Below, piece after piece: positions 1-64,000 of a stretch of 64,000 nt of DNA. The notes beneath the pieces are model-generated. The model was not told the DNA's origin. It was given only the letters and a program-made list of their open reading frames with translations, and ran no database searches. This DNA comes from Propioniciclava flava (GTDB taxonomy: Bacteria; Actinomycetota; Actinomycetes; Propionibacteriales; Propionibacteriaceae): assembly GCF_004126535.1 (NCBI RefSeq), contig NZ_PPCV01000003.1, positions 124,001 to 188,000 on the forward strand. Direction: 5' to 3'. The translations under genes were made by a program, and so were the position numbers. The stretch's first letter is position 1, and the number at the start of each line of letters is the position of its first letter.

Positions 1-455
1 CCGAGATACAGACCAAACACCCCATCCAGCAGCACGCCCTCAGTGGCCGTGCGGGCCGGAGACTCACTCAGCCGCGCCATCACCTCACCGAGGGTGAGCG
101 CTAGCGCGGCGATCACCACGACGCTGACCCACACCCACCCCACCTGGGTGACCAGGAGCCAGGCGCCGTTGAGGAGCATCGAGACGGCTGCCAACCACCA
201 GATGCGATCGGCCCGCCCCGAGTGCCGCGCCGCAGGCAGCCACTGCCACGCAACGTAAGCGAACAGGCCGAGGTAGATCACCGACCAGATCGAGAAGGCG
301 GGCGAGGCGGGAGTCACCAGCGTGGCGTCGGCGGCGAAGGCACCGCCCGAGCTTTGCTCGACCCGCTGCCCGATCACCCCGAAGCCGTACAGCGTCCCCA
401 GCACCATGAACACGGCGCTGATCGTCACCAGCACCCGGCGCACTGTTGCGGACAT
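1..455 (-). CDS. TspO/MBR-like tryptophan-rich membrane protein (partial)
   Basis: The reading frame runs from an ATG at 455 off the left edge of the window, so the C terminus is missing. The visible 151 residues start MSATVRRVLV, then a hydrophobic segment, a loop with PASPAFSIWSVIYLGLF, and further membrane segments rich in Trp (AWQWLP, RIWWLAA, NGAWLL). That loop and the repeated Trp residues resemble tryptophan-rich sensory proteins, which bind porphyrin-like ligands in the membrane. A GAGAGGAG ribosome site sits 4 bases before the start. It follows the dehydrogenase gene at 685-1575 on the same strand after 229 bases and is probably a separate unit. Family call is moderate because the last helices are not visible. 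Confidence 0.7.
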   Translation of the reverse strand, partial: MSATVRRVLVTISAVFMVLGTLYGFGVIGQRVEQSSGGAFAADATLVTPASPAFSIWSVIYLGLFAYVAWQWLPAARHSGRADRIWWLAAVSMLLNGAWLLVTQVGWVWVSVVVIAALALTLGEVMARLSESPARTATEGVLLDGVFGLYL

Positions 456-684
456 GACCGCTCCTCTCTCCTTGGCCGTGCACGGTGCCGGCCGAGCACC
501 TCCACCCTGCCCGGTGATGAGGCTGTTGACCACCGTCAGCACGACTCCACAGCGCAAGACTCCCAGGAGGCCAGCTCCATGCGCCACTCTTGTCGCAGGC
601 GAAGAACCACGGCCCCTCTCGCGTGGTGTACGACGCCGGGTCACCTCCGCCCGGCGGCGCAATCGCGCTCAGGGCGCCACCGCG
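456..684. other. intergenic gap, no gene seen
   Basis: This 229-base stretch lies between two minus-strand genes. No convincing small ORF, hairpin terminator or RNA gene was seen. It presumably holds the promoter of the TspO-like gene. Confidence 0.5.
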
Positions 685-1575
685 TTAGGGCAGCCAGTAG
701 CCGGGATCGGCGACGGAGGCGTCGTAGTAGGCCAGCAGCGCGGCCGAATCGGCGGCGTCCAGGCCGCGGGAACGCAGCCAGCGATGCACCTCCGCGGACG
801 CGGCGGTCAGCGGCACCGGGACGCCCGCCCCGCGAGCTGCTTCGGTGGCCCCGTCGAGGTCCTTGATCATGTTGCCGATGCGTCCGGTGACGGTCGGGTC
901 AGCGGTGGCGAACTTGACGAAGAACTCCTGCAACAACGGAGAATCGGCGCGCCCGCCACTGAGCGCACCGCGCACCACCTCGGGATCCAGGCCGCTAGCT
1001 CGGACCAGCCCAGAAACTTCGGCCAGAGCGTTCATGGCGGTACCGACGATGATCTGGTTGAGGAGCTTCACCGTCTGCCCGGCCCCCGACGGGCCGCAAG
1101 GGGTGATGCGTGCGGCCAGCGCCGAGAGCACCTCCGAGGCACGCGTCACCGCGTCCTGCGTGCCACCGAGCATCAGCGTGAGCGTCCCGGCCAGGGCCGC
1201 CGGGGCGCCCCCCGACAGCGGGGAATCCACCCAGGCATGCCCGGCGTCAGCGGCACGGCGCGCGAACCGCTTCGTGGCTCCCGGATCGATAGAGGACATG
1301 TCGATCACCAGCACCGGGGTGTCCCCTGTGGCAGCGCCGTGCGCGCCGAAGGCGGCCACCTCGACGATGGGCGCGTTGGGAAGCGACAAGATCACCACGC
1401 CGCTCGCGGCGGCTGCCGCGGGCGTGGCTGCCGCCTGGGCGCCTGCCTCGACGGCTCGCGCGACGGCGTCCGGGTTCACGTCGAAGGCGGCCACCTCGTG
1501 GCCCGTCTCCAACAGGCGCGTGAGGATCGCCGTCCCCATCACGCCGAGCCCTACCAGTCCGATCGTGCCTGCCAT
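685..1575 (-). CDS. NAD(P)-dependent beta-hydroxyacid dehydrogenase (3-hydroxyisobutyrate dehydrogenase family)
   Basis: A 296-residue protein of normal family length. The N-terminal Rossmann motif GLVGLGVMG (residues 6-14) binds NAD(P). DSPLSGG near residue 117 matches the substrate-binding DGPVSGG-type motif, and GQTVKLLNQ near 170 carries the catalytic Lys. These enzymes oxidise small beta-hydroxyacids (3-hydroxyisobutyrate, tartronate semialdehyde, 6-phosphogluconate-like compounds) in the cytoplasm. The exact substrate cannot be told from the sequence. Start is the ATG with a G-rich stretch just upstream. There is no obvious pathway partner next to it. Confidence 0.85.
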   Translation of the reverse strand: MAGTIGLVGLGVMGTAILTRLLETGHEVAAFDVNPDAVARAVEAGAQAAATPAAAAASGVVILSLPNAPIVEVAAFGAHGAATGDTPVLVIDMSSIDPGATKRFARRAADAGHAWVDSPLSGGAPAALAGTLTLMLGGTQDAVTRASEVLSALAARITPCGPSGAGQTVKLLNQIIVGTAMNALAEVSGLVRASGLDPEVVRGALSGGRADSPLLQEFFVKFATADPTVTGRIGNMIKDLDGATEAARGAGVPVPLTAASAEVHRWLRSRGLDAADSAALLAYYDASVADPGYWLP

Positions 1576-1650
1576 ATCGCCCCCGTCGTCGCGTTGTCGG
1601 TGGGCCTCATCGTCGCAGACAGGACGCGGCCCCGGGCCGGGAGCGTCTGG

Positions 1651-2322
1651 TCAACGGACGCCGGGCCCCGCCAGCAGTCCGGCTCGTTCAGCGAGGACGG
1701 CGACGCCGACGCGATTACCTACGCCGAGCTTCTGTTGTACCGAGCCGAGATGCTGCTTGACGGTCGCCGGGGACATGTACAGCCTTTCCCCGATCACCGC
1801 GTTGGTCAGGCCGTGTCCCGTCGCGACGGCTACCTCACGTTCGCGTTCGGTGAGCGTCCCCATCAGGGCGAGGGCGGCCCGTCGCGCTGCATCGTCACGG
1901 CGTCCGACATGGTCGAGCAACTGGCGCGTGCTGCGGGGAGACAGGACTGCGTCGCCCTGCATCACTGCCCTGATCGCTCCCACGATCTCCAGCGGGGCAG
2001 CCGTCTTGAGCAGGAAGCCGTCCGCGCCGGCCTCCAGCGAACGCACCACGGCGTCGTCAACATCCCACGTGGTGAGGGCGATGACGTGCGGCGGGCTGGG
2101 CAGTGCGCGGACGAGCCGCGTCGCCTCAACCCCACCGAGGCGGGGCATTCGCAGATCCATGAGGATCACCGCGGGCAACACGGCGTGCACCGCCGCGACC
2201 ACCTCGTCGCCGTCGGAGGCTTCACCGCACACCTCAATGTCGCCGACCGCACCCAGCAGGCTCGCCAATCCGGCGCGGGCCAGCGGATCGTCGTCAACCA
2301 GAAGGACGCGGATGGTCGTCAC
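1651..2322 (-). CDS. LuxR/NarL-family response regulator
   Basis: A 223-residue two-domain regulator. The receiver domain has the acidic pocket VDDDP near residue 10 and the phospho-acceptor Asp in ILMDLRMP near 56. The C-terminal LuxR helix-turn-helix contains LTEREREVA and MSPATVKQHL (about 153-190). It lies just downstream of the sensor kinase at 2388-3665, so the two form a two-component system; the kinase stop and the GTG start are 65 bases apart. The GTG start at 2322 lies 6 bases after a TAGGAT -10 element, so a leaderless transcript is likely and the regulator can be made apart from the kinase. Target genes are unknown. Confidence 0.9.
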   Translation of the reverse strand: MTTIRVLLVDDDPLARAGLASLLGAVGDIEVCGEASDGDEVVAAVHAVLPAVILMDLRMPRLGGVEATRLVRALPSPPHVIALTTWDVDDAVVRSLEAGADGFLLKTAAPLEIVGAIRAVMQGDAVLSPRSTRQLLDHVGRRDDAARRAALALMGTLTEREREVAVATGHGLTNAVIGERLYMSPATVKQHLGSVQQKLGVGNRVGVAVLAERAGLLAGPGVR

Positions 2323-2328
2323 GCTCGC

Positions 2329-2334
2329 ATCCTA
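2329..2334 (-). promoter_or_regulatory. -10 element of a leaderless promoter (response regulator)
   Basis: TAGGAT ends 6 bases before the GTG start at 2322. No Shine-Dalgarno sequence is seen, which fits leaderless translation. Confidence 0.5.
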
Positions 2335-2387
2335 AGGCTCAGGTGCGGCCCGGGAACGGCGTTCCCGGATCGTCATGCGGAGCGGCG

Positions 2388-3665
2388 TCAGACGCCGGAG
2401 GCCTCCCGCCAGGGAAGCGTCACGGTGACCCGGAACACCGTCCCACCGGCGGTGAGGCCGTACTTCATGCTGCCACCCAGCAGTTCGGCTCGTTCGGTGA
2501 TGCCCTGGAGGCCCCGCGCGGAACCGGGCTGAGGTGTGCGCCCGGTGGCGCGGTAGCGATTGCAGGCGTCGATGACGATGCCCCGGGCTGGCGCGCCCTG
2601 GACGCTCAGGGTCACCGGGGAGTCGGGGGCATGTTTGCGCGCGTTCGTCAGAACTTCCTGCACGATCCGGTAGACGGCCCGCGACAAGGCAGGGTCGGCC
2701 CGCTCTGGATCGGCGATGTAGATCGACGAGTTGATCATCTGACCGGCCCCGAACGACTCCGCAACCACCTCGGGTAGCCGCGCCAACGGGATCGCGACCG
2801 GCTCCTCACCCAGGGGTTCACGCAGGACGCCGAGCAGCGAGCGCAGATCCTCCATGGCCTTGCCCGCGCTCTCGCGGACCAGGCTCGCCGAGTCGTGCAG
2901 GCGCGCGTCGTCCCCGGCGTTCATCTCCAGGGCCCCCGCATGGAGGTTGAGCACCGACAACCGGTGTCCCATGACGTCGTGGACCTCGCGGGCGATGCGC
3001 TCGCGCTCCTGCCGCCGGGCCACCTCGTCGCCCAGGCGACTAACGGCGACCTGCTGTTGGCGCACCTGATGGATCCGGTTCCGCTCGCCGCGCTGCGAGC
3101 GAAGGAGCAGGCCGATCCCCCATGCGGCCGCCACCAGGATCACTCCCGCCACCCACACGTGCCACACAGGGATGGCCACCGGCTCGTTGGACTCCGACCC
3201 TGAGGCCAGGAACATCTTCGACAGCGAGGCGTTGCGGGGTTGGGCAAGCGCATCCAGTGTCAACACCACGAAGGTCGAGAGCCCCACCGCACCCAGCGTC
3301 CACCACACGGCCGGACCGCGTCGGCGTCCGATCAGTGCCGCCAGCAACACCAGGGCGGGAACCATGCCCACCGGCAGCACCAACGGGACGATGGCCGCCA
3401 CGAGCGTGAACCAGAAGGGGGCGCGGTGGCGCCAGATCAACGCGACGGGAGCCGTCAAGGACACCAGCATCCCCAGCATGGCCGCGTTCGCGAGGCCCGC
3501 GGATTTCGGATCGCTTTGCAGCGCCCAGCCCGCCGGGGAGAACACGGTGCTCAGCATCATGCAGAAACTGGTGAGGAGGATGAGGGCGAGGGAGTGCCAC
3601 CAGGGGGCATATTCACCCCCATCGAGCCGTTCATAGGCCACCTCAAACCTCGCCACAAGCAGCAT
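2388..3665 (-). CDS. Sensor histidine kinase (HisKA_3 type)
   Basis: A membrane sensor kinase of about 425 residues paired with the response regulator at 1651-2322. The N-terminal half holds several hydrophobic segments (for example APWWHSLALILLTSFCMML). The dimerisation and phospho-acceptor helix reads ERIAREVHDVMGHRLSVLN, and the ATPase domain carries the N-box NARKHAPDS and a G-box SARGLQGITERAELLGG. This is the NarX/DesK-type layout typical of actinobacterial LuxR-coupled kinases. The start is uncertain: the frame is open to 3722, but ATG at 3665 begins the conserved-looking part and neither has a clear ribosome site. The signal sensed is not deducible. Confidence 0.85.
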   Translation of the reverse strand: MLLVARFEVAYERLDGGEYAPWWHSLALILLTSFCMMLSTVFSPAGWALQSDPKSAGLANAAMLGMLVSLTAPVALIWRHRAPFWFTLVAAIVPLVLPVGMVPALVLLAALIGRRRGPAVWWTLGAVGLSTFVVLTLDALAQPRNASLSKMFLASGSESNEPVAIPVWHVWVAGVILVAAAWGIGLLLRSQRGERNRIHQVRQQQVAVSRLGDEVARRQERERIAREVHDVMGHRLSVLNLHAGALEMNAGDDARLHDSASLVRESAGKAMEDLRSLLGVLREPLGEEPVAIPLARLPEVVAESFGAGQMINSSIYIADPERADPALSRAVYRIVQEVLTNARKHAPDSPVTLSVQGAPARGIVIDACNRYRATGRTPQPGSARGLQGITERAELLGGSMKYGLTAGGTVFRVTVTLPWREASGV

Positions 3666-3815
3666 CGTATGGCGCCAACAGCGTTCCCGGGATGATCTGT
3701 TCGGGTCGTCTGGCCTACCCATTCGGCGGGGGTGGCCCTACCCGATCGGGCGATGTGCTGCGGGTCGGCCCACCGTTGAGATGGGGGCAGGACATCAGCC
3801 GAAAGAGAGTCAGCC

Positions 3816-4511
3816 ATGAGCGCATCCGACCCCATCCAGCCCTACCCGACCGAACCGGGCAGCACCCCACCCGTGCCTCCCGCACCGACGAAGCGACCTC
3901 GCAACACCATCGCCTTGGTCGCCCTCATCGTCGCGATCCTCGGATTCGCGTTCGCCGTCATCGAGGGCGCCTACCTGCTGGGGTGGGTGCTTCTGCCGAT
4001 CGGGTTCGTCCTCGGCCTGGTCGGGCTGTTCGCCCGCGATCGCGGCAAGGGGCTCGCCGTGGCCGCCGTCATCGTCTCCGTCGTCGGCACGATCGCCGGG
4101 GTGGTGGCCTTCACTTCCAGCATGAGCCGAGTGGTGAACGAGAGCTTTCGCCCTGGCACCACCACGGTCGTGCCAAGCCCCGGGGCGACCACGACCGACG
4201 CGCCGGCAGGCTCCCCCGCGACCACCGCGAGCGGCAAGCGCACCATCGAGTTGAAGGTCACCTCGGAACGCCAAGCCTCGGTGTCCTACGCGGTGGGCTC
4301 GGGCAGCAGCAGTGAGGAGACGTCCGGTTCGTGGAGCAAGACGTTGCAGACCGATCGCGGGTTTGAGTTCGTCTCCCTGAGCGCCATGAACGCGGAATAC
4401 AGCAAGAAGAACGCGATCACCTGCGAGATCCTGGTCGACGGCGTCTCCGTCTCGCAGCAGTCGGGCGGCGGAACGTCGGCCATGGCGTCCTGCAGCGCGA
4501 CCGTCAGCTAA
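3816..4511 (+). CDS. DUF4190/MmpS-like membrane protein
   Basis: A 231-residue protein with a Pro-rich cytoplasmic head (residues 1-28), two transmembrane helices separated by a short LFARDRGKG loop (about 30-100), a Thr/Pro/Ser-rich linker, and an extracellular C-terminal domain (about 140-231). That domain has the beta-rich pattern of mycobacterial MmpS accessory proteins (KVTSERQASVSYAV at its start, paired Cys in TCEIL and ASCSA). The start has GAAAGAGAG 7 bases upstream. The gene converges with the thiamine-transport gene ykoC and their stop codons overlap in the four bases CTAA at 4508-4511. No MmpL-type exporter is adjacent, so its partner is unknown. Confidence 0.7.
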   Translation: MSASDPIQPYPTEPGSTPPVPPAPTKRPRNTIALVALIVAILGFAFAVIEGAYLLGWVLLPIGFVLGLVGLFARDRGKGLAVAAVIVSVVGTIAGVVAFTSSMSRVVNESFRPGTTTVVPSPGATTTDAPAGSPATTASGKRTIELKVTSERQASVSYAVGSGSSSEETSGSWSKTLQTDRGFEFVSLSAMNAEYSKKNAITCEILVDGVSVSQQSGGGTSAMASCSATVS

Positions 4512-5260
4512 CCGATCAGGGCGCCCGTCAGGACGCTGACCGTGGCGACGCCACCGCAGCAGGCCATCAGCCTGGTGTCGGTGGCAGTCCACGGGGCCGG
4601 GCACGCCCAGGTGCGCGGGACGCCGGTCCGCTGTGGCCGCGAGAACCCGCGCGCTTCGACGGCAATCGCCGTCTGGGCTGCGTCCCGCAGTGCCCCAACC
4701 AGCAGCGCAAGGGCCTGCTCAGCGAACCCGCCCACAGCCCGAATCGGGGAGCGACGGTCGTGTATGCCACGGACGCGGCGGATATCGCTGAGGTCGGCCC
4801 AGTCCTGGCCGAGGCGCTCGAAGCGCTGCACGGCGACCACCGCGGCCACGACCGGGCGTGGCGGCAGCCGCAGCCGCTGGGCGAGGTGGTCGCCTAGCTC
4901 AGCAGGACGCACAAACGCCGCGAAGACGACGCCGGGGACAACGAACAGCCCGACCCGCAGCCCCGCCGTCGCGGCGACCGCCCACGAGTGCGGGGTGGCG
5001 AGCAGCCAGTTCGACCAGGCGACGGACGCCACCGCGAGCCCCGCCGCGATCATCCGGCGCCACGGGAACCCGCCGCGTCCGCACCCCACGGGCAGCAGGA
5101 GTGCCAGCAGGGCCGCCCCCGCCATCAACCCTGACGCCCGCGGCGTCGCCAGGGCGCCCGCCATCAGCGCGAACGATCCGCCCAGCAGCGACAGCGGGCC
5201 GCATGAGGCCAGCAGCCCGCCCGTGGAGCGTCTGCGTGGTCGGCCGGAACTCTTCCTCAT
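4508..5260 (-). CDS. ykoC: ECF transporter T component of the thiamine/HMP transporter
   Basis: The 250-residue membrane coupling protein of an energy-coupling-factor transporter. Several hydrophobic helices are followed by a cytoplasmic region with VEARGF, one of the short Ala-Arg-Gly motifs by which EcfT proteins grip the ATPases. The ATG at 5260 overlaps the stop of the ATPase gene in ATGA, so translation is coupled; the longer frame upstream of it is not used. It is the last gene of the riboswitch-controlled thiamine operon, which supports a role in uptake of thiamine or its HMP moiety. The assignment to YkoC rests on operon order (ykoE, ykoD, ykoC). Confidence 0.85.
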   Translation of the reverse strand: MRKSSGRPRRRSTGGLLASCGPLSLLGGSFALMAGALATPRASGLMAGAALLALLLPVGCGRGGFPWRRMIAAGLAVASVAWSNWLLATPHSWAVAATAGLRVGLFVVPGVVFAAFVRPAELGDHLAQRLRLPPRPVVAAVVAVQRFERLGQDWADLSDIRRVRGIHDRRSPIRAVGGFAEQALALLVGALRDAAQTAIAVEARGFSRPQRTGVPRTWACPAPWTATDTRLMACCGGVATVSVLTGALIG

Positions 5261-6843
5261 GCGTCCGCTCCCCTGGTGAGGACGATGCGGCGAGCAGCGA
5301 GGTCGGCCAGCAGGTCGTCGTGGGTGGCCGCGACGACCGCGACCCCCGCGCGTGCCGCCGCCTCGATCACTCCGGCGACCGCGGCCCACGCGTCCCGGTC
5401 CTGACCGACGGTTGGCTCGTCGAGCAGCAGCAGGTCGGGTCCGTGCACGACGGCGGTCGCCAACGCGAGGCGTCGCGCCTCCCCTCCGGACAGCCGGTAG
5501 GGCGAGCGGTCAGCCACCGCGCCCAGGCCCAGTTGCTCCATGAGGGCGTCACCTCGGCGTTCGGCATCGCGGCCCAGGGCGCGCGCGGTCGCCAGCAGGG
5601 ACGCCCGGCAGGTGCCGCCGATCACGCTCGCCTGCGGGCGCTGCGGCACGTAGCCCACCCGTGTGGCGACCTGCCGCGACGTCCACCGGTGTGGGTGGGT
5701 GGACGCCTCCCGGGCCAGGGGCGGTAGCGCCTCGACGACGCCCCCCACAGGACGCCGTAGCCCCGCGAGTGCCGCCAGCAGCGTCGACTTGCCGACGCCG
5801 CTCGCGCCGAGGACCGCCTGCACCTGACCGGCCACGAGGTCGGCCTCGACCCGACAATGGACCACCGAGGCGACCGCACCGCGTCGGGGGCGATCTCGTG
5901 CGACGGCGACATCCTTGACACGCAGCAAGGCCGCCCCGCCCGCGAAGGGGCTCGACGTCTCTCGTTCTCGTGCCGAGGCACGGGAACCGCTCCACGCCGA
6001 CGCGTCGACCAGAGCCCTGCTGTGCGGGGCGCACACGTCCGCCGCGACAGGCCACGGCGTCGGCTCGGGGACGCCCGGCAACCACACCCCCCACGACGTC
6101 AGGTCTCTCACCAGGTCAGCGGCGCTGTCCGGCCCCGGAGCGTGGGCGTCCAGGCCTCCACCGCGCACGGGAAGGTCGGCGACCATGCGGCCAGCGGCCA
6201 CCACGACGAGGCGGTCCACCAGCGGGAGCCAACCGTCGAGGCGGTGCTCGGCGAGCACCAAAGTGAGTGCACGGTCGGCGACCGCGTCGGCGACGCTGTC
6301 GCGGACGCGAGCCGCGGCGTCCGGGTCGAGCATGGAGGTGGGCTCGTCGAGCAGCAGCAGCCCGTCGGCGGACGCCAAACTCCCGGCCAGGCCGACGCGC
6401 TGGGACTCCCCGCCGGACAGTGCGGCCACCCGATGCTCCTGCCCCACCGAGAGCCCGACGCGTCCCACCAGGGAGCGGACGCGCGGCCAGATCGCGGTGC
6501 GGGGAACGGCCCGGTTCTCCATGCCGAAGGCGATGTCACGGCCGACGGTCTCGGCGACCTGCCCCGCGCCGGGATCCTGAAGCAGGAGGGCGGCACCGCC
6601 GCCGAGCGGCGTCTCTCCGCCGACGCGCACCTCACCCGTGGCTTCGCCGCTCTCGGCGGCGTCCAGCACCCCAGCCAGGGCACGCAGCAGCGTCGACTTT
6701 CCGCCGCCGCTCGGCCCGGTGAGCAGCACCCGCTCCCCCGGCTCCAGGCGCAGGTCCACGTCAGCCAGCACCGGTGTCCGCGCACCCAGGGGCGTCCAGG
6801 TCAGCCCGCGCACCAGCACGGCTGCCGGGCGGCTCCCGGTCAC
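5257..6843 (-). CDS. ykoD: Duplicated ABC ATPase of the thiamine/HMP ECF transporter
   Basis: A 528-residue protein with two full ATPase domains in tandem. The first has Walker A GPSGGGKST, signature LSGGESQRV and Walker B LLLLDEPTSMLDP; the second has GASGVGKST, LSGGEARRL and LLLLDEPTVGQD. The single chain therefore does the job of both EcfA subunits and powers uptake by YkoE and YkoC. GTG at 6843 is the start: it overlaps the ykoE stop in GTGA, and the 171 codons upstream in this frame are only a shadow of ykoE. Both ends of the gene overlap its neighbours by 4 bases. Confidence 0.9.
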   Translation of the reverse strand: MTGSRPAAVLVRGLTWTPLGARTPVLADVDLRLEPGERVLLTGPSGGGKSTLLRALAGVLDAAESGEATGEVRVGGETPLGGGAALLLQDPGAGQVAETVGRDIAFGMENRAVPRTAIWPRVRSLVGRVGLSVGQEHRVAALSGGESQRVGLAGSLASADGLLLLDEPTSMLDPDAAARVRDSVADAVADRALTLVLAEHRLDGWLPLVDRLVVVAAGRMVADLPVRGGGLDAHAPGPDSAADLVRDLTSWGVWLPGVPEPTPWPVAADVCAPHSRALVDASAWSGSRASARERETSSPFAGGAALLRVKDVAVARDRPRRGAVASVVHCRVEADLVAGQVQAVLGASGVGKSTLLAALAGLRRPVGGVVEALPPLAREASTHPHRWTSRQVATRVGYVPQRPQASVIGGTCRASLLATARALGRDAERRGDALMEQLGLGAVADRSPYRLSGGEARRLALATAVVHGPDLLLLDEPTVGQDRDAWAAVAGVIEAAARAGVAVVAATHDDLLADLAARRIVLTRGADA

Positions 6844-7472
6844 CGGCGATCGCTGCGGGCCGCGTGCTCGGCGCCCGGACCGAACGCGTCCAGGGCGCCC
6901 GCACGGGCCAAGGCGCGGACCAGCGCGTGGCCTCCCAGGCCTGCAAGCAGCACGCCCGAGAGTACTGAGAAGCCCAGCACAGCAACCTTCCAGGGCCAGG
7001 CGTACTCGGCCGCGTAACTCCACCATTCGTAGGCGACGATTTCGAGTGACGCCGCGAGCCCGCCCGCGATCATGGCGACACCGGGCCCGAAGCGGCGCCA
7101 CCGCAACAGGGCGAAGCCGAGTTCGGCACCCAGCCCTTGCAGCACCGCCGAGATCAGGACACCGGGACCCCACGGATTGCCGAGCAGGTACTCCAGGACG
7201 CCCGCGATCAGTTCCACGAACAGGGCGGCACCGGGACGCCGGACGATCAAGCCACCCGCCACCGCAGGCAGCAGCCATACGCCTAATGCCAGGGAGGAGG
7301 CGGGCGGAAACGCGAGGGTGAGCGCCGTCCAGGGGGCGTTGAGGAGGTAGTCCCAAGCGATGAAGACGACCCCCATCGCCACCCCGAAGACAGCGGCGAC
7401 GACAAGGTCGACACCCCGCCAGGCCCCTGGCCCGCCAGGGGCCGGGTGGGCGAGAGTCCGTCGCGAGGCCAT
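6840..7472 (-). CDS. ykoE: ECF transporter substrate-binding membrane component, YkoE family
   Basis: A 210-residue hydrophobic protein with about six helices (for example VDLVVAAVFGVAMGVVFIAW) and the conserved aromatic stretch EWWSYAAEYAW near the C-terminal third, as in YkoE proteins that bind hydroxymethylpyrimidine or thiamine. The ATG at 7472 comes one base after the stop of the ThiE-ThiD-TenA gene and has AGGAGG just upstream. Its place between the salvage enzymes and YkoD/YkoC, all under a TPP riboswitch, makes the thiamine-precursor role firm; which precursor is carried is inference. Confidence 0.88.
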   Translation of the reverse strand: MASRRTLAHPAPGGPGAWRGVDLVVAAVFGVAMGVVFIAWDYLLNAPWTALTLAFPPASSLALGVWLLPAVAGGLIVRRPGAALFVELIAGVLEYLLGNPWGPGVLISAVLQGLGAELGFALLRWRRFGPGVAMIAGGLAASLEIVAYEWWSYAAEYAWPWKVAVLGFSVLSGVLLAGLGGHALVRALARAGALDAFGPGAEHAARSDRR

Positions 7473-7473
7473 C

Positions 7474-9789
7474 TCAGCCCCTCCTGGTGGCCTGGTCGAA
7501 GAACTCTGCTTCGTGGCGGCAGGCGGTGAGGAAGGCCCGCGCGGCGTCCGCCCGCTCCAGCGCGGAGGCGCGCTCCAACGCGTCCTCGACGACACCGAGC
7601 GCGTCGGTGGTCGCTGCCAGCGCCTCGGGATCTTGATACGTCGCGATCCATGCCCCATACGGGTGGTCGTGGGGCACCGCCCCCGCATCGGCTCCCGTCT
7701 GGGCGTAGAGCCACATGCACGGCAGCGCGGCGGCCACGCCGACAACGTAGGGCGAGGCGAGGCCGTGGCCGATCAGGAACCACACGTAGCCGTCGGTGAT
7801 CGGTCCGCTGCGAACATCGAGCGGTTCGCTGTGGGCGGCCAGCCAGGTGCGATGCAGTTCAGCCTCGCCGAGTTCGCAGTGGGCCGACGCCGACGCCCAC
7901 AACGCCGCCTGGGCGGCCGACGGTGCGCGGACGGCCAGCGCGGCGAGGGCACGCGCGTACCCGGTGAGATAGGCGGCGTCTTGGGAGAGATAGAAGGCAA
8001 AGCTCTCCTGGTCGAGGGTTCCGCGCAGCAGCCCGGTCACGAACGAGGACGCGGCGATGCGCGCCCGCACCGGCGCGGCAGCCCGCCACAGGGCGCTCGT
8101 CCAGGGGCCCGCCGGAGGGCAGGCGGCCGCGTCGGGCGTGAGGCCTGGCGCGACGTCGTCGGGGTGGTGCCATTGTCGCGGGACCGCGTCGGCCTCGGTC
8201 CAGGGTCGCGGGTCGGCGGCACGCTGGAGGCGCCGGGCCCGGTGGGCGTGGTCGACGGGGCCGTGGCCGGACCCGACGCGCTGGTCGGCGCCGTTCGCGA
8301 TCGCCTCGCTCAGCCAGCGGGTTGCCCAGCCGAGGGCTTCGGCGGGCGACTCCCCGGATCCCAGGCGGGTCGCGAGCGCGGACGCCAACGAGCAGCCGGT
8401 GCCGTGGGTGGCGGTGGTCTCGATGCGGGGCGCGTCGACGCGATGGGTCTCCCCGTGCGGCCCGACCCAGAGGTTGGCCGCGGAGGGCCCGTGGAGGTGC
8501 CCGGTCTTGACCACGACCGCCGTGCCGGTTTCCTGCGCCCAGCCACGCGCCTGCGCGATGGCTTCCGCCTGGGTGGTGGCGGGCCTTTGGTGGGTGAGGA
8601 CAGCCAACTCGTCAGTGTTGGGGGTAATCACGGTGGCGCGACGGCAGAAGGCGCGCATGGCGGCCTCGGCGTCCGCGTCGAGGAGGCGGTCGCCTGAGGT
8701 GGCGACCATGACGGGATCCACGACGAGGACGGCGGGGGCATGCGCGTCCAGCCAGGCGCCCACGGCGGCGATGATGTCGGCGGTAGCGAGCATGCCGGTC
8801 TTGACGGCGTCCAGTTCGACGTCGTCGCTCACGGCCGCCAGTTGCTCGTTCAGGAACGCGATGGGCGGCAGGTGGACGCCCCGGACGCCGCGTGTGTTCT
8901 GCGCGACGAGCGACGTGACAACGGCCATGCCGTAGCCACCCGCAGCGGTAATGGATTTCAGGTCGGCGGCGGTGCCCGCTCCCCCGGTGGGGTCGGTTCC
9001 GGCGATGGACAGCACCCGCGGGAGACGAAGGTGAGGGCGCGCGCTGGCGGGCATGGATCGTCCCTCCGCTCGCGCCGAGGGGGGCCGGTTCTTCGCGGAG
9101 CGCCACGCGTCGAGATAGGCGGTGGACGCGGCCCCCGGGTCGGGGTGAGCGCAAATCCCGGACACGATCGCGACACCCGCCGCGCCGACCGCTCGCAGGC
9201 GCGGGGTGGCGGCCACGTCGATGCCGCCGATCGCGACACACGGCAACGGGGAGGCGGCGCACACGGCGGCCACTCCCCCCAGCCCCAGGCTGGCGCGAGC
9301 GTCCGGCTTGGTGGCGGTGTCCACGACCGGGCCGACCCCGAGGTAGTCCGCGTGCGGGGCGGCTGCGGCAGCCTCCGCGGGCTCGCCGACGCTGACTCCG
9401 AGGATCGCGCCGGGCCACAGCATCTCCCGGACGCGGCCCGCGGGCAGATCGGACTGGCCCACGTGCACGCCGTCGACCCGGGCACCGGCTGCGCGGGCGG
9501 CGAGGGCCACATCGATCCGGTCATTGACGATGAGTGCCGTGTCCTGGCCGCCAGGTGTCGCGGCGAGCGCGTCGGCGACCGCCAGCACTTCCTCGAGGAA
9601 TCCACCACCGTGGGCGTCCTTGGCACGCACCTGGATCGCCCGCACTCCGGCGGCGACCGCGGCGCTGACCGTGTCGGGCACGCTGCGTCCCGACGCCGCG
9701 CACTGGTTGGCGTCGGTCACGAGGTAGACCGCCCACCGGTCGGCGTCGCGAGGCTGATCGGCGACGGGGTCTTGCTTCGCGCCGCTCAT
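7474..9789 (-). CDS. thiED: Trifunctional thiamine synthesis protein ThiE-ThiD-TenA
   Basis: A 771-residue fusion of three enzymes. Residues about 15-235 are thiamine-phosphate synthase ThiE ([40 protein letters not shown]). Residues about 245-510 are HMP/HMP-P kinase ThiD ([40 protein letters not shown]). Residues about 540-771 are TenA, the aminopyrimidine hydrolase/thiaminase II fold ([19 protein letters not shown] with the catalytic Cys, C-terminal EAEFFDQ with the Glu). It therefore salvages pyrimidine breakdown products, phosphorylates HMP twice and joins it to thiazole phosphate. The ATG at 9789 overlaps the thiM stop in ATGA. ThiE-ThiD fusions are known in actinobacteria; the third domain is less usual. 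Confidence 0.93.
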
Positions 9790-10694
9790 GCCGCGACGAC
9801 GATCCGGGGCTCGTCGGCCAGGTCGGCGGGACGGAGCCCGGCCAGGTCGTCGAGGAAGCACGCCGCGAACGTGCCCGGGCCAGCAGCGCGCAGGGCGGCG
9901 CGCTCGGAGGCGACCGCGTAGGTCACCGACGAGGCCACAGCCGCGATGAGGGCTGACCCCGGGATTCCCGCCACCACGCGGACGGCCTCCCCGTCCGGGG
10001 TCGCCGCCGAGGCGGTAACCAAGCCAGGCCCGGGCGTCCCCGCGAACGCCGCCATCACCGCACCCAGCGCGCACCCGGCGCCGGTGACGCGGGTGAGGAG
10101 GTCACTTCCCCCGCTCACGCGGACGACGCTGCGGCCGTCGGTGAGGAGATCCACCGGACCCGAGACGGCGGCCACGCCGCCGATGCGTTGGGCCAGGGCG
10201 AGCGCTGCCTCGGTGGCCGCGTCGACGCTGGCTGCGGCGTCGACGCCACGTCCGCCTGCCCCTGCTCCGGTCACGGCGATGATCTCCGACGCGTTTCCGC
10301 GGACGATGTGGGGGCGCAGCCCGGCAAGTTCCACGGCCAGGGGGGTGCGAACGGGCAGCGATCCGACGGCGACCGGGTCGAGCACCCAGGGGGTCCCCGC
10401 GCTGTTCGCGGCGTGGACCGCCTCGCGCATCGCCGTCGGATAGTCCCCGCTCGGGGTCCCCAGGTTCACCAGGACGCCCGAGGCGACCCCCGCGAAGGGG
10501 CCCGCTTCTCCGACGACATCCACCATCGCCGGGGAGGCCCCGAGCGCGAGCAGCACGTTCGCGGTGAATCCGCTCGCAACATGGTTGGTGAGGCAGTGCA
10601 CCAGCGGTGTCGATGCCCGCAGGCGTCCCAGGGCCGCGGCGCAGGCGTCCGCCAGGGCCGAAGCCGATAAGGGTGTGTAGCGTTCAGAACTCAT
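9786..10694 (-). CDS. thiM: Hydroxyethylthiazole kinase
   Basis: A 302-residue ThiM of slightly more than usual length. It phosphorylates the thiazole alcohol to supply ThiE. Visible motifs are LVHCLTNHV near the N terminus, [15 protein letters not shown] and [10 protein letters not shown] near the phosphate-binding end. Two in-frame ATGs lie at 10700 and 10694. The second is preferred because the only ribosome site, GAAGGGA, sits directly against the first and 5-6 bases before the second. That ribosome site is also the 3' end of the TPP riboswitch, so thiM is the gene that receives the switch. It is the first gene of a five-gene coupled operon. Confidence 0.92.
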
Positions 10695-10699
10695 GACCA

Positions 10700-10771
10700 T
10701 CCCTTCGCTCGTGCTAACGAGAGCAGGTTCGCGGGTCTCATCTCAGCCGACTGTGTGTCGGCACCCCGTGT
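10700..10771 (-). promoter_or_regulatory. TPP riboswitch (THI element)
   Basis: Read on the minus strand, the stretch contains the hallmark blocks in order: CGGGGTGCC, a GCCGAC-ACACA-GTCGGC hairpin, GGCTGAGATGAGACCC, GCGAACCTG, and GCGAAGGGA. The last block is also the ribosome site of thiM, so TPP binding should hide it and stop translation; no separate terminator hairpin is seen. The bases TGAC at 10770-10773 can pair with GTCA at 10694-10697, which would also draw the thiM start codon into the closing helix; that pairing is inference. Confidence 0.95.
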
Positions 10772-10908
10772 CAGGCAGCCACTCTAGGCCAGGGCGACGC
10801 TCGTGTCTCACCAACCCGGGAGATCGCCTCCTGCGCGCCGTGTCGCAGCAAAAGGGACGTGGACGCACGCGCCATCTGGGGCGGGAACAGGGCCGGGGAT
10901 TCGGAGTT

Positions 10909-10926
10909 AATCACAGGCGTGTGATT
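10909..10926. promoter_or_regulatory. Perfect inverted repeat, possible operator
   Basis: AATCACA-GGCG-TGTGATT is a perfect 7-base inverted repeat with a 4-base centre. It lies between the thiamine operon and arfB, directly beside the DnaA-box cluster. The protein that would bind it is unknown. Confidence 0.4.
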
Positions 10927-10927
10927 C

Positions 10928-10958
10928 TGTGCACAAGGGTGGACAACCCTGTGGATAA
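10928..10958 (-). promoter_or_regulatory. Cluster of three DnaA-box-like 9-mers
   Basis: On the minus strand the three sites are TTATCCACA (10950-10958, a perfect DnaA box), TTGTCCACC (10938-10946, one base off the actinobacterial TTGTCCACA) and TTGTGCACA (10928-10936, one base off). They face the same way at 10- and 12-base steps, about one helical turn. No replication gene is nearby, so this is more likely a DnaA-titration or DnaA-regulated site than an origin. Confidence 0.5.
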
Positions 10959-10979
10959 CTCACCGTTCCGATCGACCGC

Positions 10980-10985
10980 TACCCT
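10980..10985 (+). promoter_or_regulatory. -10 element of a leaderless promoter (arfB)
   Basis: TACCCT is followed by 6 bases and then the GTG start of arfB. The perfect DnaA box ends 22 bases upstream, inside the -35 region. Confidence 0.5.
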
Positions 10986-10991
10986 GCTGGG

Positions 10992-11432
10992 GTGCCCGAT
11001 CTCCGCGTCCCCCCTGGTCCCGGGATCCCGCACGGCCTCATCCTCCCCGAGCGCGAACTCAGCGAAAGGTTCGCCCGGGCGTCCGGCCCCGGCGGCCAAG
11101 GCGTCAACACGACCGACTCACGCGTCCAGCTGAGCTTCGACATCGGAGCCAGCACTGCCCTGACCCCGGAGCAGCGCGACCGATTGTTCGCCCGCCTGTC
11201 CAGCCGCCTTGCTGGCACCACGGTGACCATCGACGCCGCCGAGTACCGCTCCCAGCGGCGCAATCGCCTCGCGGCCCGGGAGCGACTCGCCGACCTTCTG
11301 CGCACCCATCTCGCCCCGCCTCCGCCCGCCCGCCGCCCGCGCAGGCGTTCCCGCGCCACCATCGAACGGCGGCTCGCCGACAAGAGGCGACGATCCGAAA
11401 TCAAGGAGTCCCGCCGCAATCCGGGCCTCTGA
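10992..11432 (+). CDS. arfB: Alternative ribosome-rescue factor ArfB (peptidyl-tRNA hydrolase ICT1/YaeJ family)
   Basis: A 146-residue protein with the release-factor GGQ motif in ASGPGGQGVNTTDSRVQL (residues about 30-47) and a long basic C-terminal tail ([21 protein letters not shown]) that in ArfB threads the empty mRNA channel of stalled ribosomes. It frees peptides from ribosomes stuck on mRNAs lacking a stop codon. Length is normal. The GTG at 10992 lies 6 bases after TACCCT, so the mRNA is probably leaderless. The upstream region carries a DnaA-box cluster and a palindrome, so its transcription may respond to DnaA. Confidence 0.92.
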   Translation: MPDLRVPPGPGIPHGLILPERELSERFARASGPGGQGVNTTDSRVQLSFDIGASTALTPEQRDRLFARLSSRLAGTTVTIDAAEYRSQRRNRLAARERLADLLRTHLAPPPPARRPRRRSRATIERRLADKRRRSEIKESRRNPGL

Positions 11433-11602
11433 CCGCCCCTCAGCGGCGCCCCGACAGGGCACGCCCTTCACGGGGTTCTCCACCACGGAAATGGTAACGG
11501 TGTCATAACGGTGGGCCTGCCCACCCGCGTCACCCGATGCGTCCCGCTAGCGTCACCAGACATCAGCACCCCCACCGAATGACCTTGGGGAGTGCTGCCA
11601 TC

Positions 11603-13720
11603 ATGTCGTCACCGTTCACGGCCACCTTGGACGAGTCCGCAACGACATCCCCGGCGCCCGTACCCCCGCCTCGTCCGCGGTACCGCACCGAACTCCAAGG
11701 GCTCCGCGCCCTCGCGGTGGCCATGGTCGTGCTCTACCACGTGTTCTTGGATCGGGTCAGCGGGGGCGTCGACATCTTCTTGCTGATCTCGGCGTTCCTC
11801 CTCACCAGTTCGTTCATGGCGCGTATCCAGACGCGGCAGCCCCTGGCCGTGCCGCGCTATTGGATCAAGACCTTCACCCGACTGCTCCCCCCGGCCGTCG
11901 CGACGATCCTCGCTGTCCTCCTGCTGGTCTATCTGTTCTTCCCCGCCTACCGCTGGCGCGAAGTGCTCCAGCAAGCCATGGCGTCGGCCCTCTACTACGA
12001 GAACTGGCACCTCGCCGCCGGAGCGGTCGACTACTACGCGGTCGATCGCACCCAGGCCAGCCCCTTCCAGCACTTCTGGTCCCTCTCGATCCAGGGGCAA
12101 GTGTTCCTCGTGTGGCCGCTGCTTTTCCTCGCGGCCGCCTGGCGCATTCGCCACACCTATCCGCGGCGAGCCCCTCTCAGCGCGGCCCAGGTGCGGCGGA
12201 GCCTGACCTGGCTGTTTGGGCCCATCTTCGTGGTCAGCCTTGGGTGGTCGATCTATGAGACCGCCACCTCGCAAGCGTTCGCCTATTTCAATACCTTCGC
12301 CCGGCTGTGGGAGTTCGCGCTCGGATCGCTCCTCGCCATCTGGCTACCCGCTGCCGAGGACGCTTTCCGACGCAACACGGCCACCGCGTCGCCGTCGGGA
12401 CGCGTCCTGCGCGTCATCGCCGGCTGGGTCGGCCTGCTCGGCATGGTGTCGTGTGGCCTCATGGTGACGGTGGCCGGGGCGTTCCCCGGTGCGATAGCGC
12501 TGTGGCCGTTGCTCTCGGCGTCCCTCATCATCATCGCTGGCAACACCGGTAGCCCCTGGGGCGTCGACCGCTGGCTCAGCCACCCCGTGCTCAACCGCCT
12601 CGGGGACACCTCGTACGCGCTGTACCTGGTCCACTGGCCGCTCCTGATCACGATGATGGTGCTCCAGAACTCCGAGCGCCCCGGGATCATCGAAGGCATC
12701 GTCATCGTGCTGCTCTCGGTGAGGATCGCTTTCCTGCTCACGAAGTATGTGGACGCCCCGATCCGGACCAACCGGGCACTACGTCGATTCCCGGCCCGTG
12801 GGGTGGTCGTGATCCTGCTGTGCCTCGCGCTGGCGCTCGTTCCGGTCATCGCGATTCGCGGCGCGCTGGACCGCCAAACGGCCCGAGCACTCGCGGCGGC
12901 CTCGGCGAACAACCCCGGGGCCGCTGTCTTGACGGGCGCCTCCACGGGGCCCGCCGATCCCACCGCCGCACCGATCCCCCTTCCCGAGGACATTCCCTGG
13001 GACTGGGCGGGCCTTGAAATGCGGTGCAAAGGACGCCTCAAGCCGACGTCGGCTGTTCTCGCTTCGGCCTGTTCCCAGTCGGCCTCCGGCGAGGCGGAGA
13101 AGGTGATCCTCATCGCCGGGGATTCCCGCACCCAGCAGTACATGGCTGCCTTGCGTCCCCTCGCCGAGCAGCGCGGCTTCACGCTCGTGTCCATCTTGAA
13201 GGGCGGGTGCCCCCTGGCGCTTGAGGGCGTGGACGAGATGTGCCACGAGTGGAATGTGCAACTCATCCGTCACGTGGAGACGTTACGACCCGCCGCCGTG
13301 TTCACCACCACGACTCGCATCCTGCACGGCATCGAAGAGGTACCGGTGCCCGGCGTCGACACCCTGGTCAACCGGCTCACGACGGCCGGGATCGGGGTGA
13401 TCGGGTTGCGCGATCAGCCCCGCATGCCGTTCAACCCGATCGACTGCGTGTCGGAACGTTCCGAAGAGCAGTGCACCGTCACCACCCGGGGCATCTTCGC
13501 CGAGGAGGACCCCAATCGGGCCTTGGCGCGCAACGTCCGCGGGTCGGGCGTCTTTGTCCCGGTCGATCTTCTGCCGTGGATCTGCCCAGACGACCAGTGC
13601 CGCCCCGTCATCGGCAACGTGTTCGTCTACCTCGACGAAGACCATCTGACGCAGATGTACGCCACCACACTCGCCCCCGTGCTGGACGCTCAGCTCACGA
13701 CGGCGGGCTGGCGGTGGTGA
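11603..13720 (+). CDS. Membrane O-acyltransferase with SGNH domain (OatA-like)
   Basis: A 705-residue protein in two parts. Residues about 25-420 form an acyltransferase-3 domain with ten or so helices, starting YRTELQGLRALAVAMVVLYH, where the His is the family catalytic residue, and containing GDTSYALYLVHWPLL. After a further helix, residues about 480-705 form an SGNH hydrolase-like domain with ILIAGDSRTQQY (block I Ser) and DEDHLT (block V Asp-x-x-His). Such proteins transfer acetyl or other acyl groups from the cytoplasm to cell-wall or surface glycans. ATG at 11603 is favoured by GGGGAG upstream; in-frame starts exist at 11537 and 11579. Confidence 0.88.
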   Translation: MSSPFTATLDESATTSPAPVPPPRPRYRTELQGLRALAVAMVVLYHVFLDRVSGGVDIFLLISAFLLTSSFMARIQTRQPLAVPRYWIKTFTRLLPPAVATILAVLLLVYLFFPAYRWREVLQQAMASALYYENWHLAAGAVDYYAVDRTQASPFQHFWSLSIQGQVFLVWPLLFLAAAWRIRHTYPRRAPLSAAQVRRSLTWLFGPIFVVSLGWSIYETATSQAFAYFNTFARLWEFALGSLLAIWLPAAEDAFRRNTATASPSGRVLRVIAGWVGLLGMVSCGLMVTVAGAFPGAIALWPLLSASLIIIAGNTGSPWGVDRWLSHPVLNRLGDTSYALYLVHWPLLITMMVLQNSERPGIIEGIVIVLLSVRIAFLLTKYVDAPIRTNRALRRFPARGVVVILLCLALALVPVIAIRGALDRQTARALAAASANNPGAAVLTGASTGPADPTAAPIPLPEDIPWDWAGLEMRCKGRLKPTSAVLASACSQSASGEAEKVILIAGDSRTQQYMAALRPLAEQRGFTLVSILKGGCPLALEGVDEMCHEWNVQLIRHVETLRPAAVFTTTTRILHGIEEVPVPGVDTLVNRLTTAGIGVIGLRDQPRMPFNPIDCVSERSEEQCTVTTRGIFAEEDPNRALARNVRGSGVFVPVDLLPWICPDDQCRPVIGNVFVYLDEDHLTQMYATTLAPVLDAQLTTAGWRW

Positions 13721-13739
13721 CCAGTCGGCGTCACCCGCC

Positions 13740-14584
13740 TCACCGCAGCGTTTGCTGCCCGATGACTCCCAAGAGTTCCAACTTCTCGTAGCTTTCGGAT
13801 CCGGGTGCCGCTGTGTAGACCAGCAGCGAGTGGGTGGACGCCGGGTCGACGAGCGTTTGGCATTCCACCTCGAGTTCCCCGAGTTCGGGGTGCGCGAAAC
13901 GCTTGGCGCCGCGGGGCCGCAAACCCACCTCTTGACGCTCCCACAAGGTGGTGAACTCCGCGTTCGTTCCGAGGAGGCCGTCGACGAGTTCGGCGGCCCG
14001 GGAGGGGCGACCGCGCTGTGACAGCACCTCCCGCATCCCCGAGACCCACAGCCGCCCCAAAAAAGCATGCTCCTGCGCTGCGTAGATCGTGCGAGTGGAC
14101 GGGTCGGCAAACCAGCGGTAGCCGATGGCCCGGGAGCGGCCCGTGAACCGGGTCAGGTCGCCGGTGAGCGCGACGGCAAGGGGCGTCTGGCGCAACGTTT
14201 CGCCCAACTCGGTGACGATCTCCGCGGGGGTGTCCTGGAGCCTGTCGAAGATCCTCAGAGCCCAGGGCTGATGTGGTCGCTGGAGGCGCCCCGAGTGGGG
14301 GGATGATGCCCGGCCAGCCGGAACAGATGGTCGCGTTCAGCCAGCGTGAGGTGCAGCCCTTGGGCGATGGCGGCGAGCATCTGCTCCGACGGCGTGGGGC
14401 CGGTGCCGCGTTCGAGGCGGGCGTAGTAGTCGGTGGACATGTGGCATAGCAGTGCCACTTCTTCTCGGCGTAGCCCTTCGGTACGGCGTCGACGCCCCCG
14501 CGGCAGCCCGACGTCCTCGGGTTGTCGGACGCTGCGGCGTCCGCGCAGGAAGTCGGCCAGCCCTGCTCGATCACTGTGCTGCAT
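13740..14584 (-). pseudogene. MmyB-family HTH transcriptional regulator, frameshifted
   Basis: The N-terminal helix-turn-helix part (RRTEGLRREEVALLCHMSTD, start ATG 14584) and the C-terminal MmyB ligand-binding part (from RIFDRLQDTPAEIV to the stop at 13740) are in different frames. The first frame stops at 14255 after HISPGL. Adding one base near 14255 would restore SPGLLRIFDRL, which is the usual sequence of this family, so one base is missing from the gene or from the read. The gene diverges from an SDR gene, the standard partner of MmyB-type repressors, and would normally repress it. Confidence 0.82.
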
Positions 14585-14778
14585 ACGTGTCCCGGGACGG
14601 CCCGGGCCTCCTCTCCTGGATGTGTCTACCCGCCCAGCAGGCTCGCTACCAGGGATGGTCGATCCACCCCTGACGCGCAGACGCCGCTTCGTCAGCCACT
14701 GATCAGCGAGTCCTGGATAACTCCGCGGCGCCCCAGCAGGATCGAGAGCGTCACGTTGCTCGATCACGGAGAACCACC

Positions 14779-15723
14779 ATGGCACGACGCCCCCTCGACA
14801 TCACTCTTCCTTCCCTGACAGGCCGCCGCGCTGTCCTGACCGGCGGCAGCGACGGCATCGGGTTGCAGATCGCGACCCGGTTAGCGGCGGCAGGCGCCCA
14901 CGTCGTCCTGCCGGTGCGCAACCCCGACAAGGGTGCGAAGGCCATCGCCACCATCAAGGAGACCGTTCCTGCAGCGGACGTCACGTTGGGACGCCTCGAC
15001 TTGTCCTCGTTAGAGTCCGTCGCGGCGTTCACCCAGGCGCAGCGTGACGGGGGGCAGCCGATTCACCTGCTGATCAACAACGCGGGCGTCATGACGCCCC
15101 CGCAACGTCAAACCACCATCGACGGTTTCGAAGTGCAGTTCGGGACCAATCACCTGGGCCACGTCGCTTTGATCGCCGGTCTGATGCCGTTGCTGCGCCA
15201 GGGGCGTGCGCAGGTCACGTCACAGGTCAGCATTGCCGCCGCAAGCGGGCACATCGACTGGGACGACCTCAACGCGGAACACTCCTACGACGCGATGGCG
15301 TCCTACCGCCAGTCGAAGATCGCGTTGGGCTTGTTCGGGCTGGAACTGCAGCGACGCAGCGTCGCTCACGGGTGGGGGATCACCAGCAACCTGTCGCATC
15401 CGGGCGTGGCTCCCACCAACCTGCTCGCGGCACGCGCCGACCTCGGTCGCGCCGAGGAGACCCCCTCACGCCGGATGATCGCGTGGTTGTCCGCGCGCGG
15501 CATCCTCGTGGGTACCCCGCGCACGGCCGCGCTTCCCGCGCTGCTCGCTACCACGTCCCCCACCGCCCGACCAGACGCGTTGTATGGCCCGTCGGGCCCG
15601 GGTCATGCGGGCGGCGCACCTGCCGAGCAGGCGCTCTACCGTCCGTTGCGCAGCCCCGAGGACGCCGCCCGCATCTGGACGGTGTCACAGGAACTGGTCG
15701 AGTTGCAGATCGCGAACGACTAG
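14779..15723 (+). CDS. Short-chain dehydrogenase/reductase
   Basis: A 314-residue SDR. The cofactor motif TGGSDGIG is at residues 21-28, NNAGVM near 103, and the catalytic YRQSK near 175; the usual Ser before the Tyr is in QVSIAAASG. It reduces or oxidises an unknown small carbonyl or alcohol with NAD(P). GGAGA lies 6-10 bases before the ATG. It diverges from the MmyB-type regulator at 13740-14584, whose breakage may leave this gene unrepressed. Confidence 0.88.
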   Translation: MARRPLDITLPSLTGRRAVLTGGSDGIGLQIATRLAAAGAHVVLPVRNPDKGAKAIATIKETVPAADVTLGRLDLSSLESVAAFTQAQRDGGQPIHLLINNAGVMTPPQRQTTIDGFEVQFGTNHLGHVALIAGLMPLLRQGRAQVTSQVSIAAASGHIDWDDLNAEHSYDAMASYRQSKIALGLFGLELQRRSVAHGWGITSNLSHPGVAPTNLLAARADLGRAEETPSRRMIAWLSARGILVGTPRTAALPALLATTSPTARPDALYGPSGPGHAGGAPAEQALYRPLRSPEDAARIWTVSQELVELQIAND

Positions 15724-15777
15724 GCGCGACGCGTGGCGTCTCGGGCGCGGACGCGACCAGTGCGGGATGCTGGAGGG

Positions 15778-16536
15778 GTGAGTATCGACCTGAATGCGGA
15801 TCTGGGCGAGTCGTTCGGGGCGTGGAGCCTCGGCGATGACGAGGCCCTCCTCGACGTGGTCACCTCGGCGAACGTCGCGTGCGGTTTCCACGCCGGAGAT
15901 CCGCTCACGATGCGCGCCACGGTCGCGGCGGCGTCGGCTCGCGGCGTCCGGATCGGCGCGCATCCGGCCTACCGGGATCTGGTCGGGTTCGGGCGCCGCT
16001 TCCTCGATGTCGCCCCGGCCGAGTTGACCGCGGACGTGCTGTATCAACTCGGTGCACTGGACGCGATGTGCAAGGCGGTCGGCACGCGGATCGCCTACGT
16101 GAAGCCGCACGGCGCGCTCTACACCACGATCGCGCACCATGAGGCGCAGGCGGCTGCGATCGTGGACGCGGTCCGCGCCTTCGATCCTGACCTGCCGATC
16201 CTGGGGTTGCCGGGATCCACGGTGCTGGCGGCGGCTGCGGCGTCGGGGTTGCGCGGTGTGGCGGAGGCGTTCGCCGATCGGGCTTACACGCCCGCCGGGG
16301 CGCTGCTCCCGCGTCGGGAACCGGGCGCGGTCATCCATGACCCGCAGGCCGTCGTCGCTCGGGCCGTCCGGCTGGCCACGGACGCAACGGTAATCGCGGT
16401 CGACGGCAGCGTCGTGGCGGTGGAGGCGGCCTCGTTGTGCGTCCACGGTGACACCCCCGGTGCGGCACGGTTGGCGTCCGCTGTTGCTGAGGGGCTGCGC
16501 GCGGCGGGGGTTCCCCTGGCCTCGTTCGTGTCGTGA
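15778..16536 (+). CDS. pxpA: 5-oxoprolinase subunit A (LamB/YcsF family)
   Basis: A 252-residue PxpA with the opening IDLNADLGESFG, the motif ANVACGFHAGDP and YVKPHGALY. With PxpB and PxpC it opens 5-oxoproline (pyroglutamate) to glutamate using ATP. GTG at 15778 is preferred: it begins the conserved SIDLNADLG, lies 7 bases after GATGCT (probable leaderless -10), and the 15 codons upstream in this frame are not conserved-looking. Its stop overlaps the GTG start of the pxpBC fusion in GTGA. Confidence 0.93.
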   Translation: MSIDLNADLGESFGAWSLGDDEALLDVVTSANVACGFHAGDPLTMRATVAAASARGVRIGAHPAYRDLVGFGRRFLDVAPAELTADVLYQLGALDAMCKAVGTRIAYVKPHGALYTTIAHHEAQAAAIVDAVRAFDPDLPILGLPGSTVLAAAAASGLRGVAEAFADRAYTPAGALLPRREPGAVIHDPQAVVARAVRLATDATVIAVDGSVVAVEAASLCVHGDTPGAARLASAVAEGLRAAGVPLASFVS

Positions 16537-18101
16537 GCGGGCGGCTGTTGGCCAGCGGTGACAGCGCCGTCCTGGCCGAGGTGGCCGATCTGCCGACCGC
16601 TCTGGCCCTCTACCGCTACGTCGAAGCGCACCGTCCGCCAGGCCTGGTCGATCTGGTGCTCGGCGCACGAACGCTGCTGGCGATCGGGCGTTCCCCGGCC
16701 GATCTGCCCGCCGTGCGGGCCGCGCTCGCCGCCGCCCTCGACGCACCCACAGACGCCGAGACCACGACGATGACGCAGGAGGTCACCCTCGACGTCGTCT
16801 ACGACGGCGCCGATCTCGACGAGGTCGCGGCCCTGCTCGGCTGGACGCCCCAGCACGTCATCGATGCCCACTCCGGGACGCCGTGGCGGGTCGCATTCGG
16901 CGGGTTCGCGCCGGGGTTTGCCTACCTCACCGGCGGCGACCCTCGCCTCGACGTGCCGCGCCGCAGCGCTCCTCGCACCTCGGTGCCCGCCGGATCGGTC
17001 GGCATGGCTGGCACCTTCTCCGGGGTATACCCGCGTTCCTCGCCGGGCGGCTGGCAACTCCTGGGCACGACGACCACCCCGCTTTGGGACGCCTCCCGTC
17101 CTTCTCCGGCCCTGCTACGTCCCGGCATGACGGTGCGCTTCCGCCCCGTCACCGCACATCCCTCGTCCCCATCGCCGTCGCAGTCGCAGTCGCCGTCGCC
17201 CGACGCTCCTCACCGGCGCGCGCTGCAGGTCACCGCGGTCGGGATGGCCACCGTGCAGGACGCCGGACGCCGAGGCTTCGCCCACGTCGGCGTCCCCGCC
17301 TCCGGCGCTGCTGACCGGTCCGCGTGGGCGCTCGCCAATCGGCTCGTCGGCAACCACGCCGCAGCGGCCGCCATCGAGGTCACGCTCGGGGGCCTGGAGG
17401 TGGTCGTCACCGAGGCGATGCTGCTGGCTGCGACCGGCGCCCACGCCCCGGCCACCCTCAACGGCACCCCGGTGCCGCACGGCATCGCCTGGTTCGCCGC
17501 TGCTGGCGACGCGGTGCGGCTGGGGCGCCCCGCCGCGGGGCTGCGCACCTACCTGGCCGCGTCCGGGGGGCTCGCGCTCGAGCCGGTGCTGGGCAGCCGA
17601 AGCACCGACACGCTCTCCGGTCTGGGACCGGAACGTCTCCGCGAGGGGGACGTGGTGCCGGTCGGCCCGCAACCCCCGATCCCGCGCTGCCATCCTGCAG
17701 CACCCCCCGTTCGGCCCGCAGGCGAGGTGCTCGTCCTCGACGTCTCACCGGGCCCGCGGCGGGAGTGGCTCGCCGATCCGAGCGCGCTGAGGGGCCCCTG
17801 GACGATCAGCGGCGAGTCGGATCGCGTCGGCGTACGGCTCGTAGGGGCTCCGTTGCGCCGTCATCGAGACCACATCGGCGAGGAACTGCCGAGCGAAGGG
17901 GTGGTGCGTGGCGCGATCCAGGTTCCGGCCAGCGGGCTGCCGGTCGTCTTCGGGGCGGATCACCCCGTCACCGGCGGCTACCCGGTGGTCGGCGTCCTCA
18001 CCTCGGCGTCCAGCGATCGGCTCGCGCAGGCCCGCCCCGGCCAGGTCGTCGCGTTGCGGTGGGCCTTCCCACGTGAGACGACCCGCCGCTGCAGGTCGTG
18101 A
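16533..18101 (+). CDS. pxpBC: 5-oxoprolinase subunits B and C, fused
   Basis: A 522-residue fusion. Residues about 1-205 are PxpB/KipI (VAFGGFAPGFAYL, PRTSVPAGSVGMAG); a Ser/Pro/Gln linker follows at about 211-226; residues about 232-520 are PxpC/KipA (VTAVGMATVQDAGRRGFAH, GVPASGAADRSAW, SGESDRVGVRL, ADHPVTGGYPVVG). Together with PxpA it forms the ATP-dependent 5-oxoprolinase. The order pxpA then a PxpB-PxpC fusion is common in actinobacteria. The GTG start overlaps the pxpA stop. The B-C linker makes a low-complexity DNA run near 17165-17205. Confidence 0.92.
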   Translation: MSGRLLASGDSAVLAEVADLPTALALYRYVEAHRPPGLVDLVLGARTLLAIGRSPADLPAVRAALAAALDAPTDAETTTMTQEVTLDVVYDGADLDEVAALLGWTPQHVIDAHSGTPWRVAFGGFAPGFAYLTGGDPRLDVPRRSAPRTSVPAGSVGMAGTFSGVYPRSSPGGWQLLGTTTTPLWDASRPSPALLRPGMTVRFRPVTAHPSSPSPSQSQSPSPDAPHRRALQVTAVGMATVQDAGRRGFAHVGVPASGAADRSAWALANRLVGNHAAAAAIEVTLGGLEVVVTEAMLLAATGAHAPATLNGTPVPHGIAWFAAAGDAVRLGRPAAGLRTYLAASGGLALEPVLGSRSTDTLSGLGPERLREGDVVPVGPQPPIPRCHPAAPPVRPAGEVLVLDVSPGPRREWLADPSALRGPWTISGESDRVGVRLVGAPLRRHRDHIGEELPSEGVVRGAIQVPASGLPVVFGADHPVTGGYPVVGVLTSASSDRLAQARPGQVVALRWAFPRETTRRCRS

Positions 18102-18133
18102 CCGTCGCTTGCCCGGTGAGGTAGAACCGACCC

Positions 18134-18631
18134 ATGCGAGCGCTCACCGAGTCCGAGGTGCGCGAGGGTTTCGTGAACGCCACCCCCGCCGAGATGGCCC
18201 GCCTGGAGTTGCCGTGGTGGTTCGGCGCGACCTTGTGGGACTCCCTGGACTATCTCGGATGGGTCGACCCGGCCCTTCCCGAGCGCGGATATCTGGTAGC
18301 CGACACCTCCTTCGGTGTCGTCGGGGCGATCCTGCGCCTGCCCAAGAATCGCCCCCAAGGGCGACGCGCCTTGTGCAACCTGTGTTACACACAGCACCGC
18401 AGCCAAGGCGCCCTGCTGATGGTCGCTCGACGGGCGGGCAAGGCGGGCTTGAACCACAACACGGTCGGGACCTACATCTGCACCGATCTGGCCTGCTCCT
18501 TGTACTTGCGTGGTCTTCGGCGGGCCGTGGGAGGCGGCATGATGCCCGAGACGATGGACTCGGACGCCCGCATCCGACGCCTGCAGGACAACGTCGAGGA
18601 CTTTCTCGGCCGTGTTCTGGTCGACGGCTGA
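18134..18631 (+). CDS. FBP domain protein (elongation factor G-binding, treble-clef zinc finger)
   Basis: A 165-residue protein that matches the FBP family: MRALTESEVREGFVNAT at the N terminus, WWFGATLWDSLDYLGWVDP, and a four-Cys zinc site formed by ALCNLCYT (about residue 80) and ICTDLACS (about 115). Related FusB-type proteins bind EF-G, free it from the ribosome and give fusidic acid tolerance. The ATG is 6 bases after TAGAAC, a possible leaderless -10. It stands alone between the oxoprolinase operon and a small membrane protein. Confidence 0.8.
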   Translation: MRALTESEVREGFVNATPAEMARLELPWWFGATLWDSLDYLGWVDPALPERGYLVADTSFGVVGAILRLPKNRPQGRRALCNLCYTQHRSQGALLMVARRAGKAGLNHNTVGTYICTDLACSLYLRGLRRAVGGGMMPETMDSDARIRRLQDNVEDFLGRVLVDG

Positions 18632-18649
18632 CCCCGTAGTCTGGTCGAC

Positions 18650-19066
18650 ATGTCCGAGGTGCCCCGCAGACCGTTGTTCGTCGTGCAGACGCCCATGAAG
18701 TACGCCCTCGCGCTGGCCGCCTTGTTCATCCTCCCCCTCATCAATTCGTGGCTGGTCTACGGCGGGACCATCAGCAAGGAAGACCTCGCCTATTCGGCGA
18801 TTGCCAGCCTGATCCTCGTGAATCCACTCGCCACGATCGTGGTGGGAGCTGTCTTCGCCTGGCGGCACGGGTTCAGCCTCACCGCCCCCTGGCTGTTCGG
18901 TATCGCGTTCCTGCCTGCAGCGCTGGTGGTCTACAACGAGACGGCACTGCCGTTCGCCTTGGTCTATGTCCTGGCTGGCTACGTTGGTGAGGGCGTGGGG
19001 CTGGGCCTCAAGCGCCTCCTCGCGGTGGTGCGTGAGCGCTCCGGGAACTCACGACCCTCGCGTTGA
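18650..19066 (+). CDS. Hypothetical four-helix membrane protein
   Basis: A 138-residue protein with about four transmembrane helices (ALALAALFILPLINSWLV, IASLILVNPLATIVVGAVF, LFGIAFLPAALVVY, ALVYVLAGYVGEGVGLGL) and a basic C-terminal tail. No family was recognised. The ATG is 7 bases after TAGTCT, so it has its own likely leaderless promoter although it lies only 18 bases after the FBP gene. Confidence 0.65.
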   Translation: MSEVPRRPLFVVQTPMKYALALAALFILPLINSWLVYGGTISKEDLAYSAIASLILVNPLATIVVGAVFAWRHGFSLTAPWLFGIAFLPAALVVYNETALPFALVYVLAGYVGEGVGLGLKRLLAVVRERSGNSRPSR

Positions 19067-19176
19067 CCCCGCGCGCCAAACAAATCCTTGTTATTTTCCG
19101 CCGTCTCGCACTAAAGGATGAGAGGCGTTAGCACTTTTCGCCGATGTATTTCCTCCTCAACATCCTTACTGTCGAG

Positions 19177-19194
19177 GTGACCGGCATTCTCCGG
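19177..19194. repeat. Short inverted repeat upstream of the small ORF
   Basis: GACCGG and CCGGTC flank a 6-base centre (CATTCT) about 30 bases before the small ORF at 19223. It could be an operator or a leader hairpin. Confidence 0.3.
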
Positions 19195-19222
19195 TCATCA
19201 CGTCATGTATGGAGGGGGACCC

Positions 19223-19357
19223 ATGAAGGCTGCCGTCGCAACCTTGACCGCACTCGTCGTCTTCGCTGGCGGCATCACCCTGGGGGGTGTCACGCCGGAC
19301 ACGCCGCGCTGGCTGTGCCAGTGGATCCCCTACCTGGAGGGTTGCCCGAAGCGCTGA
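19223..19357 (+). CDS. Small membrane-anchored or secreted peptide (44 aa)
   Basis: A 44-residue ORF: MKAAVATLTALVVFAGGITL forms one hydrophobic helix or signal sequence, then a short tail with two Cys (LCQWIPYLEGCPKR). A strong GGAGGGGG ribosome site lies 6 bases before the ATG and a strong terminator hairpin follows 14 bases after the stop. The hydrophobic N terminus, ribosome site and terminator make it a likely real gene. No family was recognised; the paired Cys could form a disulfide outside the membrane. Confidence 0.6.
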   Translation: MKAAVATLTALVVFAGGITLGGVTPDTPRWLCQWIPYLEGCPKR

Positions 19358-19371
19358 ACGTCTAGCCACCC

Positions 19372-19418
19372 CGAGAACGAGCCCCGATGCGCACCAGCGC
19401 GTCGGGGCTGGTTCTCGT
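19372..19418 (+). terminator. Strong hairpin terminator
   Basis: CGAGAAC-G-AGCCCCGA and TCGGGGCT-G-GTTCTCG pair over about 15 bases with one mismatch around a 14-base loop. It closes the small peptide gene. Confidence 0.65.
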
Positions 19419-19482
19419 TCAGATCGAAACACGTAGCGGATGCGCGAGCGCGATCACGCCGTGCGGCCATTCCACGCTGAAA

Positions 19483-19526
19483 AGTAAAGGGCGGGGCGCC
19501 CCTGACTCGCCTCAGGGGCGCCCCGC
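19483..19526 (-). terminator. Rho-independent terminator
   Basis: A perfect 15-base stem (GCGGGGCGCCCCTGA at 19491-19505 with its complement at 19512-19526) around a 6-base loop. On the minus strand it is followed by the T-rich CCCTTTACTTTTC, so it ends the gene at 19540-19740. Confidence 0.75.
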
Positions 19527-19539
19527 ATGGGCGTCACCG

Positions 19540-19740
19540 TTACCGGTGATACCCAGGGCCCACGGGGGTCCCTTCCGCACGGGGGGAAATGGCGGTCAGT
19601 AAACATCCCAGCGCGAGCCCAAGAAGCGCTCCCACGACCCCGATGGTCCGGGCGGAACCGACGATTGTTCCGATCGCCAGCCCAACCAAGCCGCCGGCCA
19701 CCACCGCGATGACGACGACAAGATCTGACTTGATCGACAC
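19540..19740 (-). CDS. Small two-helix glycine-rich membrane protein
   Basis: A 66-residue protein: SDLVVVIAVVAGGLVGLAIG and TIGVVGALLGLALGCLLTAI are two transmembrane helices with Gly-x-x-x-Gly-like spacing that favours helix packing, then a short polar tail. GTG start at 19740. It has its own perfect terminator and lies divergent to the sensor kinase at 19886, 145 bases apart, so it may be a target or partner of that two-component system. No family was recognised. Confidence 0.55.
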   Translation of the reverse strand: MSIKSDLVVVIAVVAGGLVGLAIGTIVGSARTIGVVGALLGLALGCLLTAISPRAEGTPVGPGYHR

Positions 19741-19854
19741 GGAACTTCTTTCGGCTCGGGGGTGTGGGAGCAGTTACGACCCTAGTCACGCCGGAACTCC
19801 GGCACATCGAACAAAAGTCCGAACTTTGACCGGTACGAAAGTACGAGTGCCGTC

Positions 19855-19869
19855 GGGCACGGGGTGCCC
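19855..19869. promoter_or_regulatory. Inverted repeat in the kinase promoter
   Basis: GGGCAC-GGG-GTGCCC lies 4 bases before the probable -10 (GAGACT) of the kinase gene at 19886 and could be an operator for autoregulation. Confidence 0.35.
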
Positions 19870-19885
19870 GTGAGAGACTGCGGCC

Positions 19886-21040
19886 ATGCACGCCGCCGAC
19901 CTTCGCCGCTGGCGCCGCCAATTCCCCGCCTGGCTGGCCCGGCTGGGGACCAGCGGCTTCCCCGAGGCGGCGATGGCGACCGTGCTGTTCCTCTACGTCG
20001 AGGTGTTCTCCACCCCGAGCGGTGACCGGACCTCCGTGTTCGCCGTCAACGCACTGCTGTGCGGATCCGCCGCCGTGTCGGGTCGTTGGCCACGCCTGGG
20101 CGTGGCTGGCGTCATCACGGGCCTGACGATCATGATCGCGATCCCGGCCGACCAACTCCGCATGAGCACACTGGCCTTGTTCATCCCCATCGTCTCCACC
20201 GGCATGCGGGGCCGCACGTGGCTGGCTGACGTGTTCTCCATCGTCAGCTACCTCCTGGCCTGCATCCTCACCGTCCCCCTCAGCGATGGGATGTCGGAGA
20301 AGGTCGAGTCGGTCATCGTGTGGGGGTTGGCGATCGGGCTGGCGCGCATCATCGGGCACACCATCGACCGGCTGCGACGCGAGACGAAGGCGCACGCGGC
20401 CCTGCGCTTCGCGTCCCTGCGCCGCCAGCGTCGCGACATCGCTCACGACCTGCACGACACTGTGGCCTACGCCACCACCACGATGATCATGCGCGCCGAG
20501 CAGATGAAGTTGCGCACCGACGACCCGGCCACCCAGGCCGATCTGGACTTCATCATCTCGACGGGACGCCGCTCCGTCCGGGATCTGCGCTCCATGATGG
20601 AGGCGCTTCGGCGCAACGACCCCGATCAAGCCTCGGGCACCGTCACCATGTGGCGCCTCGTGACCATCGCCGACGTCCTCGATGAGCGCGTCAAAGAACT
20701 CAACGCCCACGGCCTGGCCCTCCAAGTCAGCGCACCGAAAGACATCGATCACCTGCTCCCCGAGTCGATCCGCGAGACTCTCGGGAAGGTGATCGTCGAG
20801 GCCACCTCGAACATGGTCAAGCACGCCGCGCCGGGCCCGTGCCGCGTCATCATCGAGGTCGACGAGAACGCGGCCGAAGCCGTCTTCACCAACCTCACAG
20901 AACCCGGCTCATTCGCCTCTGACGAGGGGCTCGGCCTCCTCGGTGCGGCTGAGCGCGTTGAGGCGCTCGGCGGAGAATTCGAAGCGACCGCGGCCTCAGG
21001 GACGTGGATCGTCCGCGCTCAGCTGCCACTCGGGGGATAA
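19886..21040 (+). CDS. Sensor histidine kinase (HisKA_3 type)
   Basis: A 384-residue kinase. Residues about 25-155 hold five or six hydrophobic helices; the phospho-acceptor helix is RRDIAHDLHDTVAYATTTM near 190, and the ATPase domain has the N-box EATSNMVKHAAPG near 310 and a G-box EGLGLLGAAERVEALGG. The next gene, 7 bases later, is its response regulator. ATG at 19886 is 6 bases after GAGACT, a likely leaderless start. The signal is unknown. Confidence 0.9.
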   Translation: MHAADLRRWRRQFPAWLARLGTSGFPEAAMATVLFLYVEVFSTPSGDRTSVFAVNALLCGSAAVSGRWPRLGVAGVITGLTIMIAIPADQLRMSTLALFIPIVSTGMRGRTWLADVFSIVSYLLACILTVPLSDGMSEKVESVIVWGLAIGLARIIGHTIDRLRRETKAHAALRFASLRRQRRDIAHDLHDTVAYATTTMIMRAEQMKLRTDDPATQADLDFIISTGRRSVRDLRSMMEALRRNDPDQASGTVTMWRLVTIADVLDERVKELNAHGLALQVSAPKDIDHLLPESIRETLGKVIVEATSNMVKHAAPGPCRVIIEVDENAAEAVFTNLTEPGSFASDEGLGLLGAAERVEALGGEFEATAASGTWIVRAQLPLGG

Positions 21041-21047
21041 TGACGTC

Positions 21048-21698
21048 ATGAAGTCGCCCGTCACCGTCGCGATCGTGGACGATGACGCCTTCGTTCGATC
21101 AGCGCTCGTGTCGTATATGTCCGCGACTCCCGGCTTCCACCTCGTCCACCAGTGCACCAACGGCGCAGAGGCGGTCGACGTGATCGTCGCCGACCCGGTC
21201 GATGTCGTCATCACCGATGTCAGGATGCCCAAGCTGGACGGCATCGGCGCCACGGCTGCACTGCGCGCCGCGCTGCCGGACATCAAGATCTTGGTCATCA
21301 CCTCTTTCGACGACGATGACGCCGTCCGGGAGGCCCTTCAGGCGGGCGCCAACGGCTTCCTGTTGAAGGACGTCTCCCCGCGAGGGCTCGTCGACGCCAT
21401 CCGTGCGGTCATGGAGGGCAACTCGGTCGCGTCCCCGGGGCCGATCACGAGCCTGCTGCTCAACCAGCGGCCCGCGAAACAGGACCCTCCCGTCGATCTC
21501 AGCCTGAGCCCACGCGAACTGCACGTCCTGCAACTCCTGTGCGCCGCCTACAGCAACACGGAAATCGCACGCGAACTGCACGTGACGGAATCCACGGTGA
21601 AGACTCACGTCTCCGCCATCATGGCCAAACTGCAGGTTTCGTCTCGCCTCAAGGCCGTCGTCCGCGCCTACGAATTGGGCCTCGTCCACCCGGGCTGA
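21048..21698 (+). CDS. LuxR/NarL-family response regulator
   Basis: A 216-residue regulator with receiver motifs VAIVDDDAF and VVITDVRMPK (phospho-acceptor Asp near 58) and a LuxR helix-turn-helix (LSPRELHVLQLL, VTESTVKTHVSAI). The ATG at 21048 begins right after the kinase stop with GGGGG just upstream; the frame open further upstream is only an overlap with the kinase. Forms an operon with the kinase. Confidence 0.92.
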   Translation: MKSPVTVAIVDDDAFVRSALVSYMSATPGFHLVHQCTNGAEAVDVIVADPVDVVITDVRMPKLDGIGATAALRAALPDIKILVITSFDDDDAVREALQAGANGFLLKDVSPRGLVDAIRAVMEGNSVASPGPITSLLLNQRPAKQDPPVDLSLSPRELHVLQLLCAAYSNTEIARELHVTESTVKTHVSAIMAKLQVSSRLKAVVRAYELGLVHPG

Positions 21699-21759
21699 TC
21701 CGGGGTCGCCTAGTGAGCACAGGGGTGAGGGACGAGGCGAATCTTGGCACAATGCCAGC

Positions 21760-22644
21760 GTGGCCGATGACCCACCGACGTTCTCCGAAGTCCTCAGTGC
21801 CGCGATTCAGCATCGTGGGCTGTCACTGGAGCGTCTTCGCAGCCGGCTCGACGCTGCGGGCGTCCCGGTCAGCATCGCCACGCTCAGCTATTGGCAATCC
21901 GGCCGCTCCTTGCCGACTCGCTCTCGCAGTTACCTCACGCTGGTGGAGTTGGAGCGCATCCTCGGCGTCGAGCCGGGCGAACTGACCCAACTCACCCACA
22001 CGGCGGACGGCCGGACGCGGCGCGAGCAGTTCGAATGGCAGACCGTGATCCCTGTACGGGACCTGGCCACCCAGATCATTGACGACCTCGGCATCGAAAT
22101 GCAGGGCAGGCTCACCCGCGTTTCCATGATGGATCGGGTCCACGTGCGCGCCGACAAGTCGGAGGCCATGCAGCACAGCGAAGTGGTGTGGCGCGTCGAA
22201 CGTCAGGGCCGTCCGCGATGGGCGGTCGTGCTGGAGCAGGACGCCGACACCGAGGCCACACCGCGCATCGAGGCGGTGTTCGGCTGCAGCGTCGGTGAGG
22301 TCGTCAAGGTTCCCGCTCGCCGCCTCCTGGTCGCCGAGATGGTGGCCCAGCGACGCCTCCTGCGCGGGGAGCATTTCCTTGCCGAATACCGCATCTCTTA
22401 CGGACACACCGTCACCCCCTCCTTCCGCACGCAGCGCGCTGTCGCCGACACCGTCCGCACCTTGGGGCTGAGCGTGTCGTTCGACCCTGGGACGCTGCCC
22501 ACGCGCGTCACGTCCGGATTCCAGTCGGTGATGGGGCAGCCTCCACAAGCCCCTCTTCCCGTCCCGCTGACCGGCACACAAACGCAGGCGGTGTGGGTGG
22601 ACGCGCGCCCCGGGGTCTATTCGCTCATGTGGGAGTGGGATTGA
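21760..22644 (+). CDS. XRE-like transcriptional regulator
   Basis: A 294-residue protein. The N-terminal 70 residues form a Cro/C1-type helix-turn-helix in which the recognition part reads VSIATLSYWQSGRSLPTR. The remaining 220 residues (WQTVIPVRDLATQIIDDLGI onward) form an unrecognised sensor or effector domain. GTG start at 21760 lies 6 bases after CACAAT, and the -10 sits inside the small palindrome TGGCA-CAA-TGCCA, a plausible self-operator. The next gene overlaps its stop codon. Confidence 0.7.
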   Translation: MADDPPTFSEVLSAAIQHRGLSLERLRSRLDAAGVPVSIATLSYWQSGRSLPTRSRSYLTLVELERILGVEPGELTQLTHTADGRTRREQFEWQTVIPVRDLATQIIDDLGIEMQGRLTRVSMMDRVHVRADKSEAMQHSEVVWRVERQGRPRWAVVLEQDADTEATPRIEAVFGCSVGEVVKVPARRLLVAEMVAQRRLLRGEHFLAEYRISYGHTVTPSFRTQRAVADTVRTLGLSVSFDPGTLPTRVTSGFQSVMGQPPQAPLPVPLTGTQTQAVWVDARPGVYSLMWEWD

Positions 22645-23000
22645 GTTCCTGGGCTGCCCGGATCGACGCCCTCTACGCGGGGGACCCTGCACAGTTCGTT
22701 GCCGCACGGGACGCTCCGGCCAAGCAGGCTCGCGAGGGCGGAGAGAAAGCGGCGGCGTCCGCGATCAAGGAACTGCGCAGACCCAGTCTGGGCGCCTGGT
22801 ACGCCAACGTCGCTGCACGGGCTGGGCTGGTGTCGCTGCGGGAGTGGCTGGACTTGGGGGCGACGCTCCGCGCAGCGCAAGCGCGCCTGGATCTGCGCAC
22901 GGTTGCCGACTTGGGCGCACGACGCGCCCGCGTCGAGGGCCGGGTGATCGCGGCTCTCAGCGCGCACCGGGCCGCGCTCGAGGAGCGAACCCACGCGTAA
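22641..23000 (+). CDS. Short protein of an actinobacterial Ala/Arg-rich helical family
   Basis: A protein of about 119 residues whose opening (WAARIDALYAGDPAQFVAARD, then IKELRRPSLGAWYANVAAR) matches the N terminus of a larger helical actinobacterial family of unknown function that I recall as several hundred residues. Here it stops after about 120 residues, so it is a short or truncated member. The start is uncertain: TTG at 22641 overlaps the previous stop in TTGA and has GGGAG 5 bases upstream; GTG at 22629 or 22635 are alternatives. Confidence 0.6.
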   Translation: MSSWAARIDALYAGDPAQFVAARDAPAKQAREGGEKAAASAIKELRRPSLGAWYANVAARAGLVSLREWLDLGATLRAAQARLDLRTVADLGARRARVEGRVIAALSAHRAALEERTHA

Positions 23001-23042
23001 GCGGACCTCCGCGCCACCGAACGGACGCTCGGGGAGGCGCCC

Positions 23043-23048
23043 TAGGCT
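23043..23048 (+). promoter_or_regulatory. -10 element of a leaderless promoter (HAD gene)
   Basis: TAGGCT is followed by 6 bases and the ATG of the HAD hydrolase gene at 23055. Confidence 0.5.
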
Positions 23049-23054
23049 GGCGTC

Positions 23055-23707
23055 ATGCCTTTGCTCCTGCTCGACCTGGACAACACGCTGGTGGATCGCG
23101 CCGCGGCTGTGCGCGCATGGGCGGCCGATTATCTCGCCGAGCGGCGCGCCGACCCCAGCCTGCTAGAGGCCGTGGTGGCCGCCGACGGCGATGGGCTGCG
23201 TCCCAAACCCGACGTCGCCGCCGACCTCACTGCGCTCTTACATCTGTCGGCGGCAGAGTCCGCTGAGATCATCGTGACGTTGCGCGCCGGAGTGATCCAG
23301 CACTTGCGGCTGGTCGCCGACGCCGAGGCCGCGCTGGCGCTGGCCCGCGACCATGGGTGGACGCCGTTCATCGTGACCAACAGCCAAGAGCGTCAGCAGG
23401 AGCGCAAGATCGCCTCCTTGGGGCTGCACACCCAGGTGGCTGGCTGGGTGATTTCCGAGGCGGTCGGCATAGCCAAGCCCGACCCGCGCATCTTCGCCCT
23501 GGCCGCCGAGGCTAGCGGTCAGTCCCTGGCGGACGCCTGGATGGTGGGCGACTCCGCGGAAGCGGACATCGTCGGGGCGCACGCCGCCGGGCTGCGTTCG
23601 GCTTACCTCCTGCGGGGGGGGGCACGTGGCCGCAGACTCTTCCCGCTCCGACGGTGCTGGCCACCTCGCTCACCGAGGCGGTGGAGGCGGCCCTGGCCTG
23701 GCGGTGA
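23055..23707 (+). CDS. HAD-family hydrolase, frameshifted in a run of nine G
   Basis: The first 185 residues are a normal HAD phosphatase: LLLDLDNTLVDR (motif I), FIVTNSQ (motif II), KPDPRIF (motif III Lys) and WMVGDSAEADIVGA (motif IV). At 23614-23622 there are nine G in a row. As written, the frame then runs on as Arg/Pro-rich nonsense to 23933, through the next promoter. One extra G, or two fewer, restores WPQTLPAPTVLATSLTEAVE and a stop at 23707, the expected C terminus. The gene is therefore shown to 23707 with a frameshift. The core active site is intact either way. Confidence 0.82.
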
Positions 23708-23727
23708 GCGCGCCGCGTCCTGTATGA

Positions 23728-23755
23728 CCTGGGTTTCTCTTTTCCCATACCCAGG
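23728..23755. promoter_or_regulatory. Inverted repeat before the cstA promoter
   Basis: CCTGGGT and ACCCAGG flank a 14-base pyrimidine-rich loop. TTGACA, a consensus -35, begins at 23760 just after it. It is either an operator for cstA or the hairpin ending the HAD transcript. Confidence 0.45.
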
Positions 23756-23829
23756 GGGGTTGACAGGTGTATCGTCCGATGCGGGGGACTCCCCCAGACG
23801 CCTCCCGCCAATTCCGACCCGAGGACATC

Positions 23830-26139
23830 ATGCAGACACCCATGCCGGATGCATCCGGCCCCTCCGACGGCATCGTCGCCGTCGATCCTCTCGCCGACGA
23901 ACGTCCGGCTGTCGAGGTCCATGTCGACGATGACAAGCAGCACGCCCGCTGGACCCCCACCAAGATCGCCCTCTGGGTGGCCATCGCCCTCGTCGGCGCG
24001 GTCGCCTGGTACATGATCGCGTTCAGCCGCGGCGAGTCAGTCAACGCTGTCTGGTTCGTCTTTGCCGCTGTGGCGTCGTACTTGATCGCCTACCGGTTCT
24101 ACGCCAAGTACATCGAGAACAAGCTCATTCACCCGAGCAACAAGCGCGCCACCCCGGCCGAATACAGCTACGACGGCAAGGACTACGTCCCGACCGATCG
24201 CCGCATCCTGTACGGCCACCACTTCGCCGCCATCGCTGGCGCGGGCCCGCTCGTCGGCCCGGTGCTGGCCGCTCAGATGGGCTACCTGCCCGGCACGATC
24301 TGGATCATCGTCGGCGTCATCCTCGCGGGTGCCGTCCAGGACTACCTCGTGCTGTTCGTCTCGATGCGCCGCAAGGGCCGCTCGCTCGGCCAGATGGCGC
24401 GCGACGAACTGGGCCTGTTCGGCGGCATCGCCGCGTTCATCGCCACCTTGTCGATCATGCTGATCATCGTCGCCATTCTCGCCATGGTCGTCGTCAATGC
24501 CCTCGGCGAGAGCACGTGGGGCGTCTACTCGGTGGGCCTGACCATCCCGATCGCTTTGTTCATGGGCGTCTACCTGCGCTACCTGCGTCCGGGCAAGGTC
24601 ATGGAGGTGTCGGTCATCGGCTGCGCCCTGCTGCTGTTCGCGATCATCTCGGGACGCTGGGTGTCCCAGTCCGATATCGGCCAGGCGATCTTCCACCTCG
24701 ACCGTCCGACGATCGCGTGGATCATCATCGCCTACGGCTTCATCGCCGCCGTGCTTCCCGTGTGGATGCTGCTCGCCCCGCGCGACTACCTGTCGACCTT
24801 CATGAAGATCGGCGTCATCGCGATGCTCGCCATCGCCATCATCGTGGTGCGTCCCGAGATCCACGTCCCCGCGATCACGCGGTTCGCCGAGACGGGTGAC
24901 GGGCCTGTGTTCAGCGGCAAGCTCTTCCCGTTCCTGTTCGTGACCATCGCCTGCGGCGCCCTGTCGGGCTTCCACGCGATGATCTCCTCGGGAACCACGC
25001 CGAAGCTGGTCGAGAAGGAGTCCCAGACCCGCCTGATCGGCTACGGCGGCATGCTGATGGAGTCCTTCGTGGCGATCATGGCCTTCGTCGCGGCGCTGTC
25101 GATCGACCAGGGCATCTACTTCGCGATGAACTCGTCCGCGGCTGCCACCGGTGGCACCGTCGAGGGCGCTGCCGCCTTCGTCAACGCGCTCGGCCTGCAC
25201 ACTGCGGACGGCTCAGTCGTCAGCACGACCCCGGAGATCCTGGCCGCGACCGCGCAGTCGGTCGGGGAGGCGTCCGTCGTGTCCCGCACCGGCGGTGCCC
25301 CCACCTTGGCCGTCGGCCTGTCGCAGATCATGCATTCGCTCATCCCGGGCGAGGGCATGGCGAGCTTCTGGTACCACTTCGCGATCATGTTCGAGGCCCT
25401 GTTCATCCTGACCTCGGTGGACGCCGGTACTCGCGTGGCCCGCTTCATGGCCTCGGACGCGCTGGGCAACGTGTACCCGCGCTTCCGCGACCTGAACTGG
25501 CGCGTCGGCGCCTGGATCACCACCGGTTTGATGGTGGCGGGCTGGGGTTCGATCCTCGTCATGGGCGTCAACGACCCCCTGGGCGGCATCAACACCCTGT
25601 TCCCGCTGTTCGGTATCGCCAACCAGTTGCTGGCCGCGGTCGCCTTGTCCATCTGCTTGCTGGTGTTCGCCCGTAAGGGTTACACCTGGCAGTTGCTGAT
25701 CATCGCCGTGCCGATGGTGTTCACCGCGATCATCACCGTGTACGGGTCGCTGTTGAAGATCTTCGATCCGCACCCGTCCATCGGCTACTGGGCCAACCAC
25801 TTCCTGTACCGGGACGCGCTGGCTCGCGGGGAGACCCATCTGGGCGCTGCGAAGACGGTCAAGGCCATGGAGACGGTCGTCGGCAACACTGCGGTGCAGG
25901 GCTCGCTCTCGATCCTGTTCGTGGTGTGTGGCGTCATCGTCATGATCGTGTCGGTCATCAAGACGATCCAGGCCCTGCGTGGCAAGGGCATCATCGACAC
26001 CGAAGAGCCGGCGCACCCGTCGCGCATCTTCGCCCCGTCCGGCATCATCGCCAACCCGGCGGAGAAGAAGCTGGAGAAGGAATGGGCCGCGTTCTACGAG
26101 AAGTACCCTGAGGAGAACCTCGAAGGAACGAGCCACTAG
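23830..26139 (+). CDS. cstA: CstA-family transporter (carbon starvation protein; pyruvate/peptide uptake)
   Basis: A 769-residue membrane protein with about 16-18 helices. Family marks include RRILYGHHFAAIAGAGPLVGP, LFVSMRRKGRSLG, SGFHAMISSGTTPK and TSVDAGTRVARFM. CstA proteins take up pyruvate or peptides when preferred carbon runs low. ATG at 23830 is chosen for the GAGGA 6 bases upstream; the frame is open to 23767. A consensus TTGACA at 23760-23765 and an inverted repeat lie upstream. The YbdD partner follows with no gap. Confidence 0.93.
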   Translation: MQTPMPDASGPSDGIVAVDPLADERPAVEVHVDDDKQHARWTPTKIALWVAIALVGAVAWYMIAFSRGESVNAVWFVFAAVASYLIAYRFYAKYIENKLIHPSNKRATPAEYSYDGKDYVPTDRRILYGHHFAAIAGAGPLVGPVLAAQMGYLPGTIWIIVGVILAGAVQDYLVLFVSMRRKGRSLGQMARDELGLFGGIAAFIATLSIMLIIVAILAMVVVNALGESTWGVYSVGLTIPIALFMGVYLRYLRPGKVMEVSVIGCALLLFAIISGRWVSQSDIGQAIFHLDRPTIAWIIIAYGFIAAVLPVWMLLAPRDYLSTFMKIGVIAMLAIAIIVVRPEIHVPAITRFAETGDGPVFSGKLFPFLFVTIACGALSGFHAMISSGTTPKLVEKESQTRLIGYGGMLMESFVAIMAFVAALSIDQGIYFAMNSSAAATGGTVEGAAAFVNALGLHTADGSVVSTTPEILAATAQSVGEASVVSRTGGAPTLAVGLSQIMHSLIPGEGMASFWYHFAIMFEALFILTSVDAGTRVARFMASDALGNVYPRFRDLNWRVGAWITTGLMVAGWGSILVMGVNDPLGGINTLFPLFGIANQLLAAVALSICLLVFARKGYTWQLLIIAVPMVFTAIITVYGSLLKIFDPHPSIGYWANHFLYRDALARGETHLGAAKTVKAMETVVGNTAVQGSLSILFVVCGVIVMIVSVIKTIQALRGKGIIDTEEPAHPSRIFAPSGIIANPAEKKLEKEWAAFYEKYPEENLEGTSH

Positions 26140-26385
26140 GTGACGCACGAATCCGCCGCACACGCGGCAGCCGACCGGTCGACGGGATCCCCCGTCGACC
26201 GGTTGGTCGCGTTCGCCAAAGAATGCCGCCGGTTCGCCCGCGGCGTCCTCGGTTCGGACGCCTACGACAAGTACCTGCACCACCATCGCGTCACCGGCTG
26301 CGACCACGAACCGCTGTCCGAACGCGACTTCTGGCGCGCGAAATACCGCGACCAAGACCACAACCCCGGATCCCGCTGCTGCTGA
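26140..26385 (+). CDS. ybdD: YbdD/YjiX family protein (DUF466)
   Basis: An 81-residue partner of CstA: the core CRRFARGVLGSDAYDKYLHH, a His/Arg-rich stretch and DFWRAKYRDQD are typical. The GTG start follows the cstA TAG stop directly. In other bacteria this small protein is encoded with CstA-type carriers and is needed for full uptake. The C terminus ends in two Cys. Confidence 0.9.
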   Translation: MTHESAAHAAADRSTGSPVDRLVAFAKECRRFARGVLGSDAYDKYLHHHRVTGCDHEPLSERDFWRAKYRDQDHNPGSRCC

Positions 26386-26436
26386 TCACCCGAGACGCGT
26401 CGAGGCGTCAAGGGTGTGGTGACCAAGCAGGCCTGA

Positions 26437-26477
26437 CTGCTGCGGCGACCATTGTGTGGCGACCCTCTCCGCAGCAG
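26437..26477 (+). terminator. Inverted repeat after ybdD, possible terminator
   Basis: CTGCTGCGG and CCGCAGCAG form a perfect 9-base stem around a 23-base loop, 51 bases after the ybdD stop. There is no T-run directly after it, though TTTTTT occurs about 20 bases on. The rest of the 262-base gap to 26648 holds no gene I can support. Confidence 0.35.
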
Positions 26478-26647
26478 AGCCGAGGCCGCCCACCGACATT
26501 TTTTGGGCAGAGTGGGATCGATTGAACTCATCACGCTCAACCCCTTATCCTCAACGCTCGTTGCGGGCATCGACACGGTGCGCCTGTGGATAGATTCCAC
26601 AAACCCCTGGGGCTATGTCAGGCTGACAGCACCCCCAGGAGGTGACC

Positions 26648-27232
26648 ATGACGTCTCACCCACGATTCTCGCTCTTGTGTGGCGCATTAGCGGCGTCTAG
26701 CGTGCTGGCAGCCTGCGCTGGTCCCAGCACACCCAGCCCCACTCCGTCGCCGACGTACCAATGCGTCCCCGACGCTGGTGGAGACCCCGTCCCCTGCGGC
26801 CCGATCGAGTACGAGCAAGCCCAAGCCCGCGACGCCCTCTACGCCGAGGCCGAGGCCGTCTACCGCCGCTTCTGGGCAGAATCGGATCGACTCTACGCTT
26901 CCGAATCACCTGAAGTGACCCCCGAAATCGAGGCTACGACCGCCGGGAATTTCCTCAAGTACGTCGAGGAAGAATTCGCTGCACCGTCATACGCCCGGCG
27001 ACTCTCGGGTAACACAAGGCTTGTCCGCCTTGAGCGCTACGTGGGTGTCTCCCGCTCCGGATCAATTGTCTCCCTCAATGCCTGCTGGGACTCTTCAGGA
27101 GCGACTTTTTCGCCTCGCAATGGAGGCCCCGCAACTGCCGGTGTGGCAGTTGACGAGAACGTCTTCTTCTCCCGATTCGACGGTGTGCTGAAGTTGGTGG
27201 ACGCCGAGTCTGAGGCGGTGAACCAGTGCTGA
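26648..27232 (+). CDS. Secreted lipoprotein
   Basis: A 194-residue lipoprotein: signal peptide with lipobox LAAC (Cys near residue 23), a Pro/Ser/Thr linker, then a globular domain (AEAVYRRFWAESDRLY, VVSLNACWDS-like VSLNACWDS, FSRFDGVLKLVDAES). I recall this pattern from lipoproteins that Streptomyces and relatives encode next to a secreted protein labelled ATP/GTP-binding protein. Its expected partner is the split gene that follows. AGGAGG sits 5 bases before the ATG; the GTG at 26642 overlaps that site and is less likely. Confidence 0.72.
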   Translation: MTSHPRFSLLCGALAASSVLAACAGPSTPSPTPSPTYQCVPDAGGDPVPCGPIEYEQAQARDALYAEAEAVYRRFWAESDRLYASESPEVTPEIEATTAGNFLKYVEEEFAAPSYARRLSGNTRLVRLERYVGVSRSGSIVSLNACWDSSGATFSPRNGGPATAGVAVDENVFFSRFDGVLKLVDAESEAVNQC

Positions 27233-27239
27233 TACGAGG

Positions 27240-27524
27240 GAATACACGGATGACCAGTTGTATCGCGCGGGCCATCTCATGCGGATCCCTGAGTGCTGGG
27301 AGGAGTCTTGCATCGTCAGCAACTGCGTTGCTCAACACACGCCGACCACGGTCCCGACCGGCGTCTCCGCATCTTCGCGAAGCGAGGTGGAGACTCTCGT
27401 TTGCGCCCTCGTCTCCCGGCTCGTTATCCCCGATCCCACGCCGCAAATCGGGCCCGATCCCAGCGACAACGAGTGGAACATGGCAGTGGTCGGCTACCCG
27501 TTGTGGCTCTGGACCGACACCCCG
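27240..27524 (+). pseudogene. N-terminal remnant of a secreted protein gene split by a cassette
   Basis: This frame encodes EYTDDQLYRAGHLMRIPECW and, after a variable stretch, RLVIPDPTPQIGPDPSDNEW and VVGYPLWLWTDTP. The last part is the usual mid-protein motif of an actinobacterial secreted family (often mislabelled ATP/GTP-binding) that I recall continues with about 70 more residues and ends YTVTATSHW-like. Here the match stops at 27524 and becomes unrelated sequence. No good start codon is seen except TTG at 27258. The missing end is found at 31753-31878. Confidence 0.65.
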
Positions 27525-27606
27525 TGTGCTGCGTGCCGGAGGCCGTGGGTAAGTCGTCGCCCGGCTGGATCCCGAGAGCGGGTGCGGGCACCTTGAGATA
27601 TGTCGT

Positions 27607-28368
27607 CTAGGCATCGCGCCGGAGGCTCTGTCGGCTCACCGCGATGCTGGCGATGAAGAGGCATCCGGCGGTGACGATGACTGCCGAAAGCAGCGGGGGC
27701 GCGAGCTTGGCTGGATCGAGCGTAGCTGCACCAAGTAGCGCGGTCGGAGCCCAGGCAGAAACCGCTTTGAAGCTGTTGAGAAGCGGGAGTACGAGCATCA
27801 GCACGGTGGCAGCGGCAATCGCTACAGCGGTGCGGCGGGTGAACGCCATGATGAGGTACCCGACGCTCATGGTCATGACGAGGTAGAAGGCGGAAGCCAC
27901 CCCGACCGATGCGAGCGTTCCGACGTCGATCGATCCAATGGTCGTCGTGGTGAGTATCGCGGCTACGCCAAGGGCCACGAGATAGCTGGCAACGACGAAG
28001 ATCCACCCGATGACCAGCCGGGGCAGCGTGAGCCGCGCGAGATGGCGCACGCGGGTGCGGTAGAAGATCGAGGAACCGGGACGAGCATCCCACCCCAAAG
28101 AGGTGATTGCGACTGCGACTGCAAGGATGAGTCCCAGTTGCATGGCGCTCTGGTTGAACAGGGCGATTCCGTCGTCGGGGGTCGCGCTCGCCGCTTGAAT
28201 GGTGAGCTGTTCGGTGCCTGCGGCAGCGCCGAGTATCTCGGGCATGTAAAGCGCGACGACCGGGCCGGAGAGTCCGAAGAACACGAAGACGGCGACCAAC
28301 CCAATGAGCAGGCCAGATCGCATGAGGCGGAGCGTCTCGACGCGAGCGGAACTGAGGATGAGGTTCAT
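27607..28368 (-). CDS. ABC-2 type transporter permease
   Basis: A 253-residue membrane protein with six helices (GLLIGLVAVFVFFGLSGPVV, LGLILAVAVAITSLGW, VIGWIFVVASYLVALGVAAI and others). Partner of the ATPase at 28365, whose stop overlaps its ATG by 4 bases. Such pairs export peptides or remove antibiotics from the membrane. Last gene of the cassette operon. Confidence 0.8.
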   Translation of the reverse strand: MNLILSSARVETLRLMRSGLLIGLVAVFVFFGLSGPVVALYMPEILGAAAGTEQLTIQAASATPDDGIALFNQSAMQLGLILAVAVAITSLGWDARPGSSIFYRTRVRHLARLTLPRLVIGWIFVVASYLVALGVAAILTTTTIGSIDVGTLASVGVASAFYLVMTMSVGYLIMAFTRRTAVAIAAATVLMLVLPLLNSFKAVSAWAPTALLGAATLDPAKLAPPLLSAVIVTAGCLFIASIAVSRQSLRRDA

Positions 28369-29297
28369 GAGTGCTCTCGGTTTTGGATGATGCGGGCGAA
28401 GGAAGCGTCAAGATCACGGTCGCGCAGGGTGACTTCGATGATGGGCACCTGGAATGCTTCAAGCGCGGCGATGAGTCCAGTCTCGGCGCGCTCAAAACTA
28501 CGGAATCGAACGCTACACAACGTGTCGGTTTCAAATGTGAAGCTGGCTTCGGGCACGACCGTATTGAGGTCAGTGATGTCGCGCCGGGAGGGCGTGCCGA
28601 GACGCACCATCCAGTTAGGTTCGAGACCGTCTGTGAGGATCGAGGCCGTGGTGCCCTGGGTGACGATGCCGCCATGGTCGAGCACGACGATGCGATCCGC
28701 GAGCTGTTCGATCTCGCTGAGGAGATGGCTGGAGAGCACGATGCAGCGGTGTCGTTTCTGCTCGGTGATGATCTCTCGCACGTCAGCGCGGCCGATGGGA
28801 TCGAGTGCGCTGTTCGGCTCGTCGAGAATGAGAATGTCGGGATCGGTGACCAACGCCGCAGCAACGCCGAGACGTTGCAACATGCCCCGCGAGAAGTCCG
28901 CGACGCGGCGATCAAGGACGGCTCCCAGGCCGCAGGTGCGGAGAGTTGATTGTACGGACTGCTCTGCTCTTACGTCGTTTTGCTTTTTGTTCACTGGTCT
29001 ATTCGTGCGGGACACGGCGAGTGACGTTTCCACGACTTCGCGGGCCGTGAGCCAGGATTCAAACTGCGGCACATCGGGGCAGTACGCCATTGTCATATCC
29101 GCCGAAGCAAAGCTGACCGCACCCGACTGGGCCGAGGTCAGCCCTGCGATGATGCTAAAGAGCACGGTCTTTCCCGCGCCGTTGGGCCCGATGACGGCGG
29201 TTACGGCGCGATCCTCTGCGGTGAAACTGATGTCACGAATACCGCCACCTCCCGGATAGACGCGAGTGAGACCCTGGACGGTCACTGCAACGCTCAT
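28365..29297 (-). CDS. ABC transporter ATP-binding protein
   Basis: A 310-residue ATPase with Walker A IGPNGAGKT, signature FSRGMLQRLGV (a variant of LSGGQ common in bacitracin/lantibiotic-type exporters) and Walker B ILILDEPNSALDP. The C-terminal 90 residues (VRLGTPSRRDI onward) resemble the DUF4162-like tail of BcrA-type ATPases. Its ATG overlaps the stop of the PLDc_N gene. Confidence 0.87.
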   Translation of the reverse strand: MSVAVTVQGLTRVYPGGGGIRDISFTAEDRAVTAVIGPNGAGKTVLFSIIAGLTSAQSGAVSFASADMTMAYCPDVPQFESWLTAREVVETSLAVSRTNRPVNKKQNDVRAEQSVQSTLRTCGLGAVLDRRVADFSRGMLQRLGVAAALVTDPDILILDEPNSALDPIGRADVREIITEQKRHRCIVLSSHLLSEIEQLADRIVVLDHGGIVTQGTTASILTDGLEPNWMVRLGTPSRRDITDLNTVVPEASFTFETDTLCSVRFRSFERAETGLIAALEAFQVPIIEVTLRDRDLDASFARIIQNREHS

Positions 29298-29527
29298 CGC
29301 AGATCCTCATCCCGAATCTTCTGCCCCTGGCTACGGCCGACGATCAGGTAGACAATCGCTCCCAGCGGGATGAAGATCAACACGAACAGCACCCACGCCC
29401 ACTTGGGGAGGAGCTGCACGGGCTTACGGATGATGTCGATCAGGGACCAAGCGAGCAAGATTGTAGTAAGGGCGATCACTGGGATAAGCGGGACGAGCAT
29501 CGCCACATCGATGTCGGGGAGATTCAT
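29294..29527 (-). CDS. PLDc_N domain small membrane protein
   Basis: A 77-residue protein with two helices (IPVIALTTILLAWSLIDII and WAWVLFVLIFIPLGAIVYLI) and the charged ends typical of the phospholipase D N-terminal membrane domain found alone. It sits between the two ABC pairs of the cassette, where such proteins commonly accompany peptide-exporter genes. Confidence 0.85.
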   Translation of the reverse strand: MNLPDIDVAMLVPLIPVIALTTILLAWSLIDIIRKPVQLLPKWAWVLFVLIFIPLGAIVYLIVGRSQGQKIRDEDLR

Positions 29528-29558
29528 GGATTGCCGTTCGTTCGATTGGGTTCGATTG

Positions 29559-30371
29559 TCAGGTACCGAGCACGCGGGTGCTTCGGAATCCCCGTGCAGT
29601 CAGTCGGATGAGGGCAAGGCTCGCTAACAGGCTCACGATTAGGACTGCGACAATTGCGGGCAGCACCCAACCGGGCAGGAATAGCACCGATGGGATGACG
29701 ACGAGTGCGGGCAGCAGTGCGACGAGGCGGATGGGTCCACCGTTCATACCGGCCCTGCTGTCGAGGCTGTGCGGGTGCAGCAGGGCGCCGAACAGCGTAG
29801 CCGTAGCTGACCAGACGCCCATCGACAAGGGAAGAGCGACCAGGGCAACTCCGTACCCGAGCGACAGAGATATCGATACCCCGGCAAGGAAGGAAGCCAC
29901 GACTGCGACGATCCCGAACGCACACACCGCGACTATCCAGGCCACAGCTGTCAGAGCCAGGGCAGCGCCCAGATACGAATCGAACAGGCGTTGGCGAGGG
30001 ATCGGACTCGCCAGCAATACTTCGATTCCACCACCGCTGATGTCGTCAGCTACCACACCAGGAAGAGTGAGCGTTGCGACGATTGCGACGAGGGCGCCAA
30101 GGAAAGCCGGGGTCATCGTCAGTAGATAGGAGGTCATCGGGAGAAAACCGCCCGCCGAGTCACGCGCAACCACAAGTCCACCCGGATCGGCAGGAATCAT
30201 TTCCTGGAGGTTCGACAGCGTGTTCACGCTTCCAGAACCGAGAAAAACGAGTACGCCGAGGCCACCACCGACCAGCGCTGCCAGCCAGACCGCAGTGGTA
30301 CCCTGCTGCAACCAGGTTCGTCGCGCGAACGCGACGATGCGGCGTCGAGGCATGGACGTGGTGTTTGTCAT
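29559..30371 (-). CDS. ABC transporter permease
   Basis: A 270-residue membrane protein with about six helices and the motif DDISGGGIEVLLASPIPR in the first cytoplasmic loop, typical of ABC-2 exporters. It partners the ATPase at 30368, with a 4-base overlap. A 31-base gap separates it from the PLDc_N gene. Confidence 0.82.
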   Translation of the reverse strand: MTNTTSMPRRRIVAFARRTWLQQGTTAVWLAALVGGGLGVLVFLGSGSVNTLSNLQEMIPADPGGLVVARDSAGGFLPMTSYLLTMTPAFLGALVAIVATLTLPGVVADDISGGGIEVLLASPIPRQRLFDSYLGAALALTAVAWIVAVCAFGIVAVVASFLAGVSISLSLGYGVALVALPLSMGVWSATATLFGALLHPHSLDSRAGMNGGPIRLVALLPALVVIPSVLFLPGWVLPAIVAVLIVSLLASLALIRLTARGFRSTRVLGT

Positions 30372-31078
30372 GGCGTGTCCTCCAAGACAGCGAGAATCTC
30401 AGCCTCACTCACCGGCCGGTGAGCATCAGCACCAAGATCGATGAGCTGCCGTCCGCTGACGACCAGGTAGTGCTGGGCCAGGTGAAGCGCCTCGGGCACG
30501 CTGTGGGTCGAGTAGAGCACCGTGCGCGTCTCGCCCCATTCACTCAAGAGGTCGCGGGTCTGCGCGGCATACACCGGGTCGAGTCCGCTCAGAGGTTCAT
30601 CGAGCACAATGAACGTCGGGTCAGTCATAGCGAGGCGGGCCAGGTCGACCCGCTGCCGTTGCCCTCGGCTCAGCGACGACACCTTCTTGCTCAGCAGAGC
30701 ATCCAGGTCAAATTGGCTGATGAGTTCCTCGGTCGGCACCGAAGCGGCATCTGGGTAGGTGCTTGTTATGTCCGCCCAGAATCGGAGGTTCTGCTCCACA
30801 GTTAGCGCGCTCGCGAGCGCAGACGCATGACCGAGATAACCGACCTTCGACCGCACCGAAGCACCATCGGCCACAACAGCGCCAAGCACCTCACATGTGC
30901 CATCCAGAGGCGGGATGATCCCACACAGCGTTCGCATCAGCGTCGTCTTTCCTGACCCATTGCGACCCATCAGGGCCGTCACACCCGGCTTCAGCGTCAG
31001 GTTGAGCGGGCCGAGCACCTCGGTTGTGCCGTAGCCCGCAACAAGCCCGGTGGCGGTCGCGGTGTTGGTCTTGCTCAT
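30368..31078 (-). CDS. ABC transporter ATP-binding protein
   Basis: A 236-residue ATPase: Walker A MGRNGSGKTT, Q-loop region KVGYLGHAS, signature LSRGQRQRV, Walker B FIVLDEPLSGLDP, and the switch His in YSTHS. Its ATG overlaps the stop of the regulator gene, so the transporter is co-expressed with its presumed repressor. Confidence 0.88.
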   Translation of the reverse strand: MSKTNTATATGLVAGYGTTEVLGPLNLTLKPGVTALMGRNGSGKTTLMRTLCGIIPPLDGTCEVLGAVVADGASVRSKVGYLGHASALASALTVEQNLRFWADITSTYPDAASVPTEELISQFDLDALLSKKVSSLSRGQRQRVDLARLAMTDPTFIVLDEPLSGLDPVYAAQTRDLLSEWGETRTVLYSTHSVPEALHLAQHYLVVSGRQLIDLGADAHRPVSEAEILAVLEDTP

Positions 31079-31647
31079 TCCGCAGCTCCAGGCTCTTGAT
31101 GACCGTCCTGCGAACCGTTGGCTTCCTCTCGCGGAATGATCACCGTGGTCAGAGTGCGACGACGACGTCCCGGAGTTGGGCCATTGCCCAGCAGGCGCTC
31201 TAGAGCCGCCATGATGGTGCTGCCGAAGGCGTCGATCTCGTCGTCATCCGCCCAAAACGATGCCTGAGCGAAGCTCACTCGGTCGGCATGCAGTTTCGGA
31301 TCGCCGACTTCGAGGTAGTCACCGAAGTCGCGGATCAGCCCGGACGCGAACACGGTGAATGCGGTCAGCAGTTCCTCTTTGCTCAGCGCGTCCAGTTCCT
31401 CGGCGGAAGGGTTCACGAACGCTTCGGCCAAGCGGTAGGTCTTCTCGCTCGCCCCTCGAACCTGCCTTGCGCTGGCGACCTCAACGAGGTCGTGCGAGAC
31501 AAGGTGTGAGACATGCCTGTAGAGCGTCGCAATCGGCACATCAGGCAGTCGTTCGTGAAGCTGGTGTGTCGTCAGCGCATCGTCACCGAGCAACGTCTGC
31601 ACGATGCGAAGCCTCACGGGATGCATCAGCGATGAGGAGGAAGCCAT
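31075..31647 (-). CDS. ArsR-like HTH regulator of the cassette
   Basis: A 190-residue protein with an N-terminal winged helix (MHPVRLRIVQTLLGDDALTT, then LPDVPIATLYRHVSHL) and an unrecognised helical C-terminal domain (FASGLIRDFGDYLEV). It heads the cassette operon. The ATG at 31647 is 6 bases after TATAGT with no ribosome site, so it is probably leaderless. A TATCA-N4-TGATA palindrome overlaps this -10 by two bases, a natural position for self-repression. Confidence 0.82.
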   Translation of the reverse strand: MASSSSLMHPVRLRIVQTLLGDDALTTHQLHERLPDVPIATLYRHVSHLVSHDLVEVASARQVRGASEKTYRLAEAFVNPSAEELDALSKEELLTAFTVFASGLIRDFGDYLEVGDPKLHADRVSFAQASFWADDDEIDAFGSTIMAALERLLGNGPTPGRRRRTLTTVIIPREEANGSQDGHQEPGAAE

Positions 31648-31657
31648 GCTGCAACTA

Positions 31658-31671
31658 TATCAGTATTGATA
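31658..31671. promoter_or_regulatory. Operator overlapping the -10 of the cassette promoter
   Basis: TATCA-GTAT-TGATA is a perfect 5-base inverted repeat. The -10 (TATAGT, minus strand 31659-31654) shares two bases with it. It is the likely binding site of the regulator at 31075-31647. Confidence 0.6.
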
Positions 31672-31752
31672 ATAATAACAATGCGCTCCCGCTCTCCGGC
31701 TCATCCCACCACATGAACGTCGCGTTACGGATGAGCACCGAGCGCCCGACCG

Positions 31753-31878
31753 GTTACCGCCACTAGTCACTGGAGCGTTGCTTGGGAGGCCTTGGGCTAC
31801 TCCGGCACCATCCCGCTCACAGTCACGGGGAGCCGCGAGATCCCTGTTGGCGAACTCCACGCCGTCGTGGTCCGCTAA
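31753..31878 (+). pseudogene. C-terminal remnant of the split secreted protein gene
   Basis: This frame reads VTATSHWSVAWEALGYSG, then TIPLTVTGSREIPVGELHAV and a TAA stop. That is the expected last 40 residues of the secreted family whose N-terminal half lies at 27240-27524. It has no start codon of its own, and upstream the frame leaves the homology and meets a stop at 31732. Together with the N-terminal remnant it shows that a 4.2-kb cassette lies inside one former gene. Confidence 0.65.
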
Positions 31879-31909
31879 GGCTCAGCGTGATACCAACATC
31901 ACGCCATGA

Positions 31910-32797
31910 TCAGCGACCCCGGTCGGTGCGCAGCGGCAGACGGTCGCCTCGTAGCGAGGCGACCATGTCGAGGACGCGGCGGGTGGCGCGCACGTCGTGG
32001 GTGCGGAAGATCGTCGCTCCTTGCCATGCGGCGATTGCCGTCGCCGCCAGACTGCCTTCGAGGCGGTCGTCAGCGGGTAGGTCGAGTGTTTCGCCGACGA
32101 AGTCCTTGCGACTGATCGCCTGGAGGACGGGGAAACCCAGGGCGACGAATCGCTCGGTGTGCGCCACCAGGGCCAGCGAGTTGAGCGTGGTCTTGCCGAA
32201 GTCGAGGGTCGGGTCGATGAGGATGCGCTCCGCCGGTATTCCCGCGTCGACGGCGCGGCGTGCCCTCGCGTCCAGGACGCTGACGACCTCGTCGACGACC
32301 GCATCGCCGGGCCCATAATCCACGCCGACCGGGTCGGTGCGCGGGGGCAGTCCCCCCGTGTGCGACACGACGTAACCCGCCCCCTGGGCGGCCGCGACCT
32401 CGACGAGCGTCGGGTCGGCGCCCTGCCATGTGTCGTTCACCACGTCGATCAGGCCCGCGCAGGCGTCCGCGACCTCGGAGCGCCACGTGTCCAGCGACAG
32501 CAGCACGTCAGGCAACGCCGCCTTGAGCGCGCTGAGCGCGGGCTTGACGCGCGCGATCTCCGCGGCCGCGTCCACCCATTCGCCCTCTTGCCCGGCGCGC
32601 ACCCCGCCCACATCGACGATGCTGACCCCTTCGGCCACCATCGCGGACGCCGACGCGACGACAGCCGCCGCGTCCTCGTAGCGTGCGGGCGCATAGAACG
32701 AGTCGGACGTCCGATTGATGATGCCCATGACCGCCGGGTGGGCGGCGTCAAACGTCTGGCCCCGCAGGATCAGGGGCGCGGGTGCGATGCGCGTCAC
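31910..32797 (-). CDS. Dihydropteroate synthase-family protein (FolP2-like)
   Basis: A 295-residue TIM-barrel protein of the DHPS family: MGIINRTSDSFYAP at the start, VDVGGV, LLSLDTWRSEVA, VVNDTWQG, LIDPTLDFGKT and ISRKDFVGETL. True DHPS carries NVTPDSFSDGG in the first motif; here it is NRTSDSFYA, as in the mycobacterial FolP2 group, whose members lack clear DHPS activity. A folate role is therefore uncertain. GTG start at 32797 lies 7 bases after GAGACT (probable leaderless -10). No other folate gene is adjacent. Confidence 0.8.
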   Translation of the reverse strand: MTRIAPAPLILRGQTFDAAHPAVMGIINRTSDSFYAPARYEDAAAVVASASAMVAEGVSIVDVGGVRAGQEGEWVDAAAEIARVKPALSALKAALPDVLLSLDTWRSEVADACAGLIDVVNDTWQGADPTLVEVAAAQGAGYVVSHTGGLPPRTDPVGVDYGPGDAVVDEVVSVLDARARRAVDAGIPAERILIDPTLDFGKTTLNSLALVAHTERFVALGFPVLQAISRKDFVGETLDLPADDRLEGSLAATAIAAWQGATIFRTHDVRATRRVLDMVASLRGDRLPLRTDRGR

Positions 32798-32874
32798 GTG
32801 AGCGAGTCTCTCACCCCACCGAAATCCATGTCCTGCACACGTTCGCCCTTCCGGCGTTTCGCCGAGGCATCCGC

Positions 32875-33699
32875 TCAGAACAAAGTCGTGGGAACGTGGA
32901 ACGCCTCAACGACGCGGTGAAGTTCCTCGTCGGAGAGGCCCTGCGCGCGACCGCCGGTGGCCAGATTCTTGTACTCGTACAGGGCGCCCGTCTCGGCGTA
33001 CTCGATCTTGTCGCAAGCACCCAGCGGGGACACGTCGGAACGCGCCATGACGCCGTGCTTGGCCCACAAGACGACCTGATGGTCGCGCAGGCCAGCCACA
33101 TTGCTGGCCATCAGCTCATCGGAGCCTGGCACCATGAACGGCAGGAACTTCACGCCCTCGGGAAGTTGGACGATCGTCTCAGGCTCCCAGCGCAAGATCG
33201 CGCGATTGAGCTCGGCGGTGCCCTGAAACTCGGGCAGGTGCGACAGCAGCGTCAGATGCGGCGGCTGGGCGTGGATCACCGCCTGGAACGCGACCCCACG
33301 GCGAGCGACCTGATCGTCATGGACGCCCAAGTGTGAGTTGAACTCGCTGGTGGGACGAACGAAGTTCCCCCCGGCCCGGTAGTGGAGCGTCCCCGCCCGG
33401 CCACCCTCGTGGACGACGACCGCACCGACGTTGTGCGCGGGCTGATCGCCGACCTCACGCAACCGGCACCCCGAGCCGGTGACGAGCACCGTGTACCCCG
33501 CCAGGTGCGGGACGGCGAGCGGCAGCTCAAGTGGACGCTCGGCGTCGAAGAACTCACCCAATTCCAGAGGTTCGCGCGCGATGACAGAGAGATTTCCCGC
33601 CCCCGCCTCGATCGCGTCAATGCTGTTGAGGCGGCGTCCAGCGGCCCCCATGCTGGCCAGGATGTCGGTGAGCGTCTCGGGATACGACGTTGTTCCCAT
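32875..33699 (-). CDS. rhaD: L-rhamnulose-1-phosphate aldolase
   Basis: A 274-residue class II aldolase. Zinc-binding His are in VIHAQPPHL (near 140) and LWAKHGVM (near 211); the catalytic Glu is expected near NFVRPTSEFNSH. It splits rhamnulose-1-phosphate into dihydroxyacetone phosphate and lactaldehyde. AGGAGGG lies just before the ATG, and an imperfect copy of the rha operator (33718-33729) lies about 20 bases upstream. The kinase and isomerase are 4-6 kb away, separated by unrelated genes. Confidence 0.93.
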   Translation of the reverse strand: MGTTSYPETLTDILASMGAAGRRLNSIDAIEAGAGNLSVIAREPLELGEFFDAERPLELPLAVPHLAGYTVLVTGSGCRLREVGDQPAHNVGAVVVHEGGRAGTLHYRAGGNFVRPTSEFNSHLGVHDDQVARRGVAFQAVIHAQPPHLTLLSHLPEFQGTAELNRAILRWEPETIVQLPEGVKFLPFMVPGSDELMASNVAGLRDHQVVLWAKHGVMARSDVSPLGACDKIEYAETGALYEYKNLATGGRAQGLSDEELHRVVEAFHVPTTLF

Positions 33700-33717
33700 C
33701 GCCCCTCCTTCCAGAGT

Positions 33718-33729
33718 TGAATCGTTTCA
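33718..33729. promoter_or_regulatory. LacI-type operator upstream of rhaD
   Basis: TGAATCGTTTCA is a 10/12 match to a palindrome with the CG centre typical of LacI-family sites. It shares its core with the perfect palindrome upstream of rhaI at 40018-40033, so both are probably bound by the regulator at 40102-41130. Confidence 0.6.
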
Positions 33730-33783
33730 TAGCTTAGGCGGCGTCGGCCTTGCCTGTCGAGGGTGCTCCAGCCCCCATCGAGG

Positions 33784-35247
33784 TCACATCAGGGCGGAGG
33801 CCAGCCGGCAGACGTTGTTGACGGACTTCTCATGCCAGGGGCGACGCTGCCACTGCTCCAGGGTCAGTTCGCTGGACACCCGCCGATAGTGCTCGTCGTG
33901 GCCCTTCAGCAGGCCGACCAGGTTACCGTCGAAGCCGAGCATCATGATCTCGTAGTCCAGGGCGAACGAGCGGTAGTCCATGTTCGATGAGCCAATGACG
34001 CCCACCGCATCGTCGACCGTCATGTACTTCGCATGGAGCACCGCCGGGGCCGGGTACAGGTACACGTGGACGCCCGCCTCCAAGAGAGCCTCGTAGTAGG
34101 AGCGCTGGGCGTGGCCGACGACGAACTGGTCGGCCTTCTCCCCGACGAACAACTCGACCCGGACGCCGCGATACACCGCCGACGTCATCGCCATGAGTAG
34201 CGCGCCATCGGGAACGAAATAGGGGCTGGTGATGGTGATGGTGTGCTCGGCTGCGTACATGAGCGCCAAGAACATGCGGTGGTTGGGCTCAGTCGGATAG
34301 CCGGGGCCGGACGGGACGAGTTGCAGCGCGTTCACCGACCCACCGAGAGGCTGAGGTTCGCGGGGGGTGAAGTGCGCGGAGCGATCGAGCAGTTCCCCTG
34401 ACTCCACGAACCAGTCCATCGCGAACACGGCTTCGACCTCGAGGACGATCCCGCCGCTCACCATCACCGACAGGTCGTGCCAGCGGCGTCCGAGCGCCCG
34501 GTTGCGGGCGCTGTCGTAGTGCGGGTCGATGACGTTGTGGGAGCCAATGAGCGCGATGTCGCCGTCCACGACCAGCAGTTTGCGGTGGTTGCGCAGATCG
34601 GGGCGACGCCAGCGCCCGCGCAGCAGGTCGATGGGCATCATGACGCGCCACTCGACGCCGATCTCGGTGAGCCGCCGCCCGAACTGGCGCCACCCCGGAT
34701 ACTTCTGGGAGCCGAGTTGATCGACCAGCAGGCGCACGGTCACGCCGCGCCGCACGGCGTCCGCCAAAGCGGTGAAGAACACGTCGGTCGTCTCGTCCCA
34801 GGCCATGATGTAGAACTCGACGTGGACGTAGCGCGTGGCACGATCCACTGCCGCCGCCATCGCGGCATACGTGTCGGACGCCTCCGCCAGCACCTCCTCC
34901 ACCGCACCGGTGAGGCAGGGCATCGCGGTCAGGTCGCGGTCCATGCTCACGACGCCGCGCAGCGCAGCCGAGGGCTGGGCGTCGGCGGGAATCAGCGCCA
35001 CCCCGGCCATGTGGTCGCGAATGATCTGGTCGCTCTCGCGCTGGATCGCGCGTCGGCGTCCCGTCACCCAGGGGCTCCCGATCAGCCAGTACAGCGGAAA
35101 CCCGACGACCGGAACGAACAGGATCAGCAACAGCCACGCCGACGAGGAGGAAGGGCGGCGGTTCTCCGGGACGACGCCCAGCGCGACGACCTTCATGACG
35201 AACTCCACGACGAGCCAGATCGTCCCGGGCACGGACGTGGGTGTCAT
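33784..35247 (-). CDS. cls: Cardiolipin synthase (phospholipase D family)
   Basis: A 487-residue membrane enzyme. Two N-terminal helices (PLDc_N type, with LLILFVPVVGFPLYWLIG) are followed by two PLD domains with HKD motifs NHRKLLVVDGDIALIGSHN and HAKYMTVDDAVGVIGSSN. It joins phosphatidylglycerol molecules to make cardiolipin. Length is normal. GGGAGG precedes the ATG. It stands between rhaD and an MFS gene with no functional link to either. Confidence 0.93.
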   Translation of the reverse strand: MTPTSVPGTIWLVVEFVMKVVALGVVPENRRPSSSSAWLLLILFVPVVGFPLYWLIGSPWVTGRRRAIQRESDQIIRDHMAGVALIPADAQPSAALRGVVSMDRDLTAMPCLTGAVEEVLAEASDTYAAMAAAVDRATRYVHVEFYIMAWDETTDVFFTALADAVRRGVTVRLLVDQLGSQKYPGWRQFGRRLTEIGVEWRVMMPIDLLRGRWRRPDLRNHRKLLVVDGDIALIGSHNVIDPHYDSARNRALGRRWHDLSVMVSGGIVLEVEAVFAMDWFVESGELLDRSAHFTPREPQPLGGSVNALQLVPSGPGYPTEPNHRMFLALMYAAEHTITITSPYFVPDGALLMAMTSAVYRGVRVELFVGEKADQFVVGHAQRSYYEALLEAGVHVYLYPAPAVLHAKYMTVDDAVGVIGSSNMDYRSFALDYEIMMLGFDGNLVGLLKGHDEHYRRVSSELTLEQWQRRPWHEKSVNNVCRLASALM

Positions 35248-35376
35248 GACGCCTCCCGCCTCATCGTGTCCCGGACGCCAGCCTGGTCGTCCGCGCCGAT
35301 CGTAGCGACGGCCGCGGCTCAGCGACGCGCGTATCGACGTCCGCGTCAGGCGTCCTGCGTCCGCTGCGCTGGAGCG

Positions 35377-36885
35377 TTAGGCGCGCTTGAGCGTCACCCG
35401 GGCCAAGACGGCGGCCACGAGCATCAGCACCACGCCGACGGCCGAGGTCAGCGTCACACCCGAGTCGAAGGCGTGACGGGCGGAGGCGAGCAGGGGCTCG
35501 GCGATCGCCGCCGGGAGTTGGGCCGCCACGTCGAGTGCGCCACCCAGGGTCTCCTTTGCCGCGAAGGTCTGCTCGGGGGTGAGCCCGGCGGGAATCTGCA
35601 CCCCGGTGCGGTAGGCCGCCGTCAGCAGACCACCCAGGACGGCCGTGCCGAGCACCGACCCAACCTCGTAGGCAGTCTCCGAGATGGCCGAGGCCGCGCC
35701 AGCCTTGGCTGCGGGAACCGCCGCCAAGATCAGGTCGTTGGAGATGGTCTCGGCTGCCCCGACGCCTGCACCCAGCAGACCGAAGGCCAGCAGCAAGCCC
35801 AGATCGAAGCCGGAGCTTCCGCTGAACATCACCACCAGGTAGCCGACGGCGTTGAGCAGCAGGCCACCGACCACGATGGTGCCCGGCCGCACGAAGCGTG
35901 CGAGACGTACCACCAGCAGCCCGGCGATGACGGTCACGATCAGGCCCGGCAGCAGGACCAAACCGGCCTCAATAGGCGTCTTGCCCGACACGAGCTGGAG
36001 GTGCTGCGACACGAAGAACAAGAAGCCGACCAGCGAGAAGACGCTGAGCAGGTTGGCCCCGACCGCCCCGCTGAAGACGGGGTTGGTAAACAGCCGGACG
36101 TCCAGCATGGGGTTGTCGTGGCTGAGCTGACGCCGGACGAACCAGAAGCCGACGCCCAGGGCGATCACCAGCGAAACGGCCAGGTCGATGCCCGGGCCGT
36201 AGACGGCGACAGACTTGATGCCCCACACGAGCGCAACCATGGTGATCAGGATCAGCACCGTGCTCAGCGCGTCGATCTTGCCGGGGTTCGGATCCTTGGA
36301 CTCAGGCAGGACGAGAAGGCCCGCGATCAGCAACGGCAGCAAGACGGGGACGGCCAGCAGGAACACGGCGCCCCACCAGAAGTGCTCCAGCAGGAATCCG
36401 CCGACGAGCGGGCCGAGCGCCGCACCACCGGAGAACCCGGCGGCCCACACGGCGATCGCGAGGCGACGTTCCTCGGCGTCCACGAAGATGTTGCGGATGA
36501 GCGACAGGGTCGCGGGCATCAGCATCGCGCCGAAGAAGCCCATGGCCGCACGGGCGGCGATGAGGGCTCCCGCGGTCGGAACGAATGCGGCGACGGCGGA
36601 GACGAGCGCAAAGCCCGTGGCGCCGACGAGGAGCAGGCGGCGACGACCGAAGCGGTCACCCAGGCTGCCCATGGGGATGAGAAGGCCCGCTAGGACCAGC
36701 GGGTAAACATCGACGATCCACAGCAGCTCGACGCCGGTGGGGCGGAGCGCTTCGGAGATCATCGGGACGGCGAACGCCAAGACCGTGTTGTCTACCGCGA
36801 CCAGGAGGACGGGCAGCATCAAGACGGCCAGCGCCCACCAGCGCAGCTTGGCTGCTGCTGGTGCGGTCATCTCGGTCAGGGTCAT
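35377..36885 (-). CDS. MFS multidrug transporter (DHA2/EmrB-QacA type)
   Basis: A 502-residue transporter with 14 predicted helices. Motif A is GSLGDRFGRRRLLLVG, motif C-like GFSGGAALGPLVGGFLL, and the first helix has VAVDNTVLAFAVP. This is the layout of proton-driven drug and quaternary-amine exporters. ATG at 36885 is chosen for AAGGAG 9 bases upstream. It diverges from a TetR gene, with a perfect operator between its -35 and -10. Confidence 0.9.
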   Translation of the reverse strand: MTLTEMTAPAAAKLRWWALAVLMLPVLLVAVDNTVLAFAVPMISEALRPTGVELLWIVDVYPLVLAGLLIPMGSLGDRFGRRRLLLVGATGFALVSAVAAFVPTAGALIAARAAMGFFGAMLMPATLSLIRNIFVDAEERRLAIAVWAAGFSGGAALGPLVGGFLLEHFWWGAVFLLAVPVLLPLLIAGLLVLPESKDPNPGKIDALSTVLILITMVALVWGIKSVAVYGPGIDLAVSLVIALGVGFWFVRRQLSHDNPMLDVRLFTNPVFSGAVGANLLSVFSLVGFLFFVSQHLQLVSGKTPIEAGLVLLPGLIVTVIAGLLVVRLARFVRPGTIVVGGLLLNAVGYLVVMFSGSSGFDLGLLLAFGLLGAGVGAAETISNDLILAAVPAAKAGAASAISETAYEVGSVLGTAVLGGLLTAAYRTGVQIPAGLTPEQTFAAKETLGGALDVAAQLPAAIAEPLLASARHAFDSGVTLTSAVGVVLMLVAAVLARVTLKRA

Positions 36886-36940
36886 GAAACACAGCTCCTT
36901 CTCTGCGGCGGGGCTCCAGGTGAGGCCCGCCACCCCTCAT

Positions 36941-36968
36941 ACTATACCGTCCAGACGGTACAGTTCAA
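36941..36968 (-). promoter_or_regulatory. Promoter of the MFS gene with TetR operator
   Basis: On the minus strand TTGAAC (36968-36963), a 16-base spacer, and TATAGT (36946-36941). The perfect palindrome TACCGTC-CA-GACGGTA at 36945-36960 fills the spacer and overlaps the -10 by two bases, so a bound TetR protein would block RNA polymerase. Confidence 0.75.
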
Positions 36969-37015
36969 CTGCGGAGGGCGCCCCGGCAACCTCGCGGCTC
37001 GATACGATGACCCCC

Positions 37016-37558
37016 ATGTCAGCGCGCGACAGAATCCTCGACGCCTTCGAGGCGCTCCTCACCACCGAGGGCGAACGCGCCGCCACCCTCGACGCCGTGG
37101 CTGCCAGCGCCGAAGTCTCCAAAGGTGGGTTGCTCTACCACTTCCCCAACCGCGAAGCCCTCGTCGCGGGCCTGCTGGAGCGCCTGCGTGCGCTCGCCGA
37201 TCTCGACGTCGTCGCCATGGCGGCCGCCCCCCAAGGGCCGTCGCTGTACTACGTGTCCTCCTCACGCAACGTCGACTCGCCCTTCGACCGCTCCCTCATC
37301 GCGGTGGCACGCCTCGGCTGGGAGAAACACCCCGAGGCCAGCGCCACCCTGCGCGACATCCAGCGCCGGTGGCTCGCTCTCATCCGCGACGAAGTGCGCG
37401 ACGAAGGCGTCACGCAAGCGATCATGCTGATGGGCGACGGGATCTACTACAACGCGGTCTTCGGCGGGGACGTGTTCGAGGATCCCAGCGACCCCCTCGC
37501 CAGCCTGCTCCAGGTCGTGCGACGCATGGTGGAGTCCTCTCCCGGCCGCACCGCCTGA
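37016..37558 (+). CDS. TetR-family repressor
   Basis: A 180-residue repressor with the N-terminal HTH (RILDAFEALLTTEGERAATL, then AEVSKGGLLYHFPNREALV) and a ligand-binding C-terminal domain. It probably represses the divergent MFS exporter through the palindrome at 36945-36960. The ATG at 37016 lies 7 bases after TACGAT, so it has its own likely leaderless promoter; the longer upstream frame is a shadow of the exporter's 5' end. Confidence 0.92.
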   Translation: MSARDRILDAFEALLTTEGERAATLDAVAASAEVSKGGLLYHFPNREALVAGLLERLRALADLDVVAMAAAPQGPSLYYVSSSRNVDSPFDRSLIAVARLGWEKHPEASATLRDIQRRWLALIRDEVRDEGVTQAIMLMGDGIYYNAVFGGDVFEDPSDPLASLLQVVRRMVESSPGRTA

Positions 37559-37604
37559 ACACCCCCTTCGCTGCGCGGTCCAGCAGCGCCGAGTCAACCC
37601 GCCC

Positions 37605-38836
37605 TCACTGACTGGGAACGTACGTCCGCATGGGCGTCGAGGCCGCCACCAGCGCCCGCAGCGCGGCACGATCACCACCCCAGCCCAGGCCCTGCGCCTG
37701 CGCCGCCACATTCCCCAAGGCCGTGGCCTCTACGGGTCCGGCGACCACGGGAAGGCCCGCATACTCGGCCGTGAGTTGGCACAGCAGCGCGTTGCGCGCG
37801 CCCCCTCCGACGAGGTGGATGCGCTCGACCCCGATCCCCGACAACTCGGCGGCCGCCCACACCGCCCGGGCGAAGGCCTGGGCCAGGGACTCCACGATCA
37901 GCCGCACCAGGCCCGCCTGGCTCTGCGGGACGGCAAGCGACCGCTCGCGCAGCCACGCCTCGATCCGGGCTGGCATGTCGCCGGGCGCGAGGAAGGCATC
38001 GTCGTCGATGTCGAGCAGGGCGTCCGGGGTCGGTTCGGCGCGGACGCCTCCACCCCGACCAGCCCCCACGTCCCGCACGAGATGTAGGCGGCGCGGTCGG
38101 GATCCATCGGGACGGCCAGCACCGCGGAGGCTGTGTCGTGACTCGCGGCGGTCAGCACGGGCACCTCGGCGCCAACGTGGCGGGCTGCGGCCCCGCGCAG
38201 GACGCCGACCTGGACGCCGGGTTCCACCGGCGTCCCGACCAGCCCGGAAGGAATCCCCAGGCGCGCCATGAGGACGGCGTCCCAAGTGCGGGTGCGCGCG
38301 TCCATCAGCCCCGTCGTGGAGGCGTTGGTGACCTCGTTGACCGCCTCGCCGCTGAGCCAGTACGTCATGAGGTCGGGGATCATCAGCAGCCGGTCAGCCG
38401 CCAGCGCGGCGGGTGGCTCCGTGGCGAGTTGATACAGCGTGGTGAACGGGAGGAACTGCAGCCCGGTGCGCTCGTACAGCGACGCGAAGGGCACCTGGGC
38501 GTGGACGCGTTCGGCGCCGCGAGCCCCGCGGGCATCCCGGTAGGCGAACGGGACTCCCTGCAACGCCCCGTCGCGCACCAGTCCGTAGTCGACGGCCCAG
38601 GCGTCAACCGCGACACTGGCCCACTCCTCCGACGCTGCGGCTGCGCGCAGGCCTGCCAGCGCTTCCGCGTACAGGTGCACGACGTCCCAGTGGAGGCCAG
38701 AGGGGAGGGCGACGGGATGGTTGGCGAAGCGAGCGACCTGGGTCAGATCGAGGCGATCGCGCGTGAGGCGTCCGATCATGACGCGTCCGCTGGTCGCGCC
38801 CAGGTCGATGGCGGCCACGGACAGGGACGCGGGCAT
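37605..38836 (-). pseudogene. rhaB: Rhamnulokinase, broken by frameshift and internal loss
   Basis: The N-terminal 265 residues (VAAIDLGATSGRVMIGRL, AVDYGLVRDG, SHDTASAV, YISCGTWGLVGVE) and the C-terminal 145 (FLAPGDMPARIEAWLRER, HLVGGGARNALLCQL, GPVEATALGNV) are clear FGGY-kinase parts but lie in two frames that meet near 38040. Even when joined they give about 410 residues against about 485 in known RhaB. The missing part is the stretch after SCGTW that normally holds TNEGG and the following helices. So it is not just a one-base error. It follows rhaI by 3 bases. Confidence 0.85.
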
Positions 38837-38839
38837 CCC

Positions 38840-40006
38840 TCAGGCTCCCCAGCCTGCCTGGACGCCGCCCACACGCTCACGTTCGATGCGTTCCTGGTAG
38901 CCCGAGGCGAGGAACGCGGCCATCGGGTCGGCGGGCAACCCCCGCTCGGTGCGCCACTGGGCCAGCCGGGGGCGAACATCGGTGTAGAAGGCGTCCATGA
39001 GGATCTGGTTGGCGCCCAAGACGTCGCCGCGCCGTTGCGCTTCGGCCAGCGCTGCGGTGTCGAGGCACAGCACGCGCGCCAGCATCTCCACGACGTTGAG
39101 CACCGAGCGGATCTGACCGGGGATCTTGCCCTCGATGTTGTGACATTGGTCGAGCATGAACACCACCCCGGAATCGGCCTCCAGCCCGCCACCCCGGACG
39201 ACTTCGGCGAGGATGCGGAACAACTGGAATGGATCGGCGGCACCCACGATGAGGTCGTCGTCGGCGTAGAAGCGGCTGTTGAAGTCGAAGCTGCCCAGGC
39301 GTCCCAGGCGCAGCAACTGCATGACGATGAACTCGATGTTGGTCCCGGGTGCGTGGTGTCCGGTGTCGAGGCAGACGCGCGCCCGCTCCCCGAGGGCGAG
39401 GCAGTGCGTCAGGGAGGTTCCCCAGTCGGGGACGTCGGTGTGATAGAACGCGGGCTCGAAGAACTTGTACTCCAGCACGAGCCGTTGGTGGGGAGCGAGC
39501 GCCGCGTAGATGGTGGCCAGCCCCTCGGTGAGCCGGTCCTGGCGGGCGCGCAGGTCGTCTTGCCCGGGGTAGTTGGTGCCATCGGCGAGCCAGATCTTCA
39601 GGTCGCTCGACCCGGTGGCCGTCATGACGTCGATGCAGGCCAGGTGGTGCTCGACGGCGGCCTTCCGGACGCCCGCGTCGGGGTGGCACAGCGAACCGAG
39701 CTTGTAGATGTCGTCTTGGAACGTGTTGGAGTTGATGGTGCCGATCCGCACCCCGCGCTCCGCGGCATGGCGGGTGAGGGCATCGACGTCGTCGACCTGA
39801 TCCCACGGGATGTGCAGCGCCACGCTGGGAGCGAGCCCGGTGAGGGCGTGGACGCAAGCGGCGTCGTCGATCTTCTCGAAGGGATCGCGCGGGACGCCGG
39901 GCGTGGCGAACACCTTGAAGCGCGTCCCGGAGTTGCCATAGGCCCAGGAGGGGACCTCGATCGCGAGGCCTGCGAGGGTGTCGAGATGCTCGTCGGTGAG
40001 TTCCAT
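38840..40006 (-). CDS. rhaI: L-rhamnose isomerase
   Basis: A 388-residue isomerase of the Pseudomonas-type RhaI family: KFFEPAFYHTDVPDWG, DTGHHAPGTNIEFIV, FDFNSRFYADDDL, and the metal-binding Glu/Asp/His pattern of the TIM barrel. It turns L-rhamnose into L-rhamnulose. AAAGGCGGG precedes the ATG. The perfect 16-base operator at 40018-40033 lies 12 bases upstream. First gene of the rhaI-rhaB unit. Confidence 0.92.
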   Translation of the reverse strand: MELTDEHLDTLAGLAIEVPSWAYGNSGTRFKVFATPGVPRDPFEKIDDAACVHALTGLAPSVALHIPWDQVDDVDALTRHAAERGVRIGTINSNTFQDDIYKLGSLCHPDAGVRKAAVEHHLACIDVMTATGSSDLKIWLADGTNYPGQDDLRARQDRLTEGLATIYAALAPHQRLVLEYKFFEPAFYHTDVPDWGTSLTHCLALGERARVCLDTGHHAPGTNIEFIVMQLLRLGRLGSFDFNSRFYADDDLIVGAADPFQLFRILAEVVRGGGLEADSGVVFMLDQCHNIEGKIPGQIRSVLNVVEMLARVLCLDTAALAEAQRRGDVLGANQILMDAFYTDVRPRLAQWRTERGLPADPMAAFLASGYQERIERERVGGVQAGWGA

Positions 40007-40017
40007 GACCCCGCCTT

Positions 40018-40033
40018 TCTGAAACGTTTCAGA
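40018..40033. promoter_or_regulatory. LacI-type operator upstream of rhaI
   Basis: TCTGAAACGTTTCAGA is a perfect 16-base palindrome with a central CG. TTGACC (40064-40059) and TTCACT (40041-40036, minus strand) are a possible promoter 17 bases apart just upstream, which would place the operator over the transcript start. Confidence 0.78.
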
Positions 40034-40101
40034 TTAGTGAAGCAGGCCGCCGGAGCCCGGTCAAGCACTCACAGCGGGAGCATCTCGCTACGATCCCGGA
40101 C

Positions 40102-41130
40102 ATGGATCATCGCGGCCCCGTGGGGGTCAAGGACGTGGCAGCGGCCGCCGGGGTCTCCGTCGGCACCGTCTCCAACGTGCTCAACCGACCCGACCGGGTC
40201 ACCGACGCCACCCGCGAGCGAGTCCACCAGGCGATCGACTCCCTCGGGTTCGTCCGCAACGAAGCCGCACGCCAACTCCGCGCGGGGCTCAGCAACTGCG
40301 TCGGGCTGATCGTCCTCAACGCCACCAACCCCTTCTTCAACGACGTGGCCACCGGCGCTGAGGAGTGCGCGGCCGAACACGGCGTCGCCGTCCTGGTGGG
40401 CAACAGCGCCGAGCAGCCCGACCGTGAGGACGCCTACCTGACCCTGTTCGAACAACAACGCGTCCGCGGGGTGCTCCTCAGCCCGATCGGGGACGCCGGG
40501 CCACATCTGGAGCGTCTCGCCCAGCACGGCATCGCCGGGGTCGTCGTCGACCGCGACATCGCCACCGGCGCCCACTCCTCGGTCTCCGTCGACGACGTCG
40601 CGGGCGGCACGCTCGCAGCCCGCCACCTCATCGCGCTCGGACACCGCCGCATCGCCTACGTCGCCGGCCCCGCCTGCCTGCGGCAGGTCACCGACCGCCT
40701 CGACGGCGTCCGGCGCGAAGCGGCCCACCACGGCGGCATCGACGTGGAGTTGGTGGAGGCCGCCAACCTCGACATCGCCGCGGGAGTGCACTGCGGGCAA
40801 GCCATCCTCGACCGGCCACGCGCGCAGTGGCCGACCGCGCTCTTCGCCGGGAACGACCTCATCGCCCTGGGACTACTGAAGGCCCTCCTGGCTCGCGGGG
40901 TCCGCGTCCCCGACGACATGGCCCTGGTCGGCTACGACGACATCGCCTTCGCCGAAGGCGCCGCGATCCCCCTCACCTCGGTGGCCCAGCCACGCCACGA
41001 AATCGGGCGTCGCGCAATGGAACTCCTCCTCGCCGCAGGCGAGGAGGAGCGCCCGCAGCCGCAGCGCGTGGTCTTGCAACCGCACCTGGTCGTGCGCCGC
41101 TCCTCCGATCCCCACGCACCGCTCCTGTGA
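40102..41130 (+). CDS. LacI-family repressor, probable rhamnose regulator
   Basis: A 342-residue LacI-type protein. The N-terminal HTH reads VKDVAAAAGVSVGTVSNVLN with hinge residues EAARQLRAG; the periplasmic-binding-like domain includes VGLIVLNATNPFF and LVGYDDIAFAEGA. It diverges from rhaI and is the natural reader of the two TGAAACGTTTCA-type sites upstream of rhaI and rhaD. The ATG is 7 bases after TACGAT, likely leaderless. Confidence 0.9.
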   Translation: MDHRGPVGVKDVAAAAGVSVGTVSNVLNRPDRVTDATRERVHQAIDSLGFVRNEAARQLRAGLSNCVGLIVLNATNPFFNDVATGAEECAAEHGVAVLVGNSAEQPDREDAYLTLFEQQRVRGVLLSPIGDAGPHLERLAQHGIAGVVVDRDIATGAHSSVSVDDVAGGTLAARHLIALGHRRIAYVAGPACLRQVTDRLDGVRREAAHHGGIDVELVEAANLDIAAGVHCGQAILDRPRAQWPTALFAGNDLIALGLLKALLARGVRVPDDMALVGYDDIAFAEGAAIPLTSVAQPRHEIGRRAMELLLAAGEEERPQPQRVVLQPHLVVRRSSDPHAPLL

Positions 41131-41224
41131 TGCTGCCGCTCACCCTGCGCCCGGCCCCTCGGCGGCACGAGCGTCTAGGAGCAGCACGAGCATCGGGGAG
41201 CGCGAGCCCCTGACCGCAGACCGA

Positions 41225-42469
41225 TCACGCGTAGGGCGTGAGGTCCCCCTCGCCACGCTTCATGGCGTCGAACATCGCAGCGGCCTTCTTGGTGTCCCAC
41301 AGCACGCTGGACCCAGCAGCCGTGTGGGCGTTCGGGTTCCCCACCGGGACGCTGAGCGTGTCGGCCTGCCCGGTACCGATCTTCATCGCCGCCGAGACCA
41401 GCCCCGCAAACTCCATGGGGCCAGTGTCGTTGCCGACGGTCAGGGACTGGGAGACCGACGAGTTGACCCCCCACCACTGCCACGGCAGGAGCAAGGTCGC
41501 CGGGGAGAGCACCTTCTTCGCGAGCGCGGAGACCATCTCCCGCTGACGCTTCGCGCGGCCCAGATCCCCCTCGGGGTCGGCGTGACGCATCCGCACATAA
41601 CCCAGCGCGGTCGCCCCGGACATGTTCTGGCAGCCCGCCGGAATGTCCAGATTGGAGTCCTTGTCCTGGATGGCGTTCGGCGGGCACATCTGGATGCCGC
41701 CCACCGCGTCCACAACGTTGACGAAGCCGCCGAACCCCACCTCAACGTAGCCGTCCACCCGCAGCCCCGTGTTCTGCTCGATGGTCTGGACCAGAAGCTT
41801 CGGCCCGCCGAAGGCGTACGCGGCGTTGATCTTGTTCTTGCCCCGCCCGGGGATCGGCACGTAGCTGTCGCGGGGCACCGAAATGAGCGCCGCCTTCCCC
41901 GACGGGGGGACGTACAGCAGCATGATCGTGTCGGTGCGCTGACCCGCGTCGTTGCCCGTCCCGAGCTTGACTTGCTCCTCGGTGGACAACGCGGCCCGTG
42001 AATCGGAGCCCGCCAGCACGAAGACGTGCCCGGGCGTGTCGGCGGGGCGGGTTCCTGCAGGCGTCGCGTCCGTCTTCGGCATGAAGGGCCAGGTGGCCAG
42101 CGGGACACCGATCACATAGGCCAGCACCACAACCAGCAGCACGAGCACGATCCGGCCCGGACGCACTCTCCGGCGCGGACGCGGAGCACGCGGACCGGAG
42201 GGGACGTTGCCTCCACCAGGCTCGCCAGGCGAGCCGGGCCGCGTCGGGGACACCGGCGGTTCCCCCACGCCAGCGGAGCGAGAACCTGCGTCGCTCAGCG
42301 GGGCGCCGGCTGCGTCGTAATGCCCCACCGGCGTCGGGCGGCCCGCCTCGGGACGGGGCTGTCTCGGCTCGGGGGGCGGTGTCCGCGGCGGCGGGGATTG
42401 ATCGGACGGCTCACCGCTGGCGTAGTCGCCCCGCCGGTAAAGCCAATCCTCGTCGTCGGTACTGCTCAC
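41225..42469 (-). CDS. LytR-CpsA-Psr family cell-wall glycopolymer ligase
   Basis: A 414-residue membrane enzyme. A long Pro-rich cytoplasmic N terminus (about 1-105) leads to one helix (IVLVLLVVVLAYVIGVPLA) and the extracellular LCP domain with GSDSRA, RTDTIMLLYV, SVPRDSYVPIPG, KINAAYAFGG and RMRHADPEGDLGRAKRQ. Such enzymes attach teichoic acid, arabinogalactan or capsule to peptidoglycan. GTG at 42469 is chosen because it lies 7 bases after TACCGT on the minus strand. Confidence 0.9.
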   Translation of the reverse strand: MSSTDDEDWLYRRGDYASGEPSDQSPPPRTPPPEPRQPRPEAGRPTPVGHYDAAGAPLSDAGSRSAGVGEPPVSPTRPGSPGEPGGGNVPSGPRAPRPRRRVRPGRIVLVLLVVVLAYVIGVPLATWPFMPKTDATPAGTRPADTPGHVFVLAGSDSRAALSTEEQVKLGTGNDAGQRTDTIMLLYVPPSGKAALISVPRDSYVPIPGRGKNKINAAYAFGGPKLLVQTIEQNTGLRVDGYVEVGFGGFVNVVDAVGGIQMCPPNAIQDKDSNLDIPAGCQNMSGATALGYVRMRHADPEGDLGRAKRQREMVSALAKKVLSPATLLLPWQWWGVNSSVSQSLTVGNDTGPMEFAGLVSAAMKIGTGQADTLSVPVGNPNAHTAAGSSVLWDTKKAAAMFDAMKRGEGDLTPYA

Positions 42470-42549
42470 CCACCCCACGGTACGGGATGCCCGCTCGCCC
42501 CCACATCACGCCAGGGTCGCTGCGGCCTCCACCGCCGGGACCAGACCGA

Positions 42550-43497
42550 TCAATCGAGAGTCGCCTCCACCGCGCCCACCCGTTCCCCATGGCCAAGGAC
42601 CGGAATGTCGCCGAGCTTGTCGAGTGCGCGCGGATCCACGTCGCAGTAACGCAGCGCAGCGGCCGCGACCACGCGTCCGGCGCGCGACCCGTCGGCGATC
42701 TTCACCGCAACGCCCCGCCCATCGGGCAGACCCACCGCAAAGACCGCTTCGGCGCCCTCCTTCGCGATGACGCCGGGAACGGCGGCCATCAGTTCGCTGT
42801 CGGGGCGTCGCGGACCCCCCACATAGAACGGGAACGAATGCATGGCATGGGCGACAGCCTCCGCTTCCCCCTCCTGCGCTGCGGCCATGCGTCCGAAGGC
42901 GCGCGCCAGGCCCGTCAGCGCGAAGGCGTGCACGGGGGCGCCGCATCCATCCACGGCGGTGGCGACGATCGGCTCGTCCGCATAGTCGGCGATCACCTGG
43001 ACGACGGCCTCCTGCAACGGATGCGCCGGATCCAAGTAGTCGCCCAGCGACCACCCCGACGCCACACAGGCCCGCAGGAATCCCGCATGCTTGCCGGAGC
43101 AGTTTTGGGCGATGCGCTCCTCCCCATACCCGGCGGCCAGCCACACCTGGAGCGCATGCTCCCCGATGGGCTGCCCGGGGGTGTTGCCGAGCGCGTCGAC
43201 GGTGAGCCCCGAGGCGGCCAGGCTCGCCCGGACGCCCGCCATCTGCCACGCCTCGCCCGAGTGCGACGCGCATGCGAGCGCGAGGGCCTGATCGCGCAGG
43301 GGGGCGCCGCTCCGCAGGGACGCGATGGCCTGCAGCGGCTTGAGCGACGAGCGCGGAAATACCGGCGTCGCGGGGTCGCCCCAGGCCCGCTCGACGCTGC
43401 CGTCGGGGGCGGTGATCACCGCTAGGCCACGATGAAGGGACTCCACAAAGCCCTGACGGACGACACGGGCAACGATGGGGGCATCCACCAAACTCAC
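42550..43497 (-). CDS. L-asparaginase II (thermolabile type)
   Basis: A 315-residue protein of the asparaginase_II family, a serine-hydrolase fold unrelated to the classical enzyme. Marks are VRQGFVESLHRGLAVI, FPRSSLKPLQAIA, ALACASHSGE and NCSGKHAGFL with a conserved Lys, and DGCGAP. It releases ammonia from asparagine. GTG at 43497 starts the conserved part and lies 7 bases after TAGGGT; the longer frame upstream is a shadow of the divergent gene at 43619. Confidence 0.88.
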   Translation of the reverse strand: MSLVDAPIVARVVRQGFVESLHRGLAVITAPDGSVERAWGDPATPVFPRSSLKPLQAIASLRSGAPLRDQALALACASHSGEAWQMAGVRASLAASGLTVDALGNTPGQPIGEHALQVWLAAGYGEERIAQNCSGKHAGFLRACVASGWSLGDYLDPAHPLQEAVVQVIADYADEPIVATAVDGCGAPVHAFALTGLARAFGRMAAAQEGEAEAVAHAMHSFPFYVGGPRRPDSELMAAVPGVIAKEGAEAVFAVGLPDGRGVAVKIADGSRAGRVVAAAALRYCDVDPRALDKLGDIPVLGHGERVGAVEATLD

Positions 43498-43618
43498 GCT
43501 CTGCACCCTACGCGTTCGCCGGTTCACCCGCGGCGGCTGCGCGGATGCCCCTCCACGGTCACAAACCCGACCCAGCCACGGCAACCTGAACTTTTCCTGA
43601 GAGACTGAGCGTGACACC

Positions 43619-44353
43619 ATGGAGCCCATGGCCTTGTTCTCTCAGCTTCGCGCGGTGGTGACCTCTGCCGTCGCCCTGGCTGTCGTCGCAGGCGCCGGTG
43701 TTGCCTTCGCGCTTCCCGGCCAGACGACGGAGATCACGATGGCCGTCCCTGCCGCCCTCACCTCCGCCGACGTCCAACTCAGCGAGACGGACGCCCGAGA
43801 GCTGACGACCAGCCGGGACGCCTCGCGCGACGGCCTGAGCACCGACATCGCCGACGCCGTCCGGGAGCGCTCGGCCAGCATGTCCGCCACCGATGAGGCC
43901 ATCGACAAGACCCAGACCGCCATCGCAGCCGCGGCCAAGCGCGCCGCTGACCAAAAGGCCGCGACCCAGATCGCCGCCACCGAGCAGGCCGCCAAAGAGA
44001 AGGCCGCCAAGGCAGCCGAGGCGAAGAAGAACGGCTACGACCCCGACACGACCGCGCCGAAGGAGATCGCGCGCCAGATGGCGCAGAACCTGTACGGCTG
44101 GGGCTCCGATCAATTCACCTGCTACGACAACATCATCATGCGCGAGTCGATGTGGGATCCCACTGCGGCCAACCCCACCTCCAGCGCCTACGGCATCCCG
44201 CAGGCTCTCCCCGGCAACAAGATGGCCAGCGAGGGCGCCGACTGGAAAACCAACCCCGTCACCCAGATCAAGTGGGGGCTGAAGTACATCAAGTCGACCT
44301 ACGGGACGCCGTGCCAGGCCTGGTCCTTCAAGGCGGCCAAGGGCTGGTATTGA
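43619..44353 (+). CDS. Secreted lysozyme-like protein with coiled-coil stalk
   Basis: A 244-residue secreted protein. Signal sequence AVVTSAVALAVVAGAGVAFA, a central Ala/Lys/Glu-rich coiled coil (about 90-140), and a C-terminal lysozyme-like transglycosylase domain (ARQMAQNLYGWGSDQF, IIMRESMWDPTAANP with the probable catalytic Glu, AYGIPQALPG). It resembles aggregation-promoting-factor/Rpf-type peptidoglycan hydrolases. Cys in FTCYD and TPCQAW can pair. ATG at 43619 or 43628. Confidence 0.85.
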   Translation: MEPMALFSQLRAVVTSAVALAVVAGAGVAFALPGQTTEITMAVPAALTSADVQLSETDARELTTSRDASRDGLSTDIADAVRERSASMSATDEAIDKTQTAIAAAAKRAADQKAATQIAATEQAAKEKAAKAAEAKKNGYDPDTTAPKEIARQMAQNLYGWGSDQFTCYDNIIMRESMWDPTAANPTSSAYGIPQALPGNKMASEGADWKTNPVTQIKWGLKYIKSTYGTPCQAWSFKAAKGWY

Positions 44354-44390
44354 TCGAGGCCACTTGGCACGATCCCCCCTGCATCGCCCC

Positions 44391-44396
44391 TAGGCT
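44391..44396 (+). promoter_or_regulatory. -10 element of a leaderless promoter (rhomboid gene)
   Basis: TAGGCT, then 6 bases, then the ATG at 44403. Confidence 0.5.
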
Positions 44397-44402
44397 GGAC
44401 GG

Positions 44403-45281
44403 ATGAGCAGCACCGAGGTTCCGCCGACACCGCCGGCACCCCTGGCCTGCGCATACCATCCCGATCGCCCTGCCGGGGTGCGCTGTCAGCGCTGCGGAGC
44501 ACCAATCTGTGGGGAGTGCATGATCGAGGCACCCGTCGGGTTCCAGTGCCCGGCATGTGTCGCCTCCGCCACGGCCCACGTACGGACGGGACGCCCATCG
44601 CTGCGGAAACCCGGTGCGTCCTCCATCGCCAGTTTCGTGATGATCGGGATCAACGTCGCGATCTGGCTGGCGATCATCCTCACCGGCGGCGATACCTCCC
44701 CCGTCGCCTCCGCGTTGGGCCTCAACCTCACCGCAACCTGCGACGTCGGCAGCGACACCTACGTCAACGTGGATCCGGCGACTTGCGCCGCCTCCTTCGG
44801 GTTGTGGCTGCCCGGCGTCCAAGATGGCGCCTGGTGGAAACTGCTGAGTTCGGGCTTCACCCACCTGGCGATCGTCCATCTCGGGTTCAACATGGTGGTA
44901 CTGGGCATGCTCGGCCCGCAGATGGATCGTCTGCTGGGCACGTGGCGCTTCCTGGCGCTCTACGGCAGTTCCATCCTGGGTGGTTCGCTGTTCGCCTTGC
45001 TCCTCTCCCCGATCAACACGTTCACCGTGGGCGCCTCGGGCGGCCTGTTCGGGCTGATGGGTGGGCTGCTGATCATCGCGCTCTTGCGCCACGGCGACGC
45101 CCGCACCATCTTGATCTGGCTAGGGGTCAATGTCGTGTTCACGTTCGCTGGCGGGGGATCCATCTCCTGGCAGGCCCACCTGGGCGGTCTGATCTTCGGC
45201 GCTATCACCACCTACGCCCTCATGCGGTGCGCCGAGTACCGCGCCCGGATCGGACGCCTGCGCCGACCCCCGCAACCATGA
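44403..45281 (+). CDS. Rhomboid intramembrane serine protease with N-terminal zinc finger
   Basis: A 292-residue protein. Residues 14-52 form a B-box-like zinc finger with Cys/His pairs (CAYHPDRPAGVRCQRC, ICGECM, FQCPAC). Residues about 75-275 are a six-helix rhomboid: LGFNMVVLGM with the conserved Asn, TVGASGGLFGLMGG with the catalytic Ser, and WQAHLGGLIFG with the catalytic His. It cleaves membrane proteins inside the bilayer. The fused finger is common in actinobacterial rhomboids. Confidence 0.92.
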   Translation: MSSTEVPPTPPAPLACAYHPDRPAGVRCQRCGAPICGECMIEAPVGFQCPACVASATAHVRTGRPSLRKPGASSIASFVMIGINVAIWLAIILTGGDTSPVASALGLNLTATCDVGSDTYVNVDPATCAASFGLWLPGVQDGAWWKLLSSGFTHLAIVHLGFNMVVLGMLGPQMDRLLGTWRFLALYGSSILGGSLFALLLSPINTFTVGASGGLFGLMGGLLIIALLRHGDARTILIWLGVNVVFTFAGGGSISWQAHLGGLIFGAITTYALMRCAEYRARIGRLRRPPQP

Positions 45282-45318
45282 CGGTCGTCGCGGCCGGCTG
45301 CGCGCGAGATCCCCGCCC

Positions 45319-46077
45319 ATGATCCTTCTCGACGAGGCACGCTGGCCCGCCCACGGACGGCTGTGGGGTCACCTCGTCTCCGATACCGACCTCAACGAAT
45401 TGCACCGCTTCGCTGCCCGCGTCGGGGTTCCCGCCCGCGGCTTCGATCACGACCACTACGACTACCCGGCCGAACGACGAGCCTCCCTGATGGCGTCCGG
45501 GGCGACATTCGTGGACTCGCGGGACCTGCTGCGCCGGCTGCAGGCGTCCGGGTTGCGCGTCCGACCTCACGAGCGGACGCCGCAGCGATCGGTCGCGATG
45601 GAGCGGCTGCGCGCGCGGTGGCTCCAGTTAGCGCCCGATGCCCTCGCACTGCGAGAAGACCTCCTGACCCGCTGGTCGGAGCCGCACCGTCGCTATCACG
45701 ACGCACGACACCTGGCGCATCTTCTCGATGCCCTCGACCTCCTGGGCGCCGACGAGCCAGTCATCCGCTGGGCTGCGTGGTTTCACGACGCGGTGCACAC
45801 GGGCCGCGCCGGCGAGGACGAGCACGCCTCCGCAGCCCTGGCCCGCGCGACACTCGCGTCCTTGTTGTCTCCCGCGGAGGTCGACGAGGTGGCCCGCCTC
45901 GTCGAGGTGACGATCGATCACGCCCCGGCACCAGGCGACGTCCGCGGCGCGTACCTCAGCGACGCCGACCTGGCGATCCTGGGCACGGCCCGAGGCCGCT
46001 ATGACGTGTACGCGCGCGATGTCCGCGAGGAGTACGCCCACCTCGACGAGCGTCACATCGATACAATCTCGAAGTGA
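45319..46077 (+). CDS. DUF4031 domain fused to an HD-type phosphohydrolase domain, shortened
   Basis: A 252-residue protein. Residues 1-85 are DUF4031 (ILLDEARWPAHGRLWGHLVS, FDHDHYDYP). Residues about 92-250 match predicted metal-dependent HD-type hydrolases (EPHRRYHDARHLAHLLDAL, WAAWFHDAVHTG, TIDHAPAPG, LSDADLAILG). The HD part ends abruptly at EEYAHLDERHIDTISK, roughly 35 residues short of what I recall for the family, and its last bases carry the -10 of the next gene. Start is ATG at 45319 with no ribosome site. Confidence 0.75.
   Translation: MILLDEARWPAHGRLWGHLVSDTDLNELHRFAARVGVPARGFDHDHYDYPAERRASLMASGATFVDSRDLLRRLQASGLRVRPHERTPQRSVAMERLRARWLQLAPDALALREDLLTRWSEPHRRYHDARHLAHLLDALDLLGADEPVIRWAAWFHDAVHTGRAGEDEHASAALARATLASLLSPAEVDEVARLVEVTIDHAPAPGDVRGAYLSDADLAILGTARGRYDVYARDVREEYAHLDERHIDTISK
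46062..46067 (+). promoter_or_regulatory. -10 element of a leaderless promoter (Bcr-type MFS)
   Basis: TACAAT, then 6 bases, then the GTG at 46074. It lies inside the end of the DUF4031-HD gene. Confidence 0.55.
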
Positions 46078-47303
46078 CGACGCCTGACGCTCCCCAGTAT
46101 CGGCCCGGCCCCAAGTACGTTTTGCTCCTGGGTTCCCTGGCCGCCGTCCCGGCGATCACCTCCGATCTCTACCTGCCCGCGCTGCCCACCGTCGGCGCCG
46201 AGTTGGGTGCGAGCGCTGCCGCAGCGCAACTCACGTTGTCGGGCATGCTCATCGGCGGCGCCATCGGCCAACTCGTCATCGGTCCGCTCTCGGATCGGTT
46301 CGGACGCCGCCTGCCCGTCCTCGTCGGGTTGATGGGGCACGTCCTCACGTCGATCTTGTGCATGATGGCGCCCAACATCTCCGCGCTCATCGGCTTGCGC
46401 GTCGCCCAAGGGTTCTTCAATGCGGCGTCCTCGGTCGTCGCGATCGCCGTCATCAGGGACCGGTTCATCGGCTCAGACGCCGCACGGCTGCTGTCGCGGC
46501 TCATGCTCGTCATCGGCGTCGCTCCCCTCTTCGCCCCGGCTGTCGGCGGCGCCATCGCCGAGGTGTGGACGTGGCGGGGCGTCTTCGCCGTCCTCGCCGG
46601 CTTGGGGTTGTGCCTGGCCGTCCTCGTGTGGCGGTTCATGCCCGAGACCCTCCCCGCCGAACGACGGCGCCCAGCCCATCCTCGCGTCGTCGCGCGCGGC
46701 TATCTCACGCTGCTGAAGGATCACCGCTTCATGGCGCTGGCGCTCATCCCGGGCCTCTCCCAGGCCGTCATCATGAGTTACGTGGTGGGCTCGACCTACG
46801 TGTTCCAGAAAGAGCATGGGCTCTCCAGCCAGCAGTTCGCCCTCCTGTTCGCGGTCAACGGGATCGCGCTGATCGGCGGCGCCCAACTCAACGCCTTCCT
46901 CGTCCGTCGCACCACGCCGGTGAAGGTGTTGCGCGCCAGCCTCGCGCTCCAGGCCGTCTTCGCCGTCACCTTGGTCATCGTCACCGCCACCGGCGCTGGT
47001 GGGCTGATGGCCTTGTGCGTCCTGCTGTGGCTGACCTTGACGTTCCAGGGGCTGGTCCCCGGCAACGCGAGCGTCCTCGCGCTCCACGAGTACGGGCACA
47101 TGGCGGGGACGGCCGCCGCCTTCCTCGGCTCGATGCAGGCGGGCATCGGCGGGATCATCTCCCCCTTGGTCGGGTTCACCGGCGGGACGGGCGTCTCCAT
47201 GGTGTCGGTCATGGCCGGGTCGATCCTGACCGCACTCGCCATCCTCGCCTTCGCCACGCCGACCTACCGGCGCCCGCGTCCGGCCCCCGGAGCCGCCGCC
47301 TAA
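46074..47303 (+). CDS. Bcr/CflA-family multidrug efflux MFS transporter
   Basis: A 409-residue transporter with 12 helices. SDLYLPALPTVGAELG in the first loop, GPLSDRFGRRLPVLVG (motif A) and FAPAVGGAIAEVWTWRGVF are Bcr/CflA marks. It exports drugs such as bicyclomycin or chloramphenicol in relatives. The GTG start overlaps the previous stop by 4 bases yet also has a leaderless -10. Confidence 0.9.
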   Translation: MTTPDAPQYRPGPKYVLLLGSLAAVPAITSDLYLPALPTVGAELGASAAAAQLTLSGMLIGGAIGQLVIGPLSDRFGRRLPVLVGLMGHVLTSILCMMAPNISALIGLRVAQGFFNAASSVVAIAVIRDRFIGSDAARLLSRLMLVIGVAPLFAPAVGGAIAEVWTWRGVFAVLAGLGLCLAVLVWRFMPETLPAERRRPAHPRVVARGYLTLLKDHRFMALALIPGLSQAVIMSYVVGSTYVFQKEHGLSSQQFALLFAVNGIALIGGAQLNAFLVRRTTPVKVLRASLALQAVFAVTLVIVTATGAGGLMALCVLLWLTLTFQGLVPGNASVLALHEYGHMAGTAAAFLGSMQAGIGGIISPLVGFTGGTGVSMVSVMAGSILTALAILAFATPTYRRPRPAPGAAA

Positions 47304-47360
47304 CGGGAACCGACCGCCGCTCGGGTGGTGCCGCTTTCCCTCACCTGGCACGGTAGGGGC

Positions 47361-49886
47361 ATGACTTCTCCCCTTCCGGTGTCTCAGGACCAGTGGGCTC
47401 ACGGTAGCTGGCCGCTCGGCGCCCATGTCGATCCCCGCACCGGTGAGACCACCTTCGCCGTCGCGGCCCCTCATGCCACGCGGGTCACCGTGGAGTTCTT
47501 TCCCCGGGCCCAAGGCGCGGACGCCGAAGCGTCCTTCGCGATGGTTCCCGGCGTGGACGGCGTGTGGCGGGCCCGATTCTCCGGCGCCCGGCACGGCACG
47601 CTGTACGGCTTCCGGACGTGGGGCACCAACTGGTCCTACGACCCCGCGTGGACGCCCGGATCGCTGGCCGGGTTCGTCTCGGATCGAGACGCCGACTTCA
47701 ACCACCTCAACCCCAACAAGGTGCTGTTCGACCCGTACGCGCGTGAGGTGACGCACAATCCGCTCAGCCTGGGCGAGAACAAGGCCCTGCTCGGTTCGGG
47801 CCCTGCGGAGTTCGAGGGCCGGGCCGGGCGTGAGATCGACTCCGCCCAGGTGGCCCCGAAGGGCGTCGTCGTCGAGGACGCCACGGCGACCGGGGCCAAC
47901 CCGGCATTCCCCGAGGAAGACAACGCCATCTACGAGGCGCACGTGAAGAACCTCACGCTGCACCCGAACGCCACGACGCTGAGCGAACTGCTCTCCCCCA
48001 CGCCCGGGTTCGCGGGCCTGCCCGACATTCCGGCCCCTCTGCGCGGCACGTATGCCGGGGCTGCGATGATGGCGCCCTATCTCGGTGCGCTGGGGCTGAC
48101 GGTGATCGAACTCCTGCCGGTCCACGAGACCGACTCCGACCAGGTGGGAGCCCACGCGGGAAGCACCAACCATTGGGGTTACCAGACGCTCGCCTTCTTC
48201 GCCCCCAACCGCGACTACAGCTCCGACAAGTCCTTGGGCGGTCCGACGCGCGAGTTCAAGGAGATGGTGGCCGCCTTCCACGCCGCCGGGCTGAAGGTGT
48301 ACCTCGACGTCGTCTACAACCACTCCGCCGAAGGCGGCAACTGGGCCGACAGCCCGGACGCGGCAGGATTCACCTCCCTGGGCGGGTTCGCCACAGCGGA
48401 CTACTACGGTCTGGACGCGGCCGGAGGCCTGATCGACGGGGCGACGGGCACGTCCAACCAGATGAACTACTCCTCACCTTTGTCGTGTGCGCTGGTGCTG
48501 GACTCCTTGGAGTACTGGCACGGCGTCATGGGGGTGGACGGCTTCCGCTTCGACCTGGCGCCCGTGCTGGGCCGCCGTCCGGCCGACGCGGCCCCCGAGG
48601 ATTGGGACGCCCAGCGCCGCTTCTTCCCCGATCATCCGCTGCTGCTGAGCATCGTCGAGTTGGCCAGGCGGCAAGGCTTCGAGGTGGTCGCCGAGGCCTG
48701 GGATCTGTGGGGCTATGAGGTCGGGAACTTCCCGGCGGGCTGGGGCGAGTGGAACGGGCGTTTCCGCGACGCGATGCGCGCCTACCTCAAGGGTGATGGC
48801 AACACCGACGAGTTCATGGCGATGTTCAACGGGGATTACCTGCATTTCCACGAGAACGGTGGCCCCCACAAGTCGGTGAACTTCGTCACCGCACACGACG
48901 GTTTCACCATGTTCGACCTGGTCAGCTACAACACCAAGATCAACGATCAGCCCTTCCCGTTCGGCCCGACCGACGGCGGTTCGGACGACAACATGTCCTG
49001 GGATTCGAGCGGTGACCATGCCCTGCGTCGGACGCGGTGGCGCAACTTCTGGCTGATCACCTTCCTGGCTCGCGGCGTCCCGATGATCGTCTCCGGGGAC
49101 GAGTACGGCCGCACCCAGAACGGGAACAACAACCCGTGGTCGCTGAACACGGTCGGCATGTGGAACAACTGGGCGCAGGCCGGGTCGAACGATCCGACGG
49201 GGCTGCCGGTGGATCCGCAGCATCCGGATCTGCCCGGCTACCACGACAACATCGGCGTCATGCCGGGCGCGACGAACGCCCTGCTCACGTTCGCCCGCTA
49301 TGTGGCACGCCTGCGGGCCGAGCAGCCCACCCTGCGGCAGCGCTCCTGGGGGGACGCCGAACTGGGCGGCAAGGATGTCTCGTACGTGTACTTCGGGACG
49401 GCGCTGGATGATCCGCCCCGTCCTGGGGATCGGCAGATTGCCGTCGCCATCGATTCGGGCGAAGGCGACGGCGACGATTTCTGGGTGCTGCTCAACATGT
49501 ATGACCAGCCCGCCACCTTCGATCTGGCCGAGACGTTGGAGGAGGACCATCAGCACGAGTGGCGTCGCATCATTGACACCGCGTCGTGGGCCGAAGCCGA
49601 AGGGAACGCCTGGGACATGGACGATGCTCAAGCGGTGACGGGCACCTACACGGTCGAGCCGTGGTCCATCGCTGTGTTGCAGGCGCACCATCCCTCGACC
49701 ACGTCGTCGAAGCCCAAGGAACTGTGGGGCCGCGGCGATGGCCTGCAGGTCGACCGGGCGGGGCTCCCCTACCGTCGGGGCAGGTTCGGCTTGTTCCTGG
49801 ATCGGGTCCGTCGCGACGGCGTCGCACGGATCGAGCGGTTCACGGAGGCCAAGGCGCACCCGGACAAGCCCACCGAGGCGAAGTAA
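47361..49886 (+). CDS. glgX: Glycogen debranching enzyme (isoamylase-type GH13)
   Basis: An 841-residue enzyme: an N-terminal CBM48-like beta domain (about 12-110), then the GH13 barrel with NHWGYQTLAFFAPN, VYLDVVYNHS, VDGFRFDLA (nucleophile Asp), FEVVAEAWD (acid Glu) and FVTAHDGFT (third acid), and a C-terminal beta domain. It cuts alpha-1,6 links of glycogen. The loop at 150-205 is longer than in Escherichia coli GlgX. ATG at 47361 is the likely start, though the ribosome site AGGGG is very close to it. Confidence 0.9.
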   Translation: MTSPLPVSQDQWAHGSWPLGAHVDPRTGETTFAVAAPHATRVTVEFFPRAQGADAEASFAMVPGVDGVWRARFSGARHGTLYGFRTWGTNWSYDPAWTPGSLAGFVSDRDADFNHLNPNKVLFDPYAREVTHNPLSLGENKALLGSGPAEFEGRAGREIDSAQVAPKGVVVEDATATGANPAFPEEDNAIYEAHVKNLTLHPNATTLSELLSPTPGFAGLPDIPAPLRGTYAGAAMMAPYLGALGLTVIELLPVHETDSDQVGAHAGSTNHWGYQTLAFFAPNRDYSSDKSLGGPTREFKEMVAAFHAAGLKVYLDVVYNHSAEGGNWADSPDAAGFTSLGGFATADYYGLDAAGGLIDGATGTSNQMNYSSPLSCALVLDSLEYWHGVMGVDGFRFDLAPVLGRRPADAAPEDWDAQRRFFPDHPLLLSIVELARRQGFEVVAEAWDLWGYEVGNFPAGWGEWNGRFRDAMRAYLKGDGNTDEFMAMFNGDYLHFHENGGPHKSVNFVTAHDGFTMFDLVSYNTKINDQPFPFGPTDGGSDDNMSWDSSGDHALRRTRWRNFWLITFLARGVPMIVSGDEYGRTQNGNNNPWSLNTVGMWNNWAQAGSNDPTGLPVDPQHPDLPGYHDNIGVMPGATNALLTFARYVARLRAEQPTLRQRSWGDAELGGKDVSYVYFGTALDDPPRPGDRQIAVAIDSGEGDGDDFWVLLNMYDQPATFDLAETLEEDHQHEWRRIIDTASWAEAEGNAWDMDDAQAVTGTYTVEPWSIAVLQAHHPSTTSSKPKELWGRGDGLQVDRAGLPYRRGRFGLFLDRVRRDGVARIERFTEAKAHPDKPTEAK

Positions 49887-49933
49887 GCCCCAACCCCGGG
49901 TGTGCCCTCAGGTGCGCATCCGGGGTGGTCGGC

Positions 49934-50701
49934 CTACTCGGTGACGCTGCGGTAGCGAAACAGAGCCCACGACAACACGCCCAGCAACGTCAGCAGGAGG
50001 GTCGTTCCGCCCAGGGCTTCGGGATACGTCACGGTGATGTTCATGAGTTCCCCCGAAGCGTCGACGCGCCATGGCACGGTCGTTTCACCCTGCAGCAGCG
50101 CCGACACGTAGGTGTCCGGCAGGAAGCGCACCATCCATACTGCGTGCTCGACGACGACATCGGTGAGGAGCCAGCGCACCATCAGTGCTCCCAGCGGAAC
50201 CAACACAGCCCCGGCGGTGTTCTTGAACACGATCCCGAGGAACCCGCCTGCCAGACCACTGACGACACCCAGCACGAGGACGCGGACCAGCATCGGCAAT
50301 ACCCCTGCCGTCCCCGATGCTGCCATCACGGTGGCGTGGCGCAGCAGAATTCGCAGCACCGGGTGCCCCGCCACGATGAGCATCATTCCCATGCTGGCTA
50401 GGGCCAGAGCGAGGGTTCGTGCGACCCATAGCCGCGTCCGGGACGGGACGAAAAGCAGAAGCGAGCTGATCGTGCCGTGGCGGAAGTCCGCCCCCCAGTA
50501 GGTGGCACCTAGGCACAGGCAGAGAAAAGAGCCGATCAGGCCACAGCTCAGCATCAACCCGTCGGCAGGGATCCCGCCCTCTGCGTCGGTACCCACCAGG
50601 AAGAGGGAAGGGATCGCGGTCAACGCCAGACCGACCACGACCAGCATCCAGGTAGCGCGCCGGTGCAGGATGCGGGACAACTCAGCAATGATGAGGCTCA
50701 T
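49934..50701 (-). CDS. ABC-2 type transporter permease
   Basis: A 255-residue membrane protein with six helices (TWMLVVVGLALTAIPSLFLV, SCGLIGSFLCLCLGATYWG, VLVLGVVSGLAGGFLGIVF). The motif YWGADFRHGTISSLLLFVPSR is typical of ABC-2 exporters next to Bcr-type ATPases. Its ATG overlaps the ATPase stop in ATGA. Confidence 0.85.
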   Translation of the reverse strand: MSLIIAELSRILHRRATWMLVVVGLALTAIPSLFLVGTDAEGGIPADGLMLSCGLIGSFLCLCLGATYWGADFRHGTISSLLLFVPSRTRLWVARTLALALASMGMMLIVAGHPVLRILLRHATVMAASGTAGVLPMLVRVLVLGVVSGLAGGFLGIVFKNTAGAVLVPLGALMVRWLLTDVVVEHAVWMVRFLPDTYVSALLQGETTVPWRVDASGELMNITVTYPEALGGTTLLLTLLGVLSWALFRYRSVTE

Positions 50702-51696
50702 GCGGCACCTCCTTGGTGGGGCATGTCCTGGCCCGCGCCGTCGGTCAGCGCGAGGAACGCGTCCTCTAGCGTGGCACTGTCTTGCACCAATTCGCTCGGC
50801 CACACATCCACCCGGCCCAGGGTGCGAGCGACGCTCGCCCCGTCGACCTTCGCGTCACCACGCGTCACGTGCAGCGCCTCTCCCTCGATGGCGACCTCGT
50901 AGCCCTCGACCCTCAACGCCATCACCCCTACATCCAGGGGCCTTCCGGGGCCCCAGGACTCGCCGAGTCGCACGCGCACCCCGCCGGCACCCGCGGTGAC
51001 GAGTGAGGACACCGGGCCTTCCCACACCAGACGCCCAGACGCGATGATGCTCACGGTGTCGGCGACCTGCTGCACCTCGGCGAGGTTGTGACTGGACACG
51101 ACGACGGTTCGCCCGCGGGTAGCCAAATCCTGGATCGTGGCCCGGACGGCATGAATCCCCGCCGGGTCGAGCCCGTTAGTGGGCTCGTCGAAGATGAACA
51201 GATCGGGATCTTTCAACAGCGTCGTCGCGATCGCCAGACGTTGACGCATCCCGAGCGACAGCCCTCGGGCCAGGGTGCGGCTCTGTTGGGCTAGGCCGAC
51301 TTGCTGCAGCGCATCGGCGACCCGGGAGCGAGGCGCCCCGATAGCCCGTGCCAAGAGGGTCAGGTTGGTGGCGGCGGTCATGGAGGGGAAGAAGCGAGGC
51401 TCCTCGATGATGGCCCCCACCCGGTCGATGACGCGGGGCAGCCCGTCGGGAAGCGGGGCCCCCAAGAGGGACGCCTCCCCCGCGTCGGGACGAATCAGCC
51501 CCAGCAGGACGCGCATCGTGGTCGACTTGCCGGACCCATTAGGCCCGAGGAGCCCGTGGACGCCGCCGCGGGGGATGCTGAGATCCAGGCCGTCCAACGC
51601 CAGAGCACCGCCGCGAAACCGCTTACGGACCCCGCGCGCATGAATCGCCCAGGCGGAGGCGGGCACATCCTTGGCCAGGTCGGGGGGATCGTCCAT
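50698..51696 (-). CDS. ABC transporter ATP-binding protein
   Basis: A 332-residue ATPase: Walker A LLGPNGSGKST, Q-loop GAIIEEPRFFPSM, signature LSLGMRQRLAI, Walker B LFIFDEPTNGLDP and switch SSHNL, with a 90-residue C-terminal extension. This BcrA-like form drives drug or peptide export with the permease at 49934. ATG at 51696 follows GGAGG by one base; the long frame upstream is a shadow of bluB-cobT. Confidence 0.88.
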   Translation of the reverse strand: MDDPPDLAKDVPASAWAIHARGVRKRFRGGALALDGLDLSIPRGGVHGLLGPNGSGKSTTMRVLLGLIRPDAGEASLLGAPLPDGLPRVIDRVGAIIEEPRFFPSMTAATNLTLLARAIGAPRSRVADALQQVGLAQQSRTLARGLSLGMRQRLAIATTLLKDPDLFIFDEPTNGLDPAGIHAVRATIQDLATRGRTVVVSSHNLAEVQQVADTVSIIASGRLVWEGPVSSLVTAGAGGVRVRLGESWGPGRPLDVGVMALRVEGYEVAIEGEALHVTRGDAKVDGASVARTLGRVDVWPSELVQDSATLEDAFLALTDGAGQDMPHQGGAA

Positions 51697-51813
51697 GCCT
51701 CCTATCTCAGCGCATCGGGGCCCCGAGCACATCGGCGCGAGACAATCGCCTGGTTGCTGCCTCGTTTGCCACAGACCGCAGCGGGCACCACCCCACGCTG
51801 CAGCGCGCCTCAC

Positions 51814-51819
51814 TAGGCT
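51814..51819 (+). promoter_or_regulatory. -10 element of a leaderless promoter (bluB-cobT)
   Basis: TAGGCT, then 6 bases, then the ATG at 51826. Confidence 0.5.
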
Positions 51820-51825
51820 GCTGCC

Positions 51826-53670
51826 ATGACGCAGACGAACCGCGACGTGACTGGCTCGACCTGGAAGCGTCCGGTTCCCGTGATTGGTGACGCGACCTCG
51901 GCGGCGGAGCGGGGCGATCAGGTCAGCGGCTGGAGCCTCGGGGAGGAGGCGCAGCGGTCGTTGGCCGAGGTCATCGGCGCCCGCCGCGACATCCGCCGCT
52001 TCCGCCCCGATGAGGTTCCCGCTGACCTCGTCCGCACGATCATCGAAGCCGGGCACGCGGGGCCCAGCGTCGGCCAGTCGCAGCCGTGGCGCTTCATCGT
52101 GGTCCGCGATCGACGCACGCGCGAACGGGCGGCCCTCATGGCTGACCGGGAGCGCCTGCGCCAGGCGTCCGGGTTGACGCCCGAGCGCGCTGCCCGGCTA
52201 CTGGATCTGCAGTTGGAAGGGATCCGGGAGGCGCCGGTGGGTCTGGTGGTGGCGTGCGATCGGCGGACGCCCGCCTCAGGCGTCCTGGGGCGCAACACGT
52301 TCCATGACGCCGACCTGTGGAGTTGCGCGTGCGCCATCGAAAACATGTGGCTGACCGCCCGCGCTCACGGCCTGGGCATGGGCTGGGTCACGTTGATGCG
52401 TCCCACCGAGTTGGCGGGTCTGCTGGGCTTGCCCGAAGGGGTGGAGACGCTGGGGTGGCTGTGCCTGGGCTGGCCCGATGAGCGTCCGCCTTACCCCGGC
52501 CTGGAGCGCAAGGCCTGGTCGGCGCGGCTACCACTGGACCAGGTGATCGCCGAGGACCGCTGGCCCCTTAATGCCCCCGAGCCGCCCCTCTCCGGGCTCG
52601 CCGGGGCGGCGCCCGCCGTCACGTCGGTTCCGCCCGAGACGAGTTTTGCCGCCGATGACCCCGATTCTCCGCTGTGGTCGGATCTCGCCGCCCCCGATCA
52701 GCGCCAGGTGGTGCGGGCCCGCGACCGCGCCGATGATCTCCTGACGCCGCCCGGTTCGCTCGGCAAGCTCGATCAGGCCCTCGATCGGATCGTCGCCGTC
52801 TGCGGCGAGGAGGTGTCCGGCGGGACGCTGGTGCTCGTCGGCGCCGACCATCCGCTCGCGGCACTGGGGGTGTCGGCGTTCGATGCGTCCGTGACGCGGG
52901 AGGTGATGAGCGCGGCGGTTGCCGGCAGCGCCGTCGGAGTGGTCGCCGCGCGGGCCGCGCACCTGGACGTCATGGTCGTGGACGCCGGTATCGCCGGAGA
53001 GCCCCTGGCGGGAGCGCACACCGTGACGCCCCTGGACGCCCGCGGCGATGTGGTGAACACCCCCGCGTTGAGCCGCGCCGACACTGATCGCCTCATCAAG
53101 GCGGGCCGCCAGTGGGGGGCTGAGGCCGCCACCCGCGGCCTGGTGTGCCTGGGCGAGGTCGGGGTGGGGAACACCACGGTGGCCTCCGCACTGGCCTGCG
53201 TCCTCGCCGGGCTGACCCCGAGCGAAGCTGTCGGGATCGGTGCAGGCTCGGACGCCGCGATGCTCGAGCGCAAGGTGGATCTACTGGCCGCGACGCTGAC
53301 CCGGCTCGACCTACCCGCGCTGCGCCGTGACCCCGTCGAGGCGCTGCGGCAGGTGGGCGGTCCCGAGTTCGCCGTCCTGGCCGGGGTGGTCCTTGGTGCC
53401 GCCGAGGCGGGGGCGGTTGTCGTCCTGGACGGCCTCGCCACCAGTGTTGCCGCCCTCGCGGTGGTCGCGGTCAACCCCGCCGTTCAGGCACACCTGGTGG
53501 CCGGGCAGGCGAGCCGCGAGTTCGCGCACGGCCGCGTCCTGACCGAGATGGGCCTGGAACCGCTGCTGGGCTTGCGGCTGCGAGCAGGGGAAGGTGTCGG
53601 CGCGGTGCTGGCCGCCCAGACCCTGCTGACCGGGCTGGCGATCCGCCGCCAGGCGGGCCGGACGCGCTGA
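51826..53670 (+). CDS. cobT: BluB-CobT fusion: DMB synthase and nicotinate-nucleotide:DMB phosphoribosyltransferase
   Basis: A 614-residue bifunctional enzyme for the lower ligand of vitamin B12. Residues about 40-250 are BluB (RRDIRRFRPDEVP, GPSVGQSQPWRF, FHDADLWSCACAIENMWL), which breaks FMN to make 5,6-dimethylbenzimidazole. Residues about 283-610 are CobT (TPPGSLGKLDQALD, VVDAGIAG, GEVGVGNTTVASAL, LDGLATSVAAL), which activates it. The same fusion is known from Propionibacterium freudenreichii, which supports the taxonomic guess. No cobalamin riboswitch was seen upstream. Confidence 0.94.
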   Translation: MTQTNRDVTGSTWKRPVPVIGDATSAAERGDQVSGWSLGEEAQRSLAEVIGARRDIRRFRPDEVPADLVRTIIEAGHAGPSVGQSQPWRFIVVRDRRTRERAALMADRERLRQASGLTPERAARLLDLQLEGIREAPVGLVVACDRRTPASGVLGRNTFHDADLWSCACAIENMWLTARAHGLGMGWVTLMRPTELAGLLGLPEGVETLGWLCLGWPDERPPYPGLERKAWSARLPLDQVIAEDRWPLNAPEPPLSGLAGAAPAVTSVPPETSFAADDPDSPLWSDLAAPDQRQVVRARDRADDLLTPPGSLGKLDQALDRIVAVCGEEVSGGTLVLVGADHPLAALGVSAFDASVTREVMSAAVAGSAVGVVAARAAHLDVMVVDAGIAGEPLAGAHTVTPLDARGDVVNTPALSRADTDRLIKAGRQWGAEAATRGLVCLGEVGVGNTTVASALACVLAGLTPSEAVGIGAGSDAAMLERKVDLLAATLTRLDLPALRRDPVEALRQVGGPEFAVLAGVVLGAAEAGAVVVLDGLATSVAALAVVAVNPAVQAHLVAGQASREFAHGRVLTEMGLEPLLGLRLRAGEGVGAVLAAQTLLTGLAIRRQAGRTR

Positions 53671-53677
53671 GCCCGCT

Positions 53678-53706
53678 GCGCCCGCGGGGGCACACCCGTC
53701 GGGCGC
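53678..53706 (+). terminator. GC-rich hairpin after bluB-cobT
   Basis: GCGCCCG and CGGGCGC form a 7-base perfect stem 8 bases after the stop codon. There is no T-run, so termination is only possible. Confidence 0.3.
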
Positions 53707-53779
53707 GGGTACTGTCGAGGCACCGCCGGCGGCTGGGGTAGCGTCCGGCAGACACATTCACCCGACCGTGAGGACCACC

Positions 53780-54622
53780 ATGACCTCGTCTCCTTCGACC
53801 ATGGTGATCACGGGAGCCAGCGACGGGATCGGCGCCGCCGCCGCCCGGACCCTGGCATCCGCCGGGCACCGCGTCGTGATCGTGGGGCGGTCAGCGGCCA
53901 AGACGCAGGCGGTAGCCACGGCGGCGGGGATCACCGACGTCCACCTCGCCGACTTCACCCGCCTCGACGATGTGCGACGACTGGCGGGCGAGTTACGCGA
54001 CAGCTACCCCCGCATCGATGTGCTCGCCAACAATGCCGGGGGGATCTTCGACGGCCCTGACCGCACCCGGGACGGTTTCGAGAAGACCTTCCAGGTGAAT
54101 CACCTGGCGCCGTTCCTGCTCACCCACGGGGTGATCGACCGGCTGGTCGACAGCCGCGCCCTCGTCGTGAACACCGCCTCCATCGCGGCGCGGATGTTCA
54201 GCAAGCTCGATCTGGACGACCTCAACACGTGGGATCACTTCACCCCCAACCGCGCCTACGGCAACGCGAAACTGGCAGGCATCCTCTTCGCCCGGGGCCT
54301 CACCACCCATTACGCGGCCCGCGGGCTGACCGCGATCTCCTTCCACCCGGGCGTGGTGTCCACCAACTTCGCCTCCGACACGACCAGCCCGCTGCGCTGG
54401 GTCTACCAGACCGTCATGAAGGCGTTCTTGGTCACGTCAGAGCAGGGTGGGGAGAACCTGCGCCGGTTCCTCGACCCCACCAACCGGGAGCGCTGGCGTT
54501 CCGGCACCTACTACGACCCCGCCGGACGCCAGTCGCGCACGACCCCGGTCGCGGGCGACCTGCACGTCATCGAGGAGCATTGGCGGCGCAGCAGCGCCAT
54601 GCTGGGCCTCACCTGGCCCTGA
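53780..54622 (+). CDS. Short-chain dehydrogenase/reductase
   Basis: A 280-residue SDR with VITGASDGIGAAAA (cofactor), NNAGGIF near 93, NTASIAAR with the catalytic Ser and AYGNAKLAG with the catalytic Tyr and Lys. The retinol-dehydrogenase-like C terminus (ISFHPGVVSTNFAS) suggests a lipid or aromatic alcohol substrate, but this is inference. GAGGA lies before the ATG at 53780. Confidence 0.88.
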   Translation: MTSSPSTMVITGASDGIGAAAARTLASAGHRVVIVGRSAAKTQAVATAAGITDVHLADFTRLDDVRRLAGELRDSYPRIDVLANNAGGIFDGPDRTRDGFEKTFQVNHLAPFLLTHGVIDRLVDSRALVVNTASIAARMFSKLDLDDLNTWDHFTPNRAYGNAKLAGILFARGLTTHYAARGLTAISFHPGVVSTNFASDTTSPLRWVYQTVMKAFLVTSEQGGENLRRFLDPTNRERWRSGTYYDPAGRQSRTTPVAGDLHVIEEHWRRSSAMLGLTWP

Positions 54623-54655
54623 CACGCGCGTCCGTCGTCCCGCCCGGTGTGCGGG

Positions 54656-55291
54656 TCAGGTCGCGGACGCGATCTGCAGCACGAGGTTGACGCTGCACGC
54701 GATCACGACGGCACCCAGCAGATAGGCCAGGAACGAGTGCTGGAGGGCGAGACGACGTGCCGCCCGGGCGTGAAGGATCGTGTCGGAGACCTGGTAGCAC
54801 ATCCCGATCGTGAAGCTCAGGTAGGCGAAGTCGTGGTAGTCGGGGTCCTCGGGTGTGTTGAAGTCGATGCTCGGCCCCGTCCCGTCCCACGTGTAGTGGA
54901 CCCGCGCATAGTGCAGCGCGAACACGCTGTGCACGGTCACCCACGACACCGCAACGACCCCGACGCCGAGGATCGTTTCCGCTTGGACGCCGCGCCCGTG
55001 CGTCGACCCGGCAACCAGCAGCGCCCCCACTCCGAGGAGGCTCCCGATGCTGGCCAGCAGCAGCACCACGCTGCTGAGGATCCGGCCGGGATCCTCAGCG
55101 ATGGCGTGGTTCCGGGTTTGTTCCGGTGTCATCCGCAACGCGATGACCCACGTGATCGCGCAGAACGCTAGGCCGGTGGCCATCCATCCGGCCATGACGC
55201 CCACGAGCGGGTCGGCGAGCAGCCAGGCAATCACGGCAGCGATCAGGCCGACCCCGACCGATGCCGCCAGCTTGAGCGTGCTCCACCCCAT
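54656..55291 (-). CDS. DUF1345 family membrane protein
   Basis: A 211-residue protein with about five helices and the family mark DYHDFAYLSFTIGMCYQVSDT near residue 145. The function is unknown. AGGAGG lies 6 bases before the ATG. It converges with the SDR gene; the 33 bases between them show no hairpin. Confidence 0.87.
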   Translation of the reverse strand: MGWSTLKLAASVGVGLIAAVIAWLLADPLVGVMAGWMATGLAFCAITWVIALRMTPEQTRNHAIAEDPGRILSSVVLLLASIGSLLGVGALLVAGSTHGRGVQAETILGVGVVAVSWVTVHSVFALHYARVHYTWDGTGPSIDFNTPEDPDYHDFAYLSFTIGMCYQVSDTILHARAARRLALQHSFLAYLLGAVVIACSVNLVLQIASAT

Positions 55292-55348
55292 AACGCGCCT
55301 CCTGTGTGCCGAGCCCGCAATGTACCGCGCTCGGCGGGGCCACCGCGT

Positions 55349-56584
55349 TCAGGCGGTCAGCGCCGCGCGTGCAGCGACGAAGGCGTCCACGCAGGTGCGG
55401 ACGTCGTCGCTGGAGTGCGCGGCGGACAACTGGACGCGGATGCGGGCCTTCCCGCGCGGGACGACCGGATAGCTGAACGGGATGACGTACACCCCGGCGG
55501 CCAGCATGTGCTGGGCGATACCGCCCGCGAGCCGGGCGCCGTCTGGTCCGGGGAACATCACCGGGGTGATGGGGTGCGGGGGCACGTCGCCGGGCCGGGT
55601 GGCGTCGCTGGGTCCGGTGAACGGGTCCAGGTCGAATCCGGCCGCACTCATCAAGCCGCGTAACAGGATGGTGTTCGCGATGAGTTGCTGGCGAGCCTGC
55701 TCGCTGGCGGCGATGGTGTCGAGGGCTGCCAGGGACCCGGTGACGACGCTCGGGGCGACCGAGTTCGAGAACAGGTAGGGCCGGGCGCGCTGCCGCAACA
55801 GTTCGACGACCTCGGCATGGGAGGAGACGTAGCCGCCGGAGGCACCGCCCAGCGCCTTGCCGAGCGTGCCGGTGAGAATGTCGACGCGATCGGCGACCCC
55901 GAACAGTTCCGGCGTCCCGCGGCCACCGGCCCCGACGAACCCGACCGCGTGGGAGTCGTCGACGAGCACGAGCGCCCCGAACTCGTCGGCCAGGTCGCAG
56001 ATTTCGCGCAGGGGCGCATAGGCGCCGTCCATCGAGAACACGCCATCGGTGACGATGACCCGGGTTTGGGCGTCGGCGGACGCTTCGAGCTGGGCGCGCA
56101 GATCGGCCATGTCGGCGTTGCGGTAGCGGTACCGGGACGCCTTCGACAAGCGGATGCCGTCGATGAGGGAGGCGTGGTTGAGTTCGTCGGAGATGATCGC
56201 GTCCTGCGGCCCGAACAGGGCCTCGAAGACGCCGCCGTTGGCGTCGAAGCAGGAACTGAACAAGATGGTGTCCTGCGTTCCCAGGAACGCTGCGATGCGG
56301 CGCTCCAGTTCTCGGTGCGGGGTTTGGGTGCCGCAGATGAACCGCACCGATGCCATGCCGAAGCCGTAGTCGTCGAGGCCTTCGTGGGCGGCCTCCACGA
56401 TGCGGGGGTCGTCAGCCAGCCCAAGATAGTTGTTCGCGCAGAAGTTCAGCACCTCGTGCTCGGCGTCCACGACGCCGATCTCGGGGCCTTGGGGCGTGGT
56501 GATGATCCGTTCGCGTTTGGACAGCCCGGCGGACTCGATCTCGGCGAGGGTGTCGGCCAGCCGTTGCTGGAATGCTCCGTACAT
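55349..56584 (-). CDS. kbl: Glycine C-acetyltransferase (2-amino-3-ketobutyrate CoA ligase)
   Basis: A 411-residue PLP enzyme of the alpha-oxoamine synthase family. Marks are [48 protein letters not shown] and the PLP Lys in [15 protein letters not shown]. It splits 2-amino-3-ketobutyrate into glycine and acetyl-CoA. AAGGAG lies 4 bases before the ATG; the long frame upstream is a shadow of tdh. It follows tdh by 47 bases in one operon. Confidence 0.95.
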
Positions 56585-56631
56585 CGTGCTCCTTTGCTCG
56601 GCAGAACCCACCCTAAGTGACGACCGGGCAC

Positions 56632-57669
56632 TCAACTCCAGTCGAGAATGACCTTCCCGCACTGCCCGGCCCGGGCGACAGCGAAGGCCTCCTCCCAGTC
56701 TTCCGCCGCGAACCGGTGCGTGATGCACGAGCGGACCGCGTTGGCCAGGGTCGGGGACGTCGACAGCATCGACGTCATCAGGTACCAGGTCTCGAACATT
56801 TCCCGGCCATAGATTCCCTGGATGGTGAGCATGTGCGTGATGACGCGCCCCCAGTTGATGGCGTAGTCCGAGGACGGCAGGCCGAGCATCGCGATGCGTC
56901 CGCCGTGGTTCATGTTGTCCAGCATCTCCGCGACCGCCGCGGGGGCCCCCGACATTTCCAGGCCGATGTCGAAGCCTTCCTTCATGCCCAGCCCCAGTTG
57001 GACGTCGCGCAGCCGTGTCGTGGCCGAGTTGACGACTTTGTCGGCCCCGGCGGACGCGGCCAGCGCGAGCCGATAGTTCGACAGGTCGGTGACGACGACG
57101 TTGCGCGCCCCGGCGTGGCGTGCGATCGCGGCGGCCATGACGCCGATGGGTCCAGCCCCGGTGACCAGGACGTCCTCCCCGACCAGCGGCCATTGCAGCG
57201 TGGTGTGCGTGGCGTTGCCGAGCGGGTCGAAGATGGCCCCGAGTTCGGGATCGACCCAGTCGGGGTGCCGCCACACGTTTTCCACCGGGAGCACCACGTA
57301 GTCGGCGAATGCCCCGTCGGTGTTGACGCCCAGCCCGACCGTCCGGATGCACTGGTGGCGGCGTCCCGCCCGGCAGTTGCGGCAGTAGCCGCACACCAGG
57401 TGCCCTTCGCCTGAGCAGCGATCACCGGGGCGCAGTTCTTTCACTTCGGCGCCGACCTCGACGATCTCGCCGTAAAACTCGTGACCGATGGTCTGCGGCA
57501 GGTGCATCTGCTCGGCCGCCCAGTCGTCCCACTGCTGCAGGTGAAGGTCGGTGCCGCACAACCCGGCGCGCAGCACCTTGATCTTGACCTGCCACGGGCC
57601 GCATTCGGGTTCGGGACGATCCACCAACTCCAGACCGGGCCCAGGACGCATCTTCGCCAGCGCGCGCAT
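56632..57669 (-). CDS. tdh: L-threonine 3-dehydrogenase
   Basis: A 345-residue zinc alcohol dehydrogenase-type enzyme: CGTDLHL with the catalytic Cys, [12 protein letters not shown], the four-Cys structural zinc site [15 protein letters not shown], and the NAD motif [12 protein letters not shown]. It oxidises threonine to 2-amino-3-ketobutyrate, the substrate of Kbl. ATG at 57669 follows CACGAT by 6 bases (leaderless-type) and also AAGGG. Confidence 0.95.
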
Positions 57670-57773
57670 GCCCTTATCGTGCCACGCACCGGGCGTCATG
57701 GCGCCGCGTTGTGACGGGTCTGCGATGCGCCCCCACCCACATCAGGATCGCGCCCCTTCGGGGGCAGGGTTCA

Positions 57774-58169
57774 CTAGTCGGACGGCGGCACGGAGCGGCG
57801 GGCCCGCCAGCGGGCCACTTCGGCGTCCACGTCGACGAGCCGGACCACGAGGGCGGGGCCGGTCGCCGGACGTGCATAATGCTCGCGGACGCGTGCATTG
57901 AGATCGTCGCAGCGCTCCCGCACCTCGGTTTCGGTGCGGGCATCGGCAACGGCCTCGGCGATCCTCTCCACCTCGCGGCGCAGCGCCAGTGGGCCGGGCA
58001 GCGCGATCTCCAGATTTTCGCGTTTGATCTTGGCGCGGATCCACCAGTCCTCGCTGGTGTCACGAAGGTCGAGCGGACGCCCGGCACCGGGGAGGTAATC
58101 GAAGGCCCCTCGTTCCATGGCCTCCCGCACCTGCCGGTCGGCCCAGCTTTCGAACCGCATCTGCTCCAT
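57774..58169 (-). CDS. DUF1992 (DnaJ homologue C28-like conserved domain) protein
   Basis: A 131-residue cytoplasmic protein. The start FESWADRQVREAMERGAFDY and LPGAGRPLDL define the DUF1992 family, whose role is unknown. It lies alone upstream of tdh on the minus strand; an in-frame GCCCC-TTC-GGGGC hairpin lies between them at about 57752-57766. Confidence 0.9.
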   Translation of the reverse strand: MEQMRFESWADRQVREAMERGAFDYLPGAGRPLDLRDTSEDWWIRAKIKRENLEIALPGPLALRREVERIAEAVADARTETEVRERCDDLNARVREHYARPATGPALVVRLVDVDAEVARWRARRSVPPSD

Positions 58170-58232
58170 GGCGTGCCCTCAGCGCGTCCGGGGCGGTCGG
58201 CCCGCATTCACGCTCGCCACGGACGCCTCGGC

Positions 58233-58859
58233 TCAGGCCTGCGGCTGGGGCGTGGCGGCGATGGCGCGTCGGCGCGCCCGGCGCCCGCGCAGCGCCGTCA
58301 CGCACCAGCGGACGGCGACCACGAGCGGCGAATGCCGCGAGAACAGCAGGAGGACGACACACGCCAGCCCCAGCACGGCTGGCAGGCCAAGTCGTGCGTA
58401 GTAGGCGATCCAGCCGAGCGGGCTCCAGGGTGCGTACTGGCCCGACGCGGGGCCCACCTTCGTGCCCAGCATGAGCGGCGGCGTCCACAGGTAGACACCG
58501 AGCAGGACGCCGAACAGTGCCCCCCAGAAGGCCACGACGACGCTGCCGTAGGCGGCAGTCCCGTGCCCGGCACGGCGCATCGCCCACCGGAAGAAGAGGT
58601 GCGAGATCAGGGCGGCCACCAGGCCGATCGGGATCACCCATGGCTGCGGCAGGCGGCCGGTGTCCCAGGCGAACTCGCTGTTCATCGCCATGCGACGTGC
58701 CACGTCGAGGGAACCCATGACCGCGAGGGCCGTTACCGCCCAGGAGACGCCGACGGCGACGTGGGCGAGCAGTGCCAGCGCGATGTTGCCCACGGCCGCG
58801 AGGCGGCGGCTGGAGGGTCGCGCCGAAGCGGCGGGGGTTGCGGGCGCAGCGGTCGTCAC
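58233..58859 (-). CDS. Hypothetical four-helix membrane protein
   Basis: A 208-residue protein with four or more helices (VGNIALALLAHVAVGVSW, WVIPIGLVAALISHLFFRW, YGSVVVAFWGALFGVLLGV, LPAVLGLACVVLLLF) and a very basic C terminus. No family was recognised. GTG at 58859 is preferred over ATG at 58868 because TAGCAT lies 7 bases upstream of it, like the other leaderless starts of the window. Confidence 0.6.
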   Translation of the reverse strand: MTTAAPATPAASARPSSRRLAAVGNIALALLAHVAVGVSWAVTALAVMGSLDVARRMAMNSEFAWDTGRLPQPWVIPIGLVAALISHLFFRWAMRRAGHGTAAYGSVVVAFWGALFGVLLGVYLWTPPLMLGTKVGPASGQYAPWSPLGWIAYYARLGLPAVLGLACVVLLLFSRHSPLVVAVRWCVTALRGRRARRRAIAATPQPQA

Positions 58860-58894
58860 GGCGTCCATGCTAGCCCGGGGGCCGGTCGCGGCGG

Positions 58895-59782
58895 TCAGCC
58901 CACCGAGCCTGTGGGGGCGGCCGTCGCCTGGACCGGTCCGGACTGGTGCGGTCCGACGGCGGCGCGTTCGGTGGCGACGGCGGTGGGAGCCGCGCTGGTC
59001 GGCGTCGCGGACGCGGGGGACGCGGCCGCCGTCGGACTCTGCGTGGCGCTCGGCGATGCAGACGTCGCACTCGCGGTGGCTGAAGGGCTCGCCGAGGCAC
59101 CGGCGCTCGCGGGAGCGCTGGCCGCGGGGCTGGAAGAGGAGCCATTCTGCGGGCCCGTGGTGGAGGACGAGCGGTTGGCGACCTGCCCGATCGTCGTGCC
59201 CTGGTTGCCGGCCAGCGAGTTCCCGGTCGCCGCCTCCAGCCCGGTGATGATGACCAGGGAGACGGCGAAGGCGACCACGGCCGCCACCAGCCCACCCAGC
59301 ATCCAGCGGGCACGCTTGGACAACCCGTGACGCCCCGCGCCTTCCTTGTCGTTGTCGTTCGCGGACGTCGCCGCGTCCGGCTCGGCATCGGAGGCGTCGC
59401 CCGTCCCGGGCACCGCCTCCGACACCGTGGTGGCCTGCGGGTCGGCGGGCGACCCCGGTGACCCTGCACTGCCGTTCTTGGGGGTGATGACCTTGGGGGT
59501 GATGACCTTCAGCACGTGCACTGTGCGTTGAATGCTCCAGGTGTACAGCGAAGTCGCCATCGCACCGATCACCGAACCGATCGCCGCGCCGATGAGCGTC
59601 CCTGACGTGCCCAATCGGGAGCCGACCAGCGCCGATGTGACCGCGGCGAAGGCGCCCGCGACCACAGCAGTCATGGAGACGTTGAGGGCGGGCGGCTTTT
59701 CGGGCGTGGTCGTGGTGGAGCCGGTACCAGGCGTGGGGGAGGAATCCGAGGAAGAGCGGTCGTGGGGTTGTGGGGAAGTCAT
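58895..59782 (-). CDS. Hypothetical membrane protein with low-complexity C terminus
   Basis: A 295-residue protein. A Ser/Pro/Thr head, one hydrophobic Gly/Ala-rich region (MTAVVAGAFAAVTSALVGS and IGAAIGSVIGAMATSLY), a short repeat VITPKVITPK made by a perfect 15-base tandem duplication, a third helix (GLVAAVVAFAVSLVIITG) and a long outside tail of Ala/Ser/Thr/Pro. The tail looks like a cell-wall spacer. It diverges from the secreted-protein gene at 60028. No family was recognised. Confidence 0.65.
   Translation of the reverse strand: MTSPQPHDRSSSDSSPTPGTGSTTTTPEKPPALNVSMTAVVAGAFAAVTSALVGSRLGTSGTLIGAAIGSVIGAMATSLYTWSIQRTVHVLKVITPKVITPKNGSAGSPGSPADPQATTVSEAVPGTGDASDAEPDAATSANDNDKEGAGRHGLSKRARWMLGGLVAAVVAFAVSLVIITGLEAATGNSLAGNQGTTIGQVANRSSSTTGPQNGSSSSPAASAPASAGASASPSATASATSASPSATQSPTAAASPASATPTSAAPTAVATERAAVGPHQSGPVQATAAPTGSVG
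59477..59506. repeat. Perfect 15-base tandem duplication inside a gene
   Basis: CTTGGGGGTGATGAC occurs twice head to tail, adding VITPK twice to the protein at 58895-59782. It looks like a recent slippage event. Confidence 0.8.
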
Positions 59783-59925
59783 CGTTCTTCCACCGTAACT
59801 CGCTACCTGCGCCTTCTCCAGGGCCCCAGCTGGCACCTGAGGCCCCTTCTTCCCCGGTGAGCTACGACGAGGGTGGCAGGCCATCTCCGTCGATGTAGGG
59901 GCAGACACTCCACCTGGCGGATGGC

Positions 59926-59956
59926 GGGCCCGCGGGCCCAGCGGGGGGGTCCCCCC
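59926..59956. promoter_or_regulatory. Two GC palindromes upstream of the secreted-protein gene
   Basis: GGGCCCGCGGGCCC (59926-59939, perfect 14-base palindrome) is followed by GGGGGGTCCCCCC (59944-59956). A possible -10, TAGCGT, is at 59985-59990, about 30 bases further on. They could be operators or a hairpin leader for the divergent 245-base region between 59783 and 60027, which holds no other gene. Confidence 0.4.
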
Positions 59957-60027
59957 ACCCATGCGCGGCGTGCGGGGCGACCACTAGCGTCGTGCGGAAG
60001 GACACCACCCACCCCCGGGAGGCCCCC

Positions 60028-61476
60028 ATGCGACACGCGACGGAACGAGGCGCCACCGGCGTGCAGACCGTGGCGATCGCCGTTATTGCCGCGCTCCTCG
60101 TCGCAACCACCGGCCTGGTGCTGACGACCCCCGAGATCCCTGCCTCGATCTGTCGTGCCGTGGGAGCCGTGGTCGGCCAGGACCTGGGGTGCGCGCCCTC
60201 CCCCAGTCCCCCGCAACCGCCTCGCGCTGACGAGGATTTCCAGCCCGACAAGTGCAAGGTCAATCAGACCGGCGACAAGTACAGCAGCGTCGTCCAGATC
60301 GCCTTCATCAAGGTGGGTGAGAACGCGGGCTTCACGGTCACCGAGTACAGCGACGGCACCGTCACCATGATGGCCTCCAACGGTGCCGAGATCGGGGCCA
60401 CCGGCGGGTTCGGCGCCGACGTGGCCATGGGCGAGATGGAGGCCGCCGCGAAGGTGGACTTCGGCGGCGGCGTGAAATTCGACTATGGCAGCACCTGGAC
60501 CTTCGCCAGCAAGGTGCAGGCCGACCAGTTCCGCCAGCAACTCGACGACTATCTGGCCGATCAGTGGGCGCTCACACACCCGGTTTGTTACGGAGCCGTC
60601 TGCATGCCGCGCCCGGTTCAGGGCACTCCCCCTCCACCCGTTCCCTCGACGACGTTCAGCGGGATTGAGGCGCAGGGTTCGGTCTCCGGAAAGCTGGGCC
60701 TCTCCTCAACGGCCACGGGCGCCGACCTATCGCAGGCACAGATGACCCAACTCGGCATCGGCGCGAAGCTCAAACCCAGCGCCACCTGGACGACGACGCG
60801 CGACAACGCCAACACCCCAGCGGACGCGTCCGACGACACGGTGACCCATGTCACCGACCTGCAGTTCAACTCCGAGACGACCGGTGCTCTGGAGTTGGCT
60901 ACCGGCGGCATCGGATCAATGGTCGGGATGGCGTTCTCCTTCACCACGAACGCCCGCGGCGAGATCACCTCGATCGCGATCGTCTCCACCCTGAAGGTCA
61001 CCAGCACCACGGGGGTGGACGCCCAGGGCAAGGTGACCTCGGGCCAGGGCAGTTCCTCCTCCTCAGCGGGCGGGCAGCTCTCGGGTTCCAGCGATGTGGG
61101 CGACATGGTGGTGACCGAGACCCGCCTGAAGCTCGACCCCGCCGACGCGGCCTCGCAGGAGGCCGTCCGTGACTGGATGGGCGGCACGCATGGCTACCCC
61201 GGGCTGATTCCCCTCGCCTCGATCAGCCCGGCCACGCCAGGCGGTCAGGATCCCTTTGCCACGCTGCTCCACACGAGCGCGTCCAGCAGCACCGTGAGCT
61301 ACACCCACGTCACGGACAAGGAGCGTTTCGCGCTCAACGTGAAGTTCGGCATGGCCTTCGGCATCGACGTCAGCAGCGAAAGCTCGCAGACCACCGCGAC
61401 CCGGGCCACCTACCTGGGCGCACCTGGGGCAGACGGCGTCCGTCCCAGCCTCGACTTCACCGAATGCGTACGCTGA
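60028..61476 (+). CDS. Large secreted protein with pilin-like N terminus, function unknown
   Basis: A 482-residue protein. The N terminus ERGATGVQTVAIAVIAALLV resembles the processing and helix region of Tad/Flp-type pilins and of a broad actinobacterial secreted family of unknown function. After SICRAV and GQDLGCAP comes a Pro linker, then a long beta-rich region poor in motifs (DKCKVNQTGDKYSS, SDGTVTMMASNG, STWTFASKVQADQF, SVSGKLGLSS). Five or six Cys lie outside the membrane part. GGGAGG precedes the ATG at 60028. A lipoprotein and a membrane protein follow with short gaps, so the three form an operon. Confidence 0.7.
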   Translation: MRHATERGATGVQTVAIAVIAALLVATTGLVLTTPEIPASICRAVGAVVGQDLGCAPSPSPPQPPRADEDFQPDKCKVNQTGDKYSSVVQIAFIKVGENAGFTVTEYSDGTVTMMASNGAEIGATGGFGADVAMGEMEAAAKVDFGGGVKFDYGSTWTFASKVQADQFRQQLDDYLADQWALTHPVCYGAVCMPRPVQGTPPPPVPSTTFSGIEAQGSVSGKLGLSSTATGADLSQAQMTQLGIGAKLKPSATWTTTRDNANTPADASDDTVTHVTDLQFNSETTGALELATGGIGSMVGMAFSFTTNARGEITSIAIVSTLKVTSTTGVDAQGKVTSGQGSSSSSAGGQLSGSSDVGDMVVTETRLKLDPADAASQEAVRDWMGGTHGYPGLIPLASISPATPGGQDPFATLLHTSASSSTVSYTHVTDKERFALNVKFGMAFGIDVSSESSQTTATRATYLGAPGADGVRPSLDFTECVR

Positions 61477-61513
61477 TGCGAACCTTCTCCACCCCCAACG
61501 AACGGAGGCCGCG

Positions 61514-62026
61514 GTGAGACTCGCAGCCCGCCTTGTCGTGATTCCCTTGTTGACGGTCGCCCTGTTCCTCACCGGCTGCACCCTCACCGATCCCGGATGG
61601 ACGAAGGTCGACGCAGGCCAACTCTCACTCGAACGCCCCGCCGGTTGGCGGAGCATCGCTTCTGCCGACGCGGCCTGGCCGCTGGCCTTCACCGGCGACG
61701 GCATGGAGATGCGCATCGCCCCGCAGTTCAGCGAGGATCCGCTCGCCGCGGCCGCCTATGACCGGCTCGACCTGCCCGCCAGGGTTGGGCTGAGCGGCTA
61801 CGCCCCCAGCGGTGCCAAGACGTTCGAGGTTCCCGGCGCCGACACCGCCGTGCGCAGCGACTTCACCTACACCGACGCGGGCACTCCGCGTCACGGCATC
61901 TGGATCATCGCGGGCCAGTACCCCTTTCCCCGCACGTCCGCCGTCGCGATCACCGGGGAACGGCTCGATGACACCATCGTCCAGCGCATCCTGAGCAGCC
62001 TCCGTTACACCAAGCAAAACTCCTGA
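61514..62026 (+). CDS. Secreted lipoprotein
   Basis: A 170-residue lipoprotein: signal peptide with lipobox LTGC (Cys near residue 22) and a single domain (LSLERPAGWRSIASA, DFTYTDAGTPRHGIWII, TIVQRILSSLRY) whose pattern recalls the PsbP/DcrB-like fold; that likeness is inference. GGAGG precedes the GTG start. It lies 37 bases after the secreted protein at 60028 and 17 bases before a membrane protein. Confidence 0.75.
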   Translation: MRLAARLVVIPLLTVALFLTGCTLTDPGWTKVDAGQLSLERPAGWRSIASADAAWPLAFTGDGMEMRIAPQFSEDPLAAAAYDRLDLPARVGLSGYAPSGAKTFEVPGADTAVRSDFTYTDAGTPRHGIWIIAGQYPFPRTSAVAITGERLDDTIVQRILSSLRYTKQNS

Positions 62027-62043
62027 CCCCCCGGGGAGGATCA

Positions 62044-62418
62044 ATGCAGCGCCCGCCATCCACCGCCCCCACCGTCCGTGCCGTGCTCCTCGGTGCCCTC
62101 CTGGCCGCCGGGGCGGCCGTGGCCGTCCAGCAGTGGACGCTTCCGGTAGCCCCCATCTCGGTCGCGGTCGGGGCCGCCATCGGGGGCGCCGCGCTCGGCT
62201 ACGTGGGCGCTGTGAGCGGCTGGCGCGGGACCTGGCTGCCATCCCTCATCACGGGGGTGGTCGCGACGCTGGCGTGCATGGCGGTGATGGCACGCACCGG
62301 CGTCGCCGTCCTACGCCCCGACTACGCCGTGAGCTGGCTGCTCAGCGTTCTCGCCGGAACCGCGATCGCGATCCCGCTCACCCGGCTGGGCGGCAAGCTG
62401 CGCGCCGAGGACGGCTGA
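62044..62418 (+). CDS. Small four-helix membrane protein
   Basis: A 124-residue protein made almost wholly of four helices (AVLLGALLAAGAAVAV, ISVAVGAAIGGAALGYVG, LITGVVATLACMAVMA, WLLSVLAGTAIAIPL). GGGGAGG lies 5 bases before the ATG. Last gene of the operon with the secreted protein and lipoprotein. No family was recognised. Confidence 0.65.
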   Translation: MQRPPSTAPTVRAVLLGALLAAGAAVAVQQWTLPVAPISVAVGAAIGGAALGYVGAVSGWRGTWLPSLITGVVATLACMAVMARTGVAVLRPDYAVSWLLSVLAGTAIAIPLTRLGGKLRAEDG

Positions 62419-62470
62419 CGTCCGCCACGACGGGGCAGAATGGGGGTCCGACCACGAGAAAGGCATGCTC

Positions 62471-63481
62471 ATGAAGTTCCGTTACCTGGGCGACTCCGGG
62501 ATGAAGATCTCCGAGGTCATCTACGGCAACTGGCTCACCCACGGATCGCAGGTCGAGAACGACGCCGCCAAGGCGTGCGTCCGGGCCGCCCTCGACGCGG
62601 GAATCTCCAGCTTCGACACCGCCGACGTCTACGCCAACACGGCGGCGGAAACCGTCCTCGGCGAAGCGCTGGACGGGCAGCGCCGCGAAAGCCTGGAGAT
62701 CTTCACCAAGGTGTACTGGCCCGTCGGCCCCCGCGGGCATAACGACGTCGGGCTGTCGCGCAAGCACATCCTGGAGTCGATCAACGGCTCCCTGAAGCGT
62801 CTCAGGACCGACTACGTCGACCTGTACCAGGCGCACCGCTTCGACACCGAGACGCCGCTGGAGGAGACCATGCAGGCCTTCGCCGACGTGGTGCGCTCAG
62901 GCAAGGCGCTCTACATCGGCGTCAGCGAGTGGACGGCCGACCAGCTTCGCGCCGGGCACGCCATGGCGAAGGATCTGGGCTTCCAGCTCATCTCCAACCA
63001 GCCCCAGTATTCGGCACTGTGGCGCGTCATCGAGGGCGAGGTGGTCCCGGCGTCGCGTGAACTCGGCATCAGCCAGATCGTGTGGTCTCCTGTGGCCCAG
63101 GGCGTCCTGACCGGGAAGTACCTGCCCGGGCAGCCGGCCCCGGCGGGCTCGCGCGCCACCGACGAGAAGGGCGGGGCGAACATGATCTCCCGGTTCATGA
63201 CCGACGAGGTGCTGACCCGCGTGCAGAAGCTGCGGCCCATCGCCGACGACCTGGGCATCACGATGGCTCAGCTCGCCGTCGCCTGGGTTCTCGCCAACGA
63301 CAACGTCGCGGGAGCGATCATCGGCGCTTCGCGGCCCGAGCAGGTCGTGGACAACGCTCGCGCCGTCGACGTCACCTTGGACGCGGCGACCCTGGCCGCG
63401 ATCGACGAGGCACTGGGGGATGCTGTCCAGGCGGATCCCTCTCTCACGCAGGCGAACGCTCCCGCTGTTCGCCCCGCCTGA
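62471..63481 (+). CDS. Aldo/keto reductase (potassium-channel beta-subunit type)
   Basis: A 336-residue reductase. KFRYLGDSGMKISEVIYGNW and FDTADVYANTAAETVLGEAL with the catalytic Asp and Tyr, ESLEIFTKVYWP with the Lys, and YQAHRFD with the His make the tetrad. The NADPH site is PVAQGVLTGKYLPG and IIGASRPEQV. The likeness is to KCNAB/YajO proteins; the substrate is unknown. ATG at 62471 is chosen over 62465 for family alignment. Confidence 0.92.
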   Translation: MKFRYLGDSGMKISEVIYGNWLTHGSQVENDAAKACVRAALDAGISSFDTADVYANTAAETVLGEALDGQRRESLEIFTKVYWPVGPRGHNDVGLSRKHILESINGSLKRLRTDYVDLYQAHRFDTETPLEETMQAFADVVRSGKALYIGVSEWTADQLRAGHAMAKDLGFQLISNQPQYSALWRVIEGEVVPASRELGISQIVWSPVAQGVLTGKYLPGQPAPAGSRATDEKGGANMISRFMTDEVLTRVQKLRPIADDLGITMAQLAVAWVLANDNVAGAIIGASRPEQVVDNARAVDVTLDAATLAAIDEALGDAVQADPSLTQANAPAVRPA

Positions 63482-63577
63482 GTTCCAGGCACCGAGGGGT
63501 GCTCTGTGGCTGCGGTCACGGGGCACCCCGCAGTGCGGGCACAATGGGCTCGCAGACTTATGTGAGGAGACGTGACC

Positions 63578-64000
63578 GTGAAGCGGATCGTGTTGGTCGC
63601 TGTCACCGCGGTGGCGCTGAGCGGCTGTGCCGCCTCGGGCCCCATCGCCACCCCGTCCGTCCCGGTGCCGACGCCGACCACCCCGAGCGCGACTCCGACG
63701 ACGGCCCGTCCCACGGCCACCGCGAAGCACACGGCCACGACGAAGCCTGTCCCGAGCCGGACGCCCCCCGCGAAGACGCTGGCCCCCGAGAGCACTGAGG
63801 GCGTGATCGCCGGGGCCATCGGTCAGGTCCCGGCGGGGTTCTCGCTGCCTGACGAGCAGCGTCCCGCCGCCGATGAGACGACGGCCTTCGAAACGACGCC
63901 GTGGCGCCTGGCCTGCGTCAACGACGCCGGGATCACGACGACGGCGCTCGACAAGCTGACCGCGACCCGGATCAAGGCGTCCAGCGGCCCCGAACACGTC
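63578..64000 (+). CDS. Secreted lipoprotein (partial)
   Basis: The frame runs off the right edge of the window, leaving 141 codons. VKRIVLVAVTAVALSGCAAS is a signal peptide with lipobox LSGC, followed by a long Pro/Thr/Ser linker and the start of a domain (EGVIAGAIGQVPAGFSLPDE). GTG at 63578 has GAGGAG 8 bases upstream; GTG at 63572 is too close to it. Function unknown. Confidence 0.75.
   Translation, partial: MKRIVLVAVTAVALSGCAASGPIATPSVPVPTPTTPSATPTTARPTATAKHTATTKPVPSRTPPAKTLAPESTEGVIAGAIGQVPAGFSLPDEQRPAADETTAFETTPWRLACVNDAGITTTALDKLTATRIKASSGPEHV

Follow-up and report, generated by a model that had tools for sequence, protein, structure and literature searches.

An ABC-exporter operon with plasmid-borne relatives lies within a broken secreted-protein gene of Propioniciclava flava

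In a 64,000-nucleotide stretch of the P. flava genome (contig NZ_PPCV01000003.1; the whole stretch is called the window below), six minus-strand genes, encoding in order an HTH regulator, an ATPase, a permease, a PLDc_N protein, an ATPase and a permease, stand between two remnants of a secreted-protein gene. We consider it probable, at about three chances in four, that this cassette is a self-regulated, plasmid-travelling ABC-exporter operon that was fixed in the chromosome by a recombination event deleting part of a redundant gene. The cassette is a clear, yet fairly ordinary, case of horizontal gene transfer.

The broken secreted-protein gene and its paralogues

The resident genes at this site are as follows.

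26642-27232, plus strand: intact lipoprotein-like gene that precedes its broken partner, recognized by paralogue matches
27226-27257, plus strand: what is left of the broken gene's 5' end, with a start-like GTG in another frame
27258-27524, plus strand: left remnant of the secreted-protein gene, ending in VVGYPLWLWTDTP
31753-31878, plus strand: right remnant of the secreted-protein gene, from VTATSHW to a TAA stop

The remnants were compared with the two intact copies of the gene in the window genome (G000:C26:2811-3701 and G000:C24:738-1604). The left remnant, which has no internal stop, shared 51 of 80 aligned residues with the first paralogue and 47 of 80 with the second; the right remnant shared 29 of 41 and 30 of 41, respectively, and its C-terminus GELHAVVVR is the exact C-terminus of both. 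Sixty-nine residues separate the left and right matches in either paralogue, and 4,228 bases stand there in the window. The preliminary description of this DNA had proposed that both halves of one gene persist with a gap of 60-80 residues, and the match of both fragments to the same proteins bore this out. Pfam and NCBIfam hold no model of the family. A pattern screen of 21 loci found family copies in 9 and no pattern match in 12; the distance from the WLW motif to the stop was 114-118 residues in 10 of the 11 copies found, the eleventh having 111 residues and an unrelated tail. The corresponding sum in the window (4 residues, 69 missing and 41 residues) is 114, within the family spacing. Both ends of the family sequence are thus present, namely the core NEWNMAVVGYPLWLWTD and the C-terminal PVGELHAVVVR, while the N-terminal signal peptide and a continuous frame are lacking, the 5' part being absent and 69 codons replaced.

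The earlier proposal of a split gene therefore holds in that a foreign-related operon lies between the halves, but the split was not clean, as 207 bp of the target are gone at the insertion point and about 230-240 bp, signal peptide included, are missing from the 5' end. Between the lipoprotein stop codon and the IPECW motif lie 52 nt in the window, whereas the two intact paralogues have 293 and 281 nt there; the remnant is also out of frame with the GTG at 27226. About 130 of 296 codons are left, and the gene is a pseudogene. Its lipoprotein partner has 92 of 177 aligned residues identical to one of its own paralogues and 89 of 175 to the other, and it has no match in Pfam or NCBIfam. Two further intact lipoprotein/secreted-protein sets were found elsewhere in the window genome, which carries three further copies of the lipoprotein pair, and matches occur in 11 of the 12 other genomes of the genus. 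An intact copy elsewhere, in relatives of the same layout, had been named beforehand as an observation that would speak against a split gene; such copies do exist in the same genome, but only as paralogues in other neighbourhoods, and because of them the loss of this copy would be tolerable.

Lower GC had also been put forward as a mark of the cassette, and this did not hold. The GC content of the cassette is 61.5% against 68.8% for the window, but the lipoprotein gene, at 62.4%, and the pairs of intact paralogues, at 61.0-64.0%, are equally low. Since the cassette and the resident genes share this composition, it gives no support to a foreign origin and was dismissed as evidence for one.

The operon, its control region and its possible function

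The genes and control elements of the cassette are listed in the direction of transcription.

31654-31681, minus strand: promoter-like site (TTGTTA at 31681-31676 and TATAGT at 31659-31654), placed for leaderless transcription of the regulator gene
31658-31671, minus strand: putative operator TATCAATACTGATA, overlapping the -10 element
31075-31647, minus strand: HTH_20 (ArsR-like) regulator, by domain match, whose gene opens the operon
30368-31078, minus strand: ATPase 1 (ABC_tran), by domain match
29559-30371, minus strand: permease 1 (ABC2_membrane_2), with a Pfam score slightly below the cut-off
29294-29527, minus strand: small PLDc_N membrane protein (PF13396, E 7.6e-8)
28365-29297, minus strand: ATPase 2 (ABC_tran), by domain match
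27607-28368, minus strand: permease 2, ABC-2/type V exporter fold by fold match, with no Pfam match

The gene order and the four 4-base overlaps (31075-31078, 30368-30371, 29294-29297 and 28365-28368) are as first described, and a gap of 31 bases separates the permease 1 and PLDc_N genes. Both ATPases match ABC_tran (2e-27 and 1.1e-24) and adjoin multi-helix permeases, as in an ABC-2 exporter operon. A sequence search returned no solved relatives of permease 2, and the structural model of permease 1 was too poor to be used for fold comparison (pLDDT 41.8). The model of permease 2 best matched NosY (Z 20.2, 2.8 A over 224 residues) and also resembled PmtCD (Z 15.7), another ABC-2 (type V) exporter, suggesting that permease 2 has an ABC-2 exporter fold, which is silent on the substrate; sequence identity to NosY and PmtCD is just 13-14% and 10%, respectively, and the window lacks the Nos and Pmt partners of the NosFY and PmtCD systems.

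The promoter-like site sets the transcription start at or beside the regulator ATG at 31647. One such site was found where 0.9 would be expected by chance, so that its weight rests on its position and on the conserved operator, which lies 11-24 nt above that ATG and is kept in five cassettes. Because its own repressor gene comes first, its operator lies over the -10 element and its start is leaderless, the operon would work wherever it landed. Expression would stay low under the putative repressor until released by a ligand; this would probably be a membrane-active compound that the pumps remove. The genes would form two exporters, ATPase 1 with permease 1, and ATPase 2 with permease 2 and the small PLDc_N membrane protein.

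Several known systems were considered. The first characterization as "resistance-type" was a guess from the ABC architecture; a lantibiotic-protection exporter of the LanFEG type was not supported (132.8 bits for ATPase 2 and 84.3 for ATPase 1 versus a TIGR03740 cut-off of 309.75), nor was a drug-resistance exporter of the DrrAB type (120.0 and 120.5 bits for the ATPases versus a TIGR01188 cut-off of 312.45). A PADLOC defence scan covering the regulator, the PLDc_N protein, ATPase 2 and both permeases, along with two resident proteins, gave only generic ATPase and HTH matches, the best being mad3 for ATPase 2 (6.8e-26). In Bacillus subtilis, the sigY operon encodes the PLDc_N protein YxlE in the order YxlE-YxlF-YxlG. 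The same PLDc_N, ATPase, permease order occurs in the window, a likeness of gene order alone, but the window has an HTH_20 regulator and no sigma factor, and an extra ATPase/permease pair is built in. YxlF/YxlG has been listed as an exporter of unknown function (PMC11466899).

Relatives of the operon on other replicons

The same six genes in the same order were found on the Corynebacterium maris plasmid pCmaris1 (B841_RS13160-RS13185, NC_021920.1:40489-44536), with proteins 66-77% identical and with gene order, overlaps and operator as in the window. They are annotated there merely as hypothetical or ABC genes, and the accessible text of the genome paper does not discuss them (PMC3910691). The pCmaris1 operon adjoins a relaxase fragment and lies between IS6-like copies, and it does not lie in a gene remnant, unlike the window operon. 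Microbacterium esteraromaticum has the six genes in order beside a MobF relaxase gene (proteins 64-77% identical), and all six also occur in order in Nesterenkonia ebinurensis. Up to position 4994, the M. esteraromaticum relaxase frame is otherwise common to plasmids of Rhodococcus and M. paraoxydans, and over 832 residues two relaxases encoded in the window genome show about 80% identity to it; both points favour the plasmid-cargo reading. DNA homology to pCmaris1 and M. esteraromaticum covers window positions 27608 to 31679 or 31677, that is, from just above the promoter through the last stop codon, with none outside. In comparison with pCmaris1, the second codon position differs in 0.12-0.16 of codons and the third in 0.35-0.52, showing that amino-acid-changing positions change more slowly in the cassette.

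Two smaller sets were found in other neighbourhoods. Propionibacterium sp. oral taxon 192 has the HTH, PLDc_N, ATPase and permease genes (55-66% identity) without the first ATPase/permease pair, and pDEIPR04 of Deinococcus proteolyticus has HTH, ATPase and permease genes (36-50% identity) without the second module; each of these sets is a single module with a related regulator. Comparison with related genomes, as first proposed, gave no cassette-length DNA match in the 12 other genomes of the genus. Across the class the distribution is patchy: permease 1 had relatives in 1 and permease 2 in 7 of 393 other genomes, all at 27-34% identity. A distant relative of the regulator (37%) adjoins an ABC ATPase in G006, a genome of the genus, and distantly related regulator, PLDc_N, ATPase and permease genes, arranged divergently, occur together in G017, which belongs to the same family; module-like relatives are therefore not strictly foreign to the family. 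A virus as carrier was rejected after a viral contig scan with permease 2 returned 174 pattern matches and no relative. No description of the operon was found in the literature searched, whose coverage excluded most subscription journals.

Junctions and the route of insertion

The cassette is separated from the remnants by two spacers.

27527-27607: left spacer, from remnant to operon, containing at 27568-27586 the first arm of a weak inverted match of 19 nt
31680-31752: right spacer, containing the second arm (31684-31702) and, at 31713, an ATG that looks like the start of a MobF relaxase

In agreement with the preliminary description, the junctions yielded neither a transposase or integrase nor a target duplication, and the two spacers share no direct repeat beyond 6 nt. 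No convincing source of the spacers was found in 196 other family genomes or in the plasmid collection, where matches were short and weak (up to 46 nt); the best plasmid match, Cryobacterium pA26BH1 (E 0.2), led nowhere. The inverted match and the possible relaxase-start scar are weak hints at the recombination route.

Joint arrival of the operon, the lipoprotein gene and both fragments in a single 5.5-kb segment (26386-31901), with the gene already broken, is unlikely. G006 is the only other genome of the genus with both neighbours of the site, CstA and FolP, on one contig at the cut-offs used; it has an alpha/beta hydrolase and an aldolase between them and lacks the lipoprotein pair, and its homology ends at window 26385 and restarts at 31902. 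The GC content of the whole segment is also below that of its flanks. However, the lipoprotein pair is resident, given its copies in this genome and across the genus, and has the same low GC, and no such DNA homology accompanies the operons of pCmaris1, M. esteraromaticum, Nesterenkonia and Propionibacterium.

We also give a low probability to a relaxase-linked recombination in which the operon, excised along with the opening codons of a MobF relaxase gene, was joined to the chromosome at that point. The 5' end of a relaxase gene is where a transferred strand would begin or end. The operon starts 40 bp (pCmaris1) and 54 bp (M. esteraromaticum) from a relaxase frame and is divergent to it, and these relaxases are distant subtypes (32% over 107 aligned positions), although the pCmaris1 frame is itself short (296 codons). 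In the window, the ATG stands 34 bp beyond the end of the homology, is oriented like those frames and resembles the pCmaris1 relaxase start, a score equalled by 10 of 3952 window ATG/GTG codons; pR912A, moreover, carries a relaxase 5' fragment of 82 nt within a resistance region. Against this, the peptide score is less striking (38 of 4931 starts equally good), the spacer DNA is mostly unremarkable against eight relaxase starts (3 to 221 of 300 shuffles equal), and about nine codons at most could be involved. None of the relaxases of the window genome itself begins in this way or matches the spacer. The broader proposal of an undescribed portable, self-repressed, leaderless two-exporter operon, travelling as exactly the unit from promoter to last stop codon, recurring at MobF relaxase 5' ends and landing here with the first relaxase codons as a scar, would be similarly doubtful.

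Movement inside a small transposon or inverted-repeat unit with a transposase acting in trans is the least probable route. In its favour, the 19-nt inverted match (84%, one arm per outer spacer) is equalled by 65 of 3000 randomly drawn segment pairs with this geometry (2.2%), and the pCmaris1 copy is flanked by two same-direction IS6-like elements (83% identical). Against it, the inverted match was equalled or exceeded in 37 of 500 shuffles (7%) in a first test and lies outside the homologous parts of the other cassettes, no IS6 element was recognized at the window site, the 207-bp target loss without duplication is unlike simple transposition, and the six genes encode only regulator, transporter or PLDc_N proteins and no transposase.

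According to the favoured reading of plasmid cargo fixed by a deleting recombination, an exporter operon circulating on actinobacterial plasmids would have entered P. flava, presumably from a plasmid donor, and illegitimate recombination into one of four copies of the lipoprotein/secreted-protein pair would have replaced 69 codons of the secreted-protein gene. Neither such cargo fixation nor the exporter operon overturns known biology. The site offers a datable, well-bounded case in which plasmid cargo became fixed in the chromosome of an actinobacterium at the price of a redundant gene, and the unit of transfer is defined by relatives of the operon on at least three other replicons. With the two-module exporter operon and its conserved operator named, its substrate can be sought.

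The broken secreted-protein gene and its site

The preliminary description had held that an ABC cassette split a secreted-protein gene, with both halves remaining at 27240-27524 and 31753-31878, and had predicted a gap of 60-80 residues when both matched the same protein. We examined the following features on contig 20 of the genome (3.0 Mb, 26 contigs), of which the window is bases 124001-188000.

Features of the locus (window coordinates)
26642-27232, lipoprotein-like gene
27258-27524, plus strand, left remnant of the secreted-protein gene
27527-27607, left spacer
27607-31647, minus strand, operon (regulator, ATPase 1, permease 1, PLDc_N, ATPase 2, permease 2)
31680-31752, right spacer
31753-31878, plus strand, right remnant

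The translation of 27228-27617 reads ...IPECW...VVGYPLWLWTDTP and is stop-free as far as 27596. The left fragment had matches in 26 of the 57 genomes searched, including three further places in its own genome; two of these places carry an intact gene, 296 and 288 codons long respectively, each directly 3' of a lipoprotein-like gene resembling that at 26642. Both fragments aligned to both intact paralogue proteins (left, 51/80 and 47/80 residues; right, 29/41 and 30/41), with 69 residues absent between them in either comparison, and the WLW-to-stop length expected for the family, 114, fits the window gene exactly. The two fragments of one gene are thus real and the gap is as predicted, although the damage is greater than had been described, as the 5' end is missing too. 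The lipoprotein stop lies 52 nt from the IPECW motif, versus 293 and 281 nt in the intact pairs; the broken gene has no signal peptide, and a GTG resembling a start codon stands in the wrong frame.

Degeneration also affects the third paralogue, which sits at a contig edge (contig 26, 221-949): past ...RRGATT its similarity to the family is lost, and unrelated sequence next to an aldolase gene follows. Two of the four copies are therefore broken. In this second broken pair (contig 26, 1-949), the lipoprotein end and the secreted-protein core are recognisable and the 3' third is replaced; contigs 24 and 26 each start at a lipoprotein/secreted-protein pair. The window remnants differed from the paralogues mostly at codon position 3 (0.61-0.76, versus 0.17-0.38 at positions 1 and 2) and their frames are still stop-free, so that their decay is recent relative to paralogue divergence.

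Only one other genome of the genus (G006) had, at the applied cut-offs, matches on a single contig to both CstA and FolP, which flank the whole site. Its homology ends at window 26385 and picks up again at 31902, with an alpha/beta hydrolase, judged by eye from its translated sequence, and an aldolase gene in between. The site between CstA and FolP is variable, and among the genomes compared none showed a true empty site with the same pair. Between window 31902-33732 and G006 (locus L077, 3857-5723), the folate gene and a neighbouring aldolase-like gene have swapped places.

The operon, its relatives and its upstream motif

The six minus-strand genes were verified as encoding an HTH_20 regulator, an ABC ATPase, an ABC-2 permease, a PLDc_N protein, an ABC ATPase, and a permease. 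The ABC-2 Pfam match of permease 1 was slightly under the cut-off, and its model was unusable (pLDDT 41.8). Permease 2 had no Pfam match; its model, built from four sequences (pLDDT 74.4), returned nothing at E < 0.001 in Foldseek, with NosY and PmtCD heading the list, and aligned structurally with NosY (Z 20.2, 2.8 A, 224 residues, 14% identity) and PmtCD (Z 15.7). The permease 1/PLDc_N junction (31 bases), the sole non-overlapping one within the operon, is the border of two modules.

A tblastn search of 72,556 plasmid records with the regulator gave 27 records, one with at least 80% query cover (pCmaris1, 75.6%); permease 1 gave two, pCmaris1 and Deinococcus proteolyticus pDEIPR04. At the DNA level, bases 27400-31800 matched seven records, of which one covers 80% (pCmaris1, 74.1%). 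Scanned once with permease 2, the collection of named genomes gave three loci, in Microbacterium esteraromaticum, Propionibacterium sp. oral taxon 192, and Nesterenkonia ebinurensis.

Gene sets in relatives
Full six-gene set: pCmaris1, M. esteraromaticum, Nesterenkonia
Regulator, PLDc_N, ATPase 2, permease 2: Propionibacterium sp. oral taxon 192
Regulator, ATPase 1, permease 1: Deinococcus

Since Propionibacterium and Deinococcus hold one module each, the two modules are separable under one regulator type. Among 197 other genomes of the family, 15 regulator relatives were found (E 1e-10), the Propionibacterium locus being 66% identical and the others 25-49%; one (G017) adjoins a divergent PLDc_N/ATPase/permease set, and that of G006 (37%) lies beside an ATPase. 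Across the class, 393 other genomes yielded a single permease 1 match and seven permease 2 matches, with identities of 27-34%. None of 12 other genomes of the genus gave a cassette-length DNA match, four having matches of 43-128 nt only.

Blastn of the window gave single blocks against pCmaris1 (31679-27608) and M. esteraromaticum (31677-27608), which compare with each other at 83.3% over that same block. The conserved unit therefore extends from about 30 nt upstream of the regulator ATG as far as the last stop codon. The upstream motif TATCAATACTGATA, identical in these three, takes the form TATCGATACTGATA in Propionibacterium and GATCGATAATGATA in Nesterenkonia; the sixth sequence, Deinococcus, aligned poorly over it. 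The motif overlaps the -10 of a promoter-like site, the site ending 7 nt before the regulator ATG, and the regulator probably represses the operon. In D. proteolyticus (locus L073, 7912-7982), the regulator start as annotated may lie 12 codons upstream of the true one, and the aligned Met would also have a TTGATAATGATAATAAT-like stretch before it. The operon proteins are under purifying selection, codons of the window and pCmaris1 differing less at position 2 (0.12-0.16) than at position 3 (0.35-0.52).

Relaxases, IS elements and junction spacers

In pCmaris1, the unit begins 40 bp from a divergent reading frame of 296 codons with tblastn similarity to MobF relaxases. Two IS6-like copies, 83% identical and in the same direction, bracket the operon segment, one on each side (locus L072, 3282-4073 and 12698-13485); the segment between them is a possible pseudo-compound transposon holding the operon. 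In M. esteraromaticum, the unit begins 54 bp away from a MobF frame of 1175 codons, which scores 128.3 bits against the NCBIfam MobF model (cut-off, 100) and is shared with Rhodococcus and M. paraoxydans plasmids at 76% DNA identity up to position 4994. Since the relaxase starts annotated in those plasmids are placed about 66-78 bases deeper into the frame, the true operon-relaxase gene distance may exceed 54 bp. The relaxases of pCmaris1 and M. esteraromaticum are only distantly related (32% over 107 aligned positions), and plasmid-plasmid homology ending near a gene start is unremarkable by itself. Glutamicibacter protophormiae pR912A carries an 82-nt relaxase 5' fragment (locus L087, 806-887), 82% identical to pCmaris1, between predicted cmx and tet(33) genes, and also a full MobF gene at 4001.

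The window genome has five MobF matches, four above the cut-off.

MobF matches in the window genome
Contig 11: 339935-341158, 420095-420982, 346077-346970
Contig 19: 238096-238986
Contig 20: 355664-355900

Two of them share 80% identity with the M. esteraromaticum relaxase across 832-833 positions, making it likely that the lineage had contact with a plasmid of that type, though not at this site.

Spacers of 81 and about 73 bases separate the remnants from the conserved unit. They share a 19-nt inverted match; 65 of 3000 random pairs with identical geometry did as well and, in a stricter local alignment, so did 37 of 500 shuffles. In the right spacer, with three ATG/GTG on that strand, the first 28 bases from the ATG at 31713 resemble the pCmaris1 relaxase start; the score was reached by 10 of 3952 ATG/GTG in the window and the peptide score by 38 of 4931 starts. 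Eight local alignments compared this spacer with relaxase starts and the DNA upstream of them. One of these stood out, being equalled by 3 of 300 shuffles, and falls upstream of the relaxase gene, not inside; for the rest, 26 to 221 of 300 shuffles were as good. The inverted match and the relaxase-start likeness may serve as hints only.

Taken as a whole, the initial observation held, and is now more exact than stated. The locus is best explained, at a probability of roughly three in four, by horizontal acquisition of the exporter operon accompanied by partial loss of a redundant gene. In the literature searched, this regulated ABC-exporter operon was previously undescribed, its kind being already known; as to its putative function, a role in resistance is a reasonable guess.
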